Below are positions 1 through 64,000 of a DNA stretch of 64,000 nt, piece after piece. Position numbers and translations under genes: made by a program. Below the pieces are notes generated by a model. That model was not told where the DNA came from. It searched no databases and was given only the letters and a program-made list of their open reading frames with translations. Position 1 is the first letter of the stretch, and each line of letters opens with the position of its first letter. This stretch comes from Collinsella ihumii (GTDB taxonomy: Bacteria > Actinomycetota > Coriobacteriia > Coriobacteriales > Coriobacteriaceae), in assembly GCF_900046475.1 (NCBI RefSeq), contig NZ_FCOU01000005.1, positions 1 to 64,000 on the forward strand, written 5' to 3'.

Positions 1-435
1 GGAGTCACTCATGCTGGGCAAGTCGGGAAGCTAGCGGCGCGCCCGTGACCGAACCCGAAAAAGTTGCGTGCCCAAACCCGAAAGTTTTCCGTGATCATTT
101 CAGAAAGACGGACTTGACCAAACACACCGCTGGCCGGGTAGGCGCCGGAAGGCCCCATAGGCCCCGCGGGGACCCGTTGCGCTGAGTCCGGGAGGGCCGG
201 CCGGCGGGGCGCCCCCGCATGCCTCCAGGACCCAGCGCAACGCCCGCGCGGGCCCCGTCCGGGCGCTCCGAGCTGGGGGGATGCCGACCCGCGGGGGTCG
301 GGGGCGTTGCGATGACCTCGGGATATGCGGACCGTGAGGAGGGTGTTGCATTGGGGTTGGGAATCAACCACATACTAGGAAACTGCACGAATGCACGCGC
401 CCAATCCCCGTCGCGTCAACGGAAGGCTGATATAA
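1..435. other. Intergenic stretch with no supported gene
   Basis: No reading frame here has a ribosome binding site, a recognisable domain or convincing codon structure; the open frames look like products of high GC. Around 50-95 a short sequence resembling CCCGAAA-AGTT occurs twice in a row, a minor direct repeat. No tRNA cloverleaf or riboswitch signature was recognised. Confidence 0.5.
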
Positions 436-470
436 GACGAGGGGACGGATGATGCGTCCGCCCCCTCGTC
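436..470 (-). terminator. Probable terminator of the EF-G-like gene
   Basis: GACGAGGGG (436-444) pairs with CCCCTCGTC (462-470), and the stem continues inward after one mismatch. Read on the minus strand it lies about 25 nt past the stop of the EF-G-like gene and is followed by a short A/U-rich run (TTATA). The U-tract is weak. Confidence 0.6.
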
Positions 471-495
471 GTCAACGTCTTGTCCGCGCCAGAAC

Positions 496-2559
496 TTACC
501 TACCCTGTGCGCGAGACTCCTCGTAGAACTCGATCAGGTGCTTCTGCACGTCGTAGGGAACCTGCTCGTAACCGGCGGGCTCCATGGTGAAATCACCGGT
601 GCCGCGCGTCAGCGAGCGCAGGCGGGTCGCGTAATCGACGAGCTCGGCGTACGGGACGGTCGCGGTGACCACGGTGTTGCCGCGATCATCGGTATCCATG
701 CCGGTGACGCGGCCGCGGCTGGCGGACACGTCGCCCATCACGGCGCCGGCATAGCTCTCGGGGATGGTCACGGTGATGTTCTCCATGGGCTCGAGCACCA
801 CCGGGTCGGCCTCGGAGCAGGCCTTCTTGAGCGCGATGCGCGCGGCGGCGCGGAACGCCATCTCGTTGGAGTCGACCGGATGATAGGAGCCGTCGTAGCA
901 CGCCACGCGGATGCCCGTCAGCGGATAGCCGGCGATGACGCCTTCCTTCATGGTCTCCTGGACGCCCTTGTCGACCGCGGGGATGAGGGCGCGCGGGATG
1001 CGGCCGCCCACGACCTCGTCGACGAACTCGTAGTCGCCGTCGGCCAACGGCTCGACGCGCAGGTAGCAATCGCCGAACTGGCCCGCGCCGCCGGTCTGCT
1101 TCTTGTGGCGGCCCTGGGCGCTCGCCACGCGGCGGATGGTCTCGCGGTACGGAATGCGGATGGGGACGATGTGCGCCTCGACCTTGGTGCGCTCCTCGAG
1201 GCGGTTGAGCAGGACGGACACCTGGGCCTCGCCCACCGCGGAGATGATGGTCTGGCCGGTCTCCTCGTCGCGCTCGATCTTCATGGTCGGGTCCGCCTCG
1301 CACGCCTTGTCGATGAACGTGAAGAGCTTGTCTTCCTCGCTGCGGTTCACGGCCTCGATGGCGATGCGGTACTGGCTGTTCGGGAACTTGAACGCAGCGG
1401 CCTCGATCTTGCCGGACACCGACAGCGTGTCGCCGGTATCGGCGGAGATCTTGGTGGTGACGATGATGTCACCCGCCTCTGCCTTGCCGACCTCGTTCAT
1501 GTCGCGGCCGCACATGACGTACAGGTGCGCCAGGCGCTCGCTCTTGCGGGTGCGGGCATTCACGAGCTCGATGCCGGGGGTGAGCGTACCGGTCAGAACC
1601 TTGAGGAAGGAGATGCGGCCCTGCTGGGCGTCGTTCAGGGTCTTGAACACGAAGGCCACGGGGCGATCGTCCTCAGAGGAGATCTTGAGGGTGTCGCCGT
1701 CCATGAGCGGCATCTCGCCGTAATCGGTCGGCGTCGGGAAATAGGTGGCGATATCGTCCATGACGGAATGGACGCCGAGCTCCTTGGTGCAGGAGCCGAC
1801 GAACACCGGGACGAACAGGCGCTGGGCGATCGCCTTGGAAAGCAGGCTCTCGACCTCTTCCTGGGTAAGCGGCTCGCCGTCGAGGTACTTCATCATGAGC
1901 TCGTCGTCGGCCTCGGCGACGGCCTCGCACAGCTGCTCGCGCGCGGCCTCGGCGGAGGGCAGGTACTCCTCGGGGATGTCGAACTCGGTCTGCGTGGTGC
2001 CCTCGCAGTGGCGCGCCTTCATACGCACGACGTCGATGACGCCCTCGAACGCCTCGCCCGTACCCCACGGGAGGGTGACGGCACCCAGGCGCATGCCGAA
2101 GCGCTCGCGCAGCCGCTCCATGCAGGCGTCGTAATCCGCCGTTTCCTTATCGATGCGGTTGATGAAGACGGCGCGCGCCAGGCGCAGGTCCTCGGCGGCG
2201 TACCACAGCTTAACGGTCGTGGGCTGCGGCCCCTCGGAGGCGTCGACCACGAACAGCGCCGTCTCGCTGACGGCCATGGCCGCATACGCGTCGCCGATGA
2301 AGTCGGGGTAGCAGGGCGCATCGAGCACGTTGATGCGCGTGCCCTTCCAGTCGATAGGGGCGATGGAGGTGGAAATGGAGACGCCGCGCTTCACTTCCTC
2401 GGCGTCGTAATCCAGCGTGGGCTTGGTGCCCGCGTGACCGCCCAGACGGGTGGTCTTGCCTGAAAGATGCAGCATCGATTCTGCCAGGGAGGTCTTTCCT
2501 ACTCCTCCCTGGCCAACCAAGACGACGTTCCTCACATTGTTCGTCTGAGGTGCACCCAT
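496..2559 (-). CDS. EF-G-like translational GTPase (FusA2/TetM superfamily paralogue)
   Basis: About 687 residues in the EF-G arrangement: N-terminal GTPase, domain II, then EFG domains III-V. The P-loop reads GQGGVGKT near residue 16 and the G4 motif NRIDKE is present. The switch II motif, DTPGHVDF in true EF-G, reads DAPCYPDF here, so both the glycine and the GTPase-activating histidine are replaced. This fits the poorly characterised EF-G-like family rather than the housekeeping factor, which normally sits next to rpsL/rpsG/tuf; none of those is nearby. I chose the ATG at 2559 because an AAAGG sits at proper spacing; an in-frame ATG at 2568 would overlap that site. It is monocistronic. The biochemical role of the family is not settled. 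Confidence 0.9.
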   Translation of the reverse strand: MGAPQTNNVRNVVLVGQGGVGKTSLAESMLHLSGKTTRLGGHAGTKPTLDYDAEEVKRGVSISTSIAPIDWKGTRINVLDAPCYPDFIGDAYAAMAVSETALFVVDASEGPQPTTVKLWYAAEDLRLARAVFINRIDKETADYDACMERLRERFGMRLGAVTLPWGTGEAFEGVIDVVRMKARHCEGTTQTEFDIPEEYLPSAEAAREQLCEAVAEADDELMMKYLDGEPLTQEEVESLLSKAIAQRLFVPVFVGSCTKELGVHSVMDDIATYFPTPTDYGEMPLMDGDTLKISSEDDRPVAFVFKTLNDAQQGRISFLKVLTGTLTPGIELVNARTRKSERLAHLYVMCGRDMNEVGKAEAGDIIVTTKISADTGDTLSVSGKIEAAAFKFPNSQYRIAIEAVNRSEEDKLFTFIDKACEADPTMKIERDEETGQTIISAVGEAQVSVLLNRLEERTKVEAHIVPIRIPYRETIRRVASAQGRHKKQTGGAGQFGDCYLRVEPLADGDYEFVDEVVGGRIPRALIPAVDKGVQETMKEGVIAGYPLTGIRVACYDGSYHPVDSNEMAFRAAARIALKKACSEADPVVLEPMENITVTIPESYAGAVMGDVSASRGRVTGMDTDDRGNTVVTATVPYAELVDYATRLRSLTRGTGDFTMEPAGYEQVPYDVQKHLIEFYEESRAQGR

Positions 2560-2936
2560 GATGACCATCCTTTCTTCGGCACGCGTGGCGCCGACGAGCA
2601 GCGAGGCGGCATATCGCCCCGCATTTCAGCCGTATGGCTTGAGACTACCCCGGAGAGCTCCGGTCATAACTGACGTATCGCCAGACGGCGCACTGCAGCG
2701 CGCTAAAGGGTTGAAAGGGTGAGGAGACATGTGCCTTATCGTCTTCCCGCAAAAAACGTCGCGACGGATTTTGCGGGAAGACGGAGCCCGTTGTGCATAA
2801 CGGCCAAATCGATATAGCTGTTTACCTGCGATGTTTTCATTATGCTTAATCAGCTGTGAATATTTCTTGCGCGCTTCCCGCGAAATCCGTTACTTCGTAA
2901 TATATAGACAAAAATACTTTCTACATATATACAATA
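2560..2936. other. Intergenic region with one hairpin and an AT-rich promoter-like stretch
   Basis: The region separates the divergent EF-G-like and DUF559-like genes. It contains a hairpin at 2740-2783 and from about 2810 becomes clearly AT-rich. A TAGACA box (2905-2910) and a TACAAT box (2930-2935) could serve the gene at 2937, although the 19-bp spacer is long. Confidence 0.4.
2740..2783. repeat. Intergenic palindrome with CGTCGCGACG core
   Basis: CGTCTTCCCGCAAAA (2740-2754) pairs perfectly with TTTTGCGGGAAGACG (2769-2783), and the loop holds a second palindrome, CGTCGCGACG (2757-2766). A diverged copy of the right half is at 8243-8271, so this is a dispersed repeat. There is no flanking U-tract, so I do not read it as a terminator. 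Confidence 0.7.
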
Positions 2937-4151
2937 TTGAGTGCTAATGATACTCTATTTGCTATGAAAGACTGGATACTGCATGGCATATCGGCTCTTG
3001 AATTCCTACGCACACCACCGTGCATCAGAGAGCTTGAATTTCCTCCCGAGGTGCTGGAGTCGCTGAATCGCGCTTCGCCTTCATATCGAGAACGCTTGAA
3101 TACCCCACAGCTCATCTTGGAGATCCGCCACGAAATCTTCCGCTCGCTTAAAGGGGTCTCGATTCCCGTTCACGTGCTAACCGACGGAATCCCACGCGGC
3201 GCGTCGCCCTATGCCGTATGGCATACCAGGTCGAATGATATCTCCGACGATGATCTTGAGCAGATTTCCGACAACCTTTACGCCACCTCACCGCGGGTGG
3301 CGCTCCTCCATATGGCTCGCGACTGCACGCCCGTGCAATTGGCTATGGTCATGATGGAGTGCTGCGGACTCTACGCCACCTGTCCCGGCACGTCTCGCAT
3401 GCAGCGCGCCATAAGCCTGCTCGACACTACATGCGGGCTGCCCGACACGACGCGACAACTCGCGGCGTTCTACGGACTCGACGGGAAACCGCTTGCGTTC
3501 ACCGACAACCACGGCGCCCCCTTGCCTTGGAGCCCCTGCAGAACGCGTGACGGCACCATCTCCAATCTCTGGAAACGGCCGCCGCTGTGCAGCATCGAAG
3601 AGCTTGCGGAGTTTTCCAAATCGCTGGGACCGGTGCACGGGGCAAAGACCTTCAGGCGCGCACTCGAGATGGTCGTCGCGGGTGCCGCCTCTCCGCTGGA
3701 GGCCCAGGCCGCTCTCCTCATGGGCATCAACAGGAAGCTTGGGCTCGAGGGGCTTCCACCGTTTCAGCTCAATCGTCGTGTCAAGCTATCGCCCTCTTCG
3801 GCATCGGCGTGGGGATCGCCCATCTGCGTCGTCGACATCGGATGGTTCGACGAGGGGAGCCACACACCAAGTCTGTGCTGCGAGGTGGAGGGAGCGGCAT
3901 TCCACGGCATCGCGCTCGAAGATAGCAAAGGGACGCAACGGGACGACTCAGCGCGCAAAACGGCTCTGCGCAGCATGGATATCGCCGTTGAAACCATCAC
4001 ACACTCCCAGATCAAGAACATCGAGCGATGGGACGTGCTGATGGACGTGCTCTACCGGCATCTCGGCATCGAACGCCCGGAGCGCACCAAAAGGTTTATG
4101 GAGCAGCGGGTAAAGCTTCGCAAAGACCTGTTTGGGAGGCCTCGGCTCTGA
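2937..4151 (+). CDS. AbiEi/DUF559-like protein with C-terminal PD-(D/E)XK (VSR-like) nuclease fold
   Basis: 404 residues if read from TTG at 2937; the ATG at 2964 is equally possible, and neither has a clear Shine-Dalgarno. The N-terminal two thirds resemble winged-helix AbiEi-like proteins (stretch SPRVALLHMA near residue 120). The C-terminal part carries the nuclease pattern: D300 on the first strand, E316-x-E318-G, H323, then DDSAR (D337, R340). A divergent paralogue with the same architecture is at 46621-47742. The gene stands alone with no toxin or methylase partner, in AT-richer DNA than its neighbours, which suggests acquisition. Nuclease activity is inferred from the motif; the biological role is unknown. 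Confidence 0.7.
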   Translation: MSANDTLFAMKDWILHGISALEFLRTPPCIRELEFPPEVLESLNRASPSYRERLNTPQLILEIRHEIFRSLKGVSIPVHVLTDGIPRGASPYAVWHTRSNDISDDDLEQISDNLYATSPRVALLHMARDCTPVQLAMVMMECCGLYATCPGTSRMQRAISLLDTTCGLPDTTRQLAAFYGLDGKPLAFTDNHGAPLPWSPCRTRDGTISNLWKRPPLCSIEELAEFSKSLGPVHGAKTFRRALEMVVAGAASPLEAQAALLMGINRKLGLEGLPPFQLNRRVKLSPSSASAWGSPICVVDIGWFDEGSHTPSLCCEVEGAAFHGIALEDSKGTQRDDSARKTALRSMDIAVETITHSQIKNIERWDVLMDVLYRHLGIERPERTKRFMEQRVKLRKDLFGRPRL

Positions 4152-4161
4152 GCGCTCATAT

Positions 4162-4217
4162 GAAATCGGTGCCTGTCCCCGTTTTCTTTTGGGAAAACGG
4201 GGACAGGCACCGATTTC
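4162..4217. repeat. Perfect 25-bp palindrome with GGTGCCTGTCCCC core
   Basis: A 25-nt left arm (4162-4186) pairs without mismatch with 4193-4217 around a 6-nt loop. The core is GGTGCCTGTCCCC / GGGGACAGGCACC. It starts 10 nt after the stop of the DUF559-like gene. There is no terminal U-run. From form it resembles REP palindromes mobilised by Y1 transposases; no such transposase is in the window. Confidence 0.75.
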
Positions 4218-4239
4218 TCACCTACAATCGAGGCGCATT

Positions 4240-4432
4240 GTTATTTGGCCAGATGGATGGTGCGGAGACGCACGGGCGCAGGCGAGATGCCGAACGCCCA
4301 GGGGAACGGGGTGAAAAGCCCCAGCTGTACCAGCAACCGTGAGTTCAGCTGCCGCGAGCATATCGTCGTAGATCGGGCGACGAGGCGCGGTGTGGGAACG
4401 AGCCGGATCGCCTCTCCATCGGTATGGGCCCT
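4240..4432 (+). promoter_or_regulatory. Cobalamin riboswitch
   Basis: The conserved core of the AdoCbl element is readable: GGGGAACGGGGTGAAAAGCC (4301-4320), then a CAGCTGTACCAGCAACCGTG-type segment (4322-4341), and a B12-box-like AGCCGGATCGCCTCTCC (4401-4417). The element ends just before GGAGAAAGG, the probable ribosome binding site of the lipoprotein at 4452, so sequestration of that site at high cobalamin is the natural control model. It predicts that the following genes transport cobalamin or a precursor. The exact 5' boundary is approximate. Confidence 0.88.
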
Positions 4433-4451
4433 GGGGAGAAAGGCATGTATC

Positions 4452-4952
4452 ATGCTCGAAAACCTGTCTCGCACGCTGTCCGCACTTTCGCGCCGCACCG
4501 TTGCAATCGGTGCGCTGACCTGCGCGCTTGCCGTTGCCTGCCTGGGCGGCTGCACGCAGACCACCGCCAGTGATGGCGGCTCGGGCGCAAGCAACGCCGC
4601 CGTTGTCGCCGACACGGGATCTGCCGCGGCGCCCGCTGCCGACGACGCCCAGATCGCCGTGCAGGTGGTCGTCGACTCGAGCGCGGCCGACGGCAGCGTG
4701 ACCTATGACGACACCGTTGAGCTGGACGAAGGTGCCACCGTGCTCGACGCGATCAAGGCAACCGGCCTTGAGCTGGACATCCAGGACTCCGACTACGGTT
4801 CGTTCGTGAACGGGATCGGAGGGCTCGCCTCGTTCGACTTCGGCGATTCGAGCGGTTGGGGCTATGACCTCAACGGCGAGACGGTGATGGATTCCGCCGA
4901 CGTGGCAACCGTGTCGGATGGCGATGTCCTCACCTGGACCTACCTCGTCTAG
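4452..4952 (+). CDS. DUF4430 (transcobalamin-like) lipoprotein, probable corrinoid-binding
   Basis: 166 residues. A positively charged N-terminus and hydrophobic helix end in a lipobox (CLGGC, Cys near residue 34), then a low-complexity Ala/Gly/Ser/Asp linker, then a DUF4430 domain near residues 75-166 with the family's ending (GWGYDLNGE... LTWTYLV). DUF4430 is related to the C-terminal domain of vitamin-B12 carriers such as transcobalamin. The ATG at 4452 is preceded by GAGAAAGG at the end of the cobalamin riboswitch; the frame upstream of it is riboswitch RNA and not coding. Role inferred: surface capture of cobalamin or cobinamide for the ECF transporter encoded next. Ligand identity is unproven. 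Confidence 0.82.
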   Translation: MLENLSRTLSALSRRTVAIGALTCALAVACLGGCTQTTASDGGSGASNAAVVADTGSAAAPAADDAQIAVQVVVDSSAADGSVTYDDTVELDEGATVLDAIKATGLELDIQDSDYGSFVNGIGGLASFDFGDSSGWGYDLNGETVMDSADVATVSDGDVLTWTYLV

Positions 4953-4965
4953 TCGCCACCATACG

Positions 4966-5010
4966 CGCCCGCGCCGACCTTGCAGAATGCGGTCGGCGCG
5001 GGCGTTTTTT
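4966..5010 (+). terminator. Intrinsic terminator inside the cobalamin transport operon
   Basis: A 14-bp stem (4966-4979 with 4991-5004) is followed by six T residues (5005-5010). It lies between the lipoprotein stop and the ecfT start at 5026. Partial readthrough would give much more lipoprotein than membrane transporter. Confidence 0.85.
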
Positions 5011-5025
5011 GCAAGAGGCATCCTG

Positions 5026-5898
5026 ATGCACGTTCGATACAATCCTTTTTCCGATTTCCATCCTGCGGTGGTCGTCGTCTACCTCGTCTGCGCCGCCGGC
5101 TTTGCCATGGCTGCCTCGCAGCCGGTCTATGCAGCGCTCTCGTATGCAGGCGCGGGCGCATGCGCCTGCTGCGTGCGCGGAATACGCGCCGGATTGCGCC
5201 AGATCGGCTGGACGATCCCCGTGGTAGGGGTGGTCGCCGTGGCGAACCTCCTGTTTGTAGGCCGGGGAGCCCACGTTCTGTTTTCGCTATTCGGCCGCGC
5301 GTTCACCGCGGAGGCCCTGTTTTTCGGCGTGTGCACGGGCATCATGCTCGCTTCCGTCCTGCTGTGGATGACCACATGCCTCGCCTGCATCGATAGCTCC
5401 GCGGCAACCGAGGTGCTCGGCGGCATCGCACCGACCGTCGCCCTGATGGCCACGCAGGCTATGCGTTTGATCCCCCAACTCGTTTCGCGCGGGCGCACCG
5501 TGGAGGCCGTCGCACAGGCGACGCCCGCGATCGCTCCGCGCACGACGCGCGAACGGGCGGCCGGCCACCTGCGCACCAGCTCGGTCCTCATGGGCTGGGC
5601 GCTGGAGGACAGCCTGGTGCGCGCCGACGCCATGCGCGCGCGTGGATACGCCTGCGGGGCGCGCCGCACGGTCTACCGCCAGTCGCGCGTCCGAAAGGCC
5701 GATGCCGGGCTGATCGGGGCCATGTGCGCGCTCGCGGCGGTCAACGTGCCGCTCGTCGCCATCGCCTGTTCCCAATACGCGTTCTACCCCACCCCTCCCC
5801 AACTCGTGTTGTGGTGGGGATATGCCCCGTTCGCCGCACTCATGCTGGTGCCCGTCGCACTGTCGATACGGGGGTGGTGGCTATGGCGAACGCTCTGA
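5026..5898 (+). CDS. ecfT: ECF transporter transmembrane component EcfT (CbiQ family)
   Basis: 290 residues from the ATG at 5026, which has AGAGG upstream; the longer frame beginning at 4918 runs through the terminator and is not used. Several hydrophobic segments are followed by a cytoplasmic part with the coupling-helix type sequences of CbiQ/EcfT (ADAMRARGYACGARR near residue 200, the A-R-G type motif that docks on the ATPases). It overlaps the next gene by 16 bp, indicating translational coupling. Downstream of the cobalamin riboswitch, so probably dedicated to corrinoid import. Confidence 0.88.
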   Translation: MHVRYNPFSDFHPAVVVVYLVCAAGFAMAASQPVYAALSYAGAGACACCVRGIRAGLRQIGWTIPVVGVVAVANLLFVGRGAHVLFSLFGRAFTAEALFFGVCTGIMLASVLLWMTTCLACIDSSAATEVLGGIAPTVALMATQAMRLIPQLVSRGRTVEAVAQATPAIAPRTTRERAAGHLRTSSVLMGWALEDSLVRADAMRARGYACGARRTVYRQSRVRKADAGLIGAMCALAAVNVPLVAIACSQYAFYPTPPQLVLWWGYAPFAALMLVPVALSIRGWWLWRTL

Positions 5899-8129
5899 GC
5901 GCCCGCGCGGCACGAATCTGCGATCTCACCTTCGCCTACCCTGAACATGAACCGGTCCTCGAGCACATCTCCCTCGAGGTGGATGCCGGCGCGTTCTGCC
6001 TTGTGAACGGACCCACCGGATGCGGGAAGACCACGCTTCTGCGTCTGCTCAAACCCGAATTGGCGCCCGAGGGGATCAAAACGGGCACCATCGAGGTACT
6101 CGGCGAGCAGGCGACGGATTCTCTGCGCTCGGCAACTGACATCGGCTTCATCATGCAGGATCCCGCAGCTCAGATCGTGTGCGACACCGTCTGGCACGAG
6201 ATCGCGTTCGGGCTGGAAAACATCGGCATGGCGCAAAGCGAGATGCGCAGGCGCGTGGCGGAGATCGCGCACTTCTTCGGCATCGAGCCGCTTATGCACA
6301 CATCGACCGACGCGCTCTCCGGGGGACAGCAGCAGCTGGTGAACCTTGCCGGAGTGCTCGCGCTGCAGCCACGGCTGCTCGTGCTCGACGAGCCGACCGC
6401 GAGCCTCGATCCCGATGCCCGCCGACAGTTTTTGTACCTGCTCAGTCGGGTGCACCGGGAACTCGGCATCACCGTCATCATGTCGACCCATCTGCCTGAG
6501 GAGGCCGAGCATCTGGCGACCCAGACGTTCCCGATCGGGCCCGTGCCGCCCGCCGTCCCGCGCGCCGAGCTCGACCGTCGCCTTGCCGTTCGCTGGAGCA
6601 CCTTCCATCGGGGCCTGCCGGTCCTGTCGGCGCGCGACGTGTTCGTCCGCTACGACCGCGATGCCCCCTGGACGCTGCGGGGCCTCGACCTCACCGTCTG
6701 TCAGGGCAGCGTGCACGCCATCGTCGGCGGCAACGGCTGCGGCAAGTCAACCCTGCTCAAAACGCTCGTCGGCATCCTGCGACCCCAACGCGGGCATGTG
6801 GACAACACCTGCCATGAAACCCAAAGCTACCTACCGCAGGACCCGAAGGCGCTTCTGGTGTGCAACACCGTCGCCGACGAACTCGACGAATGGCGCGAGC
6901 GGGCGGGATATAGCGCCGACGACATCGCGCGCATGATCGAGCGCATGGGGCTTTCCGGCCTTGAGGCCCATCACCCCTTCGACCTCTCCGGAGGACAGCA
7001 GCAAAAGCTCGCCCTCGCAAAGGTGCTGCTCACCAGGCCCCGGCTGCTCGTGCTCGACGAGCCCACCACGGGACTCGACGCGAGCGGGGCGGCCGAGATC
7101 GTCACCATCCTGCGCGGCATCGCCGAGCGCGGCTGCACCGTTTTGCTCGTGACGCACGACCTGGATGTCGCCTACGCCGTCGCCGACGAGGTGTCGCTCA
7201 TGTTCGACGGGCAGATCGCCTGCACCGAGCCCGCACGGGAGTTCTTCGGCTACAGCCTCATGTATCGCCCCCACGAGCGCGCGCGGCTGTTCGGCATGCT
7301 GCTGCAACGCGAGGAGGCGCCGCTGGAAGCGGTCGATCAGCCTCCCTCGGATGTGCGCCCCTCCGTCGCAGAGGCCCCGCTCGAGCGGCCCCGACCCCGT
7401 AGGCCGAAGGGAAACGCGGCGCTCGAGGCAGTCGCTCTGGCCGCCGTACCGGCCGTGCTCGTCATTGCGGGCCTGTGCGGTTTCAGGCAGACCGCCCTGT
7501 TGTCGTTTACCGTGGTGCTCGCCGCGCTCGGCATCTTTTTCGCCTCATACGAGACGGGTGAGATGCATATGCGCGAGATCATGCCCACCGTGGTGCTCGC
7601 CGCAATCGCCGCCGCCGGCCGCGTGCTGTTCGCCGCGGTGCCGAGCGTGAAGCCGATAAGCGCCGTCGCGATCATCGCCGGCGTCTGCCTGGGAAGGCGC
7701 TCAGGCTTTATGGTTGGAGCACTTGCCGCCCTGACCTCGAATTTCTTTTTCGGACAGGGCGCGTGGACCCCATGGCAGATGTACGCCTGGGGACTCGTGG
7801 GCTATGGCGCGGGCGCGCTTGCGCAGATCGGCGTGTTCGGGCATCCGGACGCGAGCGGGCAGGAACGCAAGGGCATGCCGGCGCTGCTCATCTACGGATT
7901 CGTGGCCTCGGTGCTCTATGGGTGGATTCTCAACGCGTGGTCGATCATCGGCTACCTGCACACCGGGCTCGGTTTCAACCTGCTCGCGGTCTACGCCGCC
8001 TCGTTCCCCTTCGACGCCGCCCACGGAATCGCCACCGTCGCGTTTCTCGGCGCCCTCTACCTGCCCTGGCGCCGCAAGCTCGCCCGCATCGTGCGCAGGT
8101 ACGGCATAGAGCGCGGCGAAAACCGCTGA
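5883..8129 (+). CDS. ECF transporter fusion: two ABC ATPases plus C-terminal S component
   Basis: 748 residues from the ATG at 5883, inside the end of ecfT. The first ATPase (about 1-230) has NGPTGCGKTT, LSGGQQQ and LVLDEPTASLD. The second (about 240-470) has GGNGCGKST, LSGGQQQK and LVLDEPTTGLD. A Pro/Arg-rich linker (about 480-530) leads to some 200 hydrophobic residues with five or six membrane segments, typical of an ECF substrate-specificity component (the small-residue stretch GFMVGALAALTSNFFFG is characteristic). EcfA, EcfA' and S components are normally three proteins; a single chain fixes their stoichiometry and dedicates the energy module to one substrate. The riboswitch points to cobalamin or a precursor. 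It may be truncated or mis-joined, but the frame is uninterrupted. Confidence 0.88.
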   Translation: MANALSARAARICDLTFAYPEHEPVLEHISLEVDAGAFCLVNGPTGCGKTTLLRLLKPELAPEGIKTGTIEVLGEQATDSLRSATDIGFIMQDPAAQIVCDTVWHEIAFGLENIGMAQSEMRRRVAEIAHFFGIEPLMHTSTDALSGGQQQLVNLAGVLALQPRLLVLDEPTASLDPDARRQFLYLLSRVHRELGITVIMSTHLPEEAEHLATQTFPIGPVPPAVPRAELDRRLAVRWSTFHRGLPVLSARDVFVRYDRDAPWTLRGLDLTVCQGSVHAIVGGNGCGKSTLLKTLVGILRPQRGHVDNTCHETQSYLPQDPKALLVCNTVADELDEWRERAGYSADDIARMIERMGLSGLEAHHPFDLSGGQQQKLALAKVLLTRPRLLVLDEPTTGLDASGAAEIVTILRGIAERGCTVLLVTHDLDVAYAVADEVSLMFDGQIACTEPAREFFGYSLMYRPHERARLFGMLLQREEAPLEAVDQPPSDVRPSVAEAPLERPRPRRPKGNAALEAVALAAVPAVLVIAGLCGFRQTALLSFTVVLAALGIFFASYETGEMHMREIMPTVVLAAIAAAGRVLFAAVPSVKPISAVAIIAGVCLGRRSGFMVGALAALTSNFFFGQGAWTPWQMYAWGLVGYGAGALAQIGVFGHPDASGQERKGMPALLIYGFVASVLYGWILNAWSIIGYLHTGLGFNLLAVYAASFPFDAAHGIATVAFLGALYLPWRRKLARIVRRYGIERGENR

Positions 8130-8137
8130 CCGGACTC

Positions 8138-8164
8138 GCCCCGCGCCGGAGCGTCGCGCGGGGC
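8138..8164 (+). terminator. Hairpin after the ECF operon, possible terminator
   Basis: GCCCCGCGC (8138-8146) pairs perfectly with GCGCGGGGC (8156-8164), 9 nt past the ECF fusion stop. It lacks a U-tract, so it may act as a 3'-end stabiliser or a Rho-assisted stop. Confidence 0.45.
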
Positions 8165-8187
8165 ACCCGTTACGCAAGCCTCTGTCA

Positions 8188-8271
8188 GACGGGTTGGTTG
8201 GGGATGGGTTGGTTGGGGACGAGTTCGTTCCAACCCATGCCTGACGTCGCGACGGTTTCTGCGGGAAGGCG
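8188..8271. repeat. Composite relic of two dispersed intergenic repeats
   Basis: The left part contains GGGTTGGTTGGGGA twice in tandem and GTTCGTTCCAACCCATG, matching the arm of the intact palindrome at 61941-62033. The right part (8243-8271) matches the right half of the palindrome at 2740-2783, including CGTCGCGACGG. Neither has its partner arm, so both look decayed. Confidence 0.65.
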
Positions 8272-8298
8272 CCACGGCGGCCTAACGGAGGCCGACGC

Positions 8299-8331
8299 AA
8301 AAAGGCGGCCCGCCATCCGACGGGCCGCCTT
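8299..8331 (-). terminator. Terminator of the fatty-acid operon
   Basis: AAGGCGGCCCG (8302-8312) pairs with CGGGCCGCCTT (8321-8331). On the minus strand the stem is followed by a run of U (complement of the A-run at 8299-8303), directly after the marR stop. Confidence 0.88.
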
Positions 8332-8338
8332 GCAGCAC

Positions 8339-8821
8339 CTATGCCTTTACCCCCGAGGCCGGCACGGTCACCTCGGGCATGAGCTCCTCGCTCATAACGG
8401 TCAGGATCTCCCCCATCTTCGTCAGGTCCTCCTCGGAGAACCGCTGACGGATGCGATCCATGACATCGTGGATATACGAGGAGCTGATGCGATAGTAGTC
8501 CAGGTACTTCTGCGTGGGGCGCAGATGGTACTCGCGCCCATCACTTTCCGATTGGACCTTCTCGACATACCCCTTGCGAATAAGGCTCCCGATCTTGTAG
8601 GCCGCGTTCGAAGACGAGATGCGCATGAACTCGGCGAACTCGTGCACCGTCGGTGAACCGAGCGCGTAGATCGCTTCCATGGCGAACGCCTCGACCGTCG
8701 TCAGGCTCGCCTCACGATCCTGAAAGCGCGAGAAGGTCTCCTGGTAGAAATGGAGCTTGAACTTGTTATATATGCTCTCAAACATCTCTTCCAACTCTTG
8801 ATGCTCCCTGCGCGCTGACAT
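8339..8821 (-). CDS. MarR-family regulator, probable FabT-like repressor of fatty-acid synthesis
   Basis: 160 residues with a central winged helix (about 35-105). The recognition region reads TVHEFAEFMRISSSNAAYKI, and the wing region GYVEKVQSESDGREYHL is typical of MarR proteins. It is the last gene of the fab/acc operon, 6 nt after fabZ. In Firmicutes a MarR protein (FabT) linked to fab genes represses them in response to acyl-ACP; a similar role is inferred from position, not from diagnostic residues. A candidate operator palindrome lies upstream of acpP at 18505-18528. Confidence 0.8.
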   Translation of the reverse strand: MSARREHQELEEMFESIYNKFKLHFYQETFSRFQDREASLTTVEAFAMEAIYALGSPTVHEFAEFMRISSSNAAYKIGSLIRKGYVEKVQSESDGREYHLRPTQKYLDYYRISSSYIHDVMDRIRQRFSEEDLTKMGEILTVMSEELMPEVTVPASGVKA

Positions 8822-8827
8822 GGCGCA

Positions 8828-9268
8828 CTAGGCCTCGTCGGCGGAACCGAGGGCGAGCGTCAGCGTGGCGGTGCAGGCGACCTCGCCATCGACACGGGCC
8901 TCCGCCTCGACGAACGCGAACGAACGGCGCGTCTTGACGATGCGGCTCTCGAGCTCGAGCACGTCGCCGGGACGCACCTGCTTGCGGAACTTCGCATCCT
9001 TGATGGACGCGAAGAAGCCGAGCTTGCCGCGGTTCTCGGGAAGCGACAGCATGGCGACGGCCGCGACCTGCGCGAGCGCCTCGACGATCAGCACGCCGGG
9101 CAGGACATGGTACTGCGGGAAGTGGCCGCAAAACACCGGGCTCATATTGCTCACGCACAGGCGACCGCGGGCCCAGGAGCCCTCCTCGCCATCGGTGATG
9201 CGGTCGACGAGCGCAAAGGGGTAGCGATGCGGCAGGATCTCCGCGATCTGGTTGGAATCAAGCTGCAT
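8828..9268 (-). CDS. fabZ: 3-hydroxyacyl-ACP dehydratase FabZ
   Basis: 146 residues, single hot-dog fold. LPHRYPFALVDRI is followed by the catalytic His in CGHFP (H49) and the Glu in IVEALAQ (E63), the FabZ dyad. It dehydrates 3-hydroxyacyl-ACP to trans-2-enoyl-ACP in each elongation cycle. I use the ATG at 9268 because AGGTGAG, overlapping the fabF stop codon, is correctly spaced for it; a GTG three codons upstream (9277) is the alternative. No FabA or FabM is visible, so the source of unsaturated acids is elsewhere. Confidence 0.95.
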   Translation of the reverse strand: MQLDSNQIAEILPHRYPFALVDRITDGEEGSWARGRLCVSNMSPVFCGHFPQYHVLPGVLIVEALAQVAAVAMLSLPENRGKLGFFASIKDAKFRKQVRPGDVLELESRIVKTRRSFAFVEAEARVDGEVACTATLTLALGSADEA

Positions 9269-9277
9269 GTGACTCAC

Positions 9278-10522
9278 CTAGCCATTCCATTTCTTGAGCA
9301 GGACGCAGGCATTGTGGCCGCCGAAACCAAGCGAGTTGGACAGCGCGTACTCGAAATCGGCCGCACGGCCCTCGTTCGGCACGTAGTCGAGATCGCACTC
9401 AGGGTCGGCCTCGACGTAGCCGATGGTGGGCGGCAGGAACTGATCGCGCAGGGCGAGCGCGGTGAAGATGGCCTCCACGGCGCCGGCCGCACCGAGCATA
9501 TGGCCGGTCATTGACTTGGTGGAGGAGACGGCCATGTGGTAGGCATGATCGCCGAACACGGTCTTGATCGCCGCGGTCTCGCCCTTGTCGTTGAGCGGGG
9601 TGGAGGTGCCGTGCGCATTGATGTAGCCCACGGCCTCCGGGGCCACGCCGCCGGCATCGGCCAAAGCCTGCTCCATGGCGCGTGCGCCGCCCTCGCCGTT
9701 CGGCGCGGGAGCGGTGATGTGGTAGGCATCGCAGGTCACGCCGTAGCCGACGATCTCGGCGATGATGTTCGCGCCGCGGGCCTGAGCGTGCTCGAGCTCC
9801 TCGAGCACCAGCATGCCGGCGCCCTCGCCCATGACGAACCCGCTGCGACGGGCGTCGAAGGGCACGGAGGCGCAGGTGGGGTCGTCGCCGACGTGCAGGG
9901 CGCGCATGGTGGTGAAGCCGCCGATGGAAAGCGGGGTGATGGCCGCCTCGGTGCCGCCGGTGAGCATGATGTCCGCATAGCCGTCACGGATATGGCGGAA
10001 GGCGTCGCCCACGGCGTTGGAGCCGCCGGCGCACGCGGTCACGGGGCAGGTGCACATTCCCTTGAAGCCGAACTCGATGGCCACCTCGCCGGCCGCCATG
10101 TTGGAGATGCCCATGGGGATGTAGAACGGGGAGCAGCGGTCGAATCCGCGCTTGAGGCAGCTGGTCTGCTGGGTCTCGGTCTCGCGGACGCCACCGATGC
10201 CGGAGGACACGATCACGCCGGCGCGGGTGAGGTCCTCGGAATCCAGGTCGAGACCGCTCTGCGCGATGGCTTCGCGCGCCGACACAATCGCGAGCTGCGT
10301 GAAGCGGGACTTGTGCTTGGCCTCGGGAGCGGAGAAGTGCTCCTTGGGCTCGAAGCCCTTCACCTCTGCCGCGATCTTGACCTTCTGGGCGCTCGCATCG
10401 AACTGTGTGATGGGCGCGATGCCCAGCTTGCCGGCGCGAGCTGCGTCCCAGCTCTCAGTCGCGGTGTTACCGATGGGCGTCAGGGCTCCCATGCCGGTGA
10501 TAACAACCCTGCGTTTGGACAT
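9278..10522 (-). CDS. fabF: 3-oxoacyl-ACP synthase II FabF
   Basis: 414 residues, two-lobed thiolase fold. The Cys-His-His triad is complete: C164 in TACAGG, H304 in NAHGTSTPLND and H341 in SMTGHMLG. It condenses malonyl-ACP with acyl-ACP. AAAGGAG precedes the ATG at 10522. The gap to fabG upstream contains a long hairpin (10595-10693), unusual inside an otherwise tightly packed operon. Confidence 0.96.
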   Translation of the reverse strand: MSKRRVVITGMGALTPIGNTATESWDAARAGKLGIAPITQFDASAQKVKIAAEVKGFEPKEHFSAPEAKHKSRFTQLAIVSAREAIAQSGLDLDSEDLTRAGVIVSSGIGGVRETETQQTSCLKRGFDRCSPFYIPMGISNMAAGEVAIEFGFKGMCTCPVTACAGGSNAVGDAFRHIRDGYADIMLTGGTEAAITPLSIGGFTTMRALHVGDDPTCASVPFDARRSGFVMGEGAGMLVLEELEHAQARGANIIAEIVGYGVTCDAYHITAPAPNGEGGARAMEQALADAGGVAPEAVGYINAHGTSTPLNDKGETAAIKTVFGDHAYHMAVSSTKSMTGHMLGAAGAVEAIFTALALRDQFLPPTIGYVEADPECDLDYVPNEGRAADFEYALSNSLGFGGHNACVLLKKWNG

Positions 10523-10594
10523 ATGAAAGCTCCTTTCGGGAGATGAATTCGAACAATTGGAGGCGGGTCACTTTTGGTCGAGATACCCGCGATG

Positions 10595-10693
10595 CGCTGT
10601 CCCAGGTGCGCCAGGTTGCCCTGAAAGAGGAGGGCATAGACCTTAGGGTCATGACCGACGATTGAAGGGCAAGATGGCGCACCTGGGACAGCG
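10595..10693. repeat. Long imperfect hairpin between fabG and fabF
   Basis: A 19-bp perfect inverted repeat (10595-10613 with 10675-10693, core TGTCCCAGGTGCGCC) is extended by a further 7 bp (TTGCCCT 10616-10622 with AGGGCAA 10666-10672) after a 2x2 internal loop. It starts 3 nt beyond the fabG stop. No U-tract follows. It could be an inserted repeat, an mRNA stabiliser or a processing site. Confidence 0.75.
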
Positions 10694-10696
10694 AGC

Positions 10697-11437
10697 CTAC
10701 ATGGCCATGCCGCCGTCGACGGCCAGCACCTGGCCGGTGATGTAGGCCGCGTCATCGGAAACCAGGAAGGCGACGGCACGCGCCACGTCCTCGGGCTTGC
10801 CGGCGCGGGCGGCGGGAATCATGGAGCACATGGCCTGCTGGGCGGCCTCAGGCATAGCCGCGGTCATATCGGTCTCGATGTAACCGGGGGCGACGGCGTT
10901 CACGCGAATGCCCGCGGCGGCCACCTCGCGCGCAACGGACTTGGTCATACCGATGAGACCGGCCTTGCTGGCGGCATAGTTTGCCTGCCCCGCGTTGCCC
11001 ATGATGCCGACGACGCTCGCCATGTTGACGATGCTGCCGCTCTTGGCGCGCATCATGGGGCGCAGCACGGCCTTGGTCATGAGGAAGGCGCCCTTGAGGT
11101 TGGTGGCGATCACAGCATCGAAATCCTCCTCGCTCATGCGGGCGGCGAGCTTATCGCGCGTGATGCCGGCGTTGTTGACGAGGATGTCCACGCCTCCGAG
11201 CTCGCGGGCGGCCTCCACCAGCTCCTTTGCGGAGTCGGCGCTGGTCACATCGCCCTTCACGGAGCGAGCGGCCACGCCCTCCGCCTCGACGAGCTTCACG
11301 GTCTCGTCGGCAGCGGCCGCGTTGCCGGCGTAGGAGAACACGACGTTGGCGCCGCGGCGGGCGAGCTCGATGCAGATGGCGCGTCCGATACCGCGGCTGC
11401 CGCCGGTCACGATGGCGGTCTTACCGGTCAAATCCAT
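10697..11437 (-). CDS. fabG: 3-oxoacyl-ACP reductase FabG
   Basis: 246 residues, classical short-chain dehydrogenase. It has the NADPH-binding TGGSRGIG, NNAG (about 88-91), and the catalytic set S141, Y154 and K158 (YAASK). It reduces 3-oxoacyl-ACP. AAGGAGG lies before the start. It is preceded by fabD with a 109-bp gap. Confidence 0.96.
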   Translation of the reverse strand: MDLTGKTAIVTGGSRGIGRAICIELARRGANVVFSYAGNAAAADETVKLVEAEGVAARSVKGDVTSADSAKELVEAARELGGVDILVNNAGITRDKLAARMSEEDFDAVIATNLKGAFLMTKAVLRPMMRAKSGSIVNMASVVGIMGNAGQANYAASKAGLIGMTKSVAREVAAAGIRVNAVAPGYIETDMTAAMPEAAQQAMCSMIPAARAGKPEDVARAVAFLVSDDAAYITGQVLAVDGGMAM

Positions 11438-11546
11438 GGGTAGTTCCTCCTTGGAACAAAACGTCGGGCGTTTTGGGGACGATAGGCCCCGCAGCAGGTC
11501 GCCGGGACCGAGCGCGCTGCCGCGCGGACTGCCCCGGCTCCTCGCC

Positions 11547-12482
11547 CTACTCGGCGGTCAGCTTGGCGAGATCCTCGACGGTCTCGACGGGGGTGCAGGC
11601 AAGCTCCTTGGCGGTCTTGCGAACCAAGCCGGAGAGCACCTTGCCCGGGCCGATCTCGATGATGCGATCGACACCCAGGTCGGCCAGACGGCAGATGGTG
11701 TCCTCCATGCGGACGGAGGACTGCACCTGGCGCTCGAGCAGGCTGACGATGGTGTCGCCCTCGCCCATCTCGCGCCCCAGCGTGTTGAACAGCACGGGCA
11801 CGCGCATCTCGCCCAGCTCCAGGCCGGAAAGACGCTCGCGCAGGGCATCGCCGGCGGGCTTGAGCAGCGAGGTGTGGAACGGGCCGCTCACCTTGAGCGG
11901 GATGCAGCGGCGGGCGCCGGCCTCCTTGGCGGCGGCAGCGGCGGCCTCGACCGGCTCTCGGTCGCCCGCGATGACAATCTGGCCGGGGCAGTTGTAGTTG
12001 GAGACCTCGACGGTCAGGCCCTCGGCGGCGTCCGCAGCGGTAGCCTCGACCACGGACTCCACGGTCTGGCGGTCAAGGCCGAGGATGGAGATCATGGCGG
12101 TGTCGCGACCGGCGGCGGCGCTGGCCATGGCCGCCCCGCGGAAGGCAGCGAGCTTCACGGCCTCGACGGGATCGAACACACCCGCCGCGGCGAGCGCGGA
12201 GTACTCGCCCAGCGACAGGCCGGCGACGTAGTCGGGCGTGAGGCCGAGCTCGGCCAGCACCGCCGTCATGCCGCAGGCGAAAGCGACCATGCACGGCTGG
12301 GTGTACTCGGTCTGGTTCAGCTGGTCGTCGGGACCCTCGAACATGAGCGTCTTGAGATCGAAGTCGACGGCCTCGTCCGCGGCGTCGATCATGGCAGCGA
12401 ACGTCGGATAGGCCTCGTACAGGTCACGGCCCATGCCCGCGTGCTGCGAGCCCTGGCCGGCATACAGAAACGCGGTCGTCAT
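11547..12482 (-). CDS. fabD: Malonyl-CoA:ACP transacylase FabD
   Basis: 311 residues from the ATG at 12482, which overlaps the fabK stop in a TAATG arrangement; the longer open frame upstream lies inside fabK. AGQGSQ opens the protein, the nucleophile is S90 in GLSLGEY, and the catalytic His is H203 in GPFHTSL. It loads malonyl groups onto ACP. The residue before the nucleophile motif is Leu rather than the His of E. coli FabD, a variant also known from Firmicutes. Confidence 0.95.
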   Translation of the reverse strand: MTTAFLYAGQGSQHAGMGRDLYEAYPTFAAMIDAADEAVDFDLKTLMFEGPDDQLNQTEYTQPCMVAFACGMTAVLAELGLTPDYVAGLSLGEYSALAAAGVFDPVEAVKLAAFRGAAMASAAAGRDTAMISILGLDRQTVESVVEATAADAAEGLTVEVSNYNCPGQIVIAGDREPVEAAAAAAKEAGARRCIPLKVSGPFHTSLLKPAGDALRERLSGLELGEMRVPVLFNTLGREMGEGDTIVSLLERQVQSSVRMEDTICRLADLGVDRIIEIGPGKVLSGLVRKTAKELACTPVETVEDLAKLTAE

Positions 12483-13411
12483 TATGCGCTCAACCCCTCG
12501 ATCGTTGCCTTGCAGCCGGCAACCATGTCCTCGAGGATCGCGCGAACCGGACGGACCTCGTGCACCATGCCGGCGATCTGGCCGCACATGAAGCTACCGG
12601 TGTCCACGTCGCCATCGAGGACGGCGCGACGCAGGGAGCCGAGGGTCAGCGCCTCGAGCTCGTCGCGTTTGGTGCCCTCCTGCTCGAGCTCCAGATACTT
12701 CTTGGTCATCTTGTTCTTGAGGCAGCGAACGGGAGCGCCGGCGGGACGGCCGGTCACCACGGTGTCGTTGACGCCCGCCTTGACGACCTTCTCCTTGTAG
12801 TTCGCGTGGATGGGGCACTCCTCGCTCGCAAGCAGGCAGGTGCCCACCTGCACGCCGCACGCGCCCAGCGCATAGGCGGCCGCCATGCCGCGACCGTCGG
12901 CGATACCGCCGGCGGCGATCACGGGCAGATCGACCGCGTCGACCACAGCGGGGACGAGCGCCATCGTGGTCGCCTCGCCCACATGGCCGCCGGACTCGGT
13001 GCCCTCGGCGATGATGCCGTCGATGTCCAGCCGCGCCAGGCGCTTGGCGAGAATCGGGGCGGCGACCACGGGGAAGATGCGGATGCCCGCCTCCTTCCAG
13101 GCGGCAACGTACTTGGCGGGGTTACCTGCACCGGTGGTGACGACCTTCACGCCCTCCTCGACGACGACCTGCGCGCACTCGTCGATATGCGGGTTCATGA
13201 GCATGAGGTTAACGCCGAAGGGCTTGTCCGTGAGCTCCTTCGCGCGGCGGATCTGAGCGCGCAGGCTCTCGCCGTCCAAGCCGCCGCCGGCCACAAGACC
13301 GAGGGCGCCGGCATTGGAGCACGCGGCAGCGAACTCGCCGGTGGCGATATTCGCCATGCCGCCCTGGATGATGGGGAACTCGGTCCCCAAGATCTCGTTG
13401 AGCTTCTTCAT
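12482..13411 (-). CDS. fabK: Enoyl-ACP reductase II FabK (FMN-dependent)
   Basis: 309 residues, TIM-barrel flavoprotein of the nitronate monooxygenase/FabK family. It starts with an IIQGGMA motif, and has GVNLMLM (FMN pocket), the VVAAP segment and ESGGHVG (about 136-142), all typical of FabK. It performs the last reduction of each elongation cycle; FabI is not needed if this is the only reductase. Located between fabH and fabD as in streptococcal-type operons. AAGGAAAGA precedes the ATG. Confidence 0.93.
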   Translation of the reverse strand: MKKLNEILGTEFPIIQGGMANIATGEFAAACSNAGALGLVAGGGLDGESLRAQIRRAKELTDKPFGVNLMLMNPHIDECAQVVVEEGVKVVTTGAGNPAKYVAAWKEAGIRIFPVVAAPILAKRLARLDIDGIIAEGTESGGHVGEATTMALVPAVVDAVDLPVIAAGGIADGRGMAAAYALGACGVQVGTCLLASEECPIHANYKEKVVKAGVNDTVVTGRPAGAPVRCLKNKMTKKYLELEQEGTKRDELEALTLGSLRRAVLDGDVDTGSFMCGQIAGMVHEVRPVRAILEDMVAGCKATIEGLSA

Positions 13412-13462
13412 GTATCTCTTCCTTTCGAAGGTCAGTTGCGTCTATCGATCTGATGCCCAGCG

Positions 13463-14419
13463 CTACGCCAGCTCGGCGAGGGCGCCGGCCCAGGTGAGAC
13501 CCGCGCCGAATCCGGCCATGAGCACGCGGTTGCCGGGAACGATCTTGCCGGCGCGCACGAGCTCATCGAGCAGGATCGGCACGCTGCCGGCCGACGTGTT
13601 GCCCATATGGTCGATATTCCCCTCGCACTTCGCGGGATCGAGGCCGAGCTTCTTGACCGAATAGTCCACGATGCGCTTGTTGGCCTGGTGGTACACGAAG
13701 CGGTCGACCTCGTCTGCCGTGATGCCGGCGGCGTCGAGCACCTCTTTGGTGGCGCGCGGCATCACCTCGGTGGCGAAGCGGAAAACGGCGCGGCCGTCCA
13801 TATGCAGGTACGACGGCTCGTCGCACCCCACGCCCGGCGCGTACAGGGACGCATCGTCGCCGCGCGAGCCCCAGACCGCATACAGCTGCGGGTAGCCCTC
13901 GCGGCACTCGAGCACCGCCGCGCCGGCGCCGTCGCCGAACAGCACGCACGTCGTGCGGTCCGTGAAATCCATGACGCGCGACAGCGTATCGATGCCGACC
14001 ACGAGCGCATAGGGGCGCTTGGCGCCCGGAAGCAGGCACTCGGCGACGTGCAGGCCGTACACGAATCCCGCGCAGGCCGCGTTCAGGTCGAAGCACAGCG
14101 TGTCCTCGGGCATGCCCAGATCGGCCTGCAGCATGCATGCCGCCGACGGGGTGCAGGTGTCGGCGGTAAACGTGGCGACGAGGCACACGCCGACCTGGTC
14201 GGCGGTAAGACCAGCGGCCTCGAGCGCACGGGACGCCGCATCGCGCACGAGCGAGCGGTGGGTCTCCCCCGCCTCCGCGTCGCAATAGTGACGCGAGCGG
14301 ATGCCGGTGCGCGAGCTGATCCACTCGTCCGACGTATCGACGATCTTCGCCATGTCGTCGTTGGTCATCACGCGCGACGGCACCGCCGATCCGGTTCCGA
14401 CGATCTTCACTCCGCTCAT
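13463..14419 (-). CDS. fabH: 3-oxoacyl-ACP synthase III FabH
   Basis: 318 residues, initiating condensing enzyme. Catalytic residues are C116 (NAACAGF), H244 (YHQAN) and N274 (GNTSAG). It joins acyl-CoA to malonyl-ACP. The start overlaps the accA stop by 4 bp (ATGA), which links carboxylase and synthase translation. Confidence 0.95.
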   Translation of the reverse strand: MSGVKIVGTGSAVPSRVMTNDDMAKIVDTSDEWISSRTGIRSRHYCDAEAGETHRSLVRDAASRALEAAGLTADQVGVCLVATFTADTCTPSAACMLQADLGMPEDTLCFDLNAACAGFVYGLHVAECLLPGAKRPYALVVGIDTLSRVMDFTDRTTCVLFGDGAGAAVLECREGYPQLYAVWGSRGDDASLYAPGVGCDEPSYLHMDGRAVFRFATEVMPRATKEVLDAAGITADEVDRFVYHQANKRIVDYSVKKLGLDPAKCEGNIDHMGNTSAGSVPILLDELVRAGKIVPGNRVLMAGFGAGLTWAGALAELA

Positions 14420-15255
14420 ACGCGACCCCTCTTCACGGCCGTCGTGCCCACGGCACGGAACTTGCGATACCGGTCGTTGGCGAGCGCGGTGGGGCTCATC
14501 TTGGAAAGCTCCTCGAGCTCGCGCGAAAGCTGCGTGTCGAGCACCTGGAACAGCGCCTGCGGGTTCTCGTGGGCGCCGCCGGCGGGCTCGGGGATGATCC
14601 CGTCGATGACGCCGAGCTCGAGCAGGTCGTCAGCCGTGAGCTTCATGACCTCGCAGGCCTCGTCGGCGCGGCTCGCGTCCTTCCAGAGGATCGATGCGAA
14701 GCCCTCGGGCGACAGCACCGAATACACGGCGTTCTCGAGCATGATGACACGGTTGCCCACGGCGAGCGCCAGCGCGCCGCCGGAGCCGCCCTCGCCGCAG
14801 ATGACGCTGATCACGGGGACCGTCAGCGAGCTCATGAGCTCGATGGAGCGCGCGATGGCCTCGCCCTGACCGTGCGCCTCGGCCTCAAGACCCGGATAGG
14901 CGCCGGAGGTGTCGACGAACGTGAAGATGGGGCGGCCGAACTTCTGCGCCTGGAGCATGATGCGCTGCGCCTTGCGATAGCCCTCGGGAGACGCCATGCC
15001 GAAATTGAACGCGATGCGGTCCTCGATCTCGGTGCCCTTGCGGTTGCCGAGAATCGTGACCGGGCGGCCGTGGAAGCGCGCGATACCGCCCATGATGCTG
15101 CGGTCGTCGGTGGCGGCACGGTCGCCGCGCTGCTCGAAGAAGTCCGTGAACAGGGCGTCGACGATCTCGGCCACGCCCGGACGACCGGGATGGCGCGCGA
15201 TGGCCACGCGCTGGGCTGCGGTAAGCACGTCGACTGGGACAAGGTTATCCGACAT
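14416..15255 (-). CDS. accA: Acetyl-CoA carboxylase carboxyltransferase subunit alpha AccA
   Basis: 279 residues from the ATG at 15255; it overlaps accD by 11 bp. Crotonase-like fold with the features of the alpha subunit: GRPVTILGNRKG, FVDTSGAYPG (about 115-124) and the GEGGSGGA oxyanion loop. With AccD it transfers carboxyl from biotin to acetyl-CoA, giving malonyl-CoA. The usual N-terminal extension is short. Confidence 0.95.
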   Translation of the reverse strand: MSDNLVPVDVLTAAQRVAIARHPGRPGVAEIVDALFTDFFEQRGDRAATDDRSIMGGIARFHGRPVTILGNRKGTEIEDRIAFNFGMASPEGYRKAQRIMLQAQKFGRPIFTFVDTSGAYPGLEAEAHGQGEAIARSIELMSSLTVPVISVICGEGGSGGALALAVGNRVIMLENAVYSVLSPEGFASILWKDASRADEACEVMKLTADDLLELGVIDGIIPEPAGGAHENPQALFQVLDTQLSRELEELSKMSPTALANDRYRKFRAVGTTAVKRGRV

Positions 15256-16111
15256 GTTCGGCACCCCCCTTCTTGTGGAGAGAAAGCAGACGGATGAGCG
15301 TGGTGCGCATGCGGGCACGCGGCACGACGGCATCCAGGAATCCGTGCTCGACCTGGAACTCGGCGCTCTGGAAGCCCTCGGGAAGCTTCTCGCCGATGGT
15401 CTGCTCGATCACGCGCGGGCCGGCGAAACCGATGAGCGCGCCGGGCTCGGCGAGCATGATGTCGCCCAAGCTGGCAAAGCTCGCGGTCACGCCGCCCGTG
15501 GTGGGATGGGTCATAACCGAGATATACAGGCCGCCGCGGTCGGAGAAGCGCTGGATTGCCGCGGAGGTCTTCGCCATCTGCATCAGCGAGATGATGCCCT
15601 CCTGCATGCGGGCGCCGCCGCTGGCGGAGAAGATGATCAGCGGAAGGTGCTGCTTGGTCGCGCGCTCGATGAGCCGCGTCAGGCGCTCTCCGACCACAGC
15701 CCCCATGCTCGCCATGAGAAAGCGCGTGTCGAGCGCGGCGATGGCGACGCGGATGCCGCCGATCTTGCCGATGCCCGTGACGACCGCGTCACCGGTATGC
15801 GTCTTGGCGCGCAGGGTGGAGAGCTTGTCGGGATAACCCGGGAAATCGAGCGGATCGGTCGAGACGAGCGAGGCGTCGAGCTCGCGGAACTGACCGTCGT
15901 CGACGACCATGCGGATGCGGTCGCGCGCGGGAATGCCGAAATGATGGCCGCAGTACGGGCAGACGAACTGATTCGCCGCCAGGTCGCTGTCTGCGAGCGC
16001 GCGCCCGCAGCTGGGGCACGTCTTCTCCTCAACCGTCGGGGCGCTGCCCTGCTCGCGCATCTTCTTGAGCGCTATGAGCCGGTTGCGGCGCTCGGCAAGA
16101 ATTCCTGCCAT
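15245..16111 (-). CDS. accD: Acetyl-CoA carboxylase carboxyltransferase subunit beta AccD
   Basis: 288 residues. An N-terminal zinc ribbon (C32, C35, C51, C54, as CPSC...CPYC) precedes the crotonase-like domain with SASGGARMQEG and a glycine-rich TTGGVTAS loop. Forms the carboxyltransferase heterotetramer with AccA, encoded immediately downstream. Three nucleotides separate it from accC. Confidence 0.96.
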   Translation of the reverse strand: MAGILAERRNRLIALKKMREQGSAPTVEEKTCPSCGRALADSDLAANQFVCPYCGHHFGIPARDRIRMVVDDGQFRELDASLVSTDPLDFPGYPDKLSTLRAKTHTGDAVVTGIGKIGGIRVAIAALDTRFLMASMGAVVGERLTRLIERATKQHLPLIIFSASGGARMQEGIISLMQMAKTSAAIQRFSDRGGLYISVMTHPTTGGVTASFASLGDIMLAEPGALIGFAGPRVIEQTIGEKLPEGFQSAEFQVEHGFLDAVVPRARMRTTLIRLLSLHKKGGAEHVG

Positions 16112-16114
16112 GCG

Positions 16115-17500
16115 TTACGCCTCCTCTTGCACGTCGGCGGCGTTGGTCCACGCGAGCAACGTGTCCAGGTTCTCGTCGATAAACGACGTATTGTACGTCG
16201 CGCGGATGAAGCCGGGGTGATACATGATCTGATGAAGGACGTCGATGTTGGTCCTGGGGCCGTCGATAACGAACTCCTCCAGGCAGCGACGCATGCGGCG
16301 AATGGCCTCCAGACGCGTCGGCGCCCAGACGATGAGCTTGGCCGCCAGCGAGTCGTAGTAGGGCGGCAGCTCGCAGCCGGCATACAGGCCGGTGTCGACG
16401 CGCACACCATAACCGCCGGGCAGGTGCACGAAGTCGACAAGGCCCGGCGAGGGCATAAAGCCGTGAGCCGGATCCTCGGCGTTGATGCGGCATTCGATCG
16501 CATGCCCGCGCAGGTTGATATCGTCCTGCGTGAAGGACAGCGAGAGGCCCGAGGCCACGCGCAGCTGCTCGCGCACCAGGTCGATGCCGGTCACGCACTC
16601 GGTGATGGGATGCTCGACCTGAATGCGCGTGTTCATCTCGATGAAGTAGAACTCGCCGGAGGGATCAAGCACGAACTCGATGGTACCCGCGTTCACGTAC
16701 CCTGCGGCGCGGGCCGCCTTGACCGCCGCCTCGCCCATGCGCTCGCGCAACTCGGGCGTGAGCACGCGCGAAGGGGTCTCCTCGATCATCTTCTGGCCGC
16801 GACGCTGGATGGAGCAGTCGCGCTCGCCCAGCTGCACGACGTTGCCGCAGCTGTCGGCCATGATCTGGAACTCGATGTGGTGGGGGTTCAGCACGAGCTT
16901 CTCGAGGTACATCTCGTCATCGTTGAAGCAGGCGCGCGACTCGGCACGGGCCTCCTCAAACAGGTCCTCGAACTGATCCGGGTCGAACACCTTGCGCATG
17001 CCGCGACCGCCACCGCCGGCAGCGGCCTTGATGAGCACGGGGTAGCCGATCTCATCGGCGATGCGCTTGGCCTCCGCCGCATCGGCGACCGAGCCGTCGG
17101 AGCCGGGCACGACCGGCACGCCGGCGTTCTTCATGAGCTCGCGCGCGGCGGCCTTGTTGCCCATCATGCGGATGACGTCGCCCGACGGGCCGATCCACGT
17201 GATGCCGTTCTTCTCGCACTCGTCGGCGAACTCGGCGTTCTCGGAAAGGAAGCCGTATCCGGGGTGGATGGCATCGCAGTGCGCGGCCTTGGCCACCGTG
17301 AGAATGGCGTCGGTGTTGAGGTAGCTCTGGGCCGACGAGGCGGGACCGATGCAGTAGGAATGCTCGGCGAGCTGCACGTGCAGGGCCTCGCGATCGGCCT
17401 CGGAATAGACGACCACCGGCTCGATGTCGAGCTCGCGGCACGCGCGGAACACGCGCACGGCGATCTCGCCTCGGTTGGCGATGAGGATTCGCTTGAACAT
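16115..17500 (-). CDS. accC: Acetyl-CoA carboxylase, biotin carboxylase subunit AccC
   Basis: 461 residues with the standard order: a preATP-grasp domain (RILIANRGEIAVR), ATP-grasp with the glycine-rich loop AAAGGGGRGM (about 163-172), and the biotin carboxylase C-terminal domain. MNTRIQVEHPITE contains the metal- and bicarbonate-binding residues. It carboxylates biotin on AccB using ATP and bicarbonate. The start is 13 nt downstream of accB. Confidence 0.96.
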   Translation of the reverse strand: MFKRILIANRGEIAVRVFRACRELDIEPVVVYSEADREALHVQLAEHSYCIGPASSAQSYLNTDAILTVAKAAHCDAIHPGYGFLSENAEFADECEKNGITWIGPSGDVIRMMGNKAAARELMKNAGVPVVPGSDGSVADAAEAKRIADEIGYPVLIKAAAGGGGRGMRKVFDPDQFEDLFEEARAESRACFNDDEMYLEKLVLNPHHIEFQIMADSCGNVVQLGERDCSIQRRGQKMIEETPSRVLTPELRERMGEAAVKAARAAGYVNAGTIEFVLDPSGEFYFIEMNTRIQVEHPITECVTGIDLVREQLRVASGLSLSFTQDDINLRGHAIECRINAEDPAHGFMPSPGLVDFVHLPGGYGVRVDTGLYAGCELPPYYDSLAAKLIVWAPTRLEAIRRMRRCLEEFVIDGPRTNIDVLHQIMYHPGFIRATYNTSFIDENLDTLLAWTNAADVQEEA

Positions 17501-17513
17501 AGACCCGCTTCCC

Positions 17514-18003
17514 TTACGCCTCGTGATAGCGGATCAGCGGGGCGCCGAAGGACACGAGCTCGCCGTCGGTCGCCATGATCTCGTCGATCACGCAGTCGAC
17601 CGGAGCGGTGACCTCGCTCATCATCTTCATGGCCTCGAGCAAGCAAACCGTATCGCCCTTCTTGACGCGGTCGCCGGGCTGGACATAGGGGTCCTTGTCG
17701 GGCGACGGGGCGACGTAGAACGTACCGACGAGCGGAGCGGTGATGCAGGGACCGTCCGCTGCCGCGGGCTCCTCGGACGCAGGCGTGGGCGCGGGCGCAG
17801 CGGGTGCCACGGAAGCGGCAGGGGCAGCGGGCGCGACCGGCGACCGGAGCGGCAGGGGCGGCAGCAATCGCCGCGGGCGCCGGCACGCAGCCGGGCTTTT
17901 CGAGCTCGATGGTGGTGTCGCCACTCGTGATCTTCATGCGGCCGATGCCGCTCGTGTCAAAACGACCCATGAGGTCGATGATGTCCTGAGTTTTCATAGC
18001 CAT
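17514..18003 (-). CDS. accB: Biotin carboxyl carrier protein AccB, reading frame interrupted in the linker
   Basis: The N-terminal part (MKTQDIIDLMGRFD...) starts at ATG 18003 or 17997 behind AAAGGAGG, while the biotinyl domain (LEAMKMMSEV, biotin-Lys in MKM) continues in another frame down to 17514. The break is in the Ala/Pro linker, where GCGACCG occurs twice in tandem (plus strand 17833-17846). Removing one 7-mer restores a single frame of about 160 residues, the normal length. AccB is expected to be essential, so an assembly error or a recent slippage mutation is more likely than real loss. The 5' end lies close behind the terminator of acpP. Confidence 0.85.
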
Positions 18004-18110
18004 GTGCATGGACCTCCTTTGTTCGGGAAACACTGGTCGTTTGCCTCCGGGGCGAGGCGCCCGTCTGCGGCGCCGGCTCGGAACCAATCGATCAGCGCAT
18101 CCCGCGAAGC

Positions 18111-18149
18111 ATAAATAAAACCGGGCAGAGCGCACGGCCCTGCCCGGTT
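18111..18149 (-). terminator. Terminator after acpP
   Basis: AACCGGGCAG (18119-18128) pairs with CTGCCCGGTT (18140-18149), followed on the minus strand by UUUUAUUUA. It separates acpP from accB and should let ACP be made in excess over the downstream enzymes, with readthrough or a separate promoter feeding the rest. Confidence 0.82.
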
Positions 18150-18164
18150 CTCGGCTCGGATATG

Positions 18165-18395
18165 TTACTGAGCCTTGTTCTCCAGGTAGTCGGCCAGATC
18201 GCCAACGGTCTTGAACTGGTCGAGCTCGGCGTCGTCGATCTCGCAGTCGAAGGCCTCCTCGAGAGCCATGACGAGCTCCATGGCGGCCAGGGAGTCAGCG
18301 CCCAGGTCCTCCTCGAGCTTGGCCTCGCGGGTGACCTTCTCAAGGTCGCAACCGACGGTCTCGGAGATGACCTCGCGCATCTTCTCGAAATCCAT
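18165..18395 (-). CDS. acpP: Acyl carrier protein AcpP
   Basis: 76 residues, acidic four-helix protein. The phosphopantetheine attachment site is S35 in GADSLAAME. GGAAGGAG precedes the ATG at 18395; a longer frame starting further upstream has no signal. It is the first gene of the fatty-acid operon and carries its own terminator. Confidence 0.95.
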   Translation of the reverse strand: MDFEKMREVISETVGCDLEKVTREAKLEEDLGADSLAAMELVMALEEAFDCEIDDAELDQFKTVGDLADYLENKAQ

Positions 18396-18560
18396 GACAA
18401 CTCCTTCCCGAGCGCGCCATTCGTCTGCGCTCGAATCCGAAACGCACGCAGCGCGCACGCCCCTGTCTGCAAAACTCGCTAAAGCATTTTAGTTAAAAAT
18501 TTTGAGATGTTGACGACGCAACATCTCTACGCAGGAACTGCACAATCCGGCATTGTGGCT
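18396..18560 (-). promoter_or_regulatory. Promoter region of the fatty-acid operon
   Basis: An AT-rich stretch (CTCAAAATTTTTAACTAAAAT on the minus strand, 18487-18507) stands out against GC-rich surroundings. TAAAAT could be a -10 box; a candidate -35, GTCAAC, lies 17 bp upstream inside the adjacent palindrome. The core boxes are weak guesses. Confidence 0.45.
18505..18528. promoter_or_regulatory. Candidate operator: 9-bp inverted repeat upstream of acpP
   Basis: GAGATGTTG (18505-18513) and CAACATCTC (18520-18528) form a perfect inverted repeat with a 6-bp spacer, overlapping the region where the acpP promoter should be. Size and symmetry suit a MarR dimer such as the regulator at 8339-8821, but this is inference. 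Confidence 0.5.
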
Positions 18561-18660
18561 GGTAAAGATTGGTAAACGAGTCGTAAGGAGGTATACGGAA
18601 AGGCCGCATACGGGACAGCTCCCGCACGCGGCCCTGAAACCCTTGAGTTGCGATGGGATC

Positions 18661-21336
18661 CTATTCGGTGCGCAGCGCCGTGACCGGGTCCTTCTTCGCG
18701 GCCATGCGGCTGGGCGCCACGCCGGCGACGAGCGAGAGCACGACCGAGATGAGCACCAGTGCGACACCGGCGCCGACGGGCACCGCCGCGAGGTCGGCCA
18801 CGCCCGCCACCTGCTCGATGATCATGTTGGCAGGGATGTCCAGCAGGACCGTGACCGCGATGCCCAGCACGCCGGAGACGAATCCGATGATGAACGTCTC
18901 TGCCGTGAAGATGCGGCTCACGTCGCGCTTGCTCGCGCCGATAGCGCGCAGGATACCGATCTCCTTGGTGCGCTCGAGCACGGAGATGTAGGTGATGATG
19001 CCGATCATGATCGAGCTCACCACCAGCGAAATCGCTACGAACGCGATGAGGATGTAGGTGATGGCGTTCACGATATCGGTCACGCTCGACATCAGCGTCC
19101 CCACGATATCGGTGTACTGGATCTCGGTCCCCTCGCCCGATGCGGCGATGTCGTCGTTGTACTCGGCGATGAGGTTGTCGACGTACTCTTTGGCCTCGAA
19201 GTCGTTGGGGTAGATGTTGATGGAGTACGGATCGTCCAGGTCCGCGACGCCGAGCTTCTCCAGATTGCCGTCATAGGTCGCGTTGTCGGTCTGCTGGGAC
19301 ATCTGGCGCGAGAAGGCGGAGGCGATCTCCTCGTCCGATAGGCCCTCGCTTCTCAGCTGGTCGACGTAGGCCTGCAGCTGGGCACCCTGCTCGGCGGGCA
19401 TTTGGGAGATCAGGGCCTCGACGCCCTCCATGGTGAGCTCGTCGGTCGAAGAATCCTGGAAGGGCATGCCGGTGAAGATATCCGTCGAGGGATTGCCCTG
19501 CTGGGCCTCCACGACGGCGCTGTCGTTAACGAGGCCGACCATGTGCTCCATAAGCTCAGGTGTATACAGGACGGCGCCCCAGTTGCTACCCGAATCGTTG
19601 TCCTCCGAAGGGCGCACGATGCCCACGACGCGCACCTCTTCGGCGCTGTTGACCACATCGGTCATGTAGGCGTCGTCATCCTCCATATCAAGCCAGGTGC
19701 CGTCGTCCTGCTCTGCGTACTTGGAGCTCTCGGGCACGAGCTTGAACGCGAGATCCATGAGCTCGTCATAGGTGTAGCTCGTCTGCTCGACCTCCTCGAC
19801 ACGCTTGCCGGCGATGACGTCGGCCATCATGCCGCGCAGGTCGGACTGATCGAGCAGCCCGAGCGCGTAGAGCGTGTAGTCCGAGATGCGGTCGTTGCGG
19901 TCGACGTAGATGACGACCTCGTTCCAGCTCTCGGGCATGCGGCCGGCAACGATGTCGTAGTCGCGATCCCACAGCTCGCGGTTGGGGAGCAGCGCCGTCC
20001 ATACGTCATAGCTCGAACCGCTCGTCCCCGACATGGAGCTCATCATCTCGGTCTGTGTCGAGCCGGAAGTCGAGAAGCCGAGCGAGTCCATCACGGTCGC
20101 GGGGTTGACCTGCACCGGGCCATCCGACGTATCGGACTTGTAGACGTTGAGCGGCGTGTCGTAGCTGTACTCTATCGCGGTCACGTAATCGTTGATGTCA
20201 CCGGGGTTGGAGTCGAGCCACTTCTTGATGGCCTCCATGTCGTTCTCGTTAGCACCGTCGGCGACGCTGGTCACCATATCGGTCACCAGGTCTTTCGACT
20301 CGACCTCGCCCGATGTGTTCTCGGATGCCGCCTCTCCGGCGGTCCCCATCATGGACGTCATCATGCTCGCGATGTCGATCGAGGTCTCCTGGATCGTGAG
20401 CGGGTAGTCGCCCATCGTCGATTCCTCGGTCTCGGCGATATAGTTCTGCGCTCCATCCGACAGCGACAGAATCAGCGCGATGCCGATGATGCCGATCGAC
20501 CCCGCGAACGCCGTGAGAAACGTGCGCCCCTTCTTGGTCATGAGGTTGTTGAACGACAGCATGATGGCCGATAGATAGCTCATGCCCCGCTTGCCCTTGC
20601 GCGCATCGGCGACGGCGTGCTCTTGGATCTGTTCTTCGGTGAGGTACTCGACCTGGGAGTCGACGGGATTGGAATCGCTTATCAGAACGCCGTCTGAGAT
20701 GCGAACGATGCGATCCGAATACTCCTCGGCGAGCTGAGGGTTATGGGTCACCATGATGACCAGGCGATCGCGCGACAGACGCTTCAGGATCTCCATGACC
20801 TCGACGGAGGTGTCGGTATCGAGCGCGCCCGTCGGCTCGTCTGCCAGGATGATCTCGGGATCGTTGACGATGGCGCGCGCGATGGCGACGCGCTGCATCT
20901 GACCACCGGAGAGCTGGTTGGGGCGCTTGTGCATATGCTCAGCCAAGCCGACCTGCACCAAAGCCTCCTCGGCGCGCTGCCGGCGCTCCGCCTTGGGTGC
21001 ACCCGAGAGCAACAGCGCCATCTCCACGTTCGCGATGACGCTCTGATGGGGGATCAGGTTGTAGCTCTGGAAGACGAAGCCCACGGAATGGTTTCGATAC
21101 GTATCCCAGTCGCGATCGAGGTAGCTTTTGGTCGATCGTCCGTTGATGACGAGGTCGCCGCGGGTGTACTGGTCGAGTCCGCCGATGATGTTGAGCAACG
21201 TGGTCTTGCCGCAGCCGGACTGGCCGAGGATGCTCACGAATTCCTGGTCACGGAAGGTAACCGATATGCCCTTCAGCGCATGGACGACGGAATCACCTGC
21301 CGGATAGTCCTTGGTAATGCCTTTGAGTTCGAGCAC
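18661..21336 (-). CDS. ABC transporter ATP-binding and permease fusion, MacB/FtsX type
   Basis: 891 residues. The N-terminal ATPase (about 1-230) contains GQSGCGKTT, LSGGQMQRVAIARA and LADEPTGALD, the MacB/LolD class. From about residue 255 there is a first membrane helix, a large extracytoplasmic region (about 295-750) rich in Asp/Ser/Thr, and three C-terminal helices with an FtsX domain (ERTKEIGILRAIGASKRDV). The start is GTG at 21336 behind AAAGGAGA. Family members export peptides, antibiotics or lipids by mechanotransmission; the substrate cannot be read from sequence. It is monocistronic. Confidence 0.88.
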   Translation of the reverse strand: MLELKGITKDYPAGDSVVHALKGISVTFRDQEFVSILGQSGCGKTTLLNIIGGLDQYTRGDLVINGRSTKSYLDRDWDTYRNHSVGFVFQSYNLIPHQSVIANVEMALLLSGAPKAERRQRAEEALVQVGLAEHMHKRPNQLSGGQMQRVAIARAIVNDPEIILADEPTGALDTDTSVEVMEILKRLSRDRLVIMVTHNPQLAEEYSDRIVRISDGVLISDSNPVDSQVEYLTEEQIQEHAVADARKGKRGMSYLSAIMLSFNNLMTKKGRTFLTAFAGSIGIIGIALILSLSDGAQNYIAETEESTMGDYPLTIQETSIDIASMMTSMMGTAGEAASENTSGEVESKDLVTDMVTSVADGANENDMEAIKKWLDSNPGDINDYVTAIEYSYDTPLNVYKSDTSDGPVQVNPATVMDSLGFSTSGSTQTEMMSSMSGTSGSSYDVWTALLPNRELWDRDYDIVAGRMPESWNEVVIYVDRNDRISDYTLYALGLLDQSDLRGMMADVIAGKRVEEVEQTSYTYDELMDLAFKLVPESSKYAEQDDGTWLDMEDDDAYMTDVVNSAEEVRVVGIVRPSEDNDSGSNWGAVLYTPELMEHMVGLVNDSAVVEAQQGNPSTDIFTGMPFQDSSTDELTMEGVEALISQMPAEQGAQLQAYVDQLRSEGLSDEEIASAFSRQMSQQTDNATYDGNLEKLGVADLDDPYSINIYPNDFEAKEYVDNLIAEYNDDIAASGEGTEIQYTDIVGTLMSSVTDIVNAITYILIAFVAISLVVSSIMIGIITYISVLERTKEIGILRAIGASKRDVSRIFTAETFIIGFVSGVLGIAVTVLLDIPANMIIEQVAGVADLAAVPVGAGVALVLISVVLSLVAGVAPSRMAAKKDPVTALRTE

Positions 21337-21500
21337 CGAATCTCCTTTGGGATATGTGGATCGGCGAAAGGCCGCCTCGAGTTCCGAATGCAGTTATCCT
21401 ACCCACTCGATGCGGCAGCATACGAAAAAGAATGGGGCCACGGCAGCAAAGTGGCCACATCGGACACATGGGGCAGGGACTGGATGCGAATGGCGCTGAA

Positions 21501-21543
21501 ATCATGGGTAGTATGCCGGAAAACCCGGCATACTACCCATGAT
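21501..21543. repeat. Perfect 19-bp palindrome
   Basis: ATCATGGGTAGTATGCCGG (21501-21519) pairs perfectly with 21525-21543 around a 5-nt loop. No U-tract follows on either strand in the right position. Confidence 0.75.
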
Positions 21544-21596
21544 GTAATGTTTTTCTATAGTTATTATTTATTTAAATATGTTGCTCAAACAAAAAA

Positions 21597-21733
21597 GGGA
21601 CTTTTGGGTACATTATTCATGGGTCCGTAAGTAGATGGCCTGATAGATATCTTTTTATATATTTTAACAGTATTGAATATTATCTACCTATAGGTCTACT
21701 CAGAGGGTCTCAAAATATGTACCCAAAAGTCCC
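21597..21733. repeat. AT-rich element with 16-bp terminal inverted repeats, MITE-like
   Basis: GGGACTTTTGGGTACA (21597-21612) and TGTACCCAAAAGTCCC (21718-21733) are perfect inverted repeats enclosing about 105 bp of AT-rich DNA. No clear target duplication flanks it. It could be a small non-autonomous element or a large RNA stem. Confidence 0.6.
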
Positions 21734-21819
21734 GTTTTCGTTTTGGCCTCCCCTCTCATCGGCACCTCGCACCCCTTGAGACGTGTTCATTTTGCTGAAG
21801 GCGGGCGCGGACCGCTTTC

Positions 21820-23130
21820 ATGCAGCACAATGGTTCTGTTTTGACCCACACCCAGCGCTCGATTGGATCGTTCATGCCAAAGCCCTCCGCCCCGCTCAAG
21901 CAAAAGCGCGTCACAGCCGACGGGCCGTGCCCGGTTATGCGTTCGTGCGGCGGCTGCGCCTGGCTTGGCATGCCCTATCGCAAACAGCTTGCCCGTAAGC
22001 AGCAGGCCACCGAGGGGCTCTTCGCCCCGCTCATCGCACGCCATCAGTGGGATGTCTCCATCGATCCCGTGCGAGGCATGGGAGGTTGCGCCGGTGAGGG
22101 GTCGCTTCCAGCTCCGCGCGCATTCCGCTACAAAGCGGTCACCCCGTTTGCACCCAGCCAGCACGGAGGGGTGCGCTGCGGGTTTTTCGCACGGGGCACC
22201 CACCGCATCGTGCACGTTCCGGACTGCATCGTAGAGGCGCCTGACGCCCGGCATATCCTCAACGCGGTGGCGCACGCAGCAGAATCCTGCCACATCCCCG
22301 CCTACAACGAGGACACCCACCGCGGCCTGCTGCGCTACGCCGTCCTCCGCATGGGATGGCGCACCGACGAGGCCATGCTGACGCTCGTGACGAGTCAGCG
22401 ACAGCTGCCGCGCTATCGAGCCTTCATCGAGGCCCTTCAGCGTATCGACGGGCGCATCACCACGATCGCCCAAAACGTCAACCCTCGTGTCACCAACGCG
22501 ATCTTGGGCAACGACACGCACATCCTCTTCGGTCGTACCCACCTGCGTGATGAGCTGCTCGGATGCACCTTCGACATCTCCCCCACCGCGTTCTACCAGA
22601 CGAACCCCGCACAGACGGAGGTGCTCTATCAGCTCGCCATCGAAGGCATGGGGCTTAAAGAGGGGGACGTTCTGATGGACGCCTACTGCGGCAGCGGCAC
22701 CATCGGCCTGTGCGCCGCGCAGACAGCATCGGATGCGGGGGTCAACGTTCAGGTCATCGGCGTCGAGCGCAACGCCGCCGGCGTCGCCGATGCAAAGCGC
22801 AACGCGCAGCTGAACAGCCTTGAGCAGCGCGCGCGATTCATCAACGATGACGCCACCTCGTATATGAAGCGCGCCGCCGAGCTAGGCGAGCGCGTCGACG
22901 TGCTGTGCTTCGACCCGCCGCGAGCGGGCTCTACGCCCGCATGCCTCGACGCGGCGTGCGCGATGGCTCCCCGCCGCATCGTCTACGTCAGCTGCAACCC
23001 TCAGACACAGGTGCGCGACATCGAGCATCTCGCACGCGGGGGATATCGTCTAACGCGTCTGACGCCCGTTGACATGTTCCCCCACACTGAGCATGTGGAG
23101 ACGGTCGCGATTTTGAACAGGGTATTATAA
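21820..23130 (+). CDS. 23S rRNA (uracil-5-)-methyltransferase, RumA/RlmCD family
   Basis: Up to 436 residues. An N-terminal cysteine cluster (CPVMRSCGGC) suits the Fe-S site of RumA-type enzymes. The SAM-binding motif DAYCGSGTIGL, the catalytic Cys in YVSCNPQTQ and the late Glu in HTEHVETVAIL mark the TrmA/RumA family, which makes 5-methyluridine. No separate TRAM domain is obvious. The start is uncertain: ATG 21820 or ATG 21874 (MPKPSAP); neither has a strong ribosome site. Confidence 0.88.
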   Translation: MQHNGSVLTHTQRSIGSFMPKPSAPLKQKRVTADGPCPVMRSCGGCAWLGMPYRKQLARKQQATEGLFAPLIARHQWDVSIDPVRGMGGCAGEGSLPAPRAFRYKAVTPFAPSQHGGVRCGFFARGTHRIVHVPDCIVEAPDARHILNAVAHAAESCHIPAYNEDTHRGLLRYAVLRMGWRTDEAMLTLVTSQRQLPRYRAFIEALQRIDGRITTIAQNVNPRVTNAILGNDTHILFGRTHLRDELLGCTFDISPTAFYQTNPAQTEVLYQLAIEGMGLKEGDVLMDAYCGSGTIGLCAAQTASDAGVNVQVIGVERNAAGVADAKRNAQLNSLEQRARFINDDATSYMKRAAELGERVDVLCFDPPRAGSTPACLDAACAMAPRRIVYVSCNPQTQVRDIEHLARGGYRLTRLTPVDMFPHTEHVETVAILNRVL

Positions 23131-23298
23131 AATAAGTTGATAATGATACTGATATTATAGTATTATTATATTTTTGATATGATAACACTAAAACTAGATA
23201 TATATGCTGCAACTAGAGCCACATTTTCTTCCAAGAAGTGTAGTATCATTTTGTTGTTGAAAAAGACATCGTTCGTGTAGTAGTCGGGTGCTACGCAT
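23131..23298 (+). promoter_or_regulatory. Promoter region and leader of the Pel operon
   Basis: Very AT-rich. A TTGATA box (23137-23142), 18-bp spacer and TATTAT box (23161-23166) form a good sigma-A-type promoter, giving a leader of roughly 125 nt before pelD. No recognised riboswitch class was seen in the leader. Confidence 0.5.
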
Positions 23299-25416
23299 AT
23301 GAACTTCTTATTCGTTGGAGCCTGTGACACGGCGGGTAGCTCCATCGCCACGCGCATGTACCGTGAGGGCCATCACATCGCATGGCTCACGGATGAACCC
23401 ACGCTGCCGCTCTGGGGAGACAAGATCCATGGAAAGGTCTTTCGCAGCAGCATCACCCCAAAAACGTGCAAGCAAATCCTCGAAGGAGAGGCAGCCGACT
23501 ACCTCATTTTTCTAACCGCCCCTTGGCGTGAAAAGACAAGTAGGAGCAAGAGCGCATACGGATCGCTCCTGAGCACCCTGAACGTCGTGCTGAGGACAGC
23601 CGCGGCGGCCAAAACGAAGCGAATCTGCCTCCTTTCGAGCGACCAGCTGGCTGACGACCATCTCCTCAATCCCGAACTTGAAGAGCTGCGTGCAGCCGAA
23701 CGCATGGCAGCCTCGTTCAGCAAACAGAACAACATGAGCCTGCTCATTTTGCGCATGGGCCTCTTGTTCAGCGATGACATCACAACTGCCACGCTTGTTG
23801 AACAGCTGATACACGACATGACAGAAGACGATGTCCCTCGCATCCCCTTCACCGCCGATTCCGAGCTTGACCTGCTGTGCGCATCTGATTTAGCAGAGGC
23901 GTTCCTTCGACTCGTAAACCTCAACACCATGGGAACGCACACCGTGTTGACCGGGTCCCCTGTAACCGCGCGCACGCTCTGCACATCGGTCGCACACGTC
24001 GCTCATTACAGCGGGGAGATTGAATACGGAGGCACACAATACCTTTGCGACGAACGGCCTTCAGACGAGATACGCCTCCTCACCGGCTGGATGCCTTTCT
24101 ATCTGTTCACCGAGAAAGGCGAGTTGTTTCTACAAAAGAGTCTCTCTCGCAAGACTGTGGTTCAAGAAGAGGAAGAAAGACGCACCTGGTTGCAGGTGCT
24201 CCGAAGCCATTCGTTTGCCTGGGCAACCATCCAGAACTTTTTGCTCTTCGCCGTCGCCGCAACAACTTCAGCGCTAACCGAAGATTGGAGCGACCTGCGA
24301 TACGTCGACGTCCGCCTTCTCTATGTGGTGATCATCGCCATCACCTTCGGCATGCGGCAAGGACTGATAGCTACGGCGCTCGCCTGCTGCAGCTACGCCG
24401 TGAGCCTACTGAACTCAGGAATCGACTTGTCGTATCTGCTCTACAACGTCGGCACGTGGATTCCGTTCATCATTTACGGTGTAGCTGGTGCGTTCGGAGG
24501 CTATTGGAGCGATAAGAAAAACGATGAATACGATACGCTTCAAAGAGAGAAAGATGAGCTTAATCAACGCTATGACCTGCTCAAGCGGCTATATCGAGAA
24601 GTTGTGTCGCTCAAAAACCAGCTGCAGAAGCAAATCGTTGTTTCCAAAGAGAGCTTCACTCGCATGTACTCCATCATGTCGGAATTGGATTCCACCGATC
24701 AGCGCATGCTCATGGCACGCACCGTACGCGTAGCAGAGCAAGTCATGAATTGCGAGGGCGCGGCATTCTACATCCTCGCAGGGAAGCGTCATCAGTGGGC
24801 TCGCCTATCGGTTTGCTCAGCAGCATGGTCTCCCAATCTCCAGCGAAGCAAAGATCTTACCTCCATGCCAACACTGTACACCAGAATCATGGATGGAAAG
24901 ATTTTCGTAAACACCGATCTTATGGCCGGATACCCATCCATGGCCATGCCGGTTATGCAAGGCAGCACGCCAAAGGCACTGGTCACCATCTACAACATTC
25001 CTTTGGAAAACTTCACGACCGACTATGAGAACCGTTTCCAAACACTCGTGCAGATGATTCAAGACTACCTGGTCAAAGCACTTGAGCACGAGCGAAAAAA
25101 TCGCGACAGGCTCTTTCTGCCCGGCACGCGCATCTATAACGCAAAGGCGTTCTCTAAAGAGCTGGAAACCCTACGCACCATCGACAAAGAATTCGGCTGC
25201 CCGTTTTCCCTGGGCCGCCTGAATTGTACCGACGGGGCGACCAGCCTTAAGGCGCTCTATAAACGAGCTGAACCGCTTCTGCGCAGCACCGATCTCATCG
25301 GCGTCGGACCAGACGGCAGCGCACATGCCCTGTTCTTATATGTCGACGACTCCGCCCGTGCCCAACTGAGCGCGCGTCTCGCATCCAAAGGCCTCTCGGT
25401 AACGTGGGAGGACTAG
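23299..25416 (+). CDS. pelD: PelD-like c-di-GMP receptor with N-terminal SDR domain
   Basis: 705 residues. An N-terminal NAD(P)-dependent epimerase-like domain (about 1-290, start FVGACDTAGSS) precedes four membrane helices (about 305-405), a coiled coil (about 410-455), a GAF domain (about 470-610) and a degenerate GGDEF domain. In the last, the RxxD I-site is kept as RSTD (R662, D665) while the GGDEF signature is replaced by GPDGS, so it should bind c-di-GMP without making it, as established for PelD. First gene of a five-gene pel set in the order pelD-pelE-pelA-pelF-pelG known from Gram-positive bacteria. No diguanylate cyclase is in the window. The gene has lower GC than its flanks. Confidence 0.85.
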   Translation: MNFLFVGACDTAGSSIATRMYREGHHIAWLTDEPTLPLWGDKIHGKVFRSSITPKTCKQILEGEAADYLIFLTAPWREKTSRSKSAYGSLLSTLNVVLRTAAAAKTKRICLLSSDQLADDHLLNPELEELRAAERMAASFSKQNNMSLLILRMGLLFSDDITTATLVEQLIHDMTEDDVPRIPFTADSELDLLCASDLAEAFLRLVNLNTMGTHTVLTGSPVTARTLCTSVAHVAHYSGEIEYGGTQYLCDERPSDEIRLLTGWMPFYLFTEKGELFLQKSLSRKTVVQEEEERRTWLQVLRSHSFAWATIQNFLLFAVAATTSALTEDWSDLRYVDVRLLYVVIIAITFGMRQGLIATALACCSYAVSLLNSGIDLSYLLYNVGTWIPFIIYGVAGAFGGYWSDKKNDEYDTLQREKDELNQRYDLLKRLYREVVSLKNQLQKQIVVSKESFTRMYSIMSELDSTDQRMLMARTVRVAEQVMNCEGAAFYILAGKRHQWARLSVCSAAWSPNLQRSKDLTSMPTLYTRIMDGKIFVNTDLMAGYPSMAMPVMQGSTPKALVTIYNIPLENFTTDYENRFQTLVQMIQDYLVKALEHERKNRDRLFLPGTRIYNAKAFSKELETLRTIDKEFGCPFSLGRLNCTDGATSLKALYKRAEPLLRSTDLIGVGPDGSAHALFLYVDDSARAQLSARLASKGLSVTWED

Positions 25417-25419
25417 GTT

Positions 25420-26319
25420 ATGGACATGATCTTATGCATACTTCTGGCAATACATGTCATTCTCTCCCTCGTCTACCCATGGGACTGGTTCCAGACCTAT
25501 GGCCGTATTCAAGAAGCCATCGTTCGTATGGTGATCAGCCTCTTCCTCCCACTTGTGGGAGTTGTCACCATGAAACTCGTTGACTACTTCTATGAGCAGA
25601 ACCCATACGCCCAGATGGATGAACTCTATTTGGATCGAGGAGAATTGACTGACGAACTGCAGCTTCTTCGCGCCGTCGATTCGCAGCAAGCCGCCAAAAC
25701 CGCCCCAGGCGTAGACGTGCTCCAGCTGGAAAACTATGACGAGCGTCGCCGAATGGTTATGAACACGCTGCGTCAATCCGATACCGCCGACTACATGGAC
25801 GTACTGCGCCGAGCACTTGTCAACGAGGATCGTGAGACGTCCCATTATGCCAGCGTCGTGATCATGGACCTTCAGGAGCGCATGCAGAGACAGCTCGTCG
25901 CCGTTGAGCGGCGTCTTCGCGAGGATCCCGACAACCCTGATGCGCTTTATGCACTTGAAGAGGAGCTGTACAGCATTATCCGCAGCGAGGTCATTGACGA
26001 AAACAGCCTGCCGCGATATTACAACCGCTATATTCAGGTTTCCGATGAGCTCTTAGCACAGGCTTCGCCAAGTGCCGAGTGCTTCCATCGACGCATCAAA
26101 GTCGATCTCAAGACGCACGATAGCACCCATGCCAAAGAGACCGCCGAGCGGTTCCTTACGAGCAATCCGGACAGCGAAGATGCGGTTGTGGACATGATCA
26201 ATGTGTGTGTCCAACTCAATGATCGCGCCGGACTGGACAGACTCCTTGACAACCTTGGCAGCATGCCCGTAGTGCTCACTGAACGTTCCCTGCAATACAT
26301 CAGGTATTTGAGGAGGTAG
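25420..26319 (+). CDS. pelE: PelE-like membrane protein with TPR-type repeats
   Basis: 299 residues. Two hydrophobic segments at the N-terminus (about 3-20 and 33-55) are followed by a cytoplasmic helical region of TPR-like character with many paired helices (DPDNPDALYALEEELYSI and similar). PelE in the known system has this layout and scaffolds the PelD-PelF-PelG membrane complex. It starts 3 nt after pelD, and pelA follows directly behind an AGGAGG in its last codons. The assignment depends on position and architecture, since PelE sequences are poorly conserved. Confidence 0.75.
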   Translation: MDMILCILLAIHVILSLVYPWDWFQTYGRIQEAIVRMVISLFLPLVGVVTMKLVDYFYEQNPYAQMDELYLDRGELTDELQLLRAVDSQQAAKTAPGVDVLQLENYDERRRMVMNTLRQSDTADYMDVLRRALVNEDRETSHYASVVIMDLQERMQRQLVAVERRLREDPDNPDALYALEEELYSIIRSEVIDENSLPRYYNRYIQVSDELLAQASPSAECFHRRIKVDLKTHDSTHAKETAERFLTSNPDSEDAVVDMINVCVQLNDRAGLDRLLDNLGSMPVVLTERSLQYIRYLRR

Positions 26320-28179
26320 ATGAATATGGAAAAATACTATCGCAAGATCTACCTCTATATCTTCGGAGCTATCGCTATCGCTGTGGTGCTGTTTGCCATG
26401 AATAGCGGGCTGCTCATCAGGTCTGACGAGCAGAGCGTATCGTTTCAGCGCTCCGAATCCGTGGATACTCTATCCCAAGCGGATATGGAAGCCTCAACCA
26501 CCTCCGCATTGGTGCTCTATGATCCCGGTGACGAAAACTCCAAAAAATACCAAACCAACCTGGAACGCGTGTTTGGTTGGCTCCGTATCGACGCGAAATA
26601 CCTCTCCGCTGAGCGCAAGGACTCCGTCTCGTACCAAGACTACGACATGGTGATGGTTGCGTTTTCCGATTGGGAGGGATTGATCGGTCAGGACTGCACG
26701 CGTCTTCTGCATTACGTCAACGACGGAGGCAAGCTGTTCCTCGGCTTGCTTCCAGATGATTTGGGCGGCGCATATCAGACCCTCTACCGACATATGGGCG
26801 TCACGGATTACGGCGACTATCAGGAATCTGACGGCATTCGATTCGCCAAAGAGTTGGTACCGGGATCTACAAGCCAAACGTTCAAAGATGCCGACATATT
26901 CAGAGATGCCGTGCTCGGCGTTCAGGTGGAAGACAGCTGCCCCGTCTACGCCACGGCGCTCGTGGGCGATCGAGAAATCCCCCTGGTATGGCGCAGCGAT
27001 TCGGGAGAAGGAGAAATACTCACCTATAACGGCACGGCAATCGTAGGCGACAGCTGGACAGGCTTTGCCGCGGGCTGCATTGCAACCCTGCTCGGCAACT
27101 ACATGTATCCGGTCATCAACACCAAGACGGTGTTCATCGACGACTTTCCGTCGCCGCAGTACAACACCCAAAGCGATGTCATAGAGGAAGGCTACAACAG
27201 AACCGTGCAGGAGTTCTTCCGAGATATCTGGTGGCCGGATATGCAAAACGCCGCCCAACAATACAACTACGATTATGTTGGGTTGTTCATCGCGACCTAC
27301 GACGACGTCGTCGATCCGGACGACTTCTTCTACCAGAAAGACACGGTGGAACAGTACTTCGGCAACAGCTTGCTCGACAACAACTTTGAAATCGGCGCGC
27401 ACGGCTACAACCATCAGTCCCTTGCCCTCGATGGCGAGGTGCCCGCCGACCTCGGATACAATGCCTGGGATAACGAAGGCGATATGGAGGCCAGCCTGAC
27501 CGAGCTGCTCGACATCACCGCAGATCTGTTTCCCGACGTCAAACTCTACACGTACGTGCCACCCTCCAACTACCTAGGATCCGACGGCCGCGAAGCCGTG
27601 GCACATGCCCTACCTGATCTGCAGGTGATATCCGGCGTGTACACAAGCGAAGGCGAGGAAGGCAGCGTCTACAAACAAGATTTCGAGGTCGCGTCGGACG
27701 GCATCGTCGAATTCCCCCGGACAACCTCCGGAACACTGGATGACCCCTACGATCGTTTCACTTCCCTCAGCGTTGGAGGACTCTACGGGGTCTTCAGCCA
27801 CTTCATTCATCCCGACGACATTTTGGACGAAGAGCGCGGGCAGGGCCTTTCATGGGAAGAGCTCTACCGACAGTACTGCACCCGTCTGCAATACATCAAT
27901 GATTGCCTTTCGAGCCTGCAGCCGGCAACCGCAGTGGAGGCGGCACAGGCGCTGCGCATCGCTGAGGAGCTTGATGTCTCATATGCCGAGACCGACGGCA
28001 GGATCGAAGGCCAGTGCAACGGATACACCGGTACAAGCTACTGCTATTTCCGTAGCGACAAGAAGGCGGTCACCGACAACGACAGCTGCAGCGTCAAACC
28101 CGTCAGCGATGTTGCCGGTGAGAAGTGGTATGTCGTGGAGATCTATGAGCCCACGTTCTCCTTTAAGCTGGAGGGCTGA
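26320..28179 (+). CDS. pelA: PelA-type polysaccharide deacetylase (DUF2194-like)
   Basis: 619 residues: an N-terminal membrane anchor (about 10-30), a Rossmann-like region (about 60-260), then a carbohydrate esterase domain with the metal/base set D274-D275 (FIDDFPSP) and H361...H365 (HGYNHQ). A C-terminal beta-rich part follows. It should remove acetyl groups from exported GalNAc/GlcNAc polymer at the cell surface. The glycoside hydrolase domain at the N-terminus of Pseudomonas PelA is absent, as reported for Gram-positive Pel systems. ATG 26320 and 26326 are both usable with AGGAGG. It lies 3 nt before pelF. Confidence 0.83.
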   Translation: MNMEKYYRKIYLYIFGAIAIAVVLFAMNSGLLIRSDEQSVSFQRSESVDTLSQADMEASTTSALVLYDPGDENSKKYQTNLERVFGWLRIDAKYLSAERKDSVSYQDYDMVMVAFSDWEGLIGQDCTRLLHYVNDGGKLFLGLLPDDLGGAYQTLYRHMGVTDYGDYQESDGIRFAKELVPGSTSQTFKDADIFRDAVLGVQVEDSCPVYATALVGDREIPLVWRSDSGEGEILTYNGTAIVGDSWTGFAAGCIATLLGNYMYPVINTKTVFIDDFPSPQYNTQSDVIEEGYNRTVQEFFRDIWWPDMQNAAQQYNYDYVGLFIATYDDVVDPDDFFYQKDTVEQYFGNSLLDNNFEIGAHGYNHQSLALDGEVPADLGYNAWDNEGDMEASLTELLDITADLFPDVKLYTYVPPSNYLGSDGREAVAHALPDLQVISGVYTSEGEEGSVYKQDFEVASDGIVEFPRTTSGTLDDPYDRFTSLSVGGLYGVFSHFIHPDDILDEERGQGLSWEELYRQYCTRLQYINDCLSSLQPATAVEAAQALRIAEELDVSYAETDGRIEGQCNGYTGTSYCYFRSDKKAVTDNDSCSVKPVSDVAGEKWYVVEIYEPTFSFKLEG

Positions 28180-28182
28180 GAT

Positions 28183-29616
28183 ATGAGAATCTGCCTGATA
28201 GCCGAGGGGTGCTATCCGTATGTAGCCGGCGGTGTTTCTTCGTGGGTGCAAATGCTCATCCAAGGCATGCCGGAACACACGTTCATCATCTACACGATCG
28301 GGGCGAACGAATCCCAACGCGGACAGTTCAAATACTCACTGCCCTCCAACGTGGAACATGTCGAAGAAAACTTCCTCGACCAATATATGGATGCCAAGAT
28401 ACGAAAGCCGGCGCGCTATGATCTTCAATCGAAAGAGCATGAAGCGCTGCTGGACCTCATCACCACCAGCAAACCGAATTGGAATACCTTATTCGACATG
28501 TTCTCATGTAACGGCCCCTACCAAGCAAATGAGTTCCTCGCAAGCGATGCCTTTTTGGACGTCGTGATGGACGCATGCCAAGACACCTTCAGGATGACTC
28601 CGTTTAACCAGGCATTTTGGACCATCCGGTCGATGCTGCTGCCCGTCTTGAACATCCTGCGCTGCCCCGCCCCCGAAGCCGATGTGTACCATACGGTTTC
28701 GACCGGTTATGCTGGCCTGCTGGGTGCACTGTTCCAAAAGCAGACCGAAAAGCCGCTCATCATCACCGAGCACGGCATCTACAGCCGTGAACGGGAAGAG
28801 GAGATTCTCAAGGCGGCATGGGTCGACATCTATTTCAAGAAAACCTGGATCGACTTTTTCTTGGGCATGGCGGGTGCCGCTTATAGCAGGGCGACCACCA
28901 TCGTTTCGCTGTTTCAGCATGCTCGCGATCTGCAGATTGAATACGGCGCCGATGCGAATCGCTGCCGGGTCATTCCGAACGGCATCAAATTGCAACGTTT
29001 TGAAGATATCGATCCCCTTCCCCTCGAACGCAAGGGCCTGGTGATCGGCGCCGTCATTCGCGTCGTTCCCATCAAGGACCTCAAAACCATGATCAACGCA
29101 TTCGCTTTGGTGCTTGAAAGGCGCCCCGATGCAGTCCTCTACATGATTGGCCCTACCGACGAGAATCCCGAATACTATCAGGAATGCCTAGAGCTCATCG
29201 AAAACCTGCATGTTCGCAATATTGCATTTGTTGGTCGCGTCGATGTGGCACAGTGGTACGGCGAGCTTGATCTGATGCTTCTGAGCAGCATCAGCGAGGG
29301 CCAACCCTTGGCAGTACTCGAAGCCATGGCAAGCCGTCGCCCCATCGTCGCAACAGATGTTGGATCCTGCCGGGAGCTTTTGGAAGGCGTTGACGATGGC
29401 ATCGGCCCAGCAGGAATCATCGTTCCCGTCATGAGTCCGAACATTATGTCCCAGACCATACTGCAGCTTGCAGAAGATCGTCTCTTGATGCGACAGATGG
29501 GTGAAAACGGTCATGCCCGCGTAAGTCGTTACTACCGAGAGGAAGACTTCTTGACTACCTACAGACAGCTCTACCGGGAGGTGAGCGTGAGTATTCGTCC
29601 GCAGAGAAGCCACTAA
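28183..29616 (+). CDS. pelF: PelF glycosyltransferase (GT4), 3' end altered by IS21
   Basis: 477 residues as read. GT-B fold: an N-terminal EGCYPYVAGGVSSWVQ, as in PelF; a C-terminal nucleotide-sugar site with SISEGQPLAVLEAM and the conserved GSCRELLEG. PelF polymerises UDP-activated hexosamine in the cytoplasm and works with PelG. The IS21 insertion at 29588 replaces the last codons: the final residues SIRPQRSH come from the element, whereas the undisturbed sequence would end GPWRASDSN after REVS. Only the extreme C-terminus changes, so activity is probably kept. Confidence 0.88.
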   Translation: MRICLIAEGCYPYVAGGVSSWVQMLIQGMPEHTFIIYTIGANESQRGQFKYSLPSNVEHVEENFLDQYMDAKIRKPARYDLQSKEHEALLDLITTSKPNWNTLFDMFSCNGPYQANEFLASDAFLDVVMDACQDTFRMTPFNQAFWTIRSMLLPVLNILRCPAPEADVYHTVSTGYAGLLGALFQKQTEKPLIITEHGIYSREREEEILKAAWVDIYFKKTWIDFFLGMAGAAYSRATTIVSLFQHARDLQIEYGADANRCRVIPNGIKLQRFEDIDPLPLERKGLVIGAVIRVVPIKDLKTMINAFALVLERRPDAVLYMIGPTDENPEYYQECLELIENLHVRNIAFVGRVDVAQWYGELDLMLLSSISEGQPLAVLEAMASRRPIVATDVGSCRELLEGVDDGIGPAGIIVPVMSPNIMSQTILQLAEDRLLMRQMGENGHARVSRYYREEDFLTTYRQLYREVSVSIRPQRSH

Positions 29617-29652
29617 ATATTGCCAACTGGAGCCGGGGGTATTGCGCGTGAG

Positions 29653-29686
29653 AGCCGGGCGCGGTGCCGCAGGGAGCCGCGCCCGG
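29653..29686 (-). terminator. GC hairpin at the left end of IS21 copy 1
   Basis: GCCGGGCGCGG pairs with CCGCGCCCGGC downstream of the istB stop on the minus strand. There is no U-tract; it may end istB transcription or insulate the element. Confidence 0.4.
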
Positions 29687-29696
29687 CATCAGCTCG

Positions 29697-30443
29697 TCAG
29701 CCGGATCCGCTGCCGAGCTTCCTCCTCATGTTGAGCTCGCCCATCTCGACCCACGCGGTGCCGTGCACGATGCGGTCCATGATCGCGTCGGCGTGCACGC
29801 CGCCCCCGAGCCGCGCGTGCCAGTCCTTCTGCCTGAACTGGGTGCAGAGAACCGTCGAGCACGAGCCGTAGCGCGCCTCCATGAGCTCGAGCAGGAAGCC
29901 CCGGAACAGCTCGCCGGGGCGGTCGAGCAGCCACTCGTCCAGCACGAGCACCTGGAAGGCGGCGTACTTGCGGGTGAGCTTGCGCTCGCCGCCCGTTCGC
30001 TCGCGCGCCTCGCGCCACGCCTCCTCGAGGTCGGGGCAGCGTATGTAGCAGGCGCGCATCCGTCGCTGGCAGGCGGCCTTCGCGAGCGCGCAGGCCAGGT
30101 AGGTCTTCCCCGTGCCCGTCGGCCCCTGGAGCACGACGTTCTGGCCGCGCTCGGCGAACCCGCAGGTCGAAAGCTCGGTGACGAGCAGCCGGTCGAGCCC
30201 GCGCTCCTCCGAGAAGTCTATGGAGCGCACGTCCGCCTCGGGATAGCGCAGGCCCGCGCGCTTGGTGAGGTTGCGCACCTTGGACGTCAAGAAGGACGAG
30301 TGGGCCTCGTCCACGGCCATCTGCACGCGCTCGGCGCAGGTCATGCCCATGCACATGCCCTCGTCCTGCGCCGCGAAGGCGTCGAGCAGGTCGGATGCGC
30401 CCATGTCGCGCAGCTTGCGCCTGGTCTCCACGGAGAGGTCCAT
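29697..30443 (-). CDS. istB: IS21 helper ATPase IstB
   Basis: 248 residues from the ATG at 30443; the longer frame upstream overlaps istA and is not needed. AAA+ ATPase with Walker A GPTGTGKT and Walker B VLVLDEW, the DnaC-like family that selects the target and activates IstA. It starts 4 nt after the istA stop, behind GAGGTG. Confidence 0.94.
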   Translation of the reverse strand: MDLSVETRRKLRDMGASDLLDAFAAQDEGMCMGMTCAERVQMAVDEAHSSFLTSKVRNLTKRAGLRYPEADVRSIDFSEERGLDRLLVTELSTCGFAERGQNVVLQGPTGTGKTYLACALAKAACQRRMRACYIRCPDLEEAWREARERTGGERKLTRKYAAFQVLVLDEWLLDRPGELFRGFLLELMEARYGSCSTVLCTQFRQKDWHARLGGGVHADAIMDRIVHGTAWVEMGELNMRRKLGSGSG

Positions 30444-30447
30444 CTCC

Positions 30448-32010
30448 CTACACCTCCCCGTAGAAGTCCGCGCCCCGGACGTATCCGGCCTCGTCCTCGC
30501 CCGGCCCGCCGTCGTCGCCCGCCCGGGCGTCGGCGAGCCTGTCCTGGTTGCTCCTGAGTATCGGCTCCACATCCCGGTAGCGCGGTGAGCGCCTCCCCGT
30601 CGCCAGCGCCATCTCGCACGCCCTCTCGAGCCGCGGGGCGGAGTACTTGTGCGAGAGCCTCAGCACCGCGAGCGCGGCGTTGAACCCCTGCTCCTCGAAC
30701 TCCACGGACTGGAATATCCGCTCGACGACGCCGGCGCACGACGGGCCGACCCTCTCCGCCCAGCGCCGGATTCGCCCGGCGTCCCAGTCCGAGTACGACC
30801 CCCCGTCCGGCAGGTCGGCCTCGTGCGTCGAGTACCTGTTGCGCGCGTATGCCGGGAACAGCGGGTGGGTCGCGAGCCGCTCTCCGCCCAGGAAGACCTC
30901 GACGGTGGACTCAGTGACGCGCAGGTCGACCGTCCTGCCGACGGCGAGATGGGTCACCGAGTAGAAGTTGCGCTTGTACGACACGTGGCAGTTGCGCTGG
31001 ACCTTGCGCCCGTACACCCACTCGCAGACCTCGTAGGGGACGGCCGGCAGCGGCCTCAGGAGCGGGCGTTCCTGCTCCTCGAAGACCTGCCTCCGCGTGC
31101 CCTCCCGTTTGGAGAAGGGGCGGGAGTTGTGCTCGTCGACCTTCTTCCTGACGGCCTCCTTGAGCGCGCCGAAGTCCGTGAAGACCGTTTCGCGCAGCGC
31201 CGCTATCACCTCGGTGGCCGCCTGCCACACCTCGTTCTCCACGCTGGGCTTGTCGCGCGGCCTCCTCACGCGCGCGGGCATCACCGCCGCCCCGTAATGG
31301 GCTGCCATCTCCCGGTATGCGTCGTTGATGACGACCTCGCCCTCGCGGGGATGGCGCTTGACGCCCGTCTTGAGGTTGTCCGGCACGATGCAGGGAGCCG
31401 CGCCGCCGAAGTAGCCGAATGCGTGCACGTGGCAGCGAAGCCATGTATCCTGCTTCATGTCGAGCGTCGGCTCGACCCACGACATGCGGCTGAAGGGCAG
31501 GCAGGCCACGAACAGGTAGACCTTGGAGACCTCGCCCGTCGCCGGGTCGACGACCGCCATCGTCGGCCCGGCCCAGTCGACCTCCATGATCCTTCCCGCC
31601 TTGTGCCCGACGCGGCTCACGACGCTTTTCCTCACGGTGAACTCGCGGTAGCGCTTGCAGAAGCGGTCGTAACCCATCGACGCCTCGCCCCTCGCGGAGC
31701 ACGCGTCCCGGTACTCGGCGTGCAGGCGCTTGAGCGTCACCCCGTCGCGGGCGAGCTCCCTGTGGATGCGCCCCCAGTCGGGATCGGGGTAGACGGTGGC
31801 CTCGTGCGCCCTCTCGGGGAAAAGGCGGTCGTAGACCTCGCGGTCCGAGAGCGGGCGGGCGTCCTCCCACCCGAAGCCCTCCCGCTTGGCCGCGGCGAGC
31901 ACCGCGGTCACGCTGTTGCGCGACACGCCGAGGGACGCTGCGATGGTGCGCCCCGACAGCCCGGACCCGTCGAGCCTCAAGATGTCCTTGGCCCTGATTC
32001 TATTCGCCAT
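30448..32010 (-). CDS. istA: IS21 transposase IstA
   Basis: 520 residues with an N-terminal helix-turn-helix (about 15-45, SGRTIAASLGVSRNSV) and an rve integrase core. The DDE triad is D145 (VDWAG), D211 (PDNLK) and E258 (PSVENE). A C-terminal beta-barrel region follows. Its ribosome site AAGGAGG lies at the edge of an 11-bp hairpin (32029-32055), so transcripts entering from outside would hide it. Confidence 0.94.
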   Translation of the reverse strand: MANRIRAKDILRLDGSGLSGRTIAASLGVSRNSVTAVLAAAKREGFGWEDARPLSDREVYDRLFPERAHEATVYPDPDWGRIHRELARDGVTLKRLHAEYRDACSARGEASMGYDRFCKRYREFTVRKSVVSRVGHKAGRIMEVDWAGPTMAVVDPATGEVSKVYLFVACLPFSRMSWVEPTLDMKQDTWLRCHVHAFGYFGGAAPCIVPDNLKTGVKRHPREGEVVINDAYREMAAHYGAAVMPARVRRPRDKPSVENEVWQAATEVIAALRETVFTDFGALKEAVRKKVDEHNSRPFSKREGTRRQVFEEQERPLLRPLPAVPYEVCEWVYGRKVQRNCHVSYKRNFYSVTHLAVGRTVDLRVTESTVEVFLGGERLATHPLFPAYARNRYSTHEADLPDGGSYSDWDAGRIRRWAERVGPSCAGVVERIFQSVEFEEQGFNAALAVLRLSHKYSAPRLERACEMALATGRRSPRYRDVEPILRSNQDRLADARAGDDGGPGEDEAGYVRGADFYGEV

Positions 32011-32028
32011 GCTGAAAACCTCCTTCGT

Positions 32029-32055
32029 CTTGACTCCGACATGGCAAGACGAAGG
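32029..32055 (-). promoter_or_regulatory. Hairpin covering the istA ribosome binding site (copy 1)
   Basis: CCTTCGTCTTG and CAAGACGAAGG form a perfect 11-bp stem; on the minus strand the second arm ends in the GGAGG used by istA. This is the classic arrangement that protects an IS from activation by readthrough transcription. Confidence 0.6.
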
Positions 32056-32181
32056 TAGCAGCAGGCGGCTCCCTTGCGAAATATCGATGGCTCTCTATGC
32101 CAATATCTGACGTTGGCCACCAGCGGCTCCCATTCGCAATATCGCATGCTCTGAAGCGGGCGATTACTCAGTGAGCGGTCC

Positions 32182-33720
32182 ATGGCGGGCGTCGGATTCG
32201 AACTGAAAAAGCTTTTCCGCCGAAAAGGCGGCTATATCAACACGCTCAAAGCCTATGCAACCACCGCAGTGGTTACCGAAGGCCCCATGGTGTTGTGCAT
32301 CGTGATGCTATTTGCCATCCGCACCCTGTTGCGGATGTGGAACACCAGCTTTTCTGACCAAGAGGTCTACCTGATCACCACGACCTACATCATGGTGTTC
32401 TCCCTCATCCTGTCAAATTCCCTGCTGATGTTTATCAGCCGGTTCATCTCTGATTGCATTTATGAAGACAACAAGGACCAGATTCTCCCCTCTTTTTTCT
32501 GCACCATTGCCTACCTACTCGTGTTGGGGGGCATCATAGCGGTCATCTATCTTGCGCTGCTTGACATCCCCTTCCTGCATAAGATGCTGAATTTCCTCCA
32601 CTTTGAAGTAATGCTCATTCTTTGGACCCAGATGGCGTACCTCTCTGCTATCAAGAAGTACCTCAAAGTGTTAACTGGATTCTTGATTGCAGCGCTGCTC
32701 GCCATCGGCGGCAGCATCGTGTTGATGCTTCTCAGTATAAACCCATTGACCGCAGCGTTTTTGGCATCGACCGCAGGGTTCGTCTTGATGATGATCCTCT
32801 ACATGCAGGAGCTCATCACGTTTTATCCGATGGGTCCGCTGAGCCTTGTGACGCTCTTCCCCTATCTGGATAAATACAAGAGCCTGATACTCACGGGATT
32901 CTTTTCCGCCGTCGGTCTGTTTGGACACAACTTCGTATATTGGTGCAGCGAGTATCGAACTCATGTGATTCCACATATGATCTACTGCATGAAATATGAT
33001 GTTGCCTGCTTCTGGGCAAGTCTTACGATCATACCTTTCCTGGTGATCTTCGTGGTGGCGCTCGAGGTGAACTTCCACAAAGCGTACCGAACCTATTTCG
33101 ACACCATCCTTTACGGAGGAACGCTTACAGACATCCGAACCGAGAATCGAAACCTAAGACGCACCGCTTTTCGCGAGCTGGCGCACGTCTTCGAGCTTCA
33201 GTTTTTCGTCGAGCTGCTGTGCATCACGTTTCTGGGCAACTTTTTACAAAACTCTGCATTTGACCTCGAGATGCTCTCTATCTTTCGCTACCTGTGCGTG
33301 GGGTACTGCTTCTACGTACTTGTCAAAAGCCTCGTGACCATGCTCCTGTACTTCGATGACCGCAAAGGTGCCGCCGTGTTGAGTGGATCGTTCGCAGGAT
33401 TGAGCATTCTCTGCTCCGTTCTCGTTCTACCGGCAGGCATCGAGTGGTACGGAACGGGCTTCCTGGTCGCCGGCGCACTGTGCGCCATCTTTGGACTCAA
33501 ATATCTCCATAGGTATCTGGAGCGCCTTGAATATCAGGTGTTCTGCCGTCAGCCACTGTTCTACGAAGAGCCGCAGGGCATATTCAAGAACCTCGCTGAC
33601 CTGGTGAACGAACAAGAACGCCAGATCAGCCTACTCCACCAGTACAAAGGCGGAAATGCTAAAGCAGATGCACCCGAGAGCGGACACGATGAAGAGGTGG
33701 TAATCGATGAGAAGGATTAA
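32182..33720 (+). CDS. pelG: PelG polysaccharide transporter
   Basis: 512 residues with about twelve membrane helices, starting MAGVGFELKKLFRRKGGY as in PelG, of the MOP/MATE-like flippase superfamily. It moves the growing polymer across the membrane with PelD-PelE-PelF. The ATG is 5 nt beyond the target duplication of the IS21 copy. Before insertion it lay inside pelF behind GGGAGGTGAG; now only GTGAG of that site precedes it, and translation can no longer be coupled to pelF. The reading frame itself is intact. A long charged C-terminal tail is cytoplasmic. Confidence 0.88.
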   Translation: MAGVGFELKKLFRRKGGYINTLKAYATTAVVTEGPMVLCIVMLFAIRTLLRMWNTSFSDQEVYLITTTYIMVFSLILSNSLLMFISRFISDCIYEDNKDQILPSFFCTIAYLLVLGGIIAVIYLALLDIPFLHKMLNFLHFEVMLILWTQMAYLSAIKKYLKVLTGFLIAALLAIGGSIVLMLLSINPLTAAFLASTAGFVLMMILYMQELITFYPMGPLSLVTLFPYLDKYKSLILTGFFSAVGLFGHNFVYWCSEYRTHVIPHMIYCMKYDVACFWASLTIIPFLVIFVVALEVNFHKAYRTYFDTILYGGTLTDIRTENRNLRRTAFRELAHVFELQFFVELLCITFLGNFLQNSAFDLEMLSIFRYLCVGYCFYVLVKSLVTMLLYFDDRKGAAVLSGSFAGLSILCSVLVLPAGIEWYGTGFLVAGALCAIFGLKYLHRYLERLEYQVFCRQPLFYEEPQGIFKNLADLVNEQERQISLLHQYKGGNAKADAPESGHDEEVVIDEKD

Positions 33721-35497
33721 GTTGAAGCCGGCGTACCTGGCTGCAATGGCCGGCATCTTCCTGCTGCTGGCATTAGCGGCAGGCGCCTCAAGCCTTCGTC
33801 AATCCATCATACCCAATGAGGAAGCAGAGGATGTACCGGAGGCGATTGCCGAATCCCAGAAGAACGCTCAGCAGAACGATCAGGGGTTCCAGATCGCGGA
33901 AACCGACGATATCGACAGCGGCCTGAACGAAGACAAAAGCGTCTACGCCGAGGATGACCCAGATTCTCTCGTCTACTTCTACGTGACCGTAAGGTACGGA
34001 AGTGAAGCGAAGGGTACGAATCACACCTTCAACGAGGTCAACAACGCAATTCGCTTTGTCGACGATGCTCATCTCGATAACGACGTGTATGCCGAAGCTT
34101 TGGTACAGGTGGGCAATGAATCCGGTCCCCAACCGGGCATGCTGGGCTATGGCGAAACCGAGAGCAACGCAACCATTCGCGTCCGCGGCAATTCTTCTAC
34201 CGTCATGCCTCAGAAGAACTACAAGCTCTCCCTCAACGATGAAGCAGGAACCTGGAGGGGACAGAGTAATATCGCCCTCAATAAGCACGCTTTTGATGCC
34301 ACGCGCATTCGCAACAAGCTGTATTTCGATTTAGCCAAAAATCTCTCCGACGTACCCAGCGAGCGAACGCAGTTCGCCCGCCTCTTCATCAAGGACGAAA
34401 CCTCAGGAGCAACCGAGTTCGTCGACTACGGCCTGTTCACCCAAGTTGAGGTCCCCACAAAAAAATACCTCGCGAATCACGGCCTCGACCGCGCTGGATA
34501 CCTGTATAAAGTCATCAGCTTCAATTACGAGCCCAACGACCTGGTCAAGAATTTCGACGCTGAAGACTTTGATCGAGGGGCCATGGATACGGTCATTAGC
34601 TGTCGGGGGCGGGAAGACAACGCCCGTCTGTTGGAGATGGTCGATGCCGTTAACGACATGGCCCTCGACATCAACGACATACTCGATACCTACTTCGATC
34701 GGGACAACTATATGCAGTGGCTCGCGTTTAACCTGCTGATGGGCAATCGCGACACCACGATGCAAAACTACTATCTTTATAGCCCCTTGAACGGCACAAA
34801 ATGGTATTTCATCCCCTGGGACGGCGATACGAGCCTAATGAGAGCTGAATACCAAATGGAGGGAAATTCGCAAATCTCGGATTGGGAATGGGGTATCGCC
34901 AACTACTGGGGAATTATACTTCACCAGCGCGTCCTTAAAAACGATCGCTGCCGCAAAGAGCTTGCAGAAACCGTAGAACAGATGCACAAATGGCTCAACA
35001 AGGAAACCGTCGATCAGATGGTTGACGGCTACTACGAAACCGTGAAGCCCTACATCTATGCCATGCCCGATTATCTCAACCTTCAGCACAACCAGGCGGA
35101 GGTCGAGCACCTTATCTCTGTGATGGGTGATGAGGTTGAAGAGAACTATGACAACATCATGGACAGCATGGACGACCCCATGCCGTTTTGGCTCTTCGAA
35201 GCCGAGCGCGTTGATGACCAGGTGCGCCTGAGCTGGGAGGCTGCTTACGATTTCGAGGGCGCGTCGTTTACCTACGACATCACGGTAAGTCGGTATCCCG
35301 ACATGCGCGACCCCTTGTTCAGCCAGCAGGGATTGATAGCAACCGAGGCGACCATACCGCAAAGCACTTTGGAGTCCGGAGAGTTCTACTGGCGTGTCAT
35401 CGCCACGCGCGAGGATGGGCAGACGGTCAACGCCATGAATCAGATAGAAGTGAACGATCTCTACTATCCCGGCGTCTACAGCTTCACACTGCAATAG
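33707..35497 (+). CDS. CotH-family secreted kinase-like protein
   Basis: 596 residues. An N-terminal membrane helix (about 8-28) is followed by an acidic linker and a CotH domain: R160GNSS with K170 and K173, GLFTQVEVP (about 242-250), GNRDTTMQNYYLY (about 346-358) and the metal-binding WDGD (371-374). CotH proteins of spores phosphorylate coat proteins and are atypical kinases. A C-terminal beta-sandwich of fibronectin type (about 500-596) ends the protein. It overlaps pelG by 14 bp, so it belongs to the pel transcript. Role inferred: modification of an exported protein or of the polymer itself. Confidence 0.85.
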   Translation: MRRIKLKPAYLAAMAGIFLLLALAAGASSLRQSIIPNEEAEDVPEAIAESQKNAQQNDQGFQIAETDDIDSGLNEDKSVYAEDDPDSLVYFYVTVRYGSEAKGTNHTFNEVNNAIRFVDDAHLDNDVYAEALVQVGNESGPQPGMLGYGETESNATIRVRGNSSTVMPQKNYKLSLNDEAGTWRGQSNIALNKHAFDATRIRNKLYFDLAKNLSDVPSERTQFARLFIKDETSGATEFVDYGLFTQVEVPTKKYLANHGLDRAGYLYKVISFNYEPNDLVKNFDAEDFDRGAMDTVISCRGREDNARLLEMVDAVNDMALDINDILDTYFDRDNYMQWLAFNLLMGNRDTTMQNYYLYSPLNGTKWYFIPWDGDTSLMRAEYQMEGNSQISDWEWGIANYWGIILHQRVLKNDRCRKELAETVEQMHKWLNKETVDQMVDGYYETVKPYIYAMPDYLNLQHNQAEVEHLISVMGDEVEENYDNIMDSMDDPMPFWLFEAERVDDQVRLSWEAAYDFEGASFTYDITVSRYPDMRDPLFSQQGLIATEATIPQSTLESGEFYWRVIATREDGQTVNAMNQIEVNDLYYPGVYSFTLQ

Positions 35498-35509
35498 GAG
35501 TCATCCCAT

Positions 35510-36220
35510 ATGAAGGCATACCGCTATGAGCAGAAGTACGTGCTGCATGAGGCTCAATACTTGCCGTTGCGGCAAGCGGTCAGAACTCTTATGGACCGAG
35601 ATCGCCATGCAGGCCCTGGCGGAGAATACATGATTCGCAGTTTGTACTTCGATGATATGTATCAGACCGCATATCGAGATAAGCTTGGCGGCGTATATGC
35701 GCGCAAAAAGTATCGCGTTCGCATCTACAACTGCCAAACCACCAGCATCAACCTCGAGTGCAAATACAAACAAGGGTCCTATATCAACAAGGAAGCCGTC
35801 GCGTTGTCACTCGACGAGTATCGGCGCATCCTCGAGGGAGATTGTCGGTTCCTGTTGGATAAAGACTCCCATATGGCCCATGAGTTCTACCTTGATTGGC
35901 GCAATCGGCTGTTGCGCCCAGTGGTGATTGTGGATTATGAGCGCGAACCCTATGTGTTGGAAGCGGGTACGGTCCGCGTCACGTTCGACAAGAACCTGCG
36001 TGCGGTATCCCCGCAGGAAAACATCTTTGATGCTGACGCCGCAGCGCGCAGCGTCCTGTTCCCAGGACAACTCATAATGGAGATCAAATTCACGGGATAC
36101 CTGCCCGAGCGCGTTCGGCGCATCTTCCATATGCGCAATACTACGCAGACATCAGCCTCCAAATTTTGCATGTGCATTGACCGCCTAAACGGCAACGCAC
36201 CCATCCCCGTGATGCTTTAG
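35510..36220 (+). CDS. VTC-domain protein (polyphosphate polymerase-like)
   Basis: 236 residues that make up a single VTC/TTM tunnel domain: RSLYFDD, KKYRVRIY, LECKYKQG, VVDYEREPY, VRVTFDKNLR, MEIKF and SKFC in order, giving the basic tunnel and acidic metal ligands. The family makes polyphosphate from ATP in yeast; bacterial members beside CotH and DUF4956 are uncharacterised. It starts 12 nt after cotH behind TAGGAG. The association suggests phosphate chemistry coupled to the Pel polymer or its anchoring. Confidence 0.85.
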   Translation: MKAYRYEQKYVLHEAQYLPLRQAVRTLMDRDRHAGPGGEYMIRSLYFDDMYQTAYRDKLGGVYARKKYRVRIYNCQTTSINLECKYKQGSYINKEAVALSLDEYRRILEGDCRFLLDKDSHMAHEFYLDWRNRLLRPVVIVDYEREPYVLEAGTVRVTFDKNLRAVSPQENIFDADAAARSVLFPGQLIMEIKFTGYLPERVRRIFHMRNTTQTSASKFCMCIDRLNGNAPIPVML

Positions 36221-36241
36221 ACAGAGAAGGGACACGATACC

Positions 36242-36391
36242 ATGGACCAAGCAACGACTACATTTGGGGATCTGTTCAAAAACTCATTCCTCAGCATGTT
36301 TCCGGAAACAGTCGACCCGTGGCAACTTATTACCGTGCTCGCGGTCTCTCTGCTTCTCGGCCTGGGCATATTCGCCAGTTATAGAGTTTAG
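36242..36391 (+). pseudogene. 5' fragment of a DUF4956 membrane protein gene
   Basis: 49 codons starting at ATG 36242, 21 nt after the VTC gene. The peptide (TFGDLFKNSFLSMF..., then a hydrophobic helix LLLGLGIFASYR) matches the N-terminus of DUF4956 proteins, which usually follow CotH and VTC genes and run to over 200 residues with several membrane helices. Homology stops after SYR and a stop codon follows. The 3' remainder is not found nearby. A recombinase gene lies 300 bp further on. Confidence 0.68.
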
Positions 36392-36505
36392 CCTTTCCTT
36401 CGAACCACTTCTAGCCTTTTGCTAAAAAACGGCACGAAGGTAGCCTAAGCTCTACCGGTGTGACTCAGTCTAGCACCGATTTATTCTTTGTCTACCTTTT
36501 TTTCG

Positions 36506-36643
36506 TCAGGCTTTTTTCTTAAATCTTAAGAAGCGCGACGTTAAGCTGCATTTCTGGTGTGATTTGGCCGTTTTACCACCATATATTGTGGTCAATCCTC
36601 CGGCACGTCCGAAATTATAGGTGCTCGCCGCGAATTTGAACAT
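36506..36643 (-). CDS. Small cationic ORF downstream of the recombinase gene
   Basis: 45 codons from the ATG at 36643, with a strong AAAGGAGG 9 nt before it. The product is basic (ending RFLRFKKKA), with one Cys, and has no recognised domain. It follows the recombinase gene by about 60 bp on the same strand. It may be a real small protein or a chance frame with a good ribosome site. Confidence 0.4.
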   Translation of the reverse strand: MFKFAASTYNFGRAGGLTTIYGGKTAKSHQKCSLTSRFLRFKKKA

Positions 36644-36704
36644 ATCCCAATTTCCTCCTTTATTTCTGCACTGTTTCCATCCGCGATTCAAATGACCCCG
36701 AATA

Positions 36705-37745
36705 TCAGGCCTCGCTGACCACGTCGCGCGGGTTGTGCTCCTCCATGATCGCCCGCAGGCTCGACGACGAGACATGCGTGTAGCGCTCCGTGGTCTTAAC
36801 CGAACTGTGACCCAGGAGCTGCTGGATATATCTAATACTTACTCCCTGCTCCAGCAGCGTGGTGGCGAACGTATGCCTGAACATGTGCGGCGTGATGTGC
36901 AGCTCCACGCCCGCCTCCTGCGTCCGTTTGCGGATGATCTTCCGCACCGCCTGGGTGGTCAGCCGCTGCATGGTCCTGCTCAAAAACAGCGCCTCGCTTT
37001 GCGGTTGCGCCCAAGCGGTCTTTGGCCCCTTGCGGCTTTTCATATATACCTCGAGCACCGCCAGCGTCTGCTTCGACCCCAGCACCACGATGCGTTCTTT
37101 CGACCCCTTTCCGAACACCCTCAATTGCTGGGTCGAGAGGTCGATGCTCTCTACATCAAGCGAACACAATTCCGATACGCGGATTCCCGTCGCCGTCAGC
37201 AGCTCCAACACGGTCTGGTCGCGCAGGGCGATCGCGCTTTTTTGCCACGCTCCCTTTCTGGGCCTCCCCTTCTGTGCCCGCCCGGACGGCTCCAAGATCC
37301 GTCGCAGGTCAGACAGCGCGATGGTGCGCGGCAAAAGCAACGGCTGACGCACGTTGACCTCGAGATCCTCGAATGGCGTGGCATATATCAGATGCTCGCG
37401 CTTGAGCCAGTTGGTCCACGCCCGAAGCGACGCGAGCTTGCGACGCACCGTGCTGGCCGAGAACTTGCCGTTGAGATACACCAGGTGCAGGCGCATCGCC
37501 TCACGGTTGAAGGTGAGCCGACACTCGGTGATCCAGTCGATGAACTGCAGGATGTCGCAGCGATACGCCTTCACGGTCTTGTCGTCCAGGCGCCGCTCAT
37601 TGGTACAGCGCGCCAGATACAGCTCAAGGTCGGCCGCAAGCTCCGCGCGCTGCTCATCCAAGGTGCACACCGCCAGGGGCTGCACTTCCTCCACTCCGTC
37701 GTATCCGAGCAAGCTTTCCGTATTCCGATCGAATTCTTCAACCAT
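36705..37745 (-). CDS. Tyrosine recombinase of the XerC/D-like family
   Basis: 346 residues from the ATG at 37745 behind GGGAGG. An N-terminal SAM-like core-binding domain (about 35-125) precedes the catalytic domain with R189 (TGIRVSE), K213 (GKGSKER), H287-x-x-R290, H313 (LGHSS) and Y322 (ERYTHV). All catalytic positions are present. It sits between the truncated pel-locus end and the sirtuin gene without phage genes, so it may be a resident Xer-type enzyme or the integrase of a lost or small element. No obvious inverted att pair was found in the flanking 300 bp. Confidence 0.88.
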   Translation of the reverse strand: MVEEFDRNTESLLGYDGVEEVQPLAVCTLDEQRAELAADLELYLARCTNERRLDDKTVKAYRCDILQFIDWITECRLTFNREAMRLHLVYLNGKFSASTVRRKLASLRAWTNWLKREHLIYATPFEDLEVNVRQPLLLPRTIALSDLRRILEPSGRAQKGRPRKGAWQKSAIALRDQTVLELLTATGIRVSELCSLDVESIDLSTQQLRVFGKGSKERIVVLGSKQTLAVLEVYMKSRKGPKTAWAQPQSEALFLSRTMQRLTTQAVRKIIRKRTQEAGVELHITPHMFRHTFATTLLEQGVSIRYIQQLLGHSSVKTTERYTHVSSSSLRAIMEEHNPRDVVSEA

Positions 37746-37769
37746 ACTGCCTCCCGTCCTCAAACATGA

Positions 37770-37808
37770 ATGGAGCAATGGCGCCCGGCGGCGGGGCCAT
37801 TGCTCCAT
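37770..37808. repeat. 13-bp palindrome upstream of the recombinase gene
   Basis: ATGGAGCAATGGC (37770-37782) pairs with GCCATTGCTCCAT (37796-37808) around a GC-rich loop, between the recombinase start and the sirtuin stop. It could be a weak terminator for the sirtuin gene or a recombinase binding site. Confidence 0.55.
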
Positions 37809-37865
37809 CATGGGACGGGACGCATCCGTCCATATGCAATGAATCTACGAATGAACGACGTGCGG

Positions 37866-38621
37866 CTAAAAGCGGAACGCCTGAGCGATGTCGCACGAGA
37901 TCAACAGGTCCGCATTGCGGTCCTGCGGCGTGGGGTCGCGGTTGATGATCACGAGCTTGTCGCCCCTGAAATACTGCGTGAGGCCGGCTGCCGGATACAC
38001 CACGAGCGACGTGCCCCCGATGATGAGCATGTCGGCGTGCGCGATAGCGTCGACCGCGCCCATGATGACGCGCTCGTCGAGCGGCTCCTCGTAAAGCACG
38101 ACGTCGGGCTTGATGTGCCCACCGCAGGCGGGACAGACGGGCACGCCGTGCTCATCCTCGCTCTCGCGCGCGCAGATCCATTCGGCACTATAGCTTGCGC
38201 CGCATGCCTGGCAGATGTTGCGGTGCACCGAGCCGTGAAGCTCCCAGACCGCCTGCGAGCCGGCCAGCTGATGCAGCCCGTCGATGTTTTGGGTCACAAC
38301 CGCATCGAGCTTGCCGTCGCGCTCGAGCTCGGCGAGCTTGAGATGCGCCTGGTTGGGCTTGGCGCCCAGCGCGATCATCTTCTTGCGGTAGAAGTCGAAA
38401 AACTCCGCCGGATGACTCTCGTAGAAGCTGTGCGAGAGCATGGTCTCGGGCGGATAGTCGAATTGCTGATGATAGAGCCCGTCCACACTGCGGAAATCGG
38501 GAATGCCGCTCGCCGTGGACACGCCGGCGCCGCCGAAGAACACCGCGTGCTGATGGGTGTCAAACAGATGCGCGAGCTCCCGCGCCGCTTCTTGGGGATC
38601 CGAGATGACCTGAGATGCCAT
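37866..38621 (-). CDS. NAD-dependent protein deacylase, sirtuin family
   Basis: 251 residues from the ATG at 38621. Rossmann motifs GAGVSTASGIPDFRS (about 28-42) and TQNIDGLH, the catalytic His in ELHGSV, and a zinc site with CQACG...CPACGG. Removes acyl groups from lysine using NAD+. There is no partner gene; the bacterial CobB class is the best match. Confidence 0.93.
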   Translation of the reverse strand: MASQVISDPQEAARELAHLFDTHQHAVFFGGAGVSTASGIPDFRSVDGLYHQQFDYPPETMLSHSFYESHPAEFFDFYRKKMIALGAKPNQAHLKLAELERDGKLDAVVTQNIDGLHQLAGSQAVWELHGSVHRNICQACGASYSAEWICARESEDEHGVPVCPACGGHIKPDVVLYEEPLDERVIMGAVDAIAHADMLIIGGTSLVVYPAAGLTQYFRGDKLVIINRDPTPQDRNADLLISCDIAQAFRF

Positions 38622-38680
38622 AGCCTGCCTTCTTTCGCATGTGGTTCGCACGGCACTCTCTATTGTACGGATATGGCTAC

Positions 38681-38705
38681 AAGAAAGGCGGGCCAAAGCC
38701 CGCCT
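38681..38705 (-). terminator. Terminator on the minus strand
   Basis: AGGCGGGC (38686-38693) pairs with GCCCGCCT (38698-38705); on the minus strand UUUCUU follows. It should end transcription from the acidic membrane protein gene before the sirtuin promoter. Confidence 0.75.
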
Positions 38706-38740
38706 GATACGCCTCGTGAGCTGGTTACCCGCTAAGAGGG

Positions 38741-38820
38741 CCCCGTAACGGTATACCCAGAACTGCGGGTGAGAGCCCTCATATGGGCCCTCACCCGCAG
38801 TTCTGGGTACGGTTACGGGG
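38741..38820. repeat. Long imperfect palindrome (about 35-bp arms)
   Basis: Arms 38741-38776 and 38785-38820 pair with few mismatches (core CCCAGAACTGCGGGTGAG). It lies between a terminator and the stop of the membrane protein gene. No U-tract. Same intergenic palindrome class as those at 4162, 21501, 51317 and 61941. Confidence 0.75.
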
Positions 38821-38906
38821 TGTTCGACACGCTCGAGCGGGGGCATCCCGCCGGAGTCGCCTTTTCGCCCGCGATGGCCGGGGCATCAAAGGACGCCCAG
38901 CATCCC

Positions 38907-40139
38907 CTACCGCTTGCGGCCGAAATGCTTGCCGAGGAAACCGCCGACGCTGTCATCGTCATCGATGTCGTCGACCACACGGGACTGCGCGCCGAAGTCG
39001 ACCCACTCGATCTCGCCCGCATACGTCTCGTCCAGGCTGCGCGGGGCGCTCGACGGCTGCTGGGCCTGCGGCGCCGGCGCCGGGGCAACGCCCTCGGGGA
39101 TCGTCAGGTGACGGGCCGTGCGTGCGACCTTGGGCACGGGCACCGCACCGGGCGCATAGCGCTTGCCGGCGGGACGGGGCGGCTCGGGCTCCTCAACGGA
39201 CTCGGGTGCGGGCGCGGCAACGGGCGCCGGCGCAGGCTGAACCGGAACGGAAGCGGGCGCAGGAGCGGGGACAGGCGCCGCGTGGTCCTCGAACGCCATG
39301 AAATCCAGCGGAACCTTGGTGAGACCCGCCGCATCGTCATCCTCATCGTCGGCCGCGGGCTCGGTCGCCTCGGGCACCAGCTCCCCGCGTGCCCTGAGCG
39401 CGGCCTGGATCAGGTCCTCGGTCTTGTCGCTCGGAGCCGCCCAAGTGGCAGGGATCGTGACGACCTCGGTCTTGTCGGCCTCGTCCTCGAGGTCTTCGGC
39501 CTCGTCTTCACCTTCGTCCTCGGCCTCCGCCTCCAGATCGGCATCCTCGAGTAGGGCGGGCTCGTCGCCCTCAAGGTCGCTCTCAAACTGGGCGGCGTCC
39601 TCCAGCTCGGGCTCCTCGACCGGCTCCTCCTCGAACTCGGCGTCTGCCTCGCCCTCGGCCTCGCCGTACATGGTGGGGGCCTTGCGCTGCAGCACGGTCC
39701 ATGCAACGCCCGCCACAACTGCGAGCACCGCGAACACGGCGAACGTGGCGCACAGCGCCGTCACGATCACATCGCTGAACGCGCTGTCGTAATCGCTGAA
39801 ATACGACGTGGAGACGCCCGCGATCATCACGATGACGGACACGAGGCTCACGCCGGAGAAGATCAGCATCGACATGTTGTCGCGCCTGCCTGCCGCCCAT
39901 ATGCCCAAGATGCCCGAGGCGAGCGTCAGTGCGAACAGCACCAGCGAGAACCCGATAACGCTCACGGTCGCCTGGTGCTCGGCGTCGAAGAATATGGCGC
40001 CCAGCACGGCGTAGTTTGCCCCGGCGACCGCAAGGTACAGCATGCTCGCGCAGATCAGCGCGAACGAAACGATTTTGACAGCCAGCATGCTGACGTGAAG
40101 CCAACGCTCCACGTCGTTTGAACGAATGTCATCCGGCAT
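38907..40139 (-). CDS. Membrane protein with four N-terminal helices and acidic Pro-rich tail
   Basis: 410 residues. Four membrane helices at about 15-150 are followed by a tail of some 260 residues dominated by Glu, Asp, Ala and Pro (for example long EDEAEDLEDE-type stretches), with a more basic segment near 310-360 and KHFGRKR at the C-terminus. GGGGAGG precedes the ATG. I recognise no family. The low-complexity acidic cytoplasmic tail suggests a scaffolding or binding role, which is only a guess. Confidence 0.75.
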   Translation of the reverse strand: MPDDIRSNDVERWLHVSMLAVKIVSFALICASMLYLAVAGANYAVLGAIFFDAEHQATVSVIGFSLVLFALTLASGILGIWAAGRRDNMSMLIFSGVSLVSVIVMIAGVSTSYFSDYDSAFSDVIVTALCATFAVFAVLAVVAGVAWTVLQRKAPTMYGEAEGEADAEFEEEPVEEPELEDAAQFESDLEGDEPALLEDADLEAEAEDEGEDEAEDLEDEADKTEVVTIPATWAAPSDKTEDLIQAALRARGELVPEATEPAADDEDDDAAGLTKVPLDFMAFEDHAAPVPAPAPASVPVQPAPAPVAAPAPESVEEPEPPRPAGKRYAPGAVPVPKVARTARHLTIPEGVAPAPAPQAQQPSSAPRSLDETYAGEIEWVDFGAQSRVVDDIDDDDSVGGFLGKHFGRKR

Positions 40140-40456
40140 GAGGGCAATCCTCCCCTAAAGGCGAAGCGCGGCACGCAGGCCCGGCGCGCCGTTCGCGGTA
40201 TCGTCGAAAGTGTTCTTATTATAGTGTCCTCGAGCCGCATGCGCGCGCATATACGATCCGGTCAACCGTGATTTGGAACAAAGAATCCCTAAAGTGCCAC
40301 GTGATATGTCTCAATTCGACAGGGCGCGCGGGCGCGATCTTCCCGGCGGCGACCGCAAGCATGGGGCGGTTCCCCGACATGGACATGCGACGCTATGCCA
40401 CAATAGGCCTCGCACGTCATCTCGTGCAGACGCCATCGCATGCAAAGGAGCACCCC
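40140..40456. other. Divergent promoter region between the membrane protein and xthA
   Basis: No coding frame is convincing here. The frames that run into xthA from further upstream lack a start signal. Around 40210-40225 an AT-rich TTCTTATTATAG segment could be a -10 region for the minus-strand gene. Confidence 0.4.
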
Positions 40457-41263
40457 ATGCGCACATACAAGTTCGCCTCGTGGAACGTCAACGGCCTGCG
40501 CGCCGTGCTCAAAAAGGAGCCGAGCTTCACCGATATCGCCACCGAGCTCGATGCCGACATCCTCGCCATACAGGAGACCAAGCTGCAGGAAGGGCAGGTC
40601 GCCGTCGAGCTGCCTGGCTACGTTCAGACATGGAGCCACGCGGAGCGCAAGGGGTATTCGGGCACCGCGGTGTTCAGCCGCGAGGAGCCGCTGTCGGTGC
40701 GCCGTGCCGACAGCCTGCTGCCCTACGCCGCGGGCAACGAGCTGGTCGCGACGGCCGTGACCGAGGGCCGCGTATGCGCGCTCGAGTTCGACAGCTACTG
40801 GTTCGTGGACGTCTACACGCCCAACGCGCAAAACGAGCTGGCGCGCATCGACACGCGCATGGCGTGGGACGACGCCTACCGCTCGTTTTTGAAGGGCCTC
40901 GAGGGCGAGGCGGGCAAACCGATCGTGACCTGCGGGGATTTCAACGTGGCGCACGAGGAGATAGATCTCAAGAACCCCAAGTCCAACCGCGGCAACGCGG
41001 GCTTTTCCGACGAGGAGCGCGGAAAGTTCACCGAGCTTCTGGACGCGGGCTTTACCGATACGTTCCGTCTGCTCCACCCCGACGAGACGGGCGCCTACAG
41101 CTGGTGGAGCTACCGCTTCAACGCGCGCAAGAACAACGCGGGCTGGCGCATCGACTACTTCCTGGTGAGCGACGCCGTGCGCGACCAGGTGCGCGAGGCC
41201 ACGATCCGCAGCGATATCTTCGGATCGGACCACTGCCCGGTGGAGCTCGTGATCGACCTGTAA
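40457..41263 (+). CDS. xthA: Exodeoxyribonuclease III
   Basis: 268 residues of the endonuclease/exonuclease/phosphatase fold. ASWNVNGLRA opens the protein, then QETKLQ (metal-binding Glu), DVYTPNAQ, GDFNVAHEEIDL and a C-terminal SDHCPV carrying the catalytic Asp-His. AP-site endonuclease and 3' exonuclease in base excision repair. AAGGAG is 6 nt before the ATG at 40457. Confidence 0.94.
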   Translation: MRTYKFASWNVNGLRAVLKKEPSFTDIATELDADILAIQETKLQEGQVAVELPGYVQTWSHAERKGYSGTAVFSREEPLSVRRADSLLPYAAGNELVATAVTEGRVCALEFDSYWFVDVYTPNAQNELARIDTRMAWDDAYRSFLKGLEGEAGKPIVTCGDFNVAHEEIDLKNPKSNRGNAGFSDEERGKFTELLDAGFTDTFRLLHPDETGAYSWWSYRFNARKNNAGWRIDYFLVSDAVRDQVREATIRSDIFGSDHCPVELVIDL

Positions 41264-41287
41264 GATCAGGGGATCAGGGGTTTCGCC

Positions 41288-41325
41288 GGCGGGGTGGGCC
41301 CCACCTCAAAAGGACCCGCCCCGCC
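41288..41325. terminator. Possible bidirectional terminator between xthA and the antiporter gene
   Basis: GGCGGGGTGGG pairs with CCCGCCCCGCC (11 bp with one G-U). It lies between two convergent genes. U-tracts are absent on both sides, so confidence is modest. Confidence 0.4.
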
Positions 41326-41335
41326 CCAAGCCCGG

Positions 41336-43345
41336 CTACTCTCCGCGCAGGATCTCCTCCGCGCGGTCGAGGGCCTCGGATGTTCCCATGAGACCGACGG
41401 CATCCCCGGCGTGCAGCACGGTCGCGCCGTCCAGGAACATCTCAATCGTCTCGCCATGACGCAGCGCCACGGCGTTCACGCCCACCGCCGCGCGCAGGTC
41501 GAGCTCGGCCAGCGACTTGCCCGCGACGGCGCTGTTCTCGCCCACGCACACCCAGTGCAGGTCGACGTCGCGCATCGATGCGAGCATGCGGTCAAATGCC
41601 ATGCGGCGCTGGGCGCGCGAGCCGTCGGCCAGCGCCTCGTAGCCGCTTTCGCGCAGGTCGTTCACATACCCCTGGATCTGGCGCGGGCGATAGCCCAGGT
41701 CGAGCAGCGCATGGCGCATGAGCTCGATGCCGCCCTCGAGCTCGGGGCGGACCACCTCGTTCACACCCGCCTCCACGAGCGCGACCACCGCGTCGTCGTT
41801 GTCGGCGCGCGCGACGATATGCAGATCGGGAGCCTGCTCGCGGGCATCGCGGGCGATCATCTCGGCCGATGCCTCGCCGCGGATGGCGATGACGAGCACA
41901 CGGGCGCGGTCCAGATGCGCGTGCGCCAGGATCTCGGAATTGGCTGCGTCGCCCACGAGCACCTGGGCGCCTTCAGCCTCGGCCTCCTCGGCTACCGTCA
42001 GGTCGCGCTCGACCACCAGGCACGGCACCTCGAGGCCCTGCAGCACGTCGGCCACGCACGAGCCCGCATGGCCGTAGCCGATAACGACCACATGTCCGCT
42101 CAGCTCCTCCTTCGGCAACTCGATCTGCCGCACATGGCGCTCGTAGACCGCCGCCAGACGCGGACGGGAGACAATGGCACGCTCGAGCGGGCCCTCGAGC
42201 TTGAACACGAAGGTGTTGAGTGCGATGGAGATCACCGCGCCGCCCAGGATGAGGCTGTACTGGTCGGCGGAGAGCACGCCGAGCGACATGCCCGTCTGGC
42301 CGATGATGAACGAGAACTCGCCGATCTGCGCCAGGCCCGCCGCGATGGTGAGCGAGGAGCGCAGGCCCGTGGAGAACAGCGCGCCGAGAACCATGTTGAT
42401 GAGCCACTTGCCGATCATGATGAGGGCGACGAGCGCTATGAGCTCGCCCAGGTGGGCGGTGAGCGTCGAGGGGTTCACCATCATGCCCACGCTCGCGAAG
42501 AAGATGATGGAGAACAGGTCCTGGAACGGGATGGCCTCGGCCGCCACGCGATGCGAGAGCTTGGAGGTGCCCACCACGACGCCGGCGAGAAACGCGCCGA
42601 GGGCGAACGACAGGTCGAAGAGCATGGCCGCGGCGAGCGCCGTGCCGAGCGCGATGACCACGACGGCGAGCTGGAACAGCTCGCGCGGGCAGAAGCGGGC
42701 GATCTTGGCGAGCAGCCACGGCAGGACGCGCGAGCCCACCACGAGCATGAGGGCCACGAACGCGACGGTCTTGGCGAGCGCCAGCGCGAGCTCGCTGGCA
42801 AGCTCGGCGGGGCTCGTCTCGCCCGGACCGAACACGACCGGCAGCACGACGAGGATCACGACGGTCGCCAGGTCCTCGACGATCAGCCATCCGGTTGCGA
42901 TGCGCCCTCCCCTGCTTTGATACAGACCGGCATCGGTGAGGTTCTTGATCAGAACGACCGTGGACGCAATACTGACGGACAGGCCGAGCATGACGCCCGC
43001 CTCGGGCTGCCAGCCGAACGCCATCGCGAGCGCGTAGCCCGCGAGCGTGCCGAGCGTGATCTGGACGATGGCGCCGGGAACCGCGATGCCCTTGACCTCG
43101 TTCAGGTCCTTGAACGAGAAATGCAGGCCCGTGCCGAACATCATGAACATCACGCCGATTTCGGCCAGCTGGTTCATGGCGTGCGAGTCGCCCGAGAAAC
43201 CGGGGGTAAACGGGCCGACGATCAGGCCGCCGGCCAGATAGCCCACGATGGGCGGCAGGCGCAGGGCGCGCGCGACCATGCCGCCGGCAAACGCGGCGAC
43301 GAGTGCGAGCACGAACGTCATGAGCAAGATGGTGTCTCCATGCAT
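41336..43345 (-). CDS. Kef/CPA2-type cation:proton antiporter with RCK domains
   Basis: 669 residues from the ATG at 43345; upstream in-frame sequence is non-coding. About twelve membrane helices (residues 1-385) of the Na_H_Exchanger family are followed by a TrkA-N NAD-binding domain (VVIGYGHAGSCVADVL, near 425) and a TrkA-C domain at the end. This layout fits a KefB/KefC-like K+ or Na+/H+ antiporter gated by nucleotide. No KefF-type ancillary subunit gene is adjacent. Confidence 0.88.
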   Translation of the reverse strand: MHGDTILLMTFVLALVAAFAGGMVARALRLPPIVGYLAGGLIVGPFTPGFSGDSHAMNQLAEIGVMFMMFGTGLHFSFKDLNEVKGIAVPGAIVQITLGTLAGYALAMAFGWQPEAGVMLGLSVSIASTVVLIKNLTDAGLYQSRGGRIATGWLIVEDLATVVILVVLPVVFGPGETSPAELASELALALAKTVAFVALMLVVGSRVLPWLLAKIARFCPRELFQLAVVVIALGTALAAAMLFDLSFALGAFLAGVVVGTSKLSHRVAAEAIPFQDLFSIIFFASVGMMVNPSTLTAHLGELIALVALIMIGKWLINMVLGALFSTGLRSSLTIAAGLAQIGEFSFIIGQTGMSLGVLSADQYSLILGGAVISIALNTFVFKLEGPLERAIVSRPRLAAVYERHVRQIELPKEELSGHVVVIGYGHAGSCVADVLQGLEVPCLVVERDLTVAEEAEAEGAQVLVGDAANSEILAHAHLDRARVLVIAIRGEASAEMIARDAREQAPDLHIVARADNDDAVVALVEAGVNEVVRPELEGGIELMRHALLDLGYRPRQIQGYVNDLRESGYEALADGSRAQRRMAFDRMLASMRDVDLHWVCVGENSAVAGKSLAELDLRAAVGVNAVALRHGETIEMFLDGATVLHAGDAVGLMGTSEALDRAEEILRGE

Positions 43346-43730
43346 AGGCAGGGGCCTCCTCACGGGCGCGGCATACATAACAGGAGGCGGGCCGTGCGTG
43401 GATGCGACCCGCCTCCGTACAAAGTGTGTTGGCTTTTTTATCCTACCCGCTTGACGTGCGGATATGCGCAGGAATTGCGACTTGCTGCAGGCGATTTTGT
43501 GAAGACGGCGCAACGTCTTCCCCCTCGGAAGGCATCGAGGGCGGTGCCCCTCCGCACGGCCAGACGGGTAAAATTGACCCCGGCCCCAAAGTATCGAACC
43601 GACCCCTGCGGTGGTTTGTATCTGAAATTACAATTATGCATACATGCTGCGGTATCATCGGACTACATGCGGTCCGCCTGCCCTGCAGGCCGTGCCGCAC
43701 GCGCATGCACAACAACCCGAGGGGAGTCCG
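43346..43730. other. Divergent intergenic region upstream of glmU
   Basis: Contains a 9-bp GC hairpin (GGAGGCGGG 43383-43391 with CCCGCCTCC 43408-43416) close to the antiporter start, with a CTTTTTTA run 15 nt later on the plus strand. An AT-rich stretch at about 43612-43650 is the likely glmU promoter. No gene seen. Confidence 0.4.
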
Positions 43731-45116
43731 ATGGACGTCACCGCAATCATCATGGCCGCAGGCGAGGGAACCCGCATGAAATCCAACCATGCCAAGGTTT
43801 CGCACAAGATTCTGGGAAAGCCGATGATCTGCTGGGTAGCCGACGCCGCCTTGCACGCCGGCTGCAATCGCATCGTCGTCGTTATCGGGAGCCATGCCGA
43901 CGAGGTTCGCGCCCTGCTGACCGGCGCCTACGGCGACGCCGTCGAGTGCGTCGAGCAGACCGAGCGCCTGGGCACCGGCCACGCCGTCCGCGTCGCCCTC
44001 GATGCCACCGGCATCAACGAGGGCCCCGTCGTCGTGCTCAACGGCGATCTTCCCCTGATCCAGCCCGAGACCATCGCATCGTTCGCCCAGACGGTCGCCG
44101 AGGGCGGCAGCGCGGCTGCGGTCCTGACCATGACGCCGCCCGACCCGTTCGGATACGGCCGCATCCAGCTCGACGGCACCGGAGCGGTCGAGCGCATCGT
44201 CGAGCAGAAGGACTGCACGCCCGAGCAGGCCGCCTCCCTTCTGGAGTGCAACGCCGGCTGCTACGCCTTCGACGGCGCGCAGCTCGCCGCCCACATCGCC
44301 GAGATCGGATGCGACAACGCGCAGGGCGAGTACTACCTGCCCGATATGGTCGAGATCCTCAAATCCGCCGGCCAGACCGTCTCCATCTACCACTGCGACG
44401 ACTACCGCGAGGGCCTCGGCGTCAACAGCCGCGCGCAGCTCGCCGAGCTCACCGCCATCGCGCGCGATCGCATCAACAGCCGCCTCATGGCCGAAGGGGT
44501 CACGTTCATCGATCCCGCGCAGGCATGGATCGGTCCCGACGCCACCATCGGCCGCGACACCGTCGTATGGCCGCAGACCCACCTGATCGGCGCATGCGTC
44601 GTGGGCGAGGATTGTCAGCTCGGCCCCAACACGCGCCTGACCGACACCCGCGTGGGCGACGGTTGCTCGCTCGATGAGACCGTCGCCATCGACGTCGTGG
44701 TCGAGAACGACGTCACCTGCGGCCCGCGCGCCTACCTGCGCCCCGGCACGCACCTGCTCGACGGCGCGCATGTCGGCACGCACGTCGAGATCAAGAAGTC
44801 CACGATCGGCGAGGGGTCCAAGGTCCCCCACCTCTCCTATATCGGCGACACCACCATGGGCGCCGGCGTCAACATCGGCGCGGGCTCCATCACGTGCAAT
44901 TACGATGGTAAAAACAAGCACGCCACCGTGATCGGAGACCGCACGTTCATCGGCTCCGATACCATGATGGTCGCCCCCGTCCACATCGGCTCCGACGCCA
45001 TCACGGGTGCCGGCGGCACGATCACCAAGGATGTCCCTGACGGCGCGCTTGCCATCGAGCGCACCGAGCAGCGCATCGTAGAGGGTTACACCGAGCGCAG
45101 GCGCGCTCGTCTGTAG
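43731..45116 (+). CDS. glmU: Bifunctional UDP-GlcNAc pyrophosphorylase / GlcN-1-P acetyltransferase GlmU
   Basis: 461 residues from the ATG at 43731 behind GAGGGGAG. The N-terminal nucleotidyltransferase has AAGEGTRMKS and a lysine about ten residues on; the C-terminal left-handed beta-helix hexapeptide repeats include the acetyltransferase site (NIGAGSITCNYDGKNKH). Produces UDP-GlcNAc for the wall and, presumably, for the Pel polymer. Followed by prs, the usual glmU-prs pair. Confidence 0.96.
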   Translation: MDVTAIIMAAGEGTRMKSNHAKVSHKILGKPMICWVADAALHAGCNRIVVVIGSHADEVRALLTGAYGDAVECVEQTERLGTGHAVRVALDATGINEGPVVVLNGDLPLIQPETIASFAQTVAEGGSAAAVLTMTPPDPFGYGRIQLDGTGAVERIVEQKDCTPEQAASLLECNAGCYAFDGAQLAAHIAEIGCDNAQGEYYLPDMVEILKSAGQTVSIYHCDDYREGLGVNSRAQLAELTAIARDRINSRLMAEGVTFIDPAQAWIGPDATIGRDTVVWPQTHLIGACVVGEDCQLGPNTRLTDTRVGDGCSLDETVAIDVVVENDVTCGPRAYLRPGTHLLDGAHVGTHVEIKKSTIGEGSKVPHLSYIGDTTMGAGVNIGAGSITCNYDGKNKHATVIGDRTFIGSDTMMVAPVHIGSDAITGAGGTITKDVPDGALAIERTEQRIVEGYTERRRARL

Positions 45117-45160
45117 CATAGCTAGGGTATGGCAGTCCACAAACAAAGGAGTACGGGCAG

Positions 45161-46147
45161 ATGCCAACACAGGACCAAAAATTGACCCAGCAGATGTACA
45201 AATCGCTGCGCCTCTATTCGGGCTCATGCAACAGGCCGCTGGCGCAGAAGATCGCCGACATCCTGGGGGTCGAGCTCTCGGGCCTCGCCCTCGAGAAGTT
45301 CGCCAACGGCGAGATCTACGCCCGCTTCGACGAGTCCGTGCGCGGCGCTGACGTGTTCTTGGTCCAGTCCATCGCCGGGCCGAGCGTCAACGACATGCTG
45401 ATGGAGCTGCTGGTGGCCACCGACGCCGCCAAGCGCGCCTCTGCCCGCACCATCACCGCCGTCATCACGCACTACGCCTATGCGCGCCAGGACCGCAAGG
45501 CCGCTCCGCGCGAGCCGATCACCGCGCGCCTGGTGGCCAACCTGCTTGAGCGCGCCGGCGTCGACCGCATCATCACCCTCGACCTGCATCAGGGCCAGAT
45601 CCAGGGCTTCTTCGATATCCCGGTGAACCAGCTCTCCGCGCTGCCGCTGTTCGGCGAGTACTACAACAACATGGGCTTCGACACCAACAACCTCGTGGTC
45701 GTGTCCCCCGACGTGGGCCGCGCCAAGGCCGCCAAGATGCTGTCCGACATGCTCGGCTGCGATCTGGCCATCGCCCACAAGGGCCGTCCGCGCCACAACG
45801 CCGCCGAGGTCATGGGTATCATCGGTGACATCGAGGGCAAGACCTGCATCATCAACGACGACATGATCGACACCGCGGGCACCCTGTGCGCCAGCGTGCG
45901 CGAGCTCAAGAAGATGGGCGCCGGCGACATCTACGTGTGCGCCTCCCACGGCATCTTCTCCGGCCCGGCCATCGAGCGTCTGAACGACGCCCCCATCGTC
46001 GAGTGCGTGGTCACCGACTCCATCCCCGTCGAGGTGGGCGGCAAGATCAAGACCATCACCGTCGCCAACGAGTTCGCCGACGCCATCAGCGCCGTGTACG
46101 GCGAGCGTTCGGTCTCCAAGCTGATCGGCGGCGACTTCGCGCTGTAG
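45161..46147 (+). CDS. prs: Ribose-phosphate pyrophosphokinase
   Basis: 328 residues. YSGSCNRPLAQKIADILG, the ATP-binding flexible loop YARQDRKAAPREPI, and the PRPP-binding loop DDMIDTAGT are all present. It makes PRPP for nucleotides, His and Trp. AAAGGAG precedes the start. In many related genomes prs is directly followed by pth; here 4.5 kb of accessory DNA lies between. Confidence 0.96.
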   Translation: MPTQDQKLTQQMYKSLRLYSGSCNRPLAQKIADILGVELSGLALEKFANGEIYARFDESVRGADVFLVQSIAGPSVNDMLMELLVATDAAKRASARTITAVITHYAYARQDRKAAPREPITARLVANLLERAGVDRIITLDLHQGQIQGFFDIPVNQLSALPLFGEYYNNMGFDTNNLVVVSPDVGRAKAAKMLSDMLGCDLAIAHKGRPRHNAAEVMGIIGDIEGKTCIINDDMIDTAGTLCASVRELKKMGAGDIYVCASHGIFSGPAIERLNDAPIVECVVTDSIPVEVGGKIKTITVANEFADAISAVYGERSVSKLIGGDFAL

Positions 46148-46180
46148 GTCGCCCGTTTCGGCATCATCGCGTTTTGGATC

Positions 46181-46212
46181 AGGCCCCGCGGTTCGTCCCG
46201 CGGGGCCTTTTT
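46181..46212 (+). terminator. Terminator after prs
   Basis: AGGCCCCGCGG (46181-46191) pairs with CCGCGGGGCCT (46198-46208) and five T residues follow. Strong intrinsic terminator for glmU-prs. Confidence 0.9.
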
Positions 46213-46247
46213 CTGCCGTAAGCCCGACACGCAGCACACCCATTTCC

Positions 46248-46462
46248 AAAAGTGGTTAGAAATTTCTGTTTTGCTGTTGCGGACCCGCTCGGACAGACCA
46301 AAAACCTGCCCGCCAGTGCCACGTACCTCCCGACAAGACCAGATTCGAGGTATTCGGGGCCTTTGCCGTATCGCTATTACCTGCCAATAACGACAAATCA
46401 GCCAAACCGGACGTCTTCACTTGGCTCAGCCAACAGCAGAACAGAAATATCTAGCCACTTTT
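46248..46462. repeat. Element A: about 215 bp with 32-bp terminal inverted repeats
   Basis: The left arm (46248-46279, containing GTTAGAAATTTCTGTTTTGC) and right arm (46431-46462) are inverted copies matching at 29 of 32 positions. Each arm holds a TAGAAATTTCTA-like palindrome. The interior has no ORF. A second, related pair (element B) starts at 47778. The form is MITE-like, or these are paired protein-binding sites bounding the gene at 46621. Confidence 0.7.
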
Positions 46463-46620
46463 CCCATCTGCTCTAGTAAGCCCCGGGCTTTCTCTCCGTC
46501 GCGGTGCTCACACGTCGATTTTTCTTATTACTTTGATATGTATTTCAATCATGTTTCTTATTCTGTAATGTGATATATATTCATGGCTCTTCAATACTGT
46601 AACATGCTATCTTATTAACT
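46463..46620. other. AT-rich upstream region of the second DUF559-like gene
   Basis: Strongly AT-rich from about 46515 (runs such as TTTTTCTTATTACTTTGATATG) with several promoter-like boxes but no ribosome binding site before the ATG at 46621, similar to the region upstream of its paralogue at 2937. Confidence 0.4.
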
Positions 46621-47742
46621 ATGTTGATATTAGATGACATACCAAGTATTCGAGGCATACGCCATGACAGACGAATCCATCGCTCTGTCACCTGGCCTGT
46701 TGTCGATAAGGCAGAGCAGAAACGAGCGCTTCAGCAAGCCGGCTCGTCGCTTGGTGAAATCGACTACGGCCTCCTTGCCCGCCACGGCTTTTGGGACGAG
46801 TCCGAGCAAGAGCCTGTACGTCTCCTTGTAAGTAGGCCTCAAGTACGCGTCTTCGACAAAAACGTCCACGTACGCGTTATTGCCGAGCAGCTACCCGCTG
46901 GATCGCTGCTCCGCGTGGAGCCTGGATTGTACTGCCTCTCTCCGGGATATGCCGCCATCCGATACCTGGCCGGCAGATCCTTTGCCATGTCCTTCATGCT
47001 GCTTATGGAGCTGCTGGGAACCTATACCCTTTCTCCGGACGCAACGATACCGATCGACCGCGGAGGCATCTGGCCCGATTGGAGAGCAGAAGGGCGTTCC
47101 AGTAACGAGGAGAACGACCAAGAGGAATCTGAGACAGCAGAACTTGAGGCAGCCGTCATAGAGCAAATCCACAACAAATGCGACCCGGCGCTTACGCCCG
47201 CGCAGCTCAAGCGCTTTATCAAGACCGCAACTGGAAATAGAGCCCATCCCTTGCGTCAGGCTGCGAAATACGTTGCAAAAGGATCCCGATCGCCGGCCGA
47301 GTCGCTCCTCTATGGGATGTTCTATCTCCCCCATGCGTACGGCGGTTTCAACTGTCGCGCACTGAAAGGCGGCATCATCCTCAATCATCGCATCAACTTC
47401 TCTCCGCGCGCGTCACATGTGGCGTCTGGGATGCCGTACGCCATCTGCGATGCATACATCCCTGCAGCGTCGACGGACATGGAGTACAACGGGATCGTCC
47501 ACGAGCTGGAGAACTCGCGCATTCATGACGACAAGAGGAACAACGGGATGCAGGCAATGGGTATACGCGTCCTAGCCATCAACAGAGAGCAGATGCGCGA
47601 CATTCCCGCACTTGAAGCCATAGCACAATCCCTCTTCAAGTATGCCCACACAAGGTTCCGATATCAGATTCAGGGATATCGTCCGCGGCAAGAGGCATTG
47701 CTCAATGGCCTCCGCGCAGCTATCGGCCTGCCGCCGGCATAG
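46621..47742 (+). CDS. AbiEi/DUF559-like protein with PD-(D/E)XK (VSR-like) C-terminus, second paralogue
   Basis: 373 residues from the ATG at 46621. The N-terminal half has the winged-helix and HV-rich pattern of AbiEi-like proteins (VHVRVIAEQLPAGSLLRVE near 90-108; MLLMELLGTY near 137). The C-terminal nuclease set is D277 (CDAY), E288-x-x-G291, H294 and DDKR (D303/D304, R306). Order and spacing match the paralogue at 2937-4151, although identity is low. Flanked by inverted-repeat elements A and B and lying in the accessory block between prs and pth. Nuclease activity inferred; role unknown. Confidence 0.72.
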   Translation: MLILDDIPSIRGIRHDRRIHRSVTWPVVDKAEQKRALQQAGSSLGEIDYGLLARHGFWDESEQEPVRLLVSRPQVRVFDKNVHVRVIAEQLPAGSLLRVEPGLYCLSPGYAAIRYLAGRSFAMSFMLLMELLGTYTLSPDATIPIDRGGIWPDWRAEGRSSNEENDQEESETAELEAAVIEQIHNKCDPALTPAQLKRFIKTATGNRAHPLRQAAKYVAKGSRSPAESLLYGMFYLPHAYGGFNCRALKGGIILNHRINFSPRASHVASGMPYAICDAYIPAASTDMEYNGIVHELENSRIHDDKRNNGMQAMGIRVLAINREQMRDIPALEAIAQSLFKYAHTRFRYQIQGYRPRQEALLNGLRAAIGLPPA

Positions 47743-47910
47743 CGGTATGACCCGCCAGATGACCGCCCTTCTTCTCAAACTGGCTAGAAATTTCTATTTT
47801 GTGAGTATTCGTCCGCAGAGAAGCCACTAAATATTGCCAACTGGAGCCGGGGGTATTGCGCGTGAGAGCCGGGCGCGGTGCCGCAGGGAGCCGCGCCCGG
47901 CATCAGCTCG

Positions 47911-48657
47911 TCAGCCGGATCCGCTGCCGAGCTTCCTCCTCATGTTGAGCTCGCCCATCTCGACCCACGCGGTGCCGTGCACGATGCGGTCCATGATCGC
48001 GTCGGCGTGCACGCCGCCCCCGAGCCGCGCGTGCCAGTCCTTCTGCCTGAACTGGGTGCAGAGAACCGTCGAGCACGAGCCGTAGCGCGCCTCCATGAGC
48101 TCGAGCAGGAAGCCCCGGAACAGCTCGCCGGGGCGGTCGAGCAGCCACTCGTCCAGCACGAGCACCTGGAAGGCGGCGTACTTGCGGGTGAGCTTGCGCT
48201 CGCCGCCCGTTCGCTCGCGCGCCTCGCGCCACGCCTCCTCGAGGTCGGGGCAGCGTATGTAGCAGGCGCGCATCCGTCGCTGGCAGGCGGCCTTCGCGAG
48301 CGCGCAGGCCAGGTAGGTCTTCCCCGTGCCCGTCGGCCCCTGGAGCACGACGTTCTGGCCGCGCTCGGCGAACCCGCAGGTCGAAAGCTCGGTGACGAGC
48401 AGCCGGTCGAGCCCGCGCTCCTCCGAGAAGTCTATGGAGCGCACGTCCGCCTCGGGATAGCGCAGGCCCGCGCGCTTGGTGAGGTTGCGCACCTTGGACG
48501 TCAAGAAGGACGAGTGGGCCTCGTCCACGGCCATCTGCACGCGCTCGGCGCAGGTCATGCCCATGCACATGCCCTCGTCCTGCGCCGCGAAGGCGTCGAG
48601 CAGGTCGGATGCGCCCATGTCGCGCAGCTTGCGCCTGGTCTCCACGGAGAGGTCCAT
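47911..48657 (-). CDS. istB: IS21 helper ATPase IstB (copy 2)
   Basis: 248 residues, identical to the copy-1 protein (Walker A GPTGTGKT, Walker B VLVLDEW). It starts at ATG 48657, 4 nt after the istA stop. Confidence 0.94.
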   Translation of the reverse strand: MDLSVETRRKLRDMGASDLLDAFAAQDEGMCMGMTCAERVQMAVDEAHSSFLTSKVRNLTKRAGLRYPEADVRSIDFSEERGLDRLLVTELSTCGFAERGQNVVLQGPTGTGKTYLACALAKAACQRRMRACYIRCPDLEEAWREARERTGGERKLTRKYAAFQVLVLDEWLLDRPGELFRGFLLELMEARYGSCSTVLCTQFRQKDWHARLGGGVHADAIMDRIVHGTAWVEMGELNMRRKLGSGSG

Positions 48658-48661
48658 CTCC

Positions 48662-50224
48662 CTACACCTCCCCGTAGAAGTCCGCGCCCCGGACGTATCC
48701 GGCCTCGTCCTCGCCCGGCCCGCCGTCGTCGCCCGCCCGGGCGTCGGCGAGCCTGTCCTGGTTGCTCCTGAGTATCGGCTCCACATCCCGGTAGCGCGGT
48801 GAGCGCCTCCCCGTCGCCAGCGCCATCTCGCACGCCCTCTCGAGCCGCGGGGCGGAGTACTTGTGCGAGAGCCTCAGCACCGCGAGCGCGGCGTTGAACC
48901 CCTGCTCCTCGAACTCCACGGACTGGAATATCCGCTCGACGACGCCGGCGCACGACGGGCCGACCCTCTCCGCCCAGCGCCGGATTCGCCCGGCGTCCCA
49001 GTCCGAGTACGACCCCCCGTCCGGCAGGTCGGCCTCGTGCGTCGAGTACCTGTTGCGCGCGTATGCCGGGAACAGCGGGTGGGTCGCGAGCCGCTCTCCG
49101 CCCAGGAAGACCTCGACGGTGGACTCAGTGACGCGCAGGTCGACCGTCCTGCCGACGGCGAGATGGGTCACCGAGTAGAAGTTGCGCTTGTACGACACGT
49201 GGCAGTTGCGCTGGACCTTGCGCCCGTACACCCACTCGCAGACCTCGTAGGGGACGGCCGGCAGCGGCCTCAGGAGCGGGCGTTCCTGCTCCTCGAAGAC
49301 CTGCCTCCGCGTGCCCTCCCGTTTGGAGAAGGGGCGGGAGTTGTGCTCGTCGACCTTCTTCCTGACGGCCTCCTTGAGCGCGCCGAAGTCCGTGAAGACC
49401 GTTTCGCGCAGCGCCGCTATCACCTCGGTGGCCGCCTGCCACACCTCGTTCTCCACGCTGGGCTTGTCGCGCGGCCTCCTCACGCGCGCGGGCATCACCG
49501 CCGCCCCGTAATGGGCTGCCATCTCCCGGTATGCGTCGTTGATGACGACCTCGCCCTCGCGGGGATGGCGCTTGACGCCCGTCTTGAGGTTGTCCGGCAC
49601 GATGCAGGGAGCCGCGCCGCCGAAGTAGCCGAATGCGTGCACGTGGCAGCGAAGCCATGTATCCTGCTTCATGTCGAGCGTCGGCTCGACCCACGACATG
49701 CGGCTGAAGGGCAGGCAGGCCACGAACAGGTAGACCTTGGAGACCTCGCCCGTCGCCGGGTCGACGACCGCCATCGTCGGCCCGGCCCAGTCGACCTCCA
49801 TGATCCTTCCCGCCTTGTGCCCGACGCGGCTCACGACGCTTTTCCTCACGGTGAACTCGCGGTAGCGCTTGCAGAAGCGGTCGTAACCCATCGACGCCTC
49901 GCCCCTCGCGGAGCACGCGTCCCGGTACTCGGCGTGCAGGCGCTTGAGCGTCACCCCGTCGCGGGCGAGCTCCCTGTGGATGCGCCCCCAGTCGGGATCG
50001 GGGTAGACGGTGGCCTCGTGCGCCCTCTCGGGGAAAAGGCGGTCGTAGACCTCGCGGTCCGAGAGCGGGCGGGCGTCCTCCCACCCGAAGCCCTCCCGCT
50101 TGGCCGCGGCGAGCACCGCGGTCACGCTGTTGCGCGACACGCCGAGGGACGCTGCGATGGTGCGCCCCGACAGCCCGGACCCGTCGAGCCTCAAGATGTC
50201 CTTGGCCCTGATTCTATTCGCCAT
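48662..50224 (-). CDS. istA: IS21 transposase IstA (copy 2)
   Basis: 520 residues, identical to the copy-1 protein, with intact DDE triad (D145, D211, E258). The hairpin that can cover its ribosome site is also retained (50243-50269). Both copies therefore look transposition-competent. Confidence 0.94.
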   Translation of the reverse strand: MANRIRAKDILRLDGSGLSGRTIAASLGVSRNSVTAVLAAAKREGFGWEDARPLSDREVYDRLFPERAHEATVYPDPDWGRIHRELARDGVTLKRLHAEYRDACSARGEASMGYDRFCKRYREFTVRKSVVSRVGHKAGRIMEVDWAGPTMAVVDPATGEVSKVYLFVACLPFSRMSWVEPTLDMKQDTWLRCHVHAFGYFGGAAPCIVPDNLKTGVKRHPREGEVVINDAYREMAAHYGAAVMPARVRRPRDKPSVENEVWQAATEVIAALRETVFTDFGALKEAVRKKVDEHNSRPFSKREGTRRQVFEEQERPLLRPLPAVPYEVCEWVYGRKVQRNCHVSYKRNFYSVTHLAVGRTVDLRVTESTVEVFLGGERLATHPLFPAYARNRYSTHEADLPDGGSYSDWDAGRIRRWAERVGPSCAGVVERIFQSVEFEEQGFNAALAVLRLSHKYSAPRLERACEMALATGRRSPRYRDVEPILRSNQDRLADARAGDDGGPGEDEAGYVRGADFYGEV

Positions 50225-50656
50225 GCTGAAAACCTCCTTCGTCTTGACTCCGACATGGCAAGACGAAGGTAGCAGCAGGCGGCTCCCTTGCGAAATATCG
50301 ATGGCTCTCTATGCCAATATCTGACGTTGGCCACCAGCGGCTCCCATTCGCAATATCGCATGCTCTGAAGCGGGCGATTACTCATTTTGCTGTCAGACGA
50401 CTTGGATGATGGTGTTCACTTTGGCCTATATGTCTATATTGGCTGCTTATGATACGACCATGATGGCCTCAAATGTCGCAAACCCACCCTTGGCAAGAAG
50501 ATAAGAGACGCTAGCTGCGCGTTTTGATCCGCCTCGGGGAGAACCGTAACAGCAGAATAGAAATTTCTAGCCATTTTCTGCGGTGCCGGCGATTCGTTGA
50601 CAGGTTCACGGGCACTTATCAGTATGTTGGGAGCACGCAACACAGGAGGGAAACGC

Positions 50657-51268
50657 ATGGCAGCTGTTCAACCGAAGAAAATCCGCATGGTCGCGGGCCT
50701 TGGCAACCCCGGCGAGGAATATGCACGCACGCGGCATAACGCGGGCTTTTGCGCCATCGACGAGCTGGCCCGCCAGGCAAACGTGACCTACTGGAAAAAC
50801 CAGTCCGGCGCCGAGGTGGCCTCGATCACGGTCAACGATGCGGACGCCGAGGGCGGCAAGCGCGAGGTCTTGCTGGTCAAGCCCCAGTCCTATATGAACA
50901 CAAGCGGCGGCCCCATCTCCAAGCTGTGCGCAGCGAACAAGATCTCCCCCGAAGAGCTGCTGGTCATCCATGACGAGCTCGATATCCCCGCAGGCGACGT
51001 GCGCGTGAAGATCGGCGGCGGCCATGCGGGGCACAACGGCTTGCGCTCCATCATCGACAAGCTCGGGAGCCGCGAGTTCGCCCGCATCCGCGTGGGCATC
51101 GGCAACCCTCCGGGGCGCATGCAGGTGGCCGACTTCGTGCTCAAACAGCTGCGCGCCAAAGAGGCGGAGGACTTCGATGACGCGACGTTCCGCGCGGCGG
51201 AGGCGGCGGCGCTCGCCCTCACCCGCGGCGTCGTCTTCGCGCGCGATAACGTCAACGGCAAGCGCTGA
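50657..51268 (+). CDS. pth: Peptidyl-tRNA hydrolase
   Basis: 203 residues from the ATG at 50657 behind AGGAGGG. GLGNPGEEYARTRHNAGF carries the conserved Asn and catalytic His, followed by KPQSYMNTSG, HDELDIPAGDVRVK and GGHAGHNGLRSI. It recycles peptidyl-tRNA. The upstream transcription source has changed because the accessory block separates it from prs. Confidence 0.95.
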   Translation: MAAVQPKKIRMVAGLGNPGEEYARTRHNAGFCAIDELARQANVTYWKNQSGAEVASITVNDADAEGGKREVLLVKPQSYMNTSGGPISKLCAANKISPEELLVIHDELDIPAGDVRVKIGGGHAGHNGLRSIIDKLGSREFARIRVGIGNPPGRMQVADFVLKQLRAKEAEDFDDATFRAAEAAALALTRGVVFARDNVNGKR

Positions 51269-51316
51269 GGAACCACTGACCAATTGCTTTCGCGGCGGTC
51301 GGTTCCGTGGCGAGGC

Positions 51317-51378
51317 GTGCATATCGGGGACGTACCTGTTGCATGAATGCACGCAACAGGTGCGTCCCCGATATGCAC
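51317..51378. repeat. 26-bp palindrome downstream of pth
   Basis: The arms (51317-51342 and 51353-51378) differ at one position; the core is ATATCGGGGACG / CGTCCCCGATAT. It contains GGGGAC like the palindromes at 4162 and 61941. No U-tract. Confidence 0.75.
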
Positions 51379-51594
51379 TGGGCCCGAAATGGCACCGCCT
51401 TACCGTCTAAACCCACGCAAGGCAATTTCGCCGGGCAGGACATTCACGCCGCAATACCGCGGGGTATACTTGAGGTTGTATGCGCGCGGGCGAAAAGCCG
51501 CAGCGGATTCGGCCGTCGCGCACGCAGGGTACCCATGGGGTGCTTCCGCTCGCAAGGACACGGCGGCATCCCCGCCTGATAAGAGAGGGGTTCT

Positions 51595-52431
51595 ATGTTC
51601 AAGATCCTGAAAAAGACGCAGTTCTCGGAGAAGGTCTTCGAGTTCCGCGTCCACGCCCCGAGGATGGCCAAGCATGCACATGCCGGCCAGTTCCTCATGG
51701 TGCGCATCAACGAAACGGGTGAGCGCGTGCCGTTCACCTTCGCCAACTGGAATCCTGAGGAGGGCTGGGTCGAATTCATCTTCATGGTCGTCGGCAAGAC
51801 GACCGAGTGCCTGTCTAAGCTCGAGGAAGGCGACTACATCCAGGACATCACCGGCCCGCTGGGCAAGCCGACCGAGATCGAGGGCGACCGCGTGGCCGTC
51901 ATCGGCGGCGGCGTCGGCCTTGCCATCGCCTACCCCGTCGCGCGCATGCTGTGCGAGCAGGGCAAGAAGGTCTATGTCATCATGGGTGCCCGCAACAAGG
52001 ACCTGCTGATCCTCTTCGAGCAGTTCGCGGCCCTGCCGCTCGAGGAACTCTTCGTCACGACCGACGACGGCTCCATGGGCGAGAAGGGCGTCGTCACGCT
52101 GCCGCTCGCCCGCCTGTGCGAGACCGACGCGATCGACTCCGCCTTCGCCGTGGGCCCCGTGCCGATGATGAAGTTCTCCGCGCGCACCTGCCGCGAGCAT
52201 AAGATCCCCATCGTCGCGAGCCTGAACCCCATCATGGTCGACGGCACCGGCATGTGCGGCTGCTGCCGCGTCGAGGTCGGCGGCGAGACCATGTTCGCCT
52301 GCGTCGACGGCCCTGACTTCAACGCCGATCTCGTCGACTGGGACGACCTCGCCCATCGTCAGGCCAGCTACCGCGCCGAAGAGGCAACTTCCACCAAGCT
52401 CTATGAGGAGGAGTGCGCATGCCAGAAGTAA
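51595..52431 (+). CDS. nfnA: NfnA: FAD/NAD and [2Fe-2S] subunit of NADH-dependent ferredoxin:NADP+ oxidoreductase
   Basis: 278 residues. An FAD-binding beta-barrel (about 1-95), a NAD-binding domain (VAVIGGGVGLAIAYPVARML near 100), and near the C-terminus the cysteine cluster GMCGCCRVEVGG...FACVDGPDF for the [2Fe-2S] centre. The family also includes dihydroorotate dehydrogenase PyrK, but pairing with the following GltD-like subunit identifies NfnAB, which couples NADH and reduced ferredoxin to NADP+ reduction by electron bifurcation. The start follows AAGAGAGGGG. Overlaps nfnB by 13 bp. A TATACT box at 51465-51470 may be its promoter -10. Confidence 0.9.
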   Translation: MFKILKKTQFSEKVFEFRVHAPRMAKHAHAGQFLMVRINETGERVPFTFANWNPEEGWVEFIFMVVGKTTECLSKLEEGDYIQDITGPLGKPTEIEGDRVAVIGGGVGLAIAYPVARMLCEQGKKVYVIMGARNKDLLILFEQFAALPLEELFVTTDDGSMGEKGVVTLPLARLCETDAIDSAFAVGPVPMMKFSARTCREHKIPIVASLNPIMVDGTGMCGCCRVEVGGETMFACVDGPDFNADLVDWDDLAHRQASYRAEEATSTKLYEEECACQK

Positions 52432-53819
52432 AGTACCGCCCCAACATCGGAGCTCCCCGCACGCCTGCGAACGAGGAGCCCGCTGAGGAGCGCGCTCGCG
52501 ATTTCCGCCCGGTCGACACGGGCTACACCATCCAGGACGCCGTCGCCGAGGCCAACCGCTGCCTCGACTGCAAAAAGCCCCTGTGCATGGAGGGCTGCCC
52601 GGTCGGCGTCCACATCCCGCAGTTCATCGAGAAGATCCGCGAAGAGGACTGGGCCGGCGCGCTGAAGGCCATCAAGGGCGACAACCTGCTCCCCTCCGTC
52701 TGCGGCCGCGTCTGCCCGCAGGAGAACCAGTGCGAGGGCAAGTGCATCCTCGGCAAGAAGGGCGAGCCGGTCGCTATCGGCCAGCTCGAGCGCTTCATCG
52801 GCGACATGGCCGATGAGGTCGGCGAGGCCCCTGAGTGCAAGCCCGCAAACGGCCACAAGGTCGCCATCGTGGGCTCCGGCCCCTCCGGCATCGCCTGCGC
52901 CGGCGAGCTCGCCCGCGAGGGCTTCGAGGTTACCGTGTTCGAGGCCTTCTTCACCGGCGGCGGCGTGCTGACCTACGGCATCCCCGAGTTCCGTCTGCCC
53001 AAGGCGATCGTCAAGCGCGAGATCAAGGGCCTTGAGGACCTGGGCGTTCACTTTGAGTACAACTCCGTCGCCGGCCGCCTGTTCGACGCCGAGGAACTGT
53101 TCGAGGAGGGCTACGACGCGCTCTACCTCGCCGTGGGCGCCGGCCTGCCGCGCTTCCTGCATGTCAAGGGCGAGAACCTGCCCGGCGTGTACTGCGCGAA
53201 CGAGTACCTCACCCGTACGAACCTCATGAGGGCCTACGAGTTCCCCGAGTACGACACCCCCATCCGCCACGGCAAGAACGTCGTGGTCTTCGGCGGCGGC
53301 AACGTCGCCATGGACGCCGCCCGCACCGCGCTGCGCCTGGGCGCCGACAAGGTCACGCTCGCCTACCGCCGCACCGAGGCCGAGATGCCCGCGCGTCGCG
53401 CCGAGATCCACCACGCCAAGGAAGAGGGCGTCGAGATCCTCGAGCTGTGCAACCCGCTGCGCTTCATGCCCGGTCCGGACGGCTTCGTGTCCACCATCGA
53501 GCTCCAGCGCATGGAGCTCGGCGAGCCCGACGCCTCCGGCCGTCGTCGCCCGATCCCCATCGAGGGCTCCGAGTTCGCGATCCCCTGCGACGTGGCGGTC
53601 ACCGCTATCGGCACGCGCGCCAACCCCTTCGCCAAGCTCTGCGCTGACGTCGAGCTCAACCGCTGGGGCCTCATCGAGACCGATGAGGACGGTCGCACGT
53701 CCAACCCCAAGGTCTGGGCCGGCGGCGACATCGTCACCGGTGCCGCGACCGTCATCCTGGCCATGGGCGCCGGCAAAAAGGCCGCCGCTTCCATCAAGAA
53801 GACGATCCTCGGCGAGTAA
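52419..53819 (+). CDS. nfnB: NfnB: glutamate synthase small-subunit-like NADPH oxidoreductase
   Basis: 466 residues from ATG 52419 behind GAGGAGGAG (a GTG six nt upstream is the alternative). The N-terminal ferredoxin-like part has CLDCKKPLCMEGCP and CGRVCPQENQCEGKC for two [4Fe-4S] clusters; then FAD- and NADPH-binding Rossmann domains (VAIVGSGPSGIACAGEL near 148 and VVVFGGGNVAMDAARTA near 290). Annotated elsewhere as gltA/gltD, but with nfnA upstream it is the bifurcating b-FAD subunit. Supplies NADPH from fermentation reductant. Confidence 0.92.
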   Translation: MPEVKYRPNIGAPRTPANEEPAEERARDFRPVDTGYTIQDAVAEANRCLDCKKPLCMEGCPVGVHIPQFIEKIREEDWAGALKAIKGDNLLPSVCGRVCPQENQCEGKCILGKKGEPVAIGQLERFIGDMADEVGEAPECKPANGHKVAIVGSGPSGIACAGELAREGFEVTVFEAFFTGGGVLTYGIPEFRLPKAIVKREIKGLEDLGVHFEYNSVAGRLFDAEELFEEGYDALYLAVGAGLPRFLHVKGENLPGVYCANEYLTRTNLMRAYEFPEYDTPIRHGKNVVVFGGGNVAMDAARTALRLGADKVTLAYRRTEAEMPARRAEIHHAKEEGVEILELCNPLRFMPGPDGFVSTIELQRMELGEPDASGRRRPIPIEGSEFAIPCDVAVTAIGTRANPFAKLCADVELNRWGLIETDEDGRTSNPKVWAGGDIVTGAATVILAMGAGKKAAASIKKTILGE

Positions 53820-53855
53820 AGACGCCTGGGAACAAAAACGCCTCATAAGCGCACA

Positions 53856-53893
53856 GGGCGCCCGCCGGCAACAACCGGCGGGCGCCCTTTTTT
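53856..53893 (+). terminator. Terminator after nfnAB
   Basis: GGGCGCCCGCCGG (53856-53868) pairs with CCGGCGGGCGCCC (53875-53887) and six T residues follow. Confidence 0.92.
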
Positions 53894-53916
53894 GGGAAAC
53901 GTCAATCGTTCGACAT

Positions 53917-53944
53917 AAAAAAGGCGGCACCCGCAGGTGCCGCC
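53917..53944 (-). terminator. Terminator of the oxaloacetate decarboxylase operon
   Basis: GGCGGCACC (53923-53931) pairs with GGTGCCGCC (53936-53944); on the minus strand six U follow. It lies just past the oadA stop and faces the nfnB terminator from the other side. Confidence 0.9.
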
Positions 53945-53954
53945 CGCTTGCTCC

Positions 53955-55346
53955 TTAGGCCTCGATGGAGACCTCGACCTCCTGAACGGGGACGTCGTAG
54001 AACGGGTCCTCGCGGCGGCCGAGGAAGTCGCGCGCCTGATCAGGGAACAGGGCGTAGTCGAGCACGTCCTCCTCCGTCTTGGCGTACTGCTTGATCTCCT
54101 CGCGGATGCGCGGCAGCTGCGGCTCGATCAGGTCGGCCGGACGGCAGGTGATGGGCTCCTCGTCGCCGATGATCATCTGCTTGACCTCGGGGTCGATGGG
54201 CGCCGGGGACTTGCCGTACTGGCCGCGGACGTAGTCCTTGATCTCGTTCGGGACGACCTTGTAGCGCGCGCCGGACACAACGTTCATGAGCGCCTGGGAG
54301 CCGACCATCTGGGACAGCGGGGTGACCAGCGGCGGATAGCCCAGGTCGGCGCGGACGCGCGGCACCTCGGCGAGCACCTCGTTGTACTTGTCGGACACGC
54401 CCAGGTCGGCGAGGTTGGAGATGAGGTTGGACAGCATGCCGCCGGGAACCTTGTACAGCAGCGCCTTGGGCTCGACCTCCATGACCTTGGGGTTGAGCTG
54501 GCCGATCTCCTTGAAGTGGGCGCGCACGGGGGCGAAGTGCTTGGCGATGGCCTCGAGCGCGTCCAGGTCGAGACCGGTCTCATAGCCCATGCCCTCCAGC
54601 GCGATGGCCATGGACTCGGTGCAGGGCTGGGACGTGCCGCCCGCGAACGCGGAGATGGCGGTGTCGATGATGTCGGCGCCGGCCTTGACGGAGTTCAGCA
54701 GCGTCATCTCGGCGATGCCGGCGGTGCAGTGGGTGTGGACCTCGAGCGGCAGGTCCACGGCGGCCTTGATCTCGCCCACGAGCTCGGAGGCGATGCCCGG
54801 CTCGAGGACGCCGGCCATGTCCTTGATGCAGATGGTGTCGGCGCCGGCCTTGGCCATCTCCTTGGCGAGGTTCACGAAATACGGGATCGTGTGCACCTCG
54901 CTGGTGGTGTAGCAGATCGCGGCTTGGACCTCGCCGCCGGCCTCCTTGGCGGCGCGGATGGAGGTCTGCAGGTTGCGGACGTCGTTCAGGGCGTCGAAGA
55001 TGCGCAGCACGTCGATGCCGTTCTCGACGGACTTCTTGACGAACTCCTCGACGATGTCGTCGGCGTAGTTGCGGTAACCCAGCAGGTTCTGACCGCGCAG
55101 CAGCATCTGCAGCTTGGCGTTCTTCACGTGAGCGCGGAAGGTGCGCAGGCGCTCCCACGGGTCCTCGTTGAGATAGCGCAGGCACGAGTCGAACGTCGCG
55201 CCGCCCCAGACCTCGAGGGCGTAGTAGCCCGCCTTGTCCATCGTCTCCAGAATCGGCAGCATGTCCTCGATGGGCATGCGGGTCGCGATCTGGCTCTGCT
55301 GGCCGTCACGCAGGACGGTCTCGGTGAACTTGATCTGCTTGCTCAT
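53955..55346 (-). CDS. oadA: Oxaloacetate decarboxylase alpha subunit, carboxyltransferase
   Basis: 463 residues, TIM barrel of the pyruvate carboxylase/OadA/5S family: TETVLRDGQQS (metal- and substrate-binding), EVWGGATFD, LRGQNLLGYRNYADD and IKDMAGVLEP with the carboxyl-accepting lysine region. The C-terminal biotinyl domain of classic OadA is absent; the carrier is encoded separately at 57391-57821. It takes CO2 from oxaloacetate onto biotin. Located 3 nt after citX. Confidence 0.92.
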   Translation of the reverse strand: MSKQIKFTETVLRDGQQSQIATRMPIEDMLPILETMDKAGYYALEVWGGATFDSCLRYLNEDPWERLRTFRAHVKNAKLQMLLRGQNLLGYRNYADDIVEEFVKKSVENGIDVLRIFDALNDVRNLQTSIRAAKEAGGEVQAAICYTTSEVHTIPYFVNLAKEMAKAGADTICIKDMAGVLEPGIASELVGEIKAAVDLPLEVHTHCTAGIAEMTLLNSVKAGADIIDTAISAFAGGTSQPCTESMAIALEGMGYETGLDLDALEAIAKHFAPVRAHFKEIGQLNPKVMEVEPKALLYKVPGGMLSNLISNLADLGVSDKYNEVLAEVPRVRADLGYPPLVTPLSQMVGSQALMNVVSGARYKVVPNEIKDYVRGQYGKSPAPIDPEVKQMIIGDEEPITCRPADLIEPQLPRIREEIKQYAKTEEDVLDYALFPDQARDFLGRREDPFYDVPVQEVEVSIEA

Positions 55347-55349
55347 GAT

Positions 55350-55934
55350 TTAGATATAACCCCCTTGGCTTATGATTTCGGCTATTTTCTCCTGCATCTC
55401 AAGCACGGTGTGCGCGCGCGAACGGGCACACGCCTTGGCCTCTCCGTCGCAGATGAGACACCTGCGCGGAGCCAGGCCGATCTCGGTCCTCTGCACCGAG
55501 AAGAGCGTATCGCCCGTTCGTCCGAGCACATCGAGGTCGGCGAGACGTCCCAGCGAATGGGTCTCCTCAACGGCCGACACGCGCCGCTTGAGCTCAAGCG
55601 GCTCGAGCTCCACGAGCATCATCAGCTCGGGGCCGGACACGCCGCCCAGGCTCGTGCGCTCGCGCACGGCAGCGCCGTCGAGCGCGGCCACGGCCTGATC
55701 CACCAGCTCGTCGAAGACGCGCTCGAGCACGTCGGACGTCTTGTGCGGACCGGGGATGGACAGCGTGATGGAAAGCAGCGATTCGCCGTCGCGCGCACCG
55801 GCGAGCAGCGTGCGCTGCATCGCGGCGCGGCGCTCGCGCGCATCGAGCATATCGGGAAGCTGGGCCTCGGGACCGCAGAACACGCGGCTCACGAGCGCGG
55901 ATGCCGTCTGGATCTCGTTCGCGGCGTCGCTCAT
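55350..55934 (-). CDS. citX: CitX: holo-citrate lyase synthase
   Basis: 194 residues. The start region RERRAAMQRTLLAG, then SITLSIPGPHKTSD (the SLxMNIPGP-type motif), SLGRLADLDV and the C-terminal PRRCLICDGEAKACARSRAHT are the CitX signature. It transfers the 2'-(5''-triphosphoribosyl)-3'-dephospho-CoA group to the citrate lyase carrier CitD. It is placed within the decarboxylase operon and away from citEF and citG, which ties lyase maturation to decarboxylase expression. Confidence 0.88.
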   Translation of the reverse strand: MSDAANEIQTASALVSRVFCGPEAQLPDMLDARERRAAMQRTLLAGARDGESLLSITLSIPGPHKTSDVLERVFDELVDQAVAALDGAAVRERTSLGGVSGPELMMLVELEPLELKRRVSAVEETHSLGRLADLDVLGRTGDTLFSVQRTEIGLAPRRCLICDGEAKACARSRAHTVLEMQEKIAEIISQGGYI

Positions 55935-56033
55935 CTTTCCACTCCCCTCGTATACATCGTGCGCATGCGCGGCGCAAAGAATCGGCGGGCGCGCCTTGTC
56001 GCGAAGGACAAGACGCGCCCGGGTGCCTGGTGC

Positions 56034-56168
56034 TTACTTGTCCTTATCGGCCGGGAACATCTTCATGAGCGCCATGGACACCAGGTAGATGATGATCATG
56101 ACGACGAAGATGCCGCCCCAACCAAGGGCCAGGATCAACAGGGATTCGCTCAGGATAGCGGTAGTCAA
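56034..56168 (-). CDS. Small membrane subunit, OadG-like (44 residues, TTG start)
   Basis: Starts at TTG 56168 behind GGGGGAG. The product has a short polar N-terminus, one membrane helix (about 10-35, LGWGGIFVVMIIIYLVSMAL) and a charged tail MKMFPADKDK. Gamma subunits of sodium-pumping decarboxylases have one N-terminal helix and lie between alpha and beta genes, as here. It is shorter than typical OadG and lacks the His-rich tail. It follows oadB by 16 bp. Confidence 0.75.
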   Translation of the reverse strand: MTTAILSESLLILALGWGGIFVVMIIIYLVSMALMKMFPADKDK

Positions 56169-56184
56169 CGTAGCTCCCCCTTCC

Positions 56185-57330
56185 TTACATCAGACCGGGG
56201 ACGATACCCAAGATCAGACCACCGGCGACAACCGATGCGATCTGGCCGGCCACGTTAGAACCGGCTGCTTGCATGAGGATGAAGTTGCCGGGATCCTCTT
56301 CGGTGGCAAGACGCTGGATGACGCGGGAGCTCATGGGGAACGCCGAGATGCCGGACGCGCCGATCATGGGGTTGATCTTCTCCTTGCGGAAGATGTTCAG
56401 CACCTTGGCGAACATGATGCCGCCCACGGTGTCCATCACGAAGCCCAGAAGACCGAGGCCCATGATGATGAGCGTGTCGACCTGCAGGAACTCGCCGGCC
56501 TGCATGCGCACGGACACGCAGAGGCCCAGCAGGATGGAGATGAGGTTCACGAGCTCGTTTTGCGCGGACTTGGACAGGTTGTCCAGCACGCCGCACTCAC
56601 GCAGCAGGTTGCCGAACATCAGGAAGCCGACCAGCGGCAGCGAAGCGGGCGCAATCAGGCCGGCGACGATGCAGATAACGACCGGGAAGATGATCTTTGC
56701 GGTCTGCGAAACCGAGCCCGGCTTGTAGACCATGCGGATCTGGCGCTCCTTCTTGGTGGTCACGGCCTTGATGGCGATCGGCTGGATGATGGGCACGAGC
56801 GCCATGTAGGAGTAGGCCGCCACCATGATGGCGCCGAGGTATTTGGATTGCAGCGAGTTCGCCACGAAAATCGACGTGGGGCCGTCTGCCGCAGCGATGA
56901 TGCCGGCGGAGGCGGAGTCTGCCAGGTTGAAGCCGAGCAGGCCGGCGACGATGATGACGAAGAAGATGCCGAACTGGGCGGCGGCGCCGAACAGCAGCAA
57001 AAACGGGCTTGCCAGAAGCGGGCCGAAGTCGATCATGGCGCCGATGCCGATGAACAGCAGCAGCGGGAACAGCTCGGTGTCGATGCCCATGTCGAACAGG
57101 ATCTGGAACGGGCCGGGCTCTCCGCCGAAAGCGAGCACGCCGGAGTCGGGAATGTTCACCAGGATGGTGCCCAGACCCATCGGCACGAGCAGGGTCGGCT
57201 CGTATTCCTTCTTGATGCCCAGGTACATGAGCACGATGCCGACGAGCATCATGACGAGGCGGCCGGGCTCCGCAGCGAGCCCAAGCACGCCCGCAGTAAG
57301 CACGTCAACTGCGGTAGACAGAATTTCCAA
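56185..57330 (-). CDS. oadB: Sodium-pumping decarboxylase beta subunit
   Basis: 381 residues with about eleven membrane segments. Family-specific sequences include LLFIGIGAMIDFGPLL (carrying the conserved Asp of the Na+ site), ADGPTSIFVANSL and a C-terminal MQAAGSNVAGQIASVVAGG (the Asn/Ser Na+ site region). It decarboxylates carboxybiotin and pumps Na+. Equivalent proteins serve methylmalonyl- and glutaconyl-CoA decarboxylases; the cit context argues for oxaloacetate. Confidence 0.94.
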   Translation of the reverse strand: MEILSTAVDVLTAGVLGLAAEPGRLVMMLVGIVLMYLGIKKEYEPTLLVPMGLGTILVNIPDSGVLAFGGEPGPFQILFDMGIDTELFPLLLFIGIGAMIDFGPLLASPFLLLFGAAAQFGIFFVIIVAGLLGFNLADSASAGIIAAADGPTSIFVANSLQSKYLGAIMVAAYSYMALVPIIQPIAIKAVTTKKERQIRMVYKPGSVSQTAKIIFPVVICIVAGLIAPASLPLVGFLMFGNLLRECGVLDNLSKSAQNELVNLISILLGLCVSVRMQAGEFLQVDTLIIMGLGLLGFVMDTVGGIMFAKVLNIFRKEKINPMIGASGISAFPMSSRVIQRLATEEDPGNFILMQAAGSNVAGQIASVVAGGLILGIVPGLM

Positions 57331-57390
57331 TGGTCAATCCTCCTATAGATACGATGTGCGCGGGAGTTCGCGCACCCAGGTGCTGCCGTC

Positions 57391-57821
57391 TTAGGCGATG
57401 CTGAACAGCTCGTCGCCGGGGTTCACCATGTCGCCCTTGGCGACCGCGATGGACGCGATCTTGCCGTCGGACTCGGCGATGATCTGGTTCTCCATCTTCA
57501 TGGCCTCGAGCACCATGACGACCGTACCGTTGGAGACGGCGTCGCCCACGTTGAGCTTGATGTCAACGATCTTGCCGGGCATCGGGGCGGTCTGGACCTT
57601 GGCGCCGGCGGGAGCGCTGGCGGTCGCGGGTCGAGGCGACGTGCGCGAAAGGGGGTGAGGGGGCGGCGGGGTGACCGGCCATGTTGTACAGCTGTCTCTT
57701 ATACACATCTAGATGTGTATAAGAGACAGGCGTCAGCGGGAGTGGGGGTCGGCGCGCCGATCTCCTCCATCTCCACCATGTACTGGGTCCCGTCGATCGA
57801 GATCTTGAATTTGCGAAGCAT
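57391..57821 (-). CDS. Biotin carrier subunit of the decarboxylase, disrupted by sequencing adapter
   Basis: The N-terminus (MLRKFKISIDGTQYMVEMEE, ATG 57821 behind GGAGGAGG) and the biotinyl domain (QTAPMPGKIVDI..., VLEAMKMENQI with biotin-Lys) are both present, but they are separated at 57692-57729 by two back-to-back Tn5 mosaic ends. The segment just after the adapter (about 57640-57691) does not read as a sensible Ala/Pro linker in the carrier frame, so bases there may also be wrong. The true gene probably encodes about 130 residues. Carries CO2 between OadA and OadB. Confidence 0.85.
57692..57729. other. Tn5/Nextera mosaic-end pair, library artefact
   Basis: CTGTCTCTTATACACATCT (57692-57710) is followed immediately by its reverse complement (57711-57729). 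This is the 19-bp mosaic end of tagmentation adapters; translated, it gives the familiar peptide SYTHLDVYKRQ. It is not genomic. Confidence 0.97.
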
Positions 57822-57834
57822 GGTCCTCCTCCAA

Positions 57835-58179
57835 TTACTTTTTCTTGTAGACACCCTTGACTACGAACTGGCTGTTTTCCAAAGCGCCGGCGGCGATCGA
57901 CGAAGCGATGCACGATACGAGCCGGTGCTCGGGGTTCACGACGCTGACGCGGCGTACCACCATCTGGCTGTCGGGGCGATCCCCGGCGGCGATGGCCGTG
58001 GCGGCAACGACGACCGGACGATGCTCGGATGCGTCGACCGGCAGGAACGCGGGAACGGGTTCCCACTCCTCCTTGGGCGCCGCTGACGCGGCGGGCGCCG
58101 GCGCGGGCGCTGATACGGGAGCGGACGACGCCGCGCTGGGTTCGTCGTTTTTGCGCCTCAACCAATCAAAGAAGCCCAT
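57835..58179 (-). CDS. Small protein of the decarboxylase operon, function unknown
   Basis: 114 residues from ATG 58179. The N-terminus is short and basic-amphipathic (MGFFDWLRRKNDEP), followed by an Ala/Pro/Ser linker (about 15-45) and a conserved-looking C-terminal domain (about 55-114, with PVVVAATAIAAGDRP and VVKGVYKKK). It is the first gene of the operon, 13 nt before the biotin carrier. It may be a delta/epsilon-type accessory subunit as found in methylmalonyl-CoA decarboxylases, but I cannot show homology. Confidence 0.65.
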   Translation of the reverse strand: MGFFDWLRRKNDEPSAASSAPVSAPAPAPAASAAPKEEWEPVPAFLPVDASEHRPVVVAATAIAAGDRPDSQMVVRRVSVVNPEHRLVSCIASSIAAGALENSQFVVKGVYKKK

Positions 58180-58717
58180 ATATTCACTTCCCCTCGGTTT
58201 TTCCTCGGCAATCAGTGACTGATTACCCATTCAGACGTGCCGTGCCTCATTACAGTACCAACTTTATATGCGCGCTTGTACCGCTGATTGCACTTTCGTT
58301 GTTCACAGTGCCCAATACGTGCGCTTTTGTCTCTATCACCCCAAACTACCTCCCGTTTTCAACCACTTCATTCTACGAGCGGGAGCCGGCCTCCCTGCGT
58401 TTACCGTGGTTTTTCTCTGCCCTCTCACCGGCGAACGGTAGGGTTGGCGGAGTGAACGGTATCCGCTCTCCAGCTGCGTTTTTGGAGTTTTGCGTCCATG
58501 CGCTTTGACCTGCGGAGTTTATATTTATGCAGGTACCGGCTGTTTTTCTGATGTTCCTTCTACCAATCCTCAACAAAGTGCGCACGCAAAAACCGTTAAT
58601 TTGCTAACGAGCACACGGTACGCGCCGCTGGTTTTTTGCACGTCGCAGCTGCGTACGCCGTACCTGTATCTGTCGGTCTTAATAGGAAAAGGAAAAGGGA
58701 AAGGGAAGGGTGAAGTT
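58180..58717. promoter_or_regulatory. Divergent control region between decarboxylase operon and citrate transporter
   Basis: 538 bp without a supported gene; the frame that extends upstream from the transporter lacks a ribosome site. Contains a lone TTGTTC half-site near 58300, a small hairpin ACCTGC...GCAGGT (about 58509-58535), and a polypurine run (AGGAAAAGGAAAAGGGAAAG, from 58683) just before the transporter ribosome site. Both promoters must lie here. Confidence 0.5.
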
Positions 58718-60088
58718 ATGGTTATAACCATCCTCGGCTGGCTCATGATCGCGGTCTTCATGTTCGTGGTCATGACCAAGAAGCTCTCACCGTTGGTCTC
58801 GCTGTGCACGATCCCGCTGGTGTTCGCGCTCATCATGCTGATCGCCACCGGCAACATCAGCCAGTGGACGCTGCTCGGCGACTGGGTCATGAACGGCCTG
58901 GGCACCACCGCGAACACGGGCATCCTGCTTCTGTTCGCCATTCTGTACTTCTCGATCATGCTCGATGCCGGTCTGTTCGACCCCATCACCAAGAAGATGA
59001 TCCAGTTCGCCAAGGGCGACCCCATGAAGGTCCTCATCGCGACCGCGGTCGTGGCGGCTGCTATCTCCATGAACGGTGACGGCACCACCACCACGCTCGT
59101 GTGCTGCGCTGCCTTCCTGCCGATCTACGAGAAGCTCGGCATGAAGAAGATGAACCTCGCCGTCCTGGTCATCCTCCAGAACACGGTCATGAACCTGCTG
59201 CCCTGGGGCGGCCCCACGGCCCGCGCCATGGCGGTCACCAACGTCGGCGGCGACATCCTGTCCTACCTCCTGCCCGGCATGATCATCTCCGTCATCTTCA
59301 ACATCGTGGTCGTTGCCCGCTACATGGGTAAGAAGGAGCGCGCTCGCCTGGGCGTCAAGGACTTCACGCAGGCTGAGATCGACGAGCTGTGCGCCATCGA
59401 CGACCCCGAGACCATCGAGCTCCGTCGTCCCCAGAACTGGGCCTTCAACGCCATCATGACCATCGTGCTCATCGCTTGGCTGGTCGCCGGTTCCTTCATC
59501 GAGGTCATCTCGCTGCCCAACCAGATGCTGTTCATGCTCGGCACCATCATCGCCCTGCTCGTGAACTACCCCAAGATCAAGGACCAGAACGCTCGTATCG
59601 GCGCCAACGGCGGCGACGCGGTGCAGGTCGTCATCCTGATCTTCGGCGCCGGCATCTTCATGGGCCTGTTCCAGGGCGACTCTGAGCTCGGTCTGTCCAT
59701 GTCCGACGCGGTCGCGCAGTCGCTGATCGCCATCATCCCGCAGCAGCTCGCTGGCTTCTGGGGCCTCATCGTCTGCCTCATCTCCGCGCCCGGCACGTTC
59801 TTCATCTCGAACGACGGCTTCTACTTCGGCGTCATGCCCGCCATCGCCGAGGCTGGCTACGCCTACGGCTTCACCGGTCTGCAGATGGCCCTCGCCTCCC
59901 TCATGGGCCAGGCCTTCCACCTGCTGTCCCCGCTGACCGCCTTCATCTACCTGCTCCTGCGTCTTACCGGCCAGGATCTGGGCGAGTGGCAGCGCGCCGC
60001 GGGCAAGTGGGCCGCGTGCATCTTCGTGATCTTCGTCATCACGATCATGGCCACGGGTGCCATCCCGCTGTACGTCCCGCAGGGCTAA
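58718..60088 (+). CDS. CitMHS-family citrate transporter
   Basis: 456 residues from the ATG at 58718 behind GGGAAGGGTG. About twelve membrane helices. NGDGTTTTLVCCAAF (about 115-129), LPWGGPTARAM (about 163-173) and QMALASLMGQAFHLLSPL match the CitMHS family, which imports citrate with Mg2+, Ca2+ or H+. Divergent from the oxaloacetate decarboxylase operon and upstream of gntR-citG, it is the entry point of the pathway. Confidence 0.92.
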   Translation: MVITILGWLMIAVFMFVVMTKKLSPLVSLCTIPLVFALIMLIATGNISQWTLLGDWVMNGLGTTANTGILLLFAILYFSIMLDAGLFDPITKKMIQFAKGDPMKVLIATAVVAAAISMNGDGTTTTLVCCAAFLPIYEKLGMKKMNLAVLVILQNTVMNLLPWGGPTARAMAVTNVGGDILSYLLPGMIISVIFNIVVVARYMGKKERARLGVKDFTQAEIDELCAIDDPETIELRRPQNWAFNAIMTIVLIAWLVAGSFIEVISLPNQMLFMLGTIIALLVNYPKIKDQNARIGANGGDAVQVVILIFGAGIFMGLFQGDSELGLSMSDAVAQSLIAIIPQQLAGFWGLIVCLISAPGTFFISNDGFYFGVMPAIAEAGYAYGFTGLQMALASLMGQAFHLLSPLTAFIYLLLRLTGQDLGEWQRAAGKWAACIFVIFVITIMATGAIPLYVPQG

Positions 60089-60128
60089 TGCCCGCTCGGG
60101 TCCACGTGTAAATCGGGTCCCTCTTTCC

Positions 60129-60166
60129 AAAGCCGCGACCGCCTCGGTGATCGCGGCTTTCTTTAT
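60129..60166 (+). terminator. Terminator after the citrate transporter
   Basis: AAAGCCGCGA (60129-60138) pairs with TCGCGGCTTT (60151-60160), followed by CTTTAT. It separates the transporter from gntR. Confidence 0.82.
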
Positions 60167-60254
60167 ATCGCGCCGCCGGGCAATCCATTCGTCTGTGGAG
60201 CCGTTGTCGCCGGCAACCAGTCCTGTCTCGCACGATTTGCCGTGTTAGTGCGTG

Positions 60255-60273
60255 TATACTTGTTCAGGAACAA
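60255..60273 (+). promoter_or_regulatory. Candidate gntR promoter -10 and overlapping operator
   Basis: TATACT (60255-60260) is a good -10 box and runs into the palindrome TTGTTCAGGAACAA (60260-60273). A regulator bound there would block initiation, suggesting autoregulation by the GntR protein encoded from 60299. No clear -35 was found. Confidence 0.5.
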
Positions 60274-60298
60274 TTCGATTGATGCGCAGGAGGTTGGC

Positions 60299-61000
60299 AT
60301 GGACACCGAACACTTGATGCTCACCCTGTGCGAGTTTCTCGATCTTTCCAAAAACGCGCCGCTCAAAGACGTGTTGTTCGATGCGTGCAAGCAGGCAATC
60401 ACCTTAGGGCGTATTCCTGCGGGCACCGCCATCAACGAGAAGCAGCTCGCCCAGTCGCTCCACATCAGCCGCACGCCCATCCGCGCCGCACTCGATCAGC
60501 TTGCCACCGATCGCCTCGTCGATCGCAAGCCCGGCAGCGGCGTGACGGTACGCGGTATCAGCAAGCACGACGCCGACGAGGTCTACGAGATCCGCGTCGT
60601 CCTCGAGATTCTTGCCACCACCAAGGCTGCGCGCAACATGAACGAAGACGACTTCGAAAATCTGCGCCGCCTGCTCGAGGAGGGGCAGCGTCTGAACGCG
60701 GCCAACGACGTGGAGGGCGTCGTGCACAACTGGGATGAATTCAACCAGTTCATCTTCAAGAAAGCCGACAGCCCGCGCCTGCAGAGCATCATCGAGCCGC
60801 TTCAGGCCTACACCCGCTATTTCCGCAATGTCTCCGCCCGCCCCGAGGTGCGCCGCAACGAGGCCATGCAGGAGCATTGGGGCATCTACCTCGCCATGCG
60901 GTTCGGCCCTGAAAAGAAGATCGAGCAGGTCGTTCGCACCCACCTGAAGAACTCCTACGGTGTGGTCAACGAAGAAATGATGGACTGTGGCATCAGATAA
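60299..61000 (+). CDS. GntR-family regulator (FadR/FCD type), probable controller of citrate genes
   Basis: 233 residues from ATG 60299 behind AGGAGG. A winged helix (about 20-90, with EKQLAQSLHISRTPIRAALDQL) is followed by an all-helical FCD ligand domain (DEVYEIRVVLEILATTKAA near 100 and a C-terminal HWGIYLAM region). FCD regulators bind carboxylic acids such as citrate, so control of the neighbouring cit genes is plausible. It overlaps citG by 14 bp. Confidence 0.88.
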   Translation: MDTEHLMLTLCEFLDLSKNAPLKDVLFDACKQAITLGRIPAGTAINEKQLAQSLHISRTPIRAALDQLATDRLVDRKPGSGVTVRGISKHDADEVYEIRVVLEILATTKAARNMNEDDFENLRRLLEEGQRLNAANDVEGVVHNWDEFNQFIFKKADSPRLQSIIEPLQAYTRYFRNVSARPEVRRNEAMQEHWGIYLAMRFGPEKKIEQVVRTHLKNSYGVVNEEMMDCGIR

Positions 61001-61934
61001 CAACGTGAACGCGCGGGCCTGCGGGCTCGCGCGCCTTGCCGAGGCCTCCCTTGTCGCCGAGGCCCGACTGACCCCGAAGCCCGGCCTGGTGGACTGTGCG
61101 ACCACCGGTGCCCATACCGACATGGACCTTTCGACGTTCATGGCGAGCGCCCGTGCCTTGGGGCCGCTCTTTGCCGAATACGTTGCCGCCGGAGCCGAGC
61201 TAGGCCCCTCCGACCCCGCCGCGCTCGCCGACGCCGTGCGCCGTATCGGCGTCCGCGCCGAGGCGGCGATGTTTGCCGCGACGGATGGCGTCAACACGCA
61301 CAAGGGCGCCAACTTCACCTTCGCGCTCGTGCTCGGCGCCGTCGGCGCGCTCGGTGTCGATGTGCCTGCGGACGGCGTATCCTCGCTCGATGAAAACGAT
61401 GTGCGGAAGGTGCTCGACCTCGTCTCCCGTATGGGGGCGGGGCTGCTCGACCATGACGTGCGCGCGCTTCACGAACGCGTCTCGGCATCCGAGGGGTCCG
61501 TCGAGCTCTCCCATGGCGAGGCGCTGCTGCTCGCCCGCGGCATGCAGGGCGTGCGCGGCGAGGCGGCCCAAGGATACCCCCAGCTCGCGCAAACGCTTCT
61601 CCCCTACCTTCGCTCGCAACGATCCGACCGGCACGTGCCGGGAGGCGCGCGGATCGTGCTGCTCCGCGCACTCGTGAAGCTCATGGCGGAACTCGAGGAC
61701 ACCAACGTGGTTCATCGCGGCGGCCCCGATGCGCTCGTGTCGCACCGCGCGTTCTGCCGCGCGCTCGACGAACGGGACGTGTCGGATGATGAGCTGATCC
61801 GCACGCTTGCCGCCTACGATCGCGAGCTCATTCGCACGAACGTCAGCCCCGGAGGAGCCGCAGACCTGCTGTCGCTCGGCATCTTCTTCTCCCTGCTTGA
61901 GGGCCTCTTCACGCTCGACGATATCTCATATTAG
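60987..61934 (+). CDS. citG: CitG: triphosphoribosyl-dephospho-CoA synthase
   Basis: 315 residues from GTG 60987, inside the end of gntR. TPKPGLVDCATTGAHTDMDL (about 29-48) and GVNTHKGANFTFAL (about 98-111) are the CitG signatures. It makes the prosthetic-group precursor of citrate lyase from ATP and dephospho-CoA, for transfer by CitX. No ATG in frame has a better ribosome site. Confidence 0.9.
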   Translation: MASDNNVNARACGLARLAEASLVAEARLTPKPGLVDCATTGAHTDMDLSTFMASARALGPLFAEYVAAGAELGPSDPAALADAVRRIGVRAEAAMFAATDGVNTHKGANFTFALVLGAVGALGVDVPADGVSSLDENDVRKVLDLVSRMGAGLLDHDVRALHERVSASEGSVELSHGEALLLARGMQGVRGEAAQGYPQLAQTLLPYLRSQRSDRHVPGGARIVLLRALVKLMAELEDTNVVHRGGPDALVSHRAFCRALDERDVSDDELIRTLAAYDRELIRTNVSPGGAADLLSLGIFFSLLEGLFTLDDISY

Positions 61935-61940
61935 ACAGGC

Positions 61941-62033
61941 GGACGGGTTGTTTGGGGACGGGTTCGTTCCAACCCATGGCGGCGCAGCGCGCCTTCATGA
62001 GTTGGAACGAACCCGTCCCCAAACAACCCGTCC
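61941..62033. repeat. Perfect 33-bp palindrome with 27-bp loop
   Basis: The arms 61941-61973 and 62001-62033 are exact reverse complements (core GGGGACGGGTTCGTTCCAAC). A single decayed arm of the same sequence is at 8188-8243, so this is an intact member of a dispersed family. It lies between convergent citG and citF. Confidence 0.85.
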
Positions 62034-62039
62034 CCGCTC

Positions 62040-62084
62040 CAAAAAGAACCGGGCCCCCGGCAGCAGGTGCTGTCGGGGGCCCGG
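62040..62084 (-). terminator. Terminator of the citrate lyase operon
   Basis: CCGGGCCCCCG (62049-62059) pairs with CGGGGGCCCGG (62074-62084); on the minus strand UUCUUUUU follows. It lies about 40 bp past the citF stop. Confidence 0.88.
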
Positions 62085-62121
62085 CGCATATGCGCGGAAA
62101 AGCTGTCGTTACCAGGAAGCG

Positions 62122-63681
62122 CTACTCGAAGGTGTAGGGCTTGATCTGGCGAATGACGTCGAGGATGGTGCCGTCGCGCGCCTCGACGATGGCGACGACC
62201 TTGTCCTCCCACTGCAGCGGGTCGGGCTCGCCCACGATGGAGTAGGCCTTCTCCTGCAGCTCCTCGATCGAGACGTGCGGGATACCCGCGGCGTCCATGC
62301 AATCGATGATGTCCTGGCGCGCCGGGTTGACGGCGGTGCCGTAGTCGGTCACGACGACGTCGACGCACTCGCCGGGGGTCGTCACCGTGGTGACGTCCTT
62401 GCAGATGGTCGGCATGCGGCCGCGCACGAGCGGGGTCACGATGATGCAGCACTTGGAGCCAGCGGCGGTGTCGGGATGACCGCCGGGCGCGCCGCGGACC
62501 ACGCCGTCGGAGCCGGTGATGACGTTGACGTTGAACTTGGTGTCGACCTCGAGGGCCGCGAGGATCATGTAGTCAAGGTAGTTGACGTAGGCGCCCTTGT
62601 TCGCGGGGTTCGCATAGTCGCTCACGGTCATCTCGACGTGATCGGGACAATCGTGCAGGTGCGCGATGGCCTTGGTGTCGAAGTCCTGCGTGTCGACGAT
62701 CTTGCGCACGTAGCCGCGATCCTGCAGGTCGCACATGTTGCCGGTGATGCCGCCGAAGGCGACGCCCATCTTGATCTCCTTGGCGTCCATGCGCTCCTCG
62801 AGGAAGCGGGTCACGGCAAGGGACGGGCCGCCGGCGCCGGTCTGATAGGAGAAGCCGTCGACGAACCACGGGGTGGCCGCGATGATGTCGGCAGCGCGCT
62901 CGGCCATCATGAGGTCGCGCGGATCCTGGGTGACGCGGGCCTCCTTGGTGCCGATGCGCTTGGGATCGCCGATCTCGTCGACCACGACGACGCAGTCAAC
63001 GTCCTCGCACTTGATGGACGCGGGCACGTTCGGGAAGGGAGCCAGCGTATCGGTCAGCACGACGACGCGGTCGGCGTACTTGGAATCGGGGATGGCGTAA
63101 CCCATGGAACCGCAGTTGTTCTTGCCGCCGTTACCGCTGGCGTTACCGACCTTGTCGCACGACGCGGCAGCGAGGAACGCGATGTCGACGTGCAGCTCGC
63201 CGGCCATGAGGGCGCGGGGACGACCGCCGTGGGAGCGGATGATCGCCGGCTCCTTCAGCTTGCCAGCGGAGATGACATCACCGATGCGACCGCGGACGCC
63301 GGAGGCCTGGACCTGGACGATGATGCCCTGCTCGATGTAGTCGGCGAGCAGGTTGTGGGCGTCACCGAGGGAGGTAGCGGCCACGCGCAGGTCCTTGATG
63401 CCCATCTCCTCGACGAGGACCTTGCACACCATGGAGGCGGTGTAGTCGCCGTTGCGGAACGCATGGTGGAACGAAATGGTCATACCGTCGTGGGCGCCGC
63501 ACTTCTCGCACGCCTCGCGGATGCTCGCGCACAGCTTGTCGGCGACGGGCTTCTCGTTCATGACGGTCGTCGGCGCGTCGCGCTTCAGGATTTGGCCGTC
63601 CTTGGCGAAGCGGCCCTGATAGACTTCCTTGCCGTCGACGAGCAGGTAGTCGGGGATATCCCTTCCGACTGCATTAATCAT
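62122..63681 (-). CDS. citF: Citrate lyase alpha subunit
   Basis: 519 residues. The ISFHHAFRNGDY motif near 70, HGGRPRALMAGELHVDIAFLAA, and KNNCGSMGYAIPDSKYAD are typical of CitF, the citrate:acetyl-ACP transferase. The end reads DVIRQIKPY. It forms the (alpha, beta, gamma)6 complex with CitE and CitD. The start is 15 nt after citE, behind GAGAGGAG. Confidence 0.95.
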   Translation of the reverse strand: MINAVGRDIPDYLLVDGKEVYQGRFAKDGQILKRDAPTTVMNEKPVADKLCASIREACEKCGAHDGMTISFHHAFRNGDYTASMVCKVLVEEMGIKDLRVAATSLGDAHNLLADYIEQGIIVQVQASGVRGRIGDVISAGKLKEPAIIRSHGGRPRALMAGELHVDIAFLAAASCDKVGNASGNGGKNNCGSMGYAIPDSKYADRVVVLTDTLAPFPNVPASIKCEDVDCVVVVDEIGDPKRIGTKEARVTQDPRDLMMAERAADIIAATPWFVDGFSYQTGAGGPSLAVTRFLEERMDAKEIKMGVAFGGITGNMCDLQDRGYVRKIVDTQDFDTKAIAHLHDCPDHVEMTVSDYANPANKGAYVNYLDYMILAALEVDTKFNVNVITGSDGVVRGAPGGHPDTAAGSKCCIIVTPLVRGRMPTICKDVTTVTTPGECVDVVVTDYGTAVNPARQDIIDCMDAAGIPHVSIEELQEKAYSIVGEPDPLQWEDKVVAIVEARDGTILDVIRQIKPYTFE

Positions 63682-63696
63682 ATCTTGGCTCCTCTC

Positions 63697-64000
63697 TTAC
63701 AGATCGCCGTGGTAGACGCCGCACTTCTTGGCGAGCTCGATGATGCGCTCCGCCTCCTTGAAGAACGGAGGATCGACCATCTTGCCGTCGACGACGTACA
63801 CGCCAACACCGGCGTCTGCCTGCTCGCGGCAGCTGCGCACGATCTTCTCGGAATGAGCGATCTGCTTCTGGGTGGGCGCCAGGCGCTCGTGGACATATGC
63901 GATCTGCTTGGGGTTGATCAGCGACTTGCCGTCGAAGCCCATACGGACGATGAGATCGACCTCGCGGCGGAAGCCCTCCTCGTCATCCAGGTTGGGATAC
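63697..64000 (-). CDS. citE: Citrate lyase beta subunit, 3' part (runs off the window)
   Basis: Only the last 100 codons are in the window; the gene continues beyond 64000. MGFDGKSLINPKQIAYVHERLAPT is the conserved C-terminal region of the HpcH/HpaI-fold CitE, the citryl-ACP lyase that releases oxaloacetate. citD would be expected further upstream, outside the window. Confidence 0.92.
   Translation of the reverse strand, partial: YPNLDDEEGFRREVDLIVRMGFDGKSLINPKQIAYVHERLAPTQKQIAHSEKIVRSCREQADAGVGVYVVDGKMVDPPFFKEAERIIELAKKCGVYHGDL

Follow-up and report, generated by a model that had tools for sequence, protein, structure and literature searches.

In the part of the NextClip paper that was available (PMC3928519), the junction in Nextera mate-pair libraries is described as two joined 19-bp adaptors, one forward and the other reverse complement, that are searched for as 38 bases, and chimeric inserts are given as a known fault of such libraries. 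The text obtained from PMC4074385 states that all proper fragments carry the junction adapter in the middle. PMC7357533 shows a 38-mer identical to the one reported below, there as a ring adapter with a biotin label that circularises fragments of ~4 kb, the kit being unnamed in the portion at hand. Across the partial texts retrieved from the literature, no single source was found that names Nextera and also prints the 38-mer.

The window, i.e., the whole stretch of 64,000 nucleotides that was analysed, carries two 19-bp mosaic ends back to back at 57692-57729. CTGTCTCTTATACACATCT is followed directly by AGATGTGTATAAGAGACAG, both exact, and with no spacer between them they form a single palindromic 38-mer that matches the dimer of the 19-bp adapter at 38/38 bases (Table 1). 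The 19-mer is known as the Tn5 mosaic end. At ≤3 mismatches these were the only two mosaic-end matches in the window; none arose in 100 shuffles of the sequence, in line with a chance expectation of none, and searching the whole window for the 38-mer at ≤10 mismatches gave no second site. Since the published descriptions of mate-pair libraries match an inverted 38-base pair, the element is assigned to a circularisation junction adapter and not to paired-end read-through. It is almost certainly a mate-pair circularisation junction artefact left in the assembly, not biology.

Table 1 Features of the adapter site and its surroundings as interpreted here (window coordinates)
Feature	Position	Strand	Evidence
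Decarboxylase alpha / carboxyltransferase subunit, neighbour	53955..55346	-	Pfam PYC_OADA E 6.2e-50, HMGL-like E 1.9e-21
Sodium-pumping decarboxylase beta subunit, neighbour	56185..57330	-	Pfam OAD_beta E 6.9e-146
Linker end and biotinyl domain of biotin carrier gene, EAMKMEN motif	57391..57633	-	Pfam PF00364 E 5.3e-18; relatives aligned
Misplaced 58-bp piece, likely an error-ridden copy of S-layer-homology coding DNA (G000:C3:238828-238885)	57634..57691	.	E 1.3e-10
Mate-pair junction adapter (almost certain), palindromic dimer of Tn5 mosaic end, foreign to the organism; 38 bp	57692..57729	.	Exact match
Left mosaic end	57692..57710	-	0 mismatches
Right mosaic end	57711..57729	+	0 mismatches
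N-terminal part of biotin carrier gene, cut where the Ala/Pro linker begins	57730..57821	-	81.8-95.9% DNA identity, eight aligned relatives, matched part only
Small ORF upstream of carrier gene, no Pfam match at E 0.001	57835..58230	-	ORF list, Pfam search

As written in the window, the biotin carrier gene is broken. Its N-terminal frame (from 57821, minus strand) reads MLRKFKISIDGTQYMVEMEEIGAPTPTPADA and then runs into a stop codon within the adapter, and the listed open frame with the biotinyl domain (57391-57708, minus) takes its ATG start from inside the adapter; the C-terminal piece matches Biotin_lipoyl. Strong matches to the carrier gene were found in nine relatives of the same genus, weaker hits (E ~1e-5 to 1e-3) being excluded, and eight of these relatives were aligned; the ninth (G022), with its match split over two contigs, was left unaligned. 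In seven of the eight, the gene is open over 117-143 codons and has an Ala/Pro linker at the position of the adapter. The eighth (G005) has a run of N within this linker, possibly a gap in the assembly or masked sequence. This run lies in locus L141 on G005:C3, and G022:C22 ends shortly past the biotinyl domain. The linker stretch seems hard to assemble. We infer that the carrier gene is almost certainly intact in the living cell.

The 58 bases to the left of the adapter (57634-57691) are identical to G000:C3:238828-238885, on another contig of the same genome, at 48/58 positions (83%), so the join is locally chimeric. The first 20 bases from the adapter match exactly; all 10 mismatches lie from base 21 onward, and nine of them read C on the gene strand of the window, a pattern that looks, from the sequence, like a failing read tail. 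The C3 segment encodes an S-layer homology (SLH) domain (PF00395, E 1.7e-21) and, on sequence grounds, is the likely source. A paralogue missing from the assembly, which would fit a C3 match of just 83%, is a lesser possibility. We also considered, and rejected, a paralogous S-layer-homology gene close to the operon as the source. A 114-residue query against the window, C5:40000-59000, C5:64001-74000, C3:229400-245400 and 17-20 kb round the gene in four relatives gave no hit other than the C3 source and the 58-bp piece. With no such gene near the operon, the read behind these bases most likely joined two different molecules. The far-near order expected of a single molecule is absent at this site, where the flanking piece is matched on contig C3. 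On C5, apart from the piece itself, the 58 bases have within 8 kb just one match, 14 bases long, and no displaced same-contig copy was found for the pieces beside the adapter.

Several statements of the initial annotation can be compared with these results. The inverted 19-bp mosaic-end pair that it placed inside the biotin carrier gene is there, exactly, on the strands given in Table 1, and the gene is broken by it as proposed, its N-terminal frame stopping inside the adapter. The assembly chimera that it suspected has been traced to the C3 segment, and its distrust of bases 57640-57691 was well placed, the measured boundary lying close by at 57634.

The genome to which the window belongs (G000; 2,836,446 bases, 35 contigs) holds 30 occurrences of the exact 19-mer at 20 places, every one of which (20/20) is a 38-mer dimer. 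At ≤3 mismatches the 38-mer is found at 28 places, 10 of them exact. The adapter-bearing contigs are C2, C3, C5, C8-C14 and C31. The adapter sites C3:369375 and C8:62182 have near-identical flanks (93% over 43 bp on the left, 99% over 140 bp on the right), and represent either a repeat with the artefact twice or a single read used twice. Among the 98 genomes searched, G000 counted in, six contain the 19-mer. In four of them (G021, G049, G063 and G078), 14 single mosaic ends on the plus strand all begin at contig base 1 and, judged from these plus-strand copies, look like ordinary untrimmed adapter. Genome G094 has ten mosaic ends, with copies inside contigs and none beginning at base 1, and two of them form a dimer (C7:116809-116846); another genome of the order thus probably carries this artefact too. 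In a species-genome scan, the exact 38-mer was present in at least 111 stretches of other bacteria, representing at least 18 organisms by title count, including cyanobacteria, enterococci, streptomycetes and Ideonella. It was also found in 5 of 72,556 plasmid records, and the E. coli genome collection gave no match to it.

In the mate-pair protocol, 19-bp adapters are added to both ends of a kilobase-sized fragment, which is then closed into a circle and sequenced across the junction. An untrimmed read would then run in the order far end, adapter, near end, and the piece left of the adapter should be a copy of downstream DNA, or the right piece a copy of upstream DNA. Thirty-four regions around known adapter sites of G000 were fetched, a sample and not a whole-genome census, and these contained 37 sites at ≤7 mismatches. 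Displaced copies were counted by a rule (≤5 bases from the adapter, 500-8,000 bases away) that was set after the hits had already been viewed. By this rule, 18 of the 72 abutting pieces, at 18/37 sites, have a displaced copy 1,773-6,750 bp away on the same strand of the same contig, and the sign of the offset agrees with the circularisation prediction in 18/18. The order and kilobase spacing of a mate-pair junction are thus present in this genome. As a control, pieces were taken at 740 random places within these regions; 24/1,480 had a displaced copy, and at least some of these resemble the source copies themselves, with mirrored offsets.

No displaced copy was found under the rule at the other 19/37 sites. 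Among the same-contig, same-strand hits that the rule excluded, five lie farther from the adapter, two of them with the predicted sign (C8:45431 left and C14:33924 right) and three with the opposite one (C10:147372 right, C14:33924 left and C10:162663 right). The other excluded hits have an offset of 117 bases in one case (C12:374489) and of roughly 100 kb in two (C10:50429). A whole-genome search for three sites agrees with the prediction, with displaced copies downstream at 3.2 kb (C11:23594), 4.0 kb (C10:50429) and 4.0 kb (C12:329310). The C10 site is collinear in 4/4 relatives, and the C11 site in G016, the sole relative with a long match. At C12:329310-329347, four relatives hold ~1.2 kb more between the adapter flanks (arithmetic on the alignment), and real sequence seems, from this comparison, to have been lost from the assembly. 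In the 111 stretches from other organisms, 138 exact 38-mers gave 276 pieces, among which 47 displaced copies were found; the sign was as predicted for 30 and opposite for 17. Some of the 17 sit between two adapters, and all 17 were kept in the count. With only 30/47 as predicted elsewhere, the displaced-copy order was dropped as a general rule across organisms and is claimed for G000 alone.

Three other explanations were weighed against a junction artefact. The mosaic ends could belong to a real chromosomal insertion, that is, an empty mini-Tn5 or another Tn5-type event in the living strain, since their orientation is that of mini-transposon ends in Tn5 geometry, here with zero cargo. However, the 9-bp flanks (GTTGTACAG and GCGTCAGCG) match at 3/9 positions and show no target duplication, and the best agreement over 36 measurable G000 sites is 6/9. 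The zero spacer leaves no cargo between the ends. A degenerate pattern designed for the native IS50 outside and inside ends, run as an exact pattern, matched the mosaic end alone in the genome. The numerous, scattered G000 copies with error-like mismatches and the scrap of DNA from elsewhere that adjoins the adapter also argue against insertion. The absent target duplication, cargo and native ends lead us to reject a Tn5 insertion, the chance of which we consider negligible. Natural occurrence was also called very unlikely in the initial annotation. Ordinary Nextera paired-end adapter read-through accounts for part of the observations. In the available text of PMC3906532, NexteraXT read-through sequences start with the identical 19 bases, and the copies at contig base 1 in G021, G049, G063 and G078 have this look. 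According to the same text, though, read-through runs from the 19-mer into index-side adapter sequence and not into its own reverse complement. The genomic DNA on both sides of the adapter, the exclusively dimeric places in G000 and the mate-pair order of all its displaced copies at kilobase spacing further speak against read-through, which is highly improbable. The initial annotation was therefore right to see a Nextera adapter artefact, but the dimers and the displaced-copy order indicate a mate-pair junction adapter instead of plain read-through.

A kilobase-scale misjoin, in which the gene halves come from different chromosomal places, would be in keeping with the 58 bases of another contig at the join and with the larger damage that occurs elsewhere in the genome, at C12:329310. 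Against it, the halves are those of one gene and adjoin in all eight aligned relatives, with matches of ~1.8-3.7 kb across the site. Moreover, the gene order over ~51.6-60.1 kb is identical in four relatives, and in three of them through 64 kb. Two of the four (G008 and G013) carry an additional ~3 kb close to 56.0 kb, at some distance from the adapter. On synteny, such a misjoin at 57692-57729 was rejected, and its probability is smaller still than that of read-through. Because the relatives keep both gene halves and the gene order, the contig can be judged correct on a kilobase scale, with ~96 bases (57634-57729) in error. The initial suspicion of the joined contig structure holds for these bases and overreached beyond them.

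We therefore return to the mate-pair junction artefact. Direct support for it comes from the identity of the adapter, its multiplicity in G000, the displaced copies in predicted order at other sites, the likely foreign source of 57634-57691 and the collinear relatives. The Ala/Pro linker of the carrier gene would be a hard GC-rich stretch that was bridged with an untrimmed mate-pair read. This read would have found its anchor in sound sequence at 57730 and then have run through the adapter into 58 bases of the S-layer-homology gene, and the assembly would have come back to the real gene near 57633. Most likely, the ~96 false bases are a GC-rich gap filled in this way.

The finding serves solely as a warning about assembly quality. 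A carrier gene that has a clear relative in each of nine genomes of its genus would be called broken, 58 bases of another gene would pass as carrier gene sequence, and false small open frames across the adapter could get annotated. With at least 28 such places in G000, claims of gene loss or duplication made from this genome need checking. Spurious open frames with the adapter translation VSYTHLDVYKRQ occur in the window at 57655-58086 (plus) and 57563-58165 (minus). Database entries that contain such a translated adapter would point to this type of artefact; a literature search for the peptide YTHLDVYKRQ found no papers. In G000, short false duplications are present at no fewer than 18/37 adapter sites; they copy DNA that lies 1.8-6.8 kb off, over matched lengths of 28-140 bp (pieces of 140 bp were tested). 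One adapter site marks DNA of another contig, and C12:329310 seems short of ~1.2 kb relative to four relatives. Junction adapters quite probably mark more than foreign letters, and scars with displaced copies may be usable to audit public genomes. If this is true, adapter scars could give the library fragment size and pinpoint exactly which bases are false.

In comparison with known systems, the 38 bases at 57692-57729 share the mosaic end sequence and end orientation with a Tn5 / IS50 or mini-Tn5 insertion, and differ from it in having no cargo, 9-bp target duplication or native ends. The interrupted gene resembles gamma-type biotin carriers of sodium-pumping decarboxylases in its biotinyl domain with the AMKM motif joined to an N-terminal segment, in the Ala/Pro linker of its relatives and in its alpha and beta neighbours, but here it is only apparently broken, through the artefact. 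The closest likeness is to the Nextera mate-pair junction adapter, with which the site shares a 19-mer joined to its own reverse complement and genomic DNA on both sides, and the genome displaced copies 1.8-6.8 kb off in the expected order at 18/37 sites. It differs in that the far-end piece at 57634-57691 comes from another contig and not from a few kilobases downstream.
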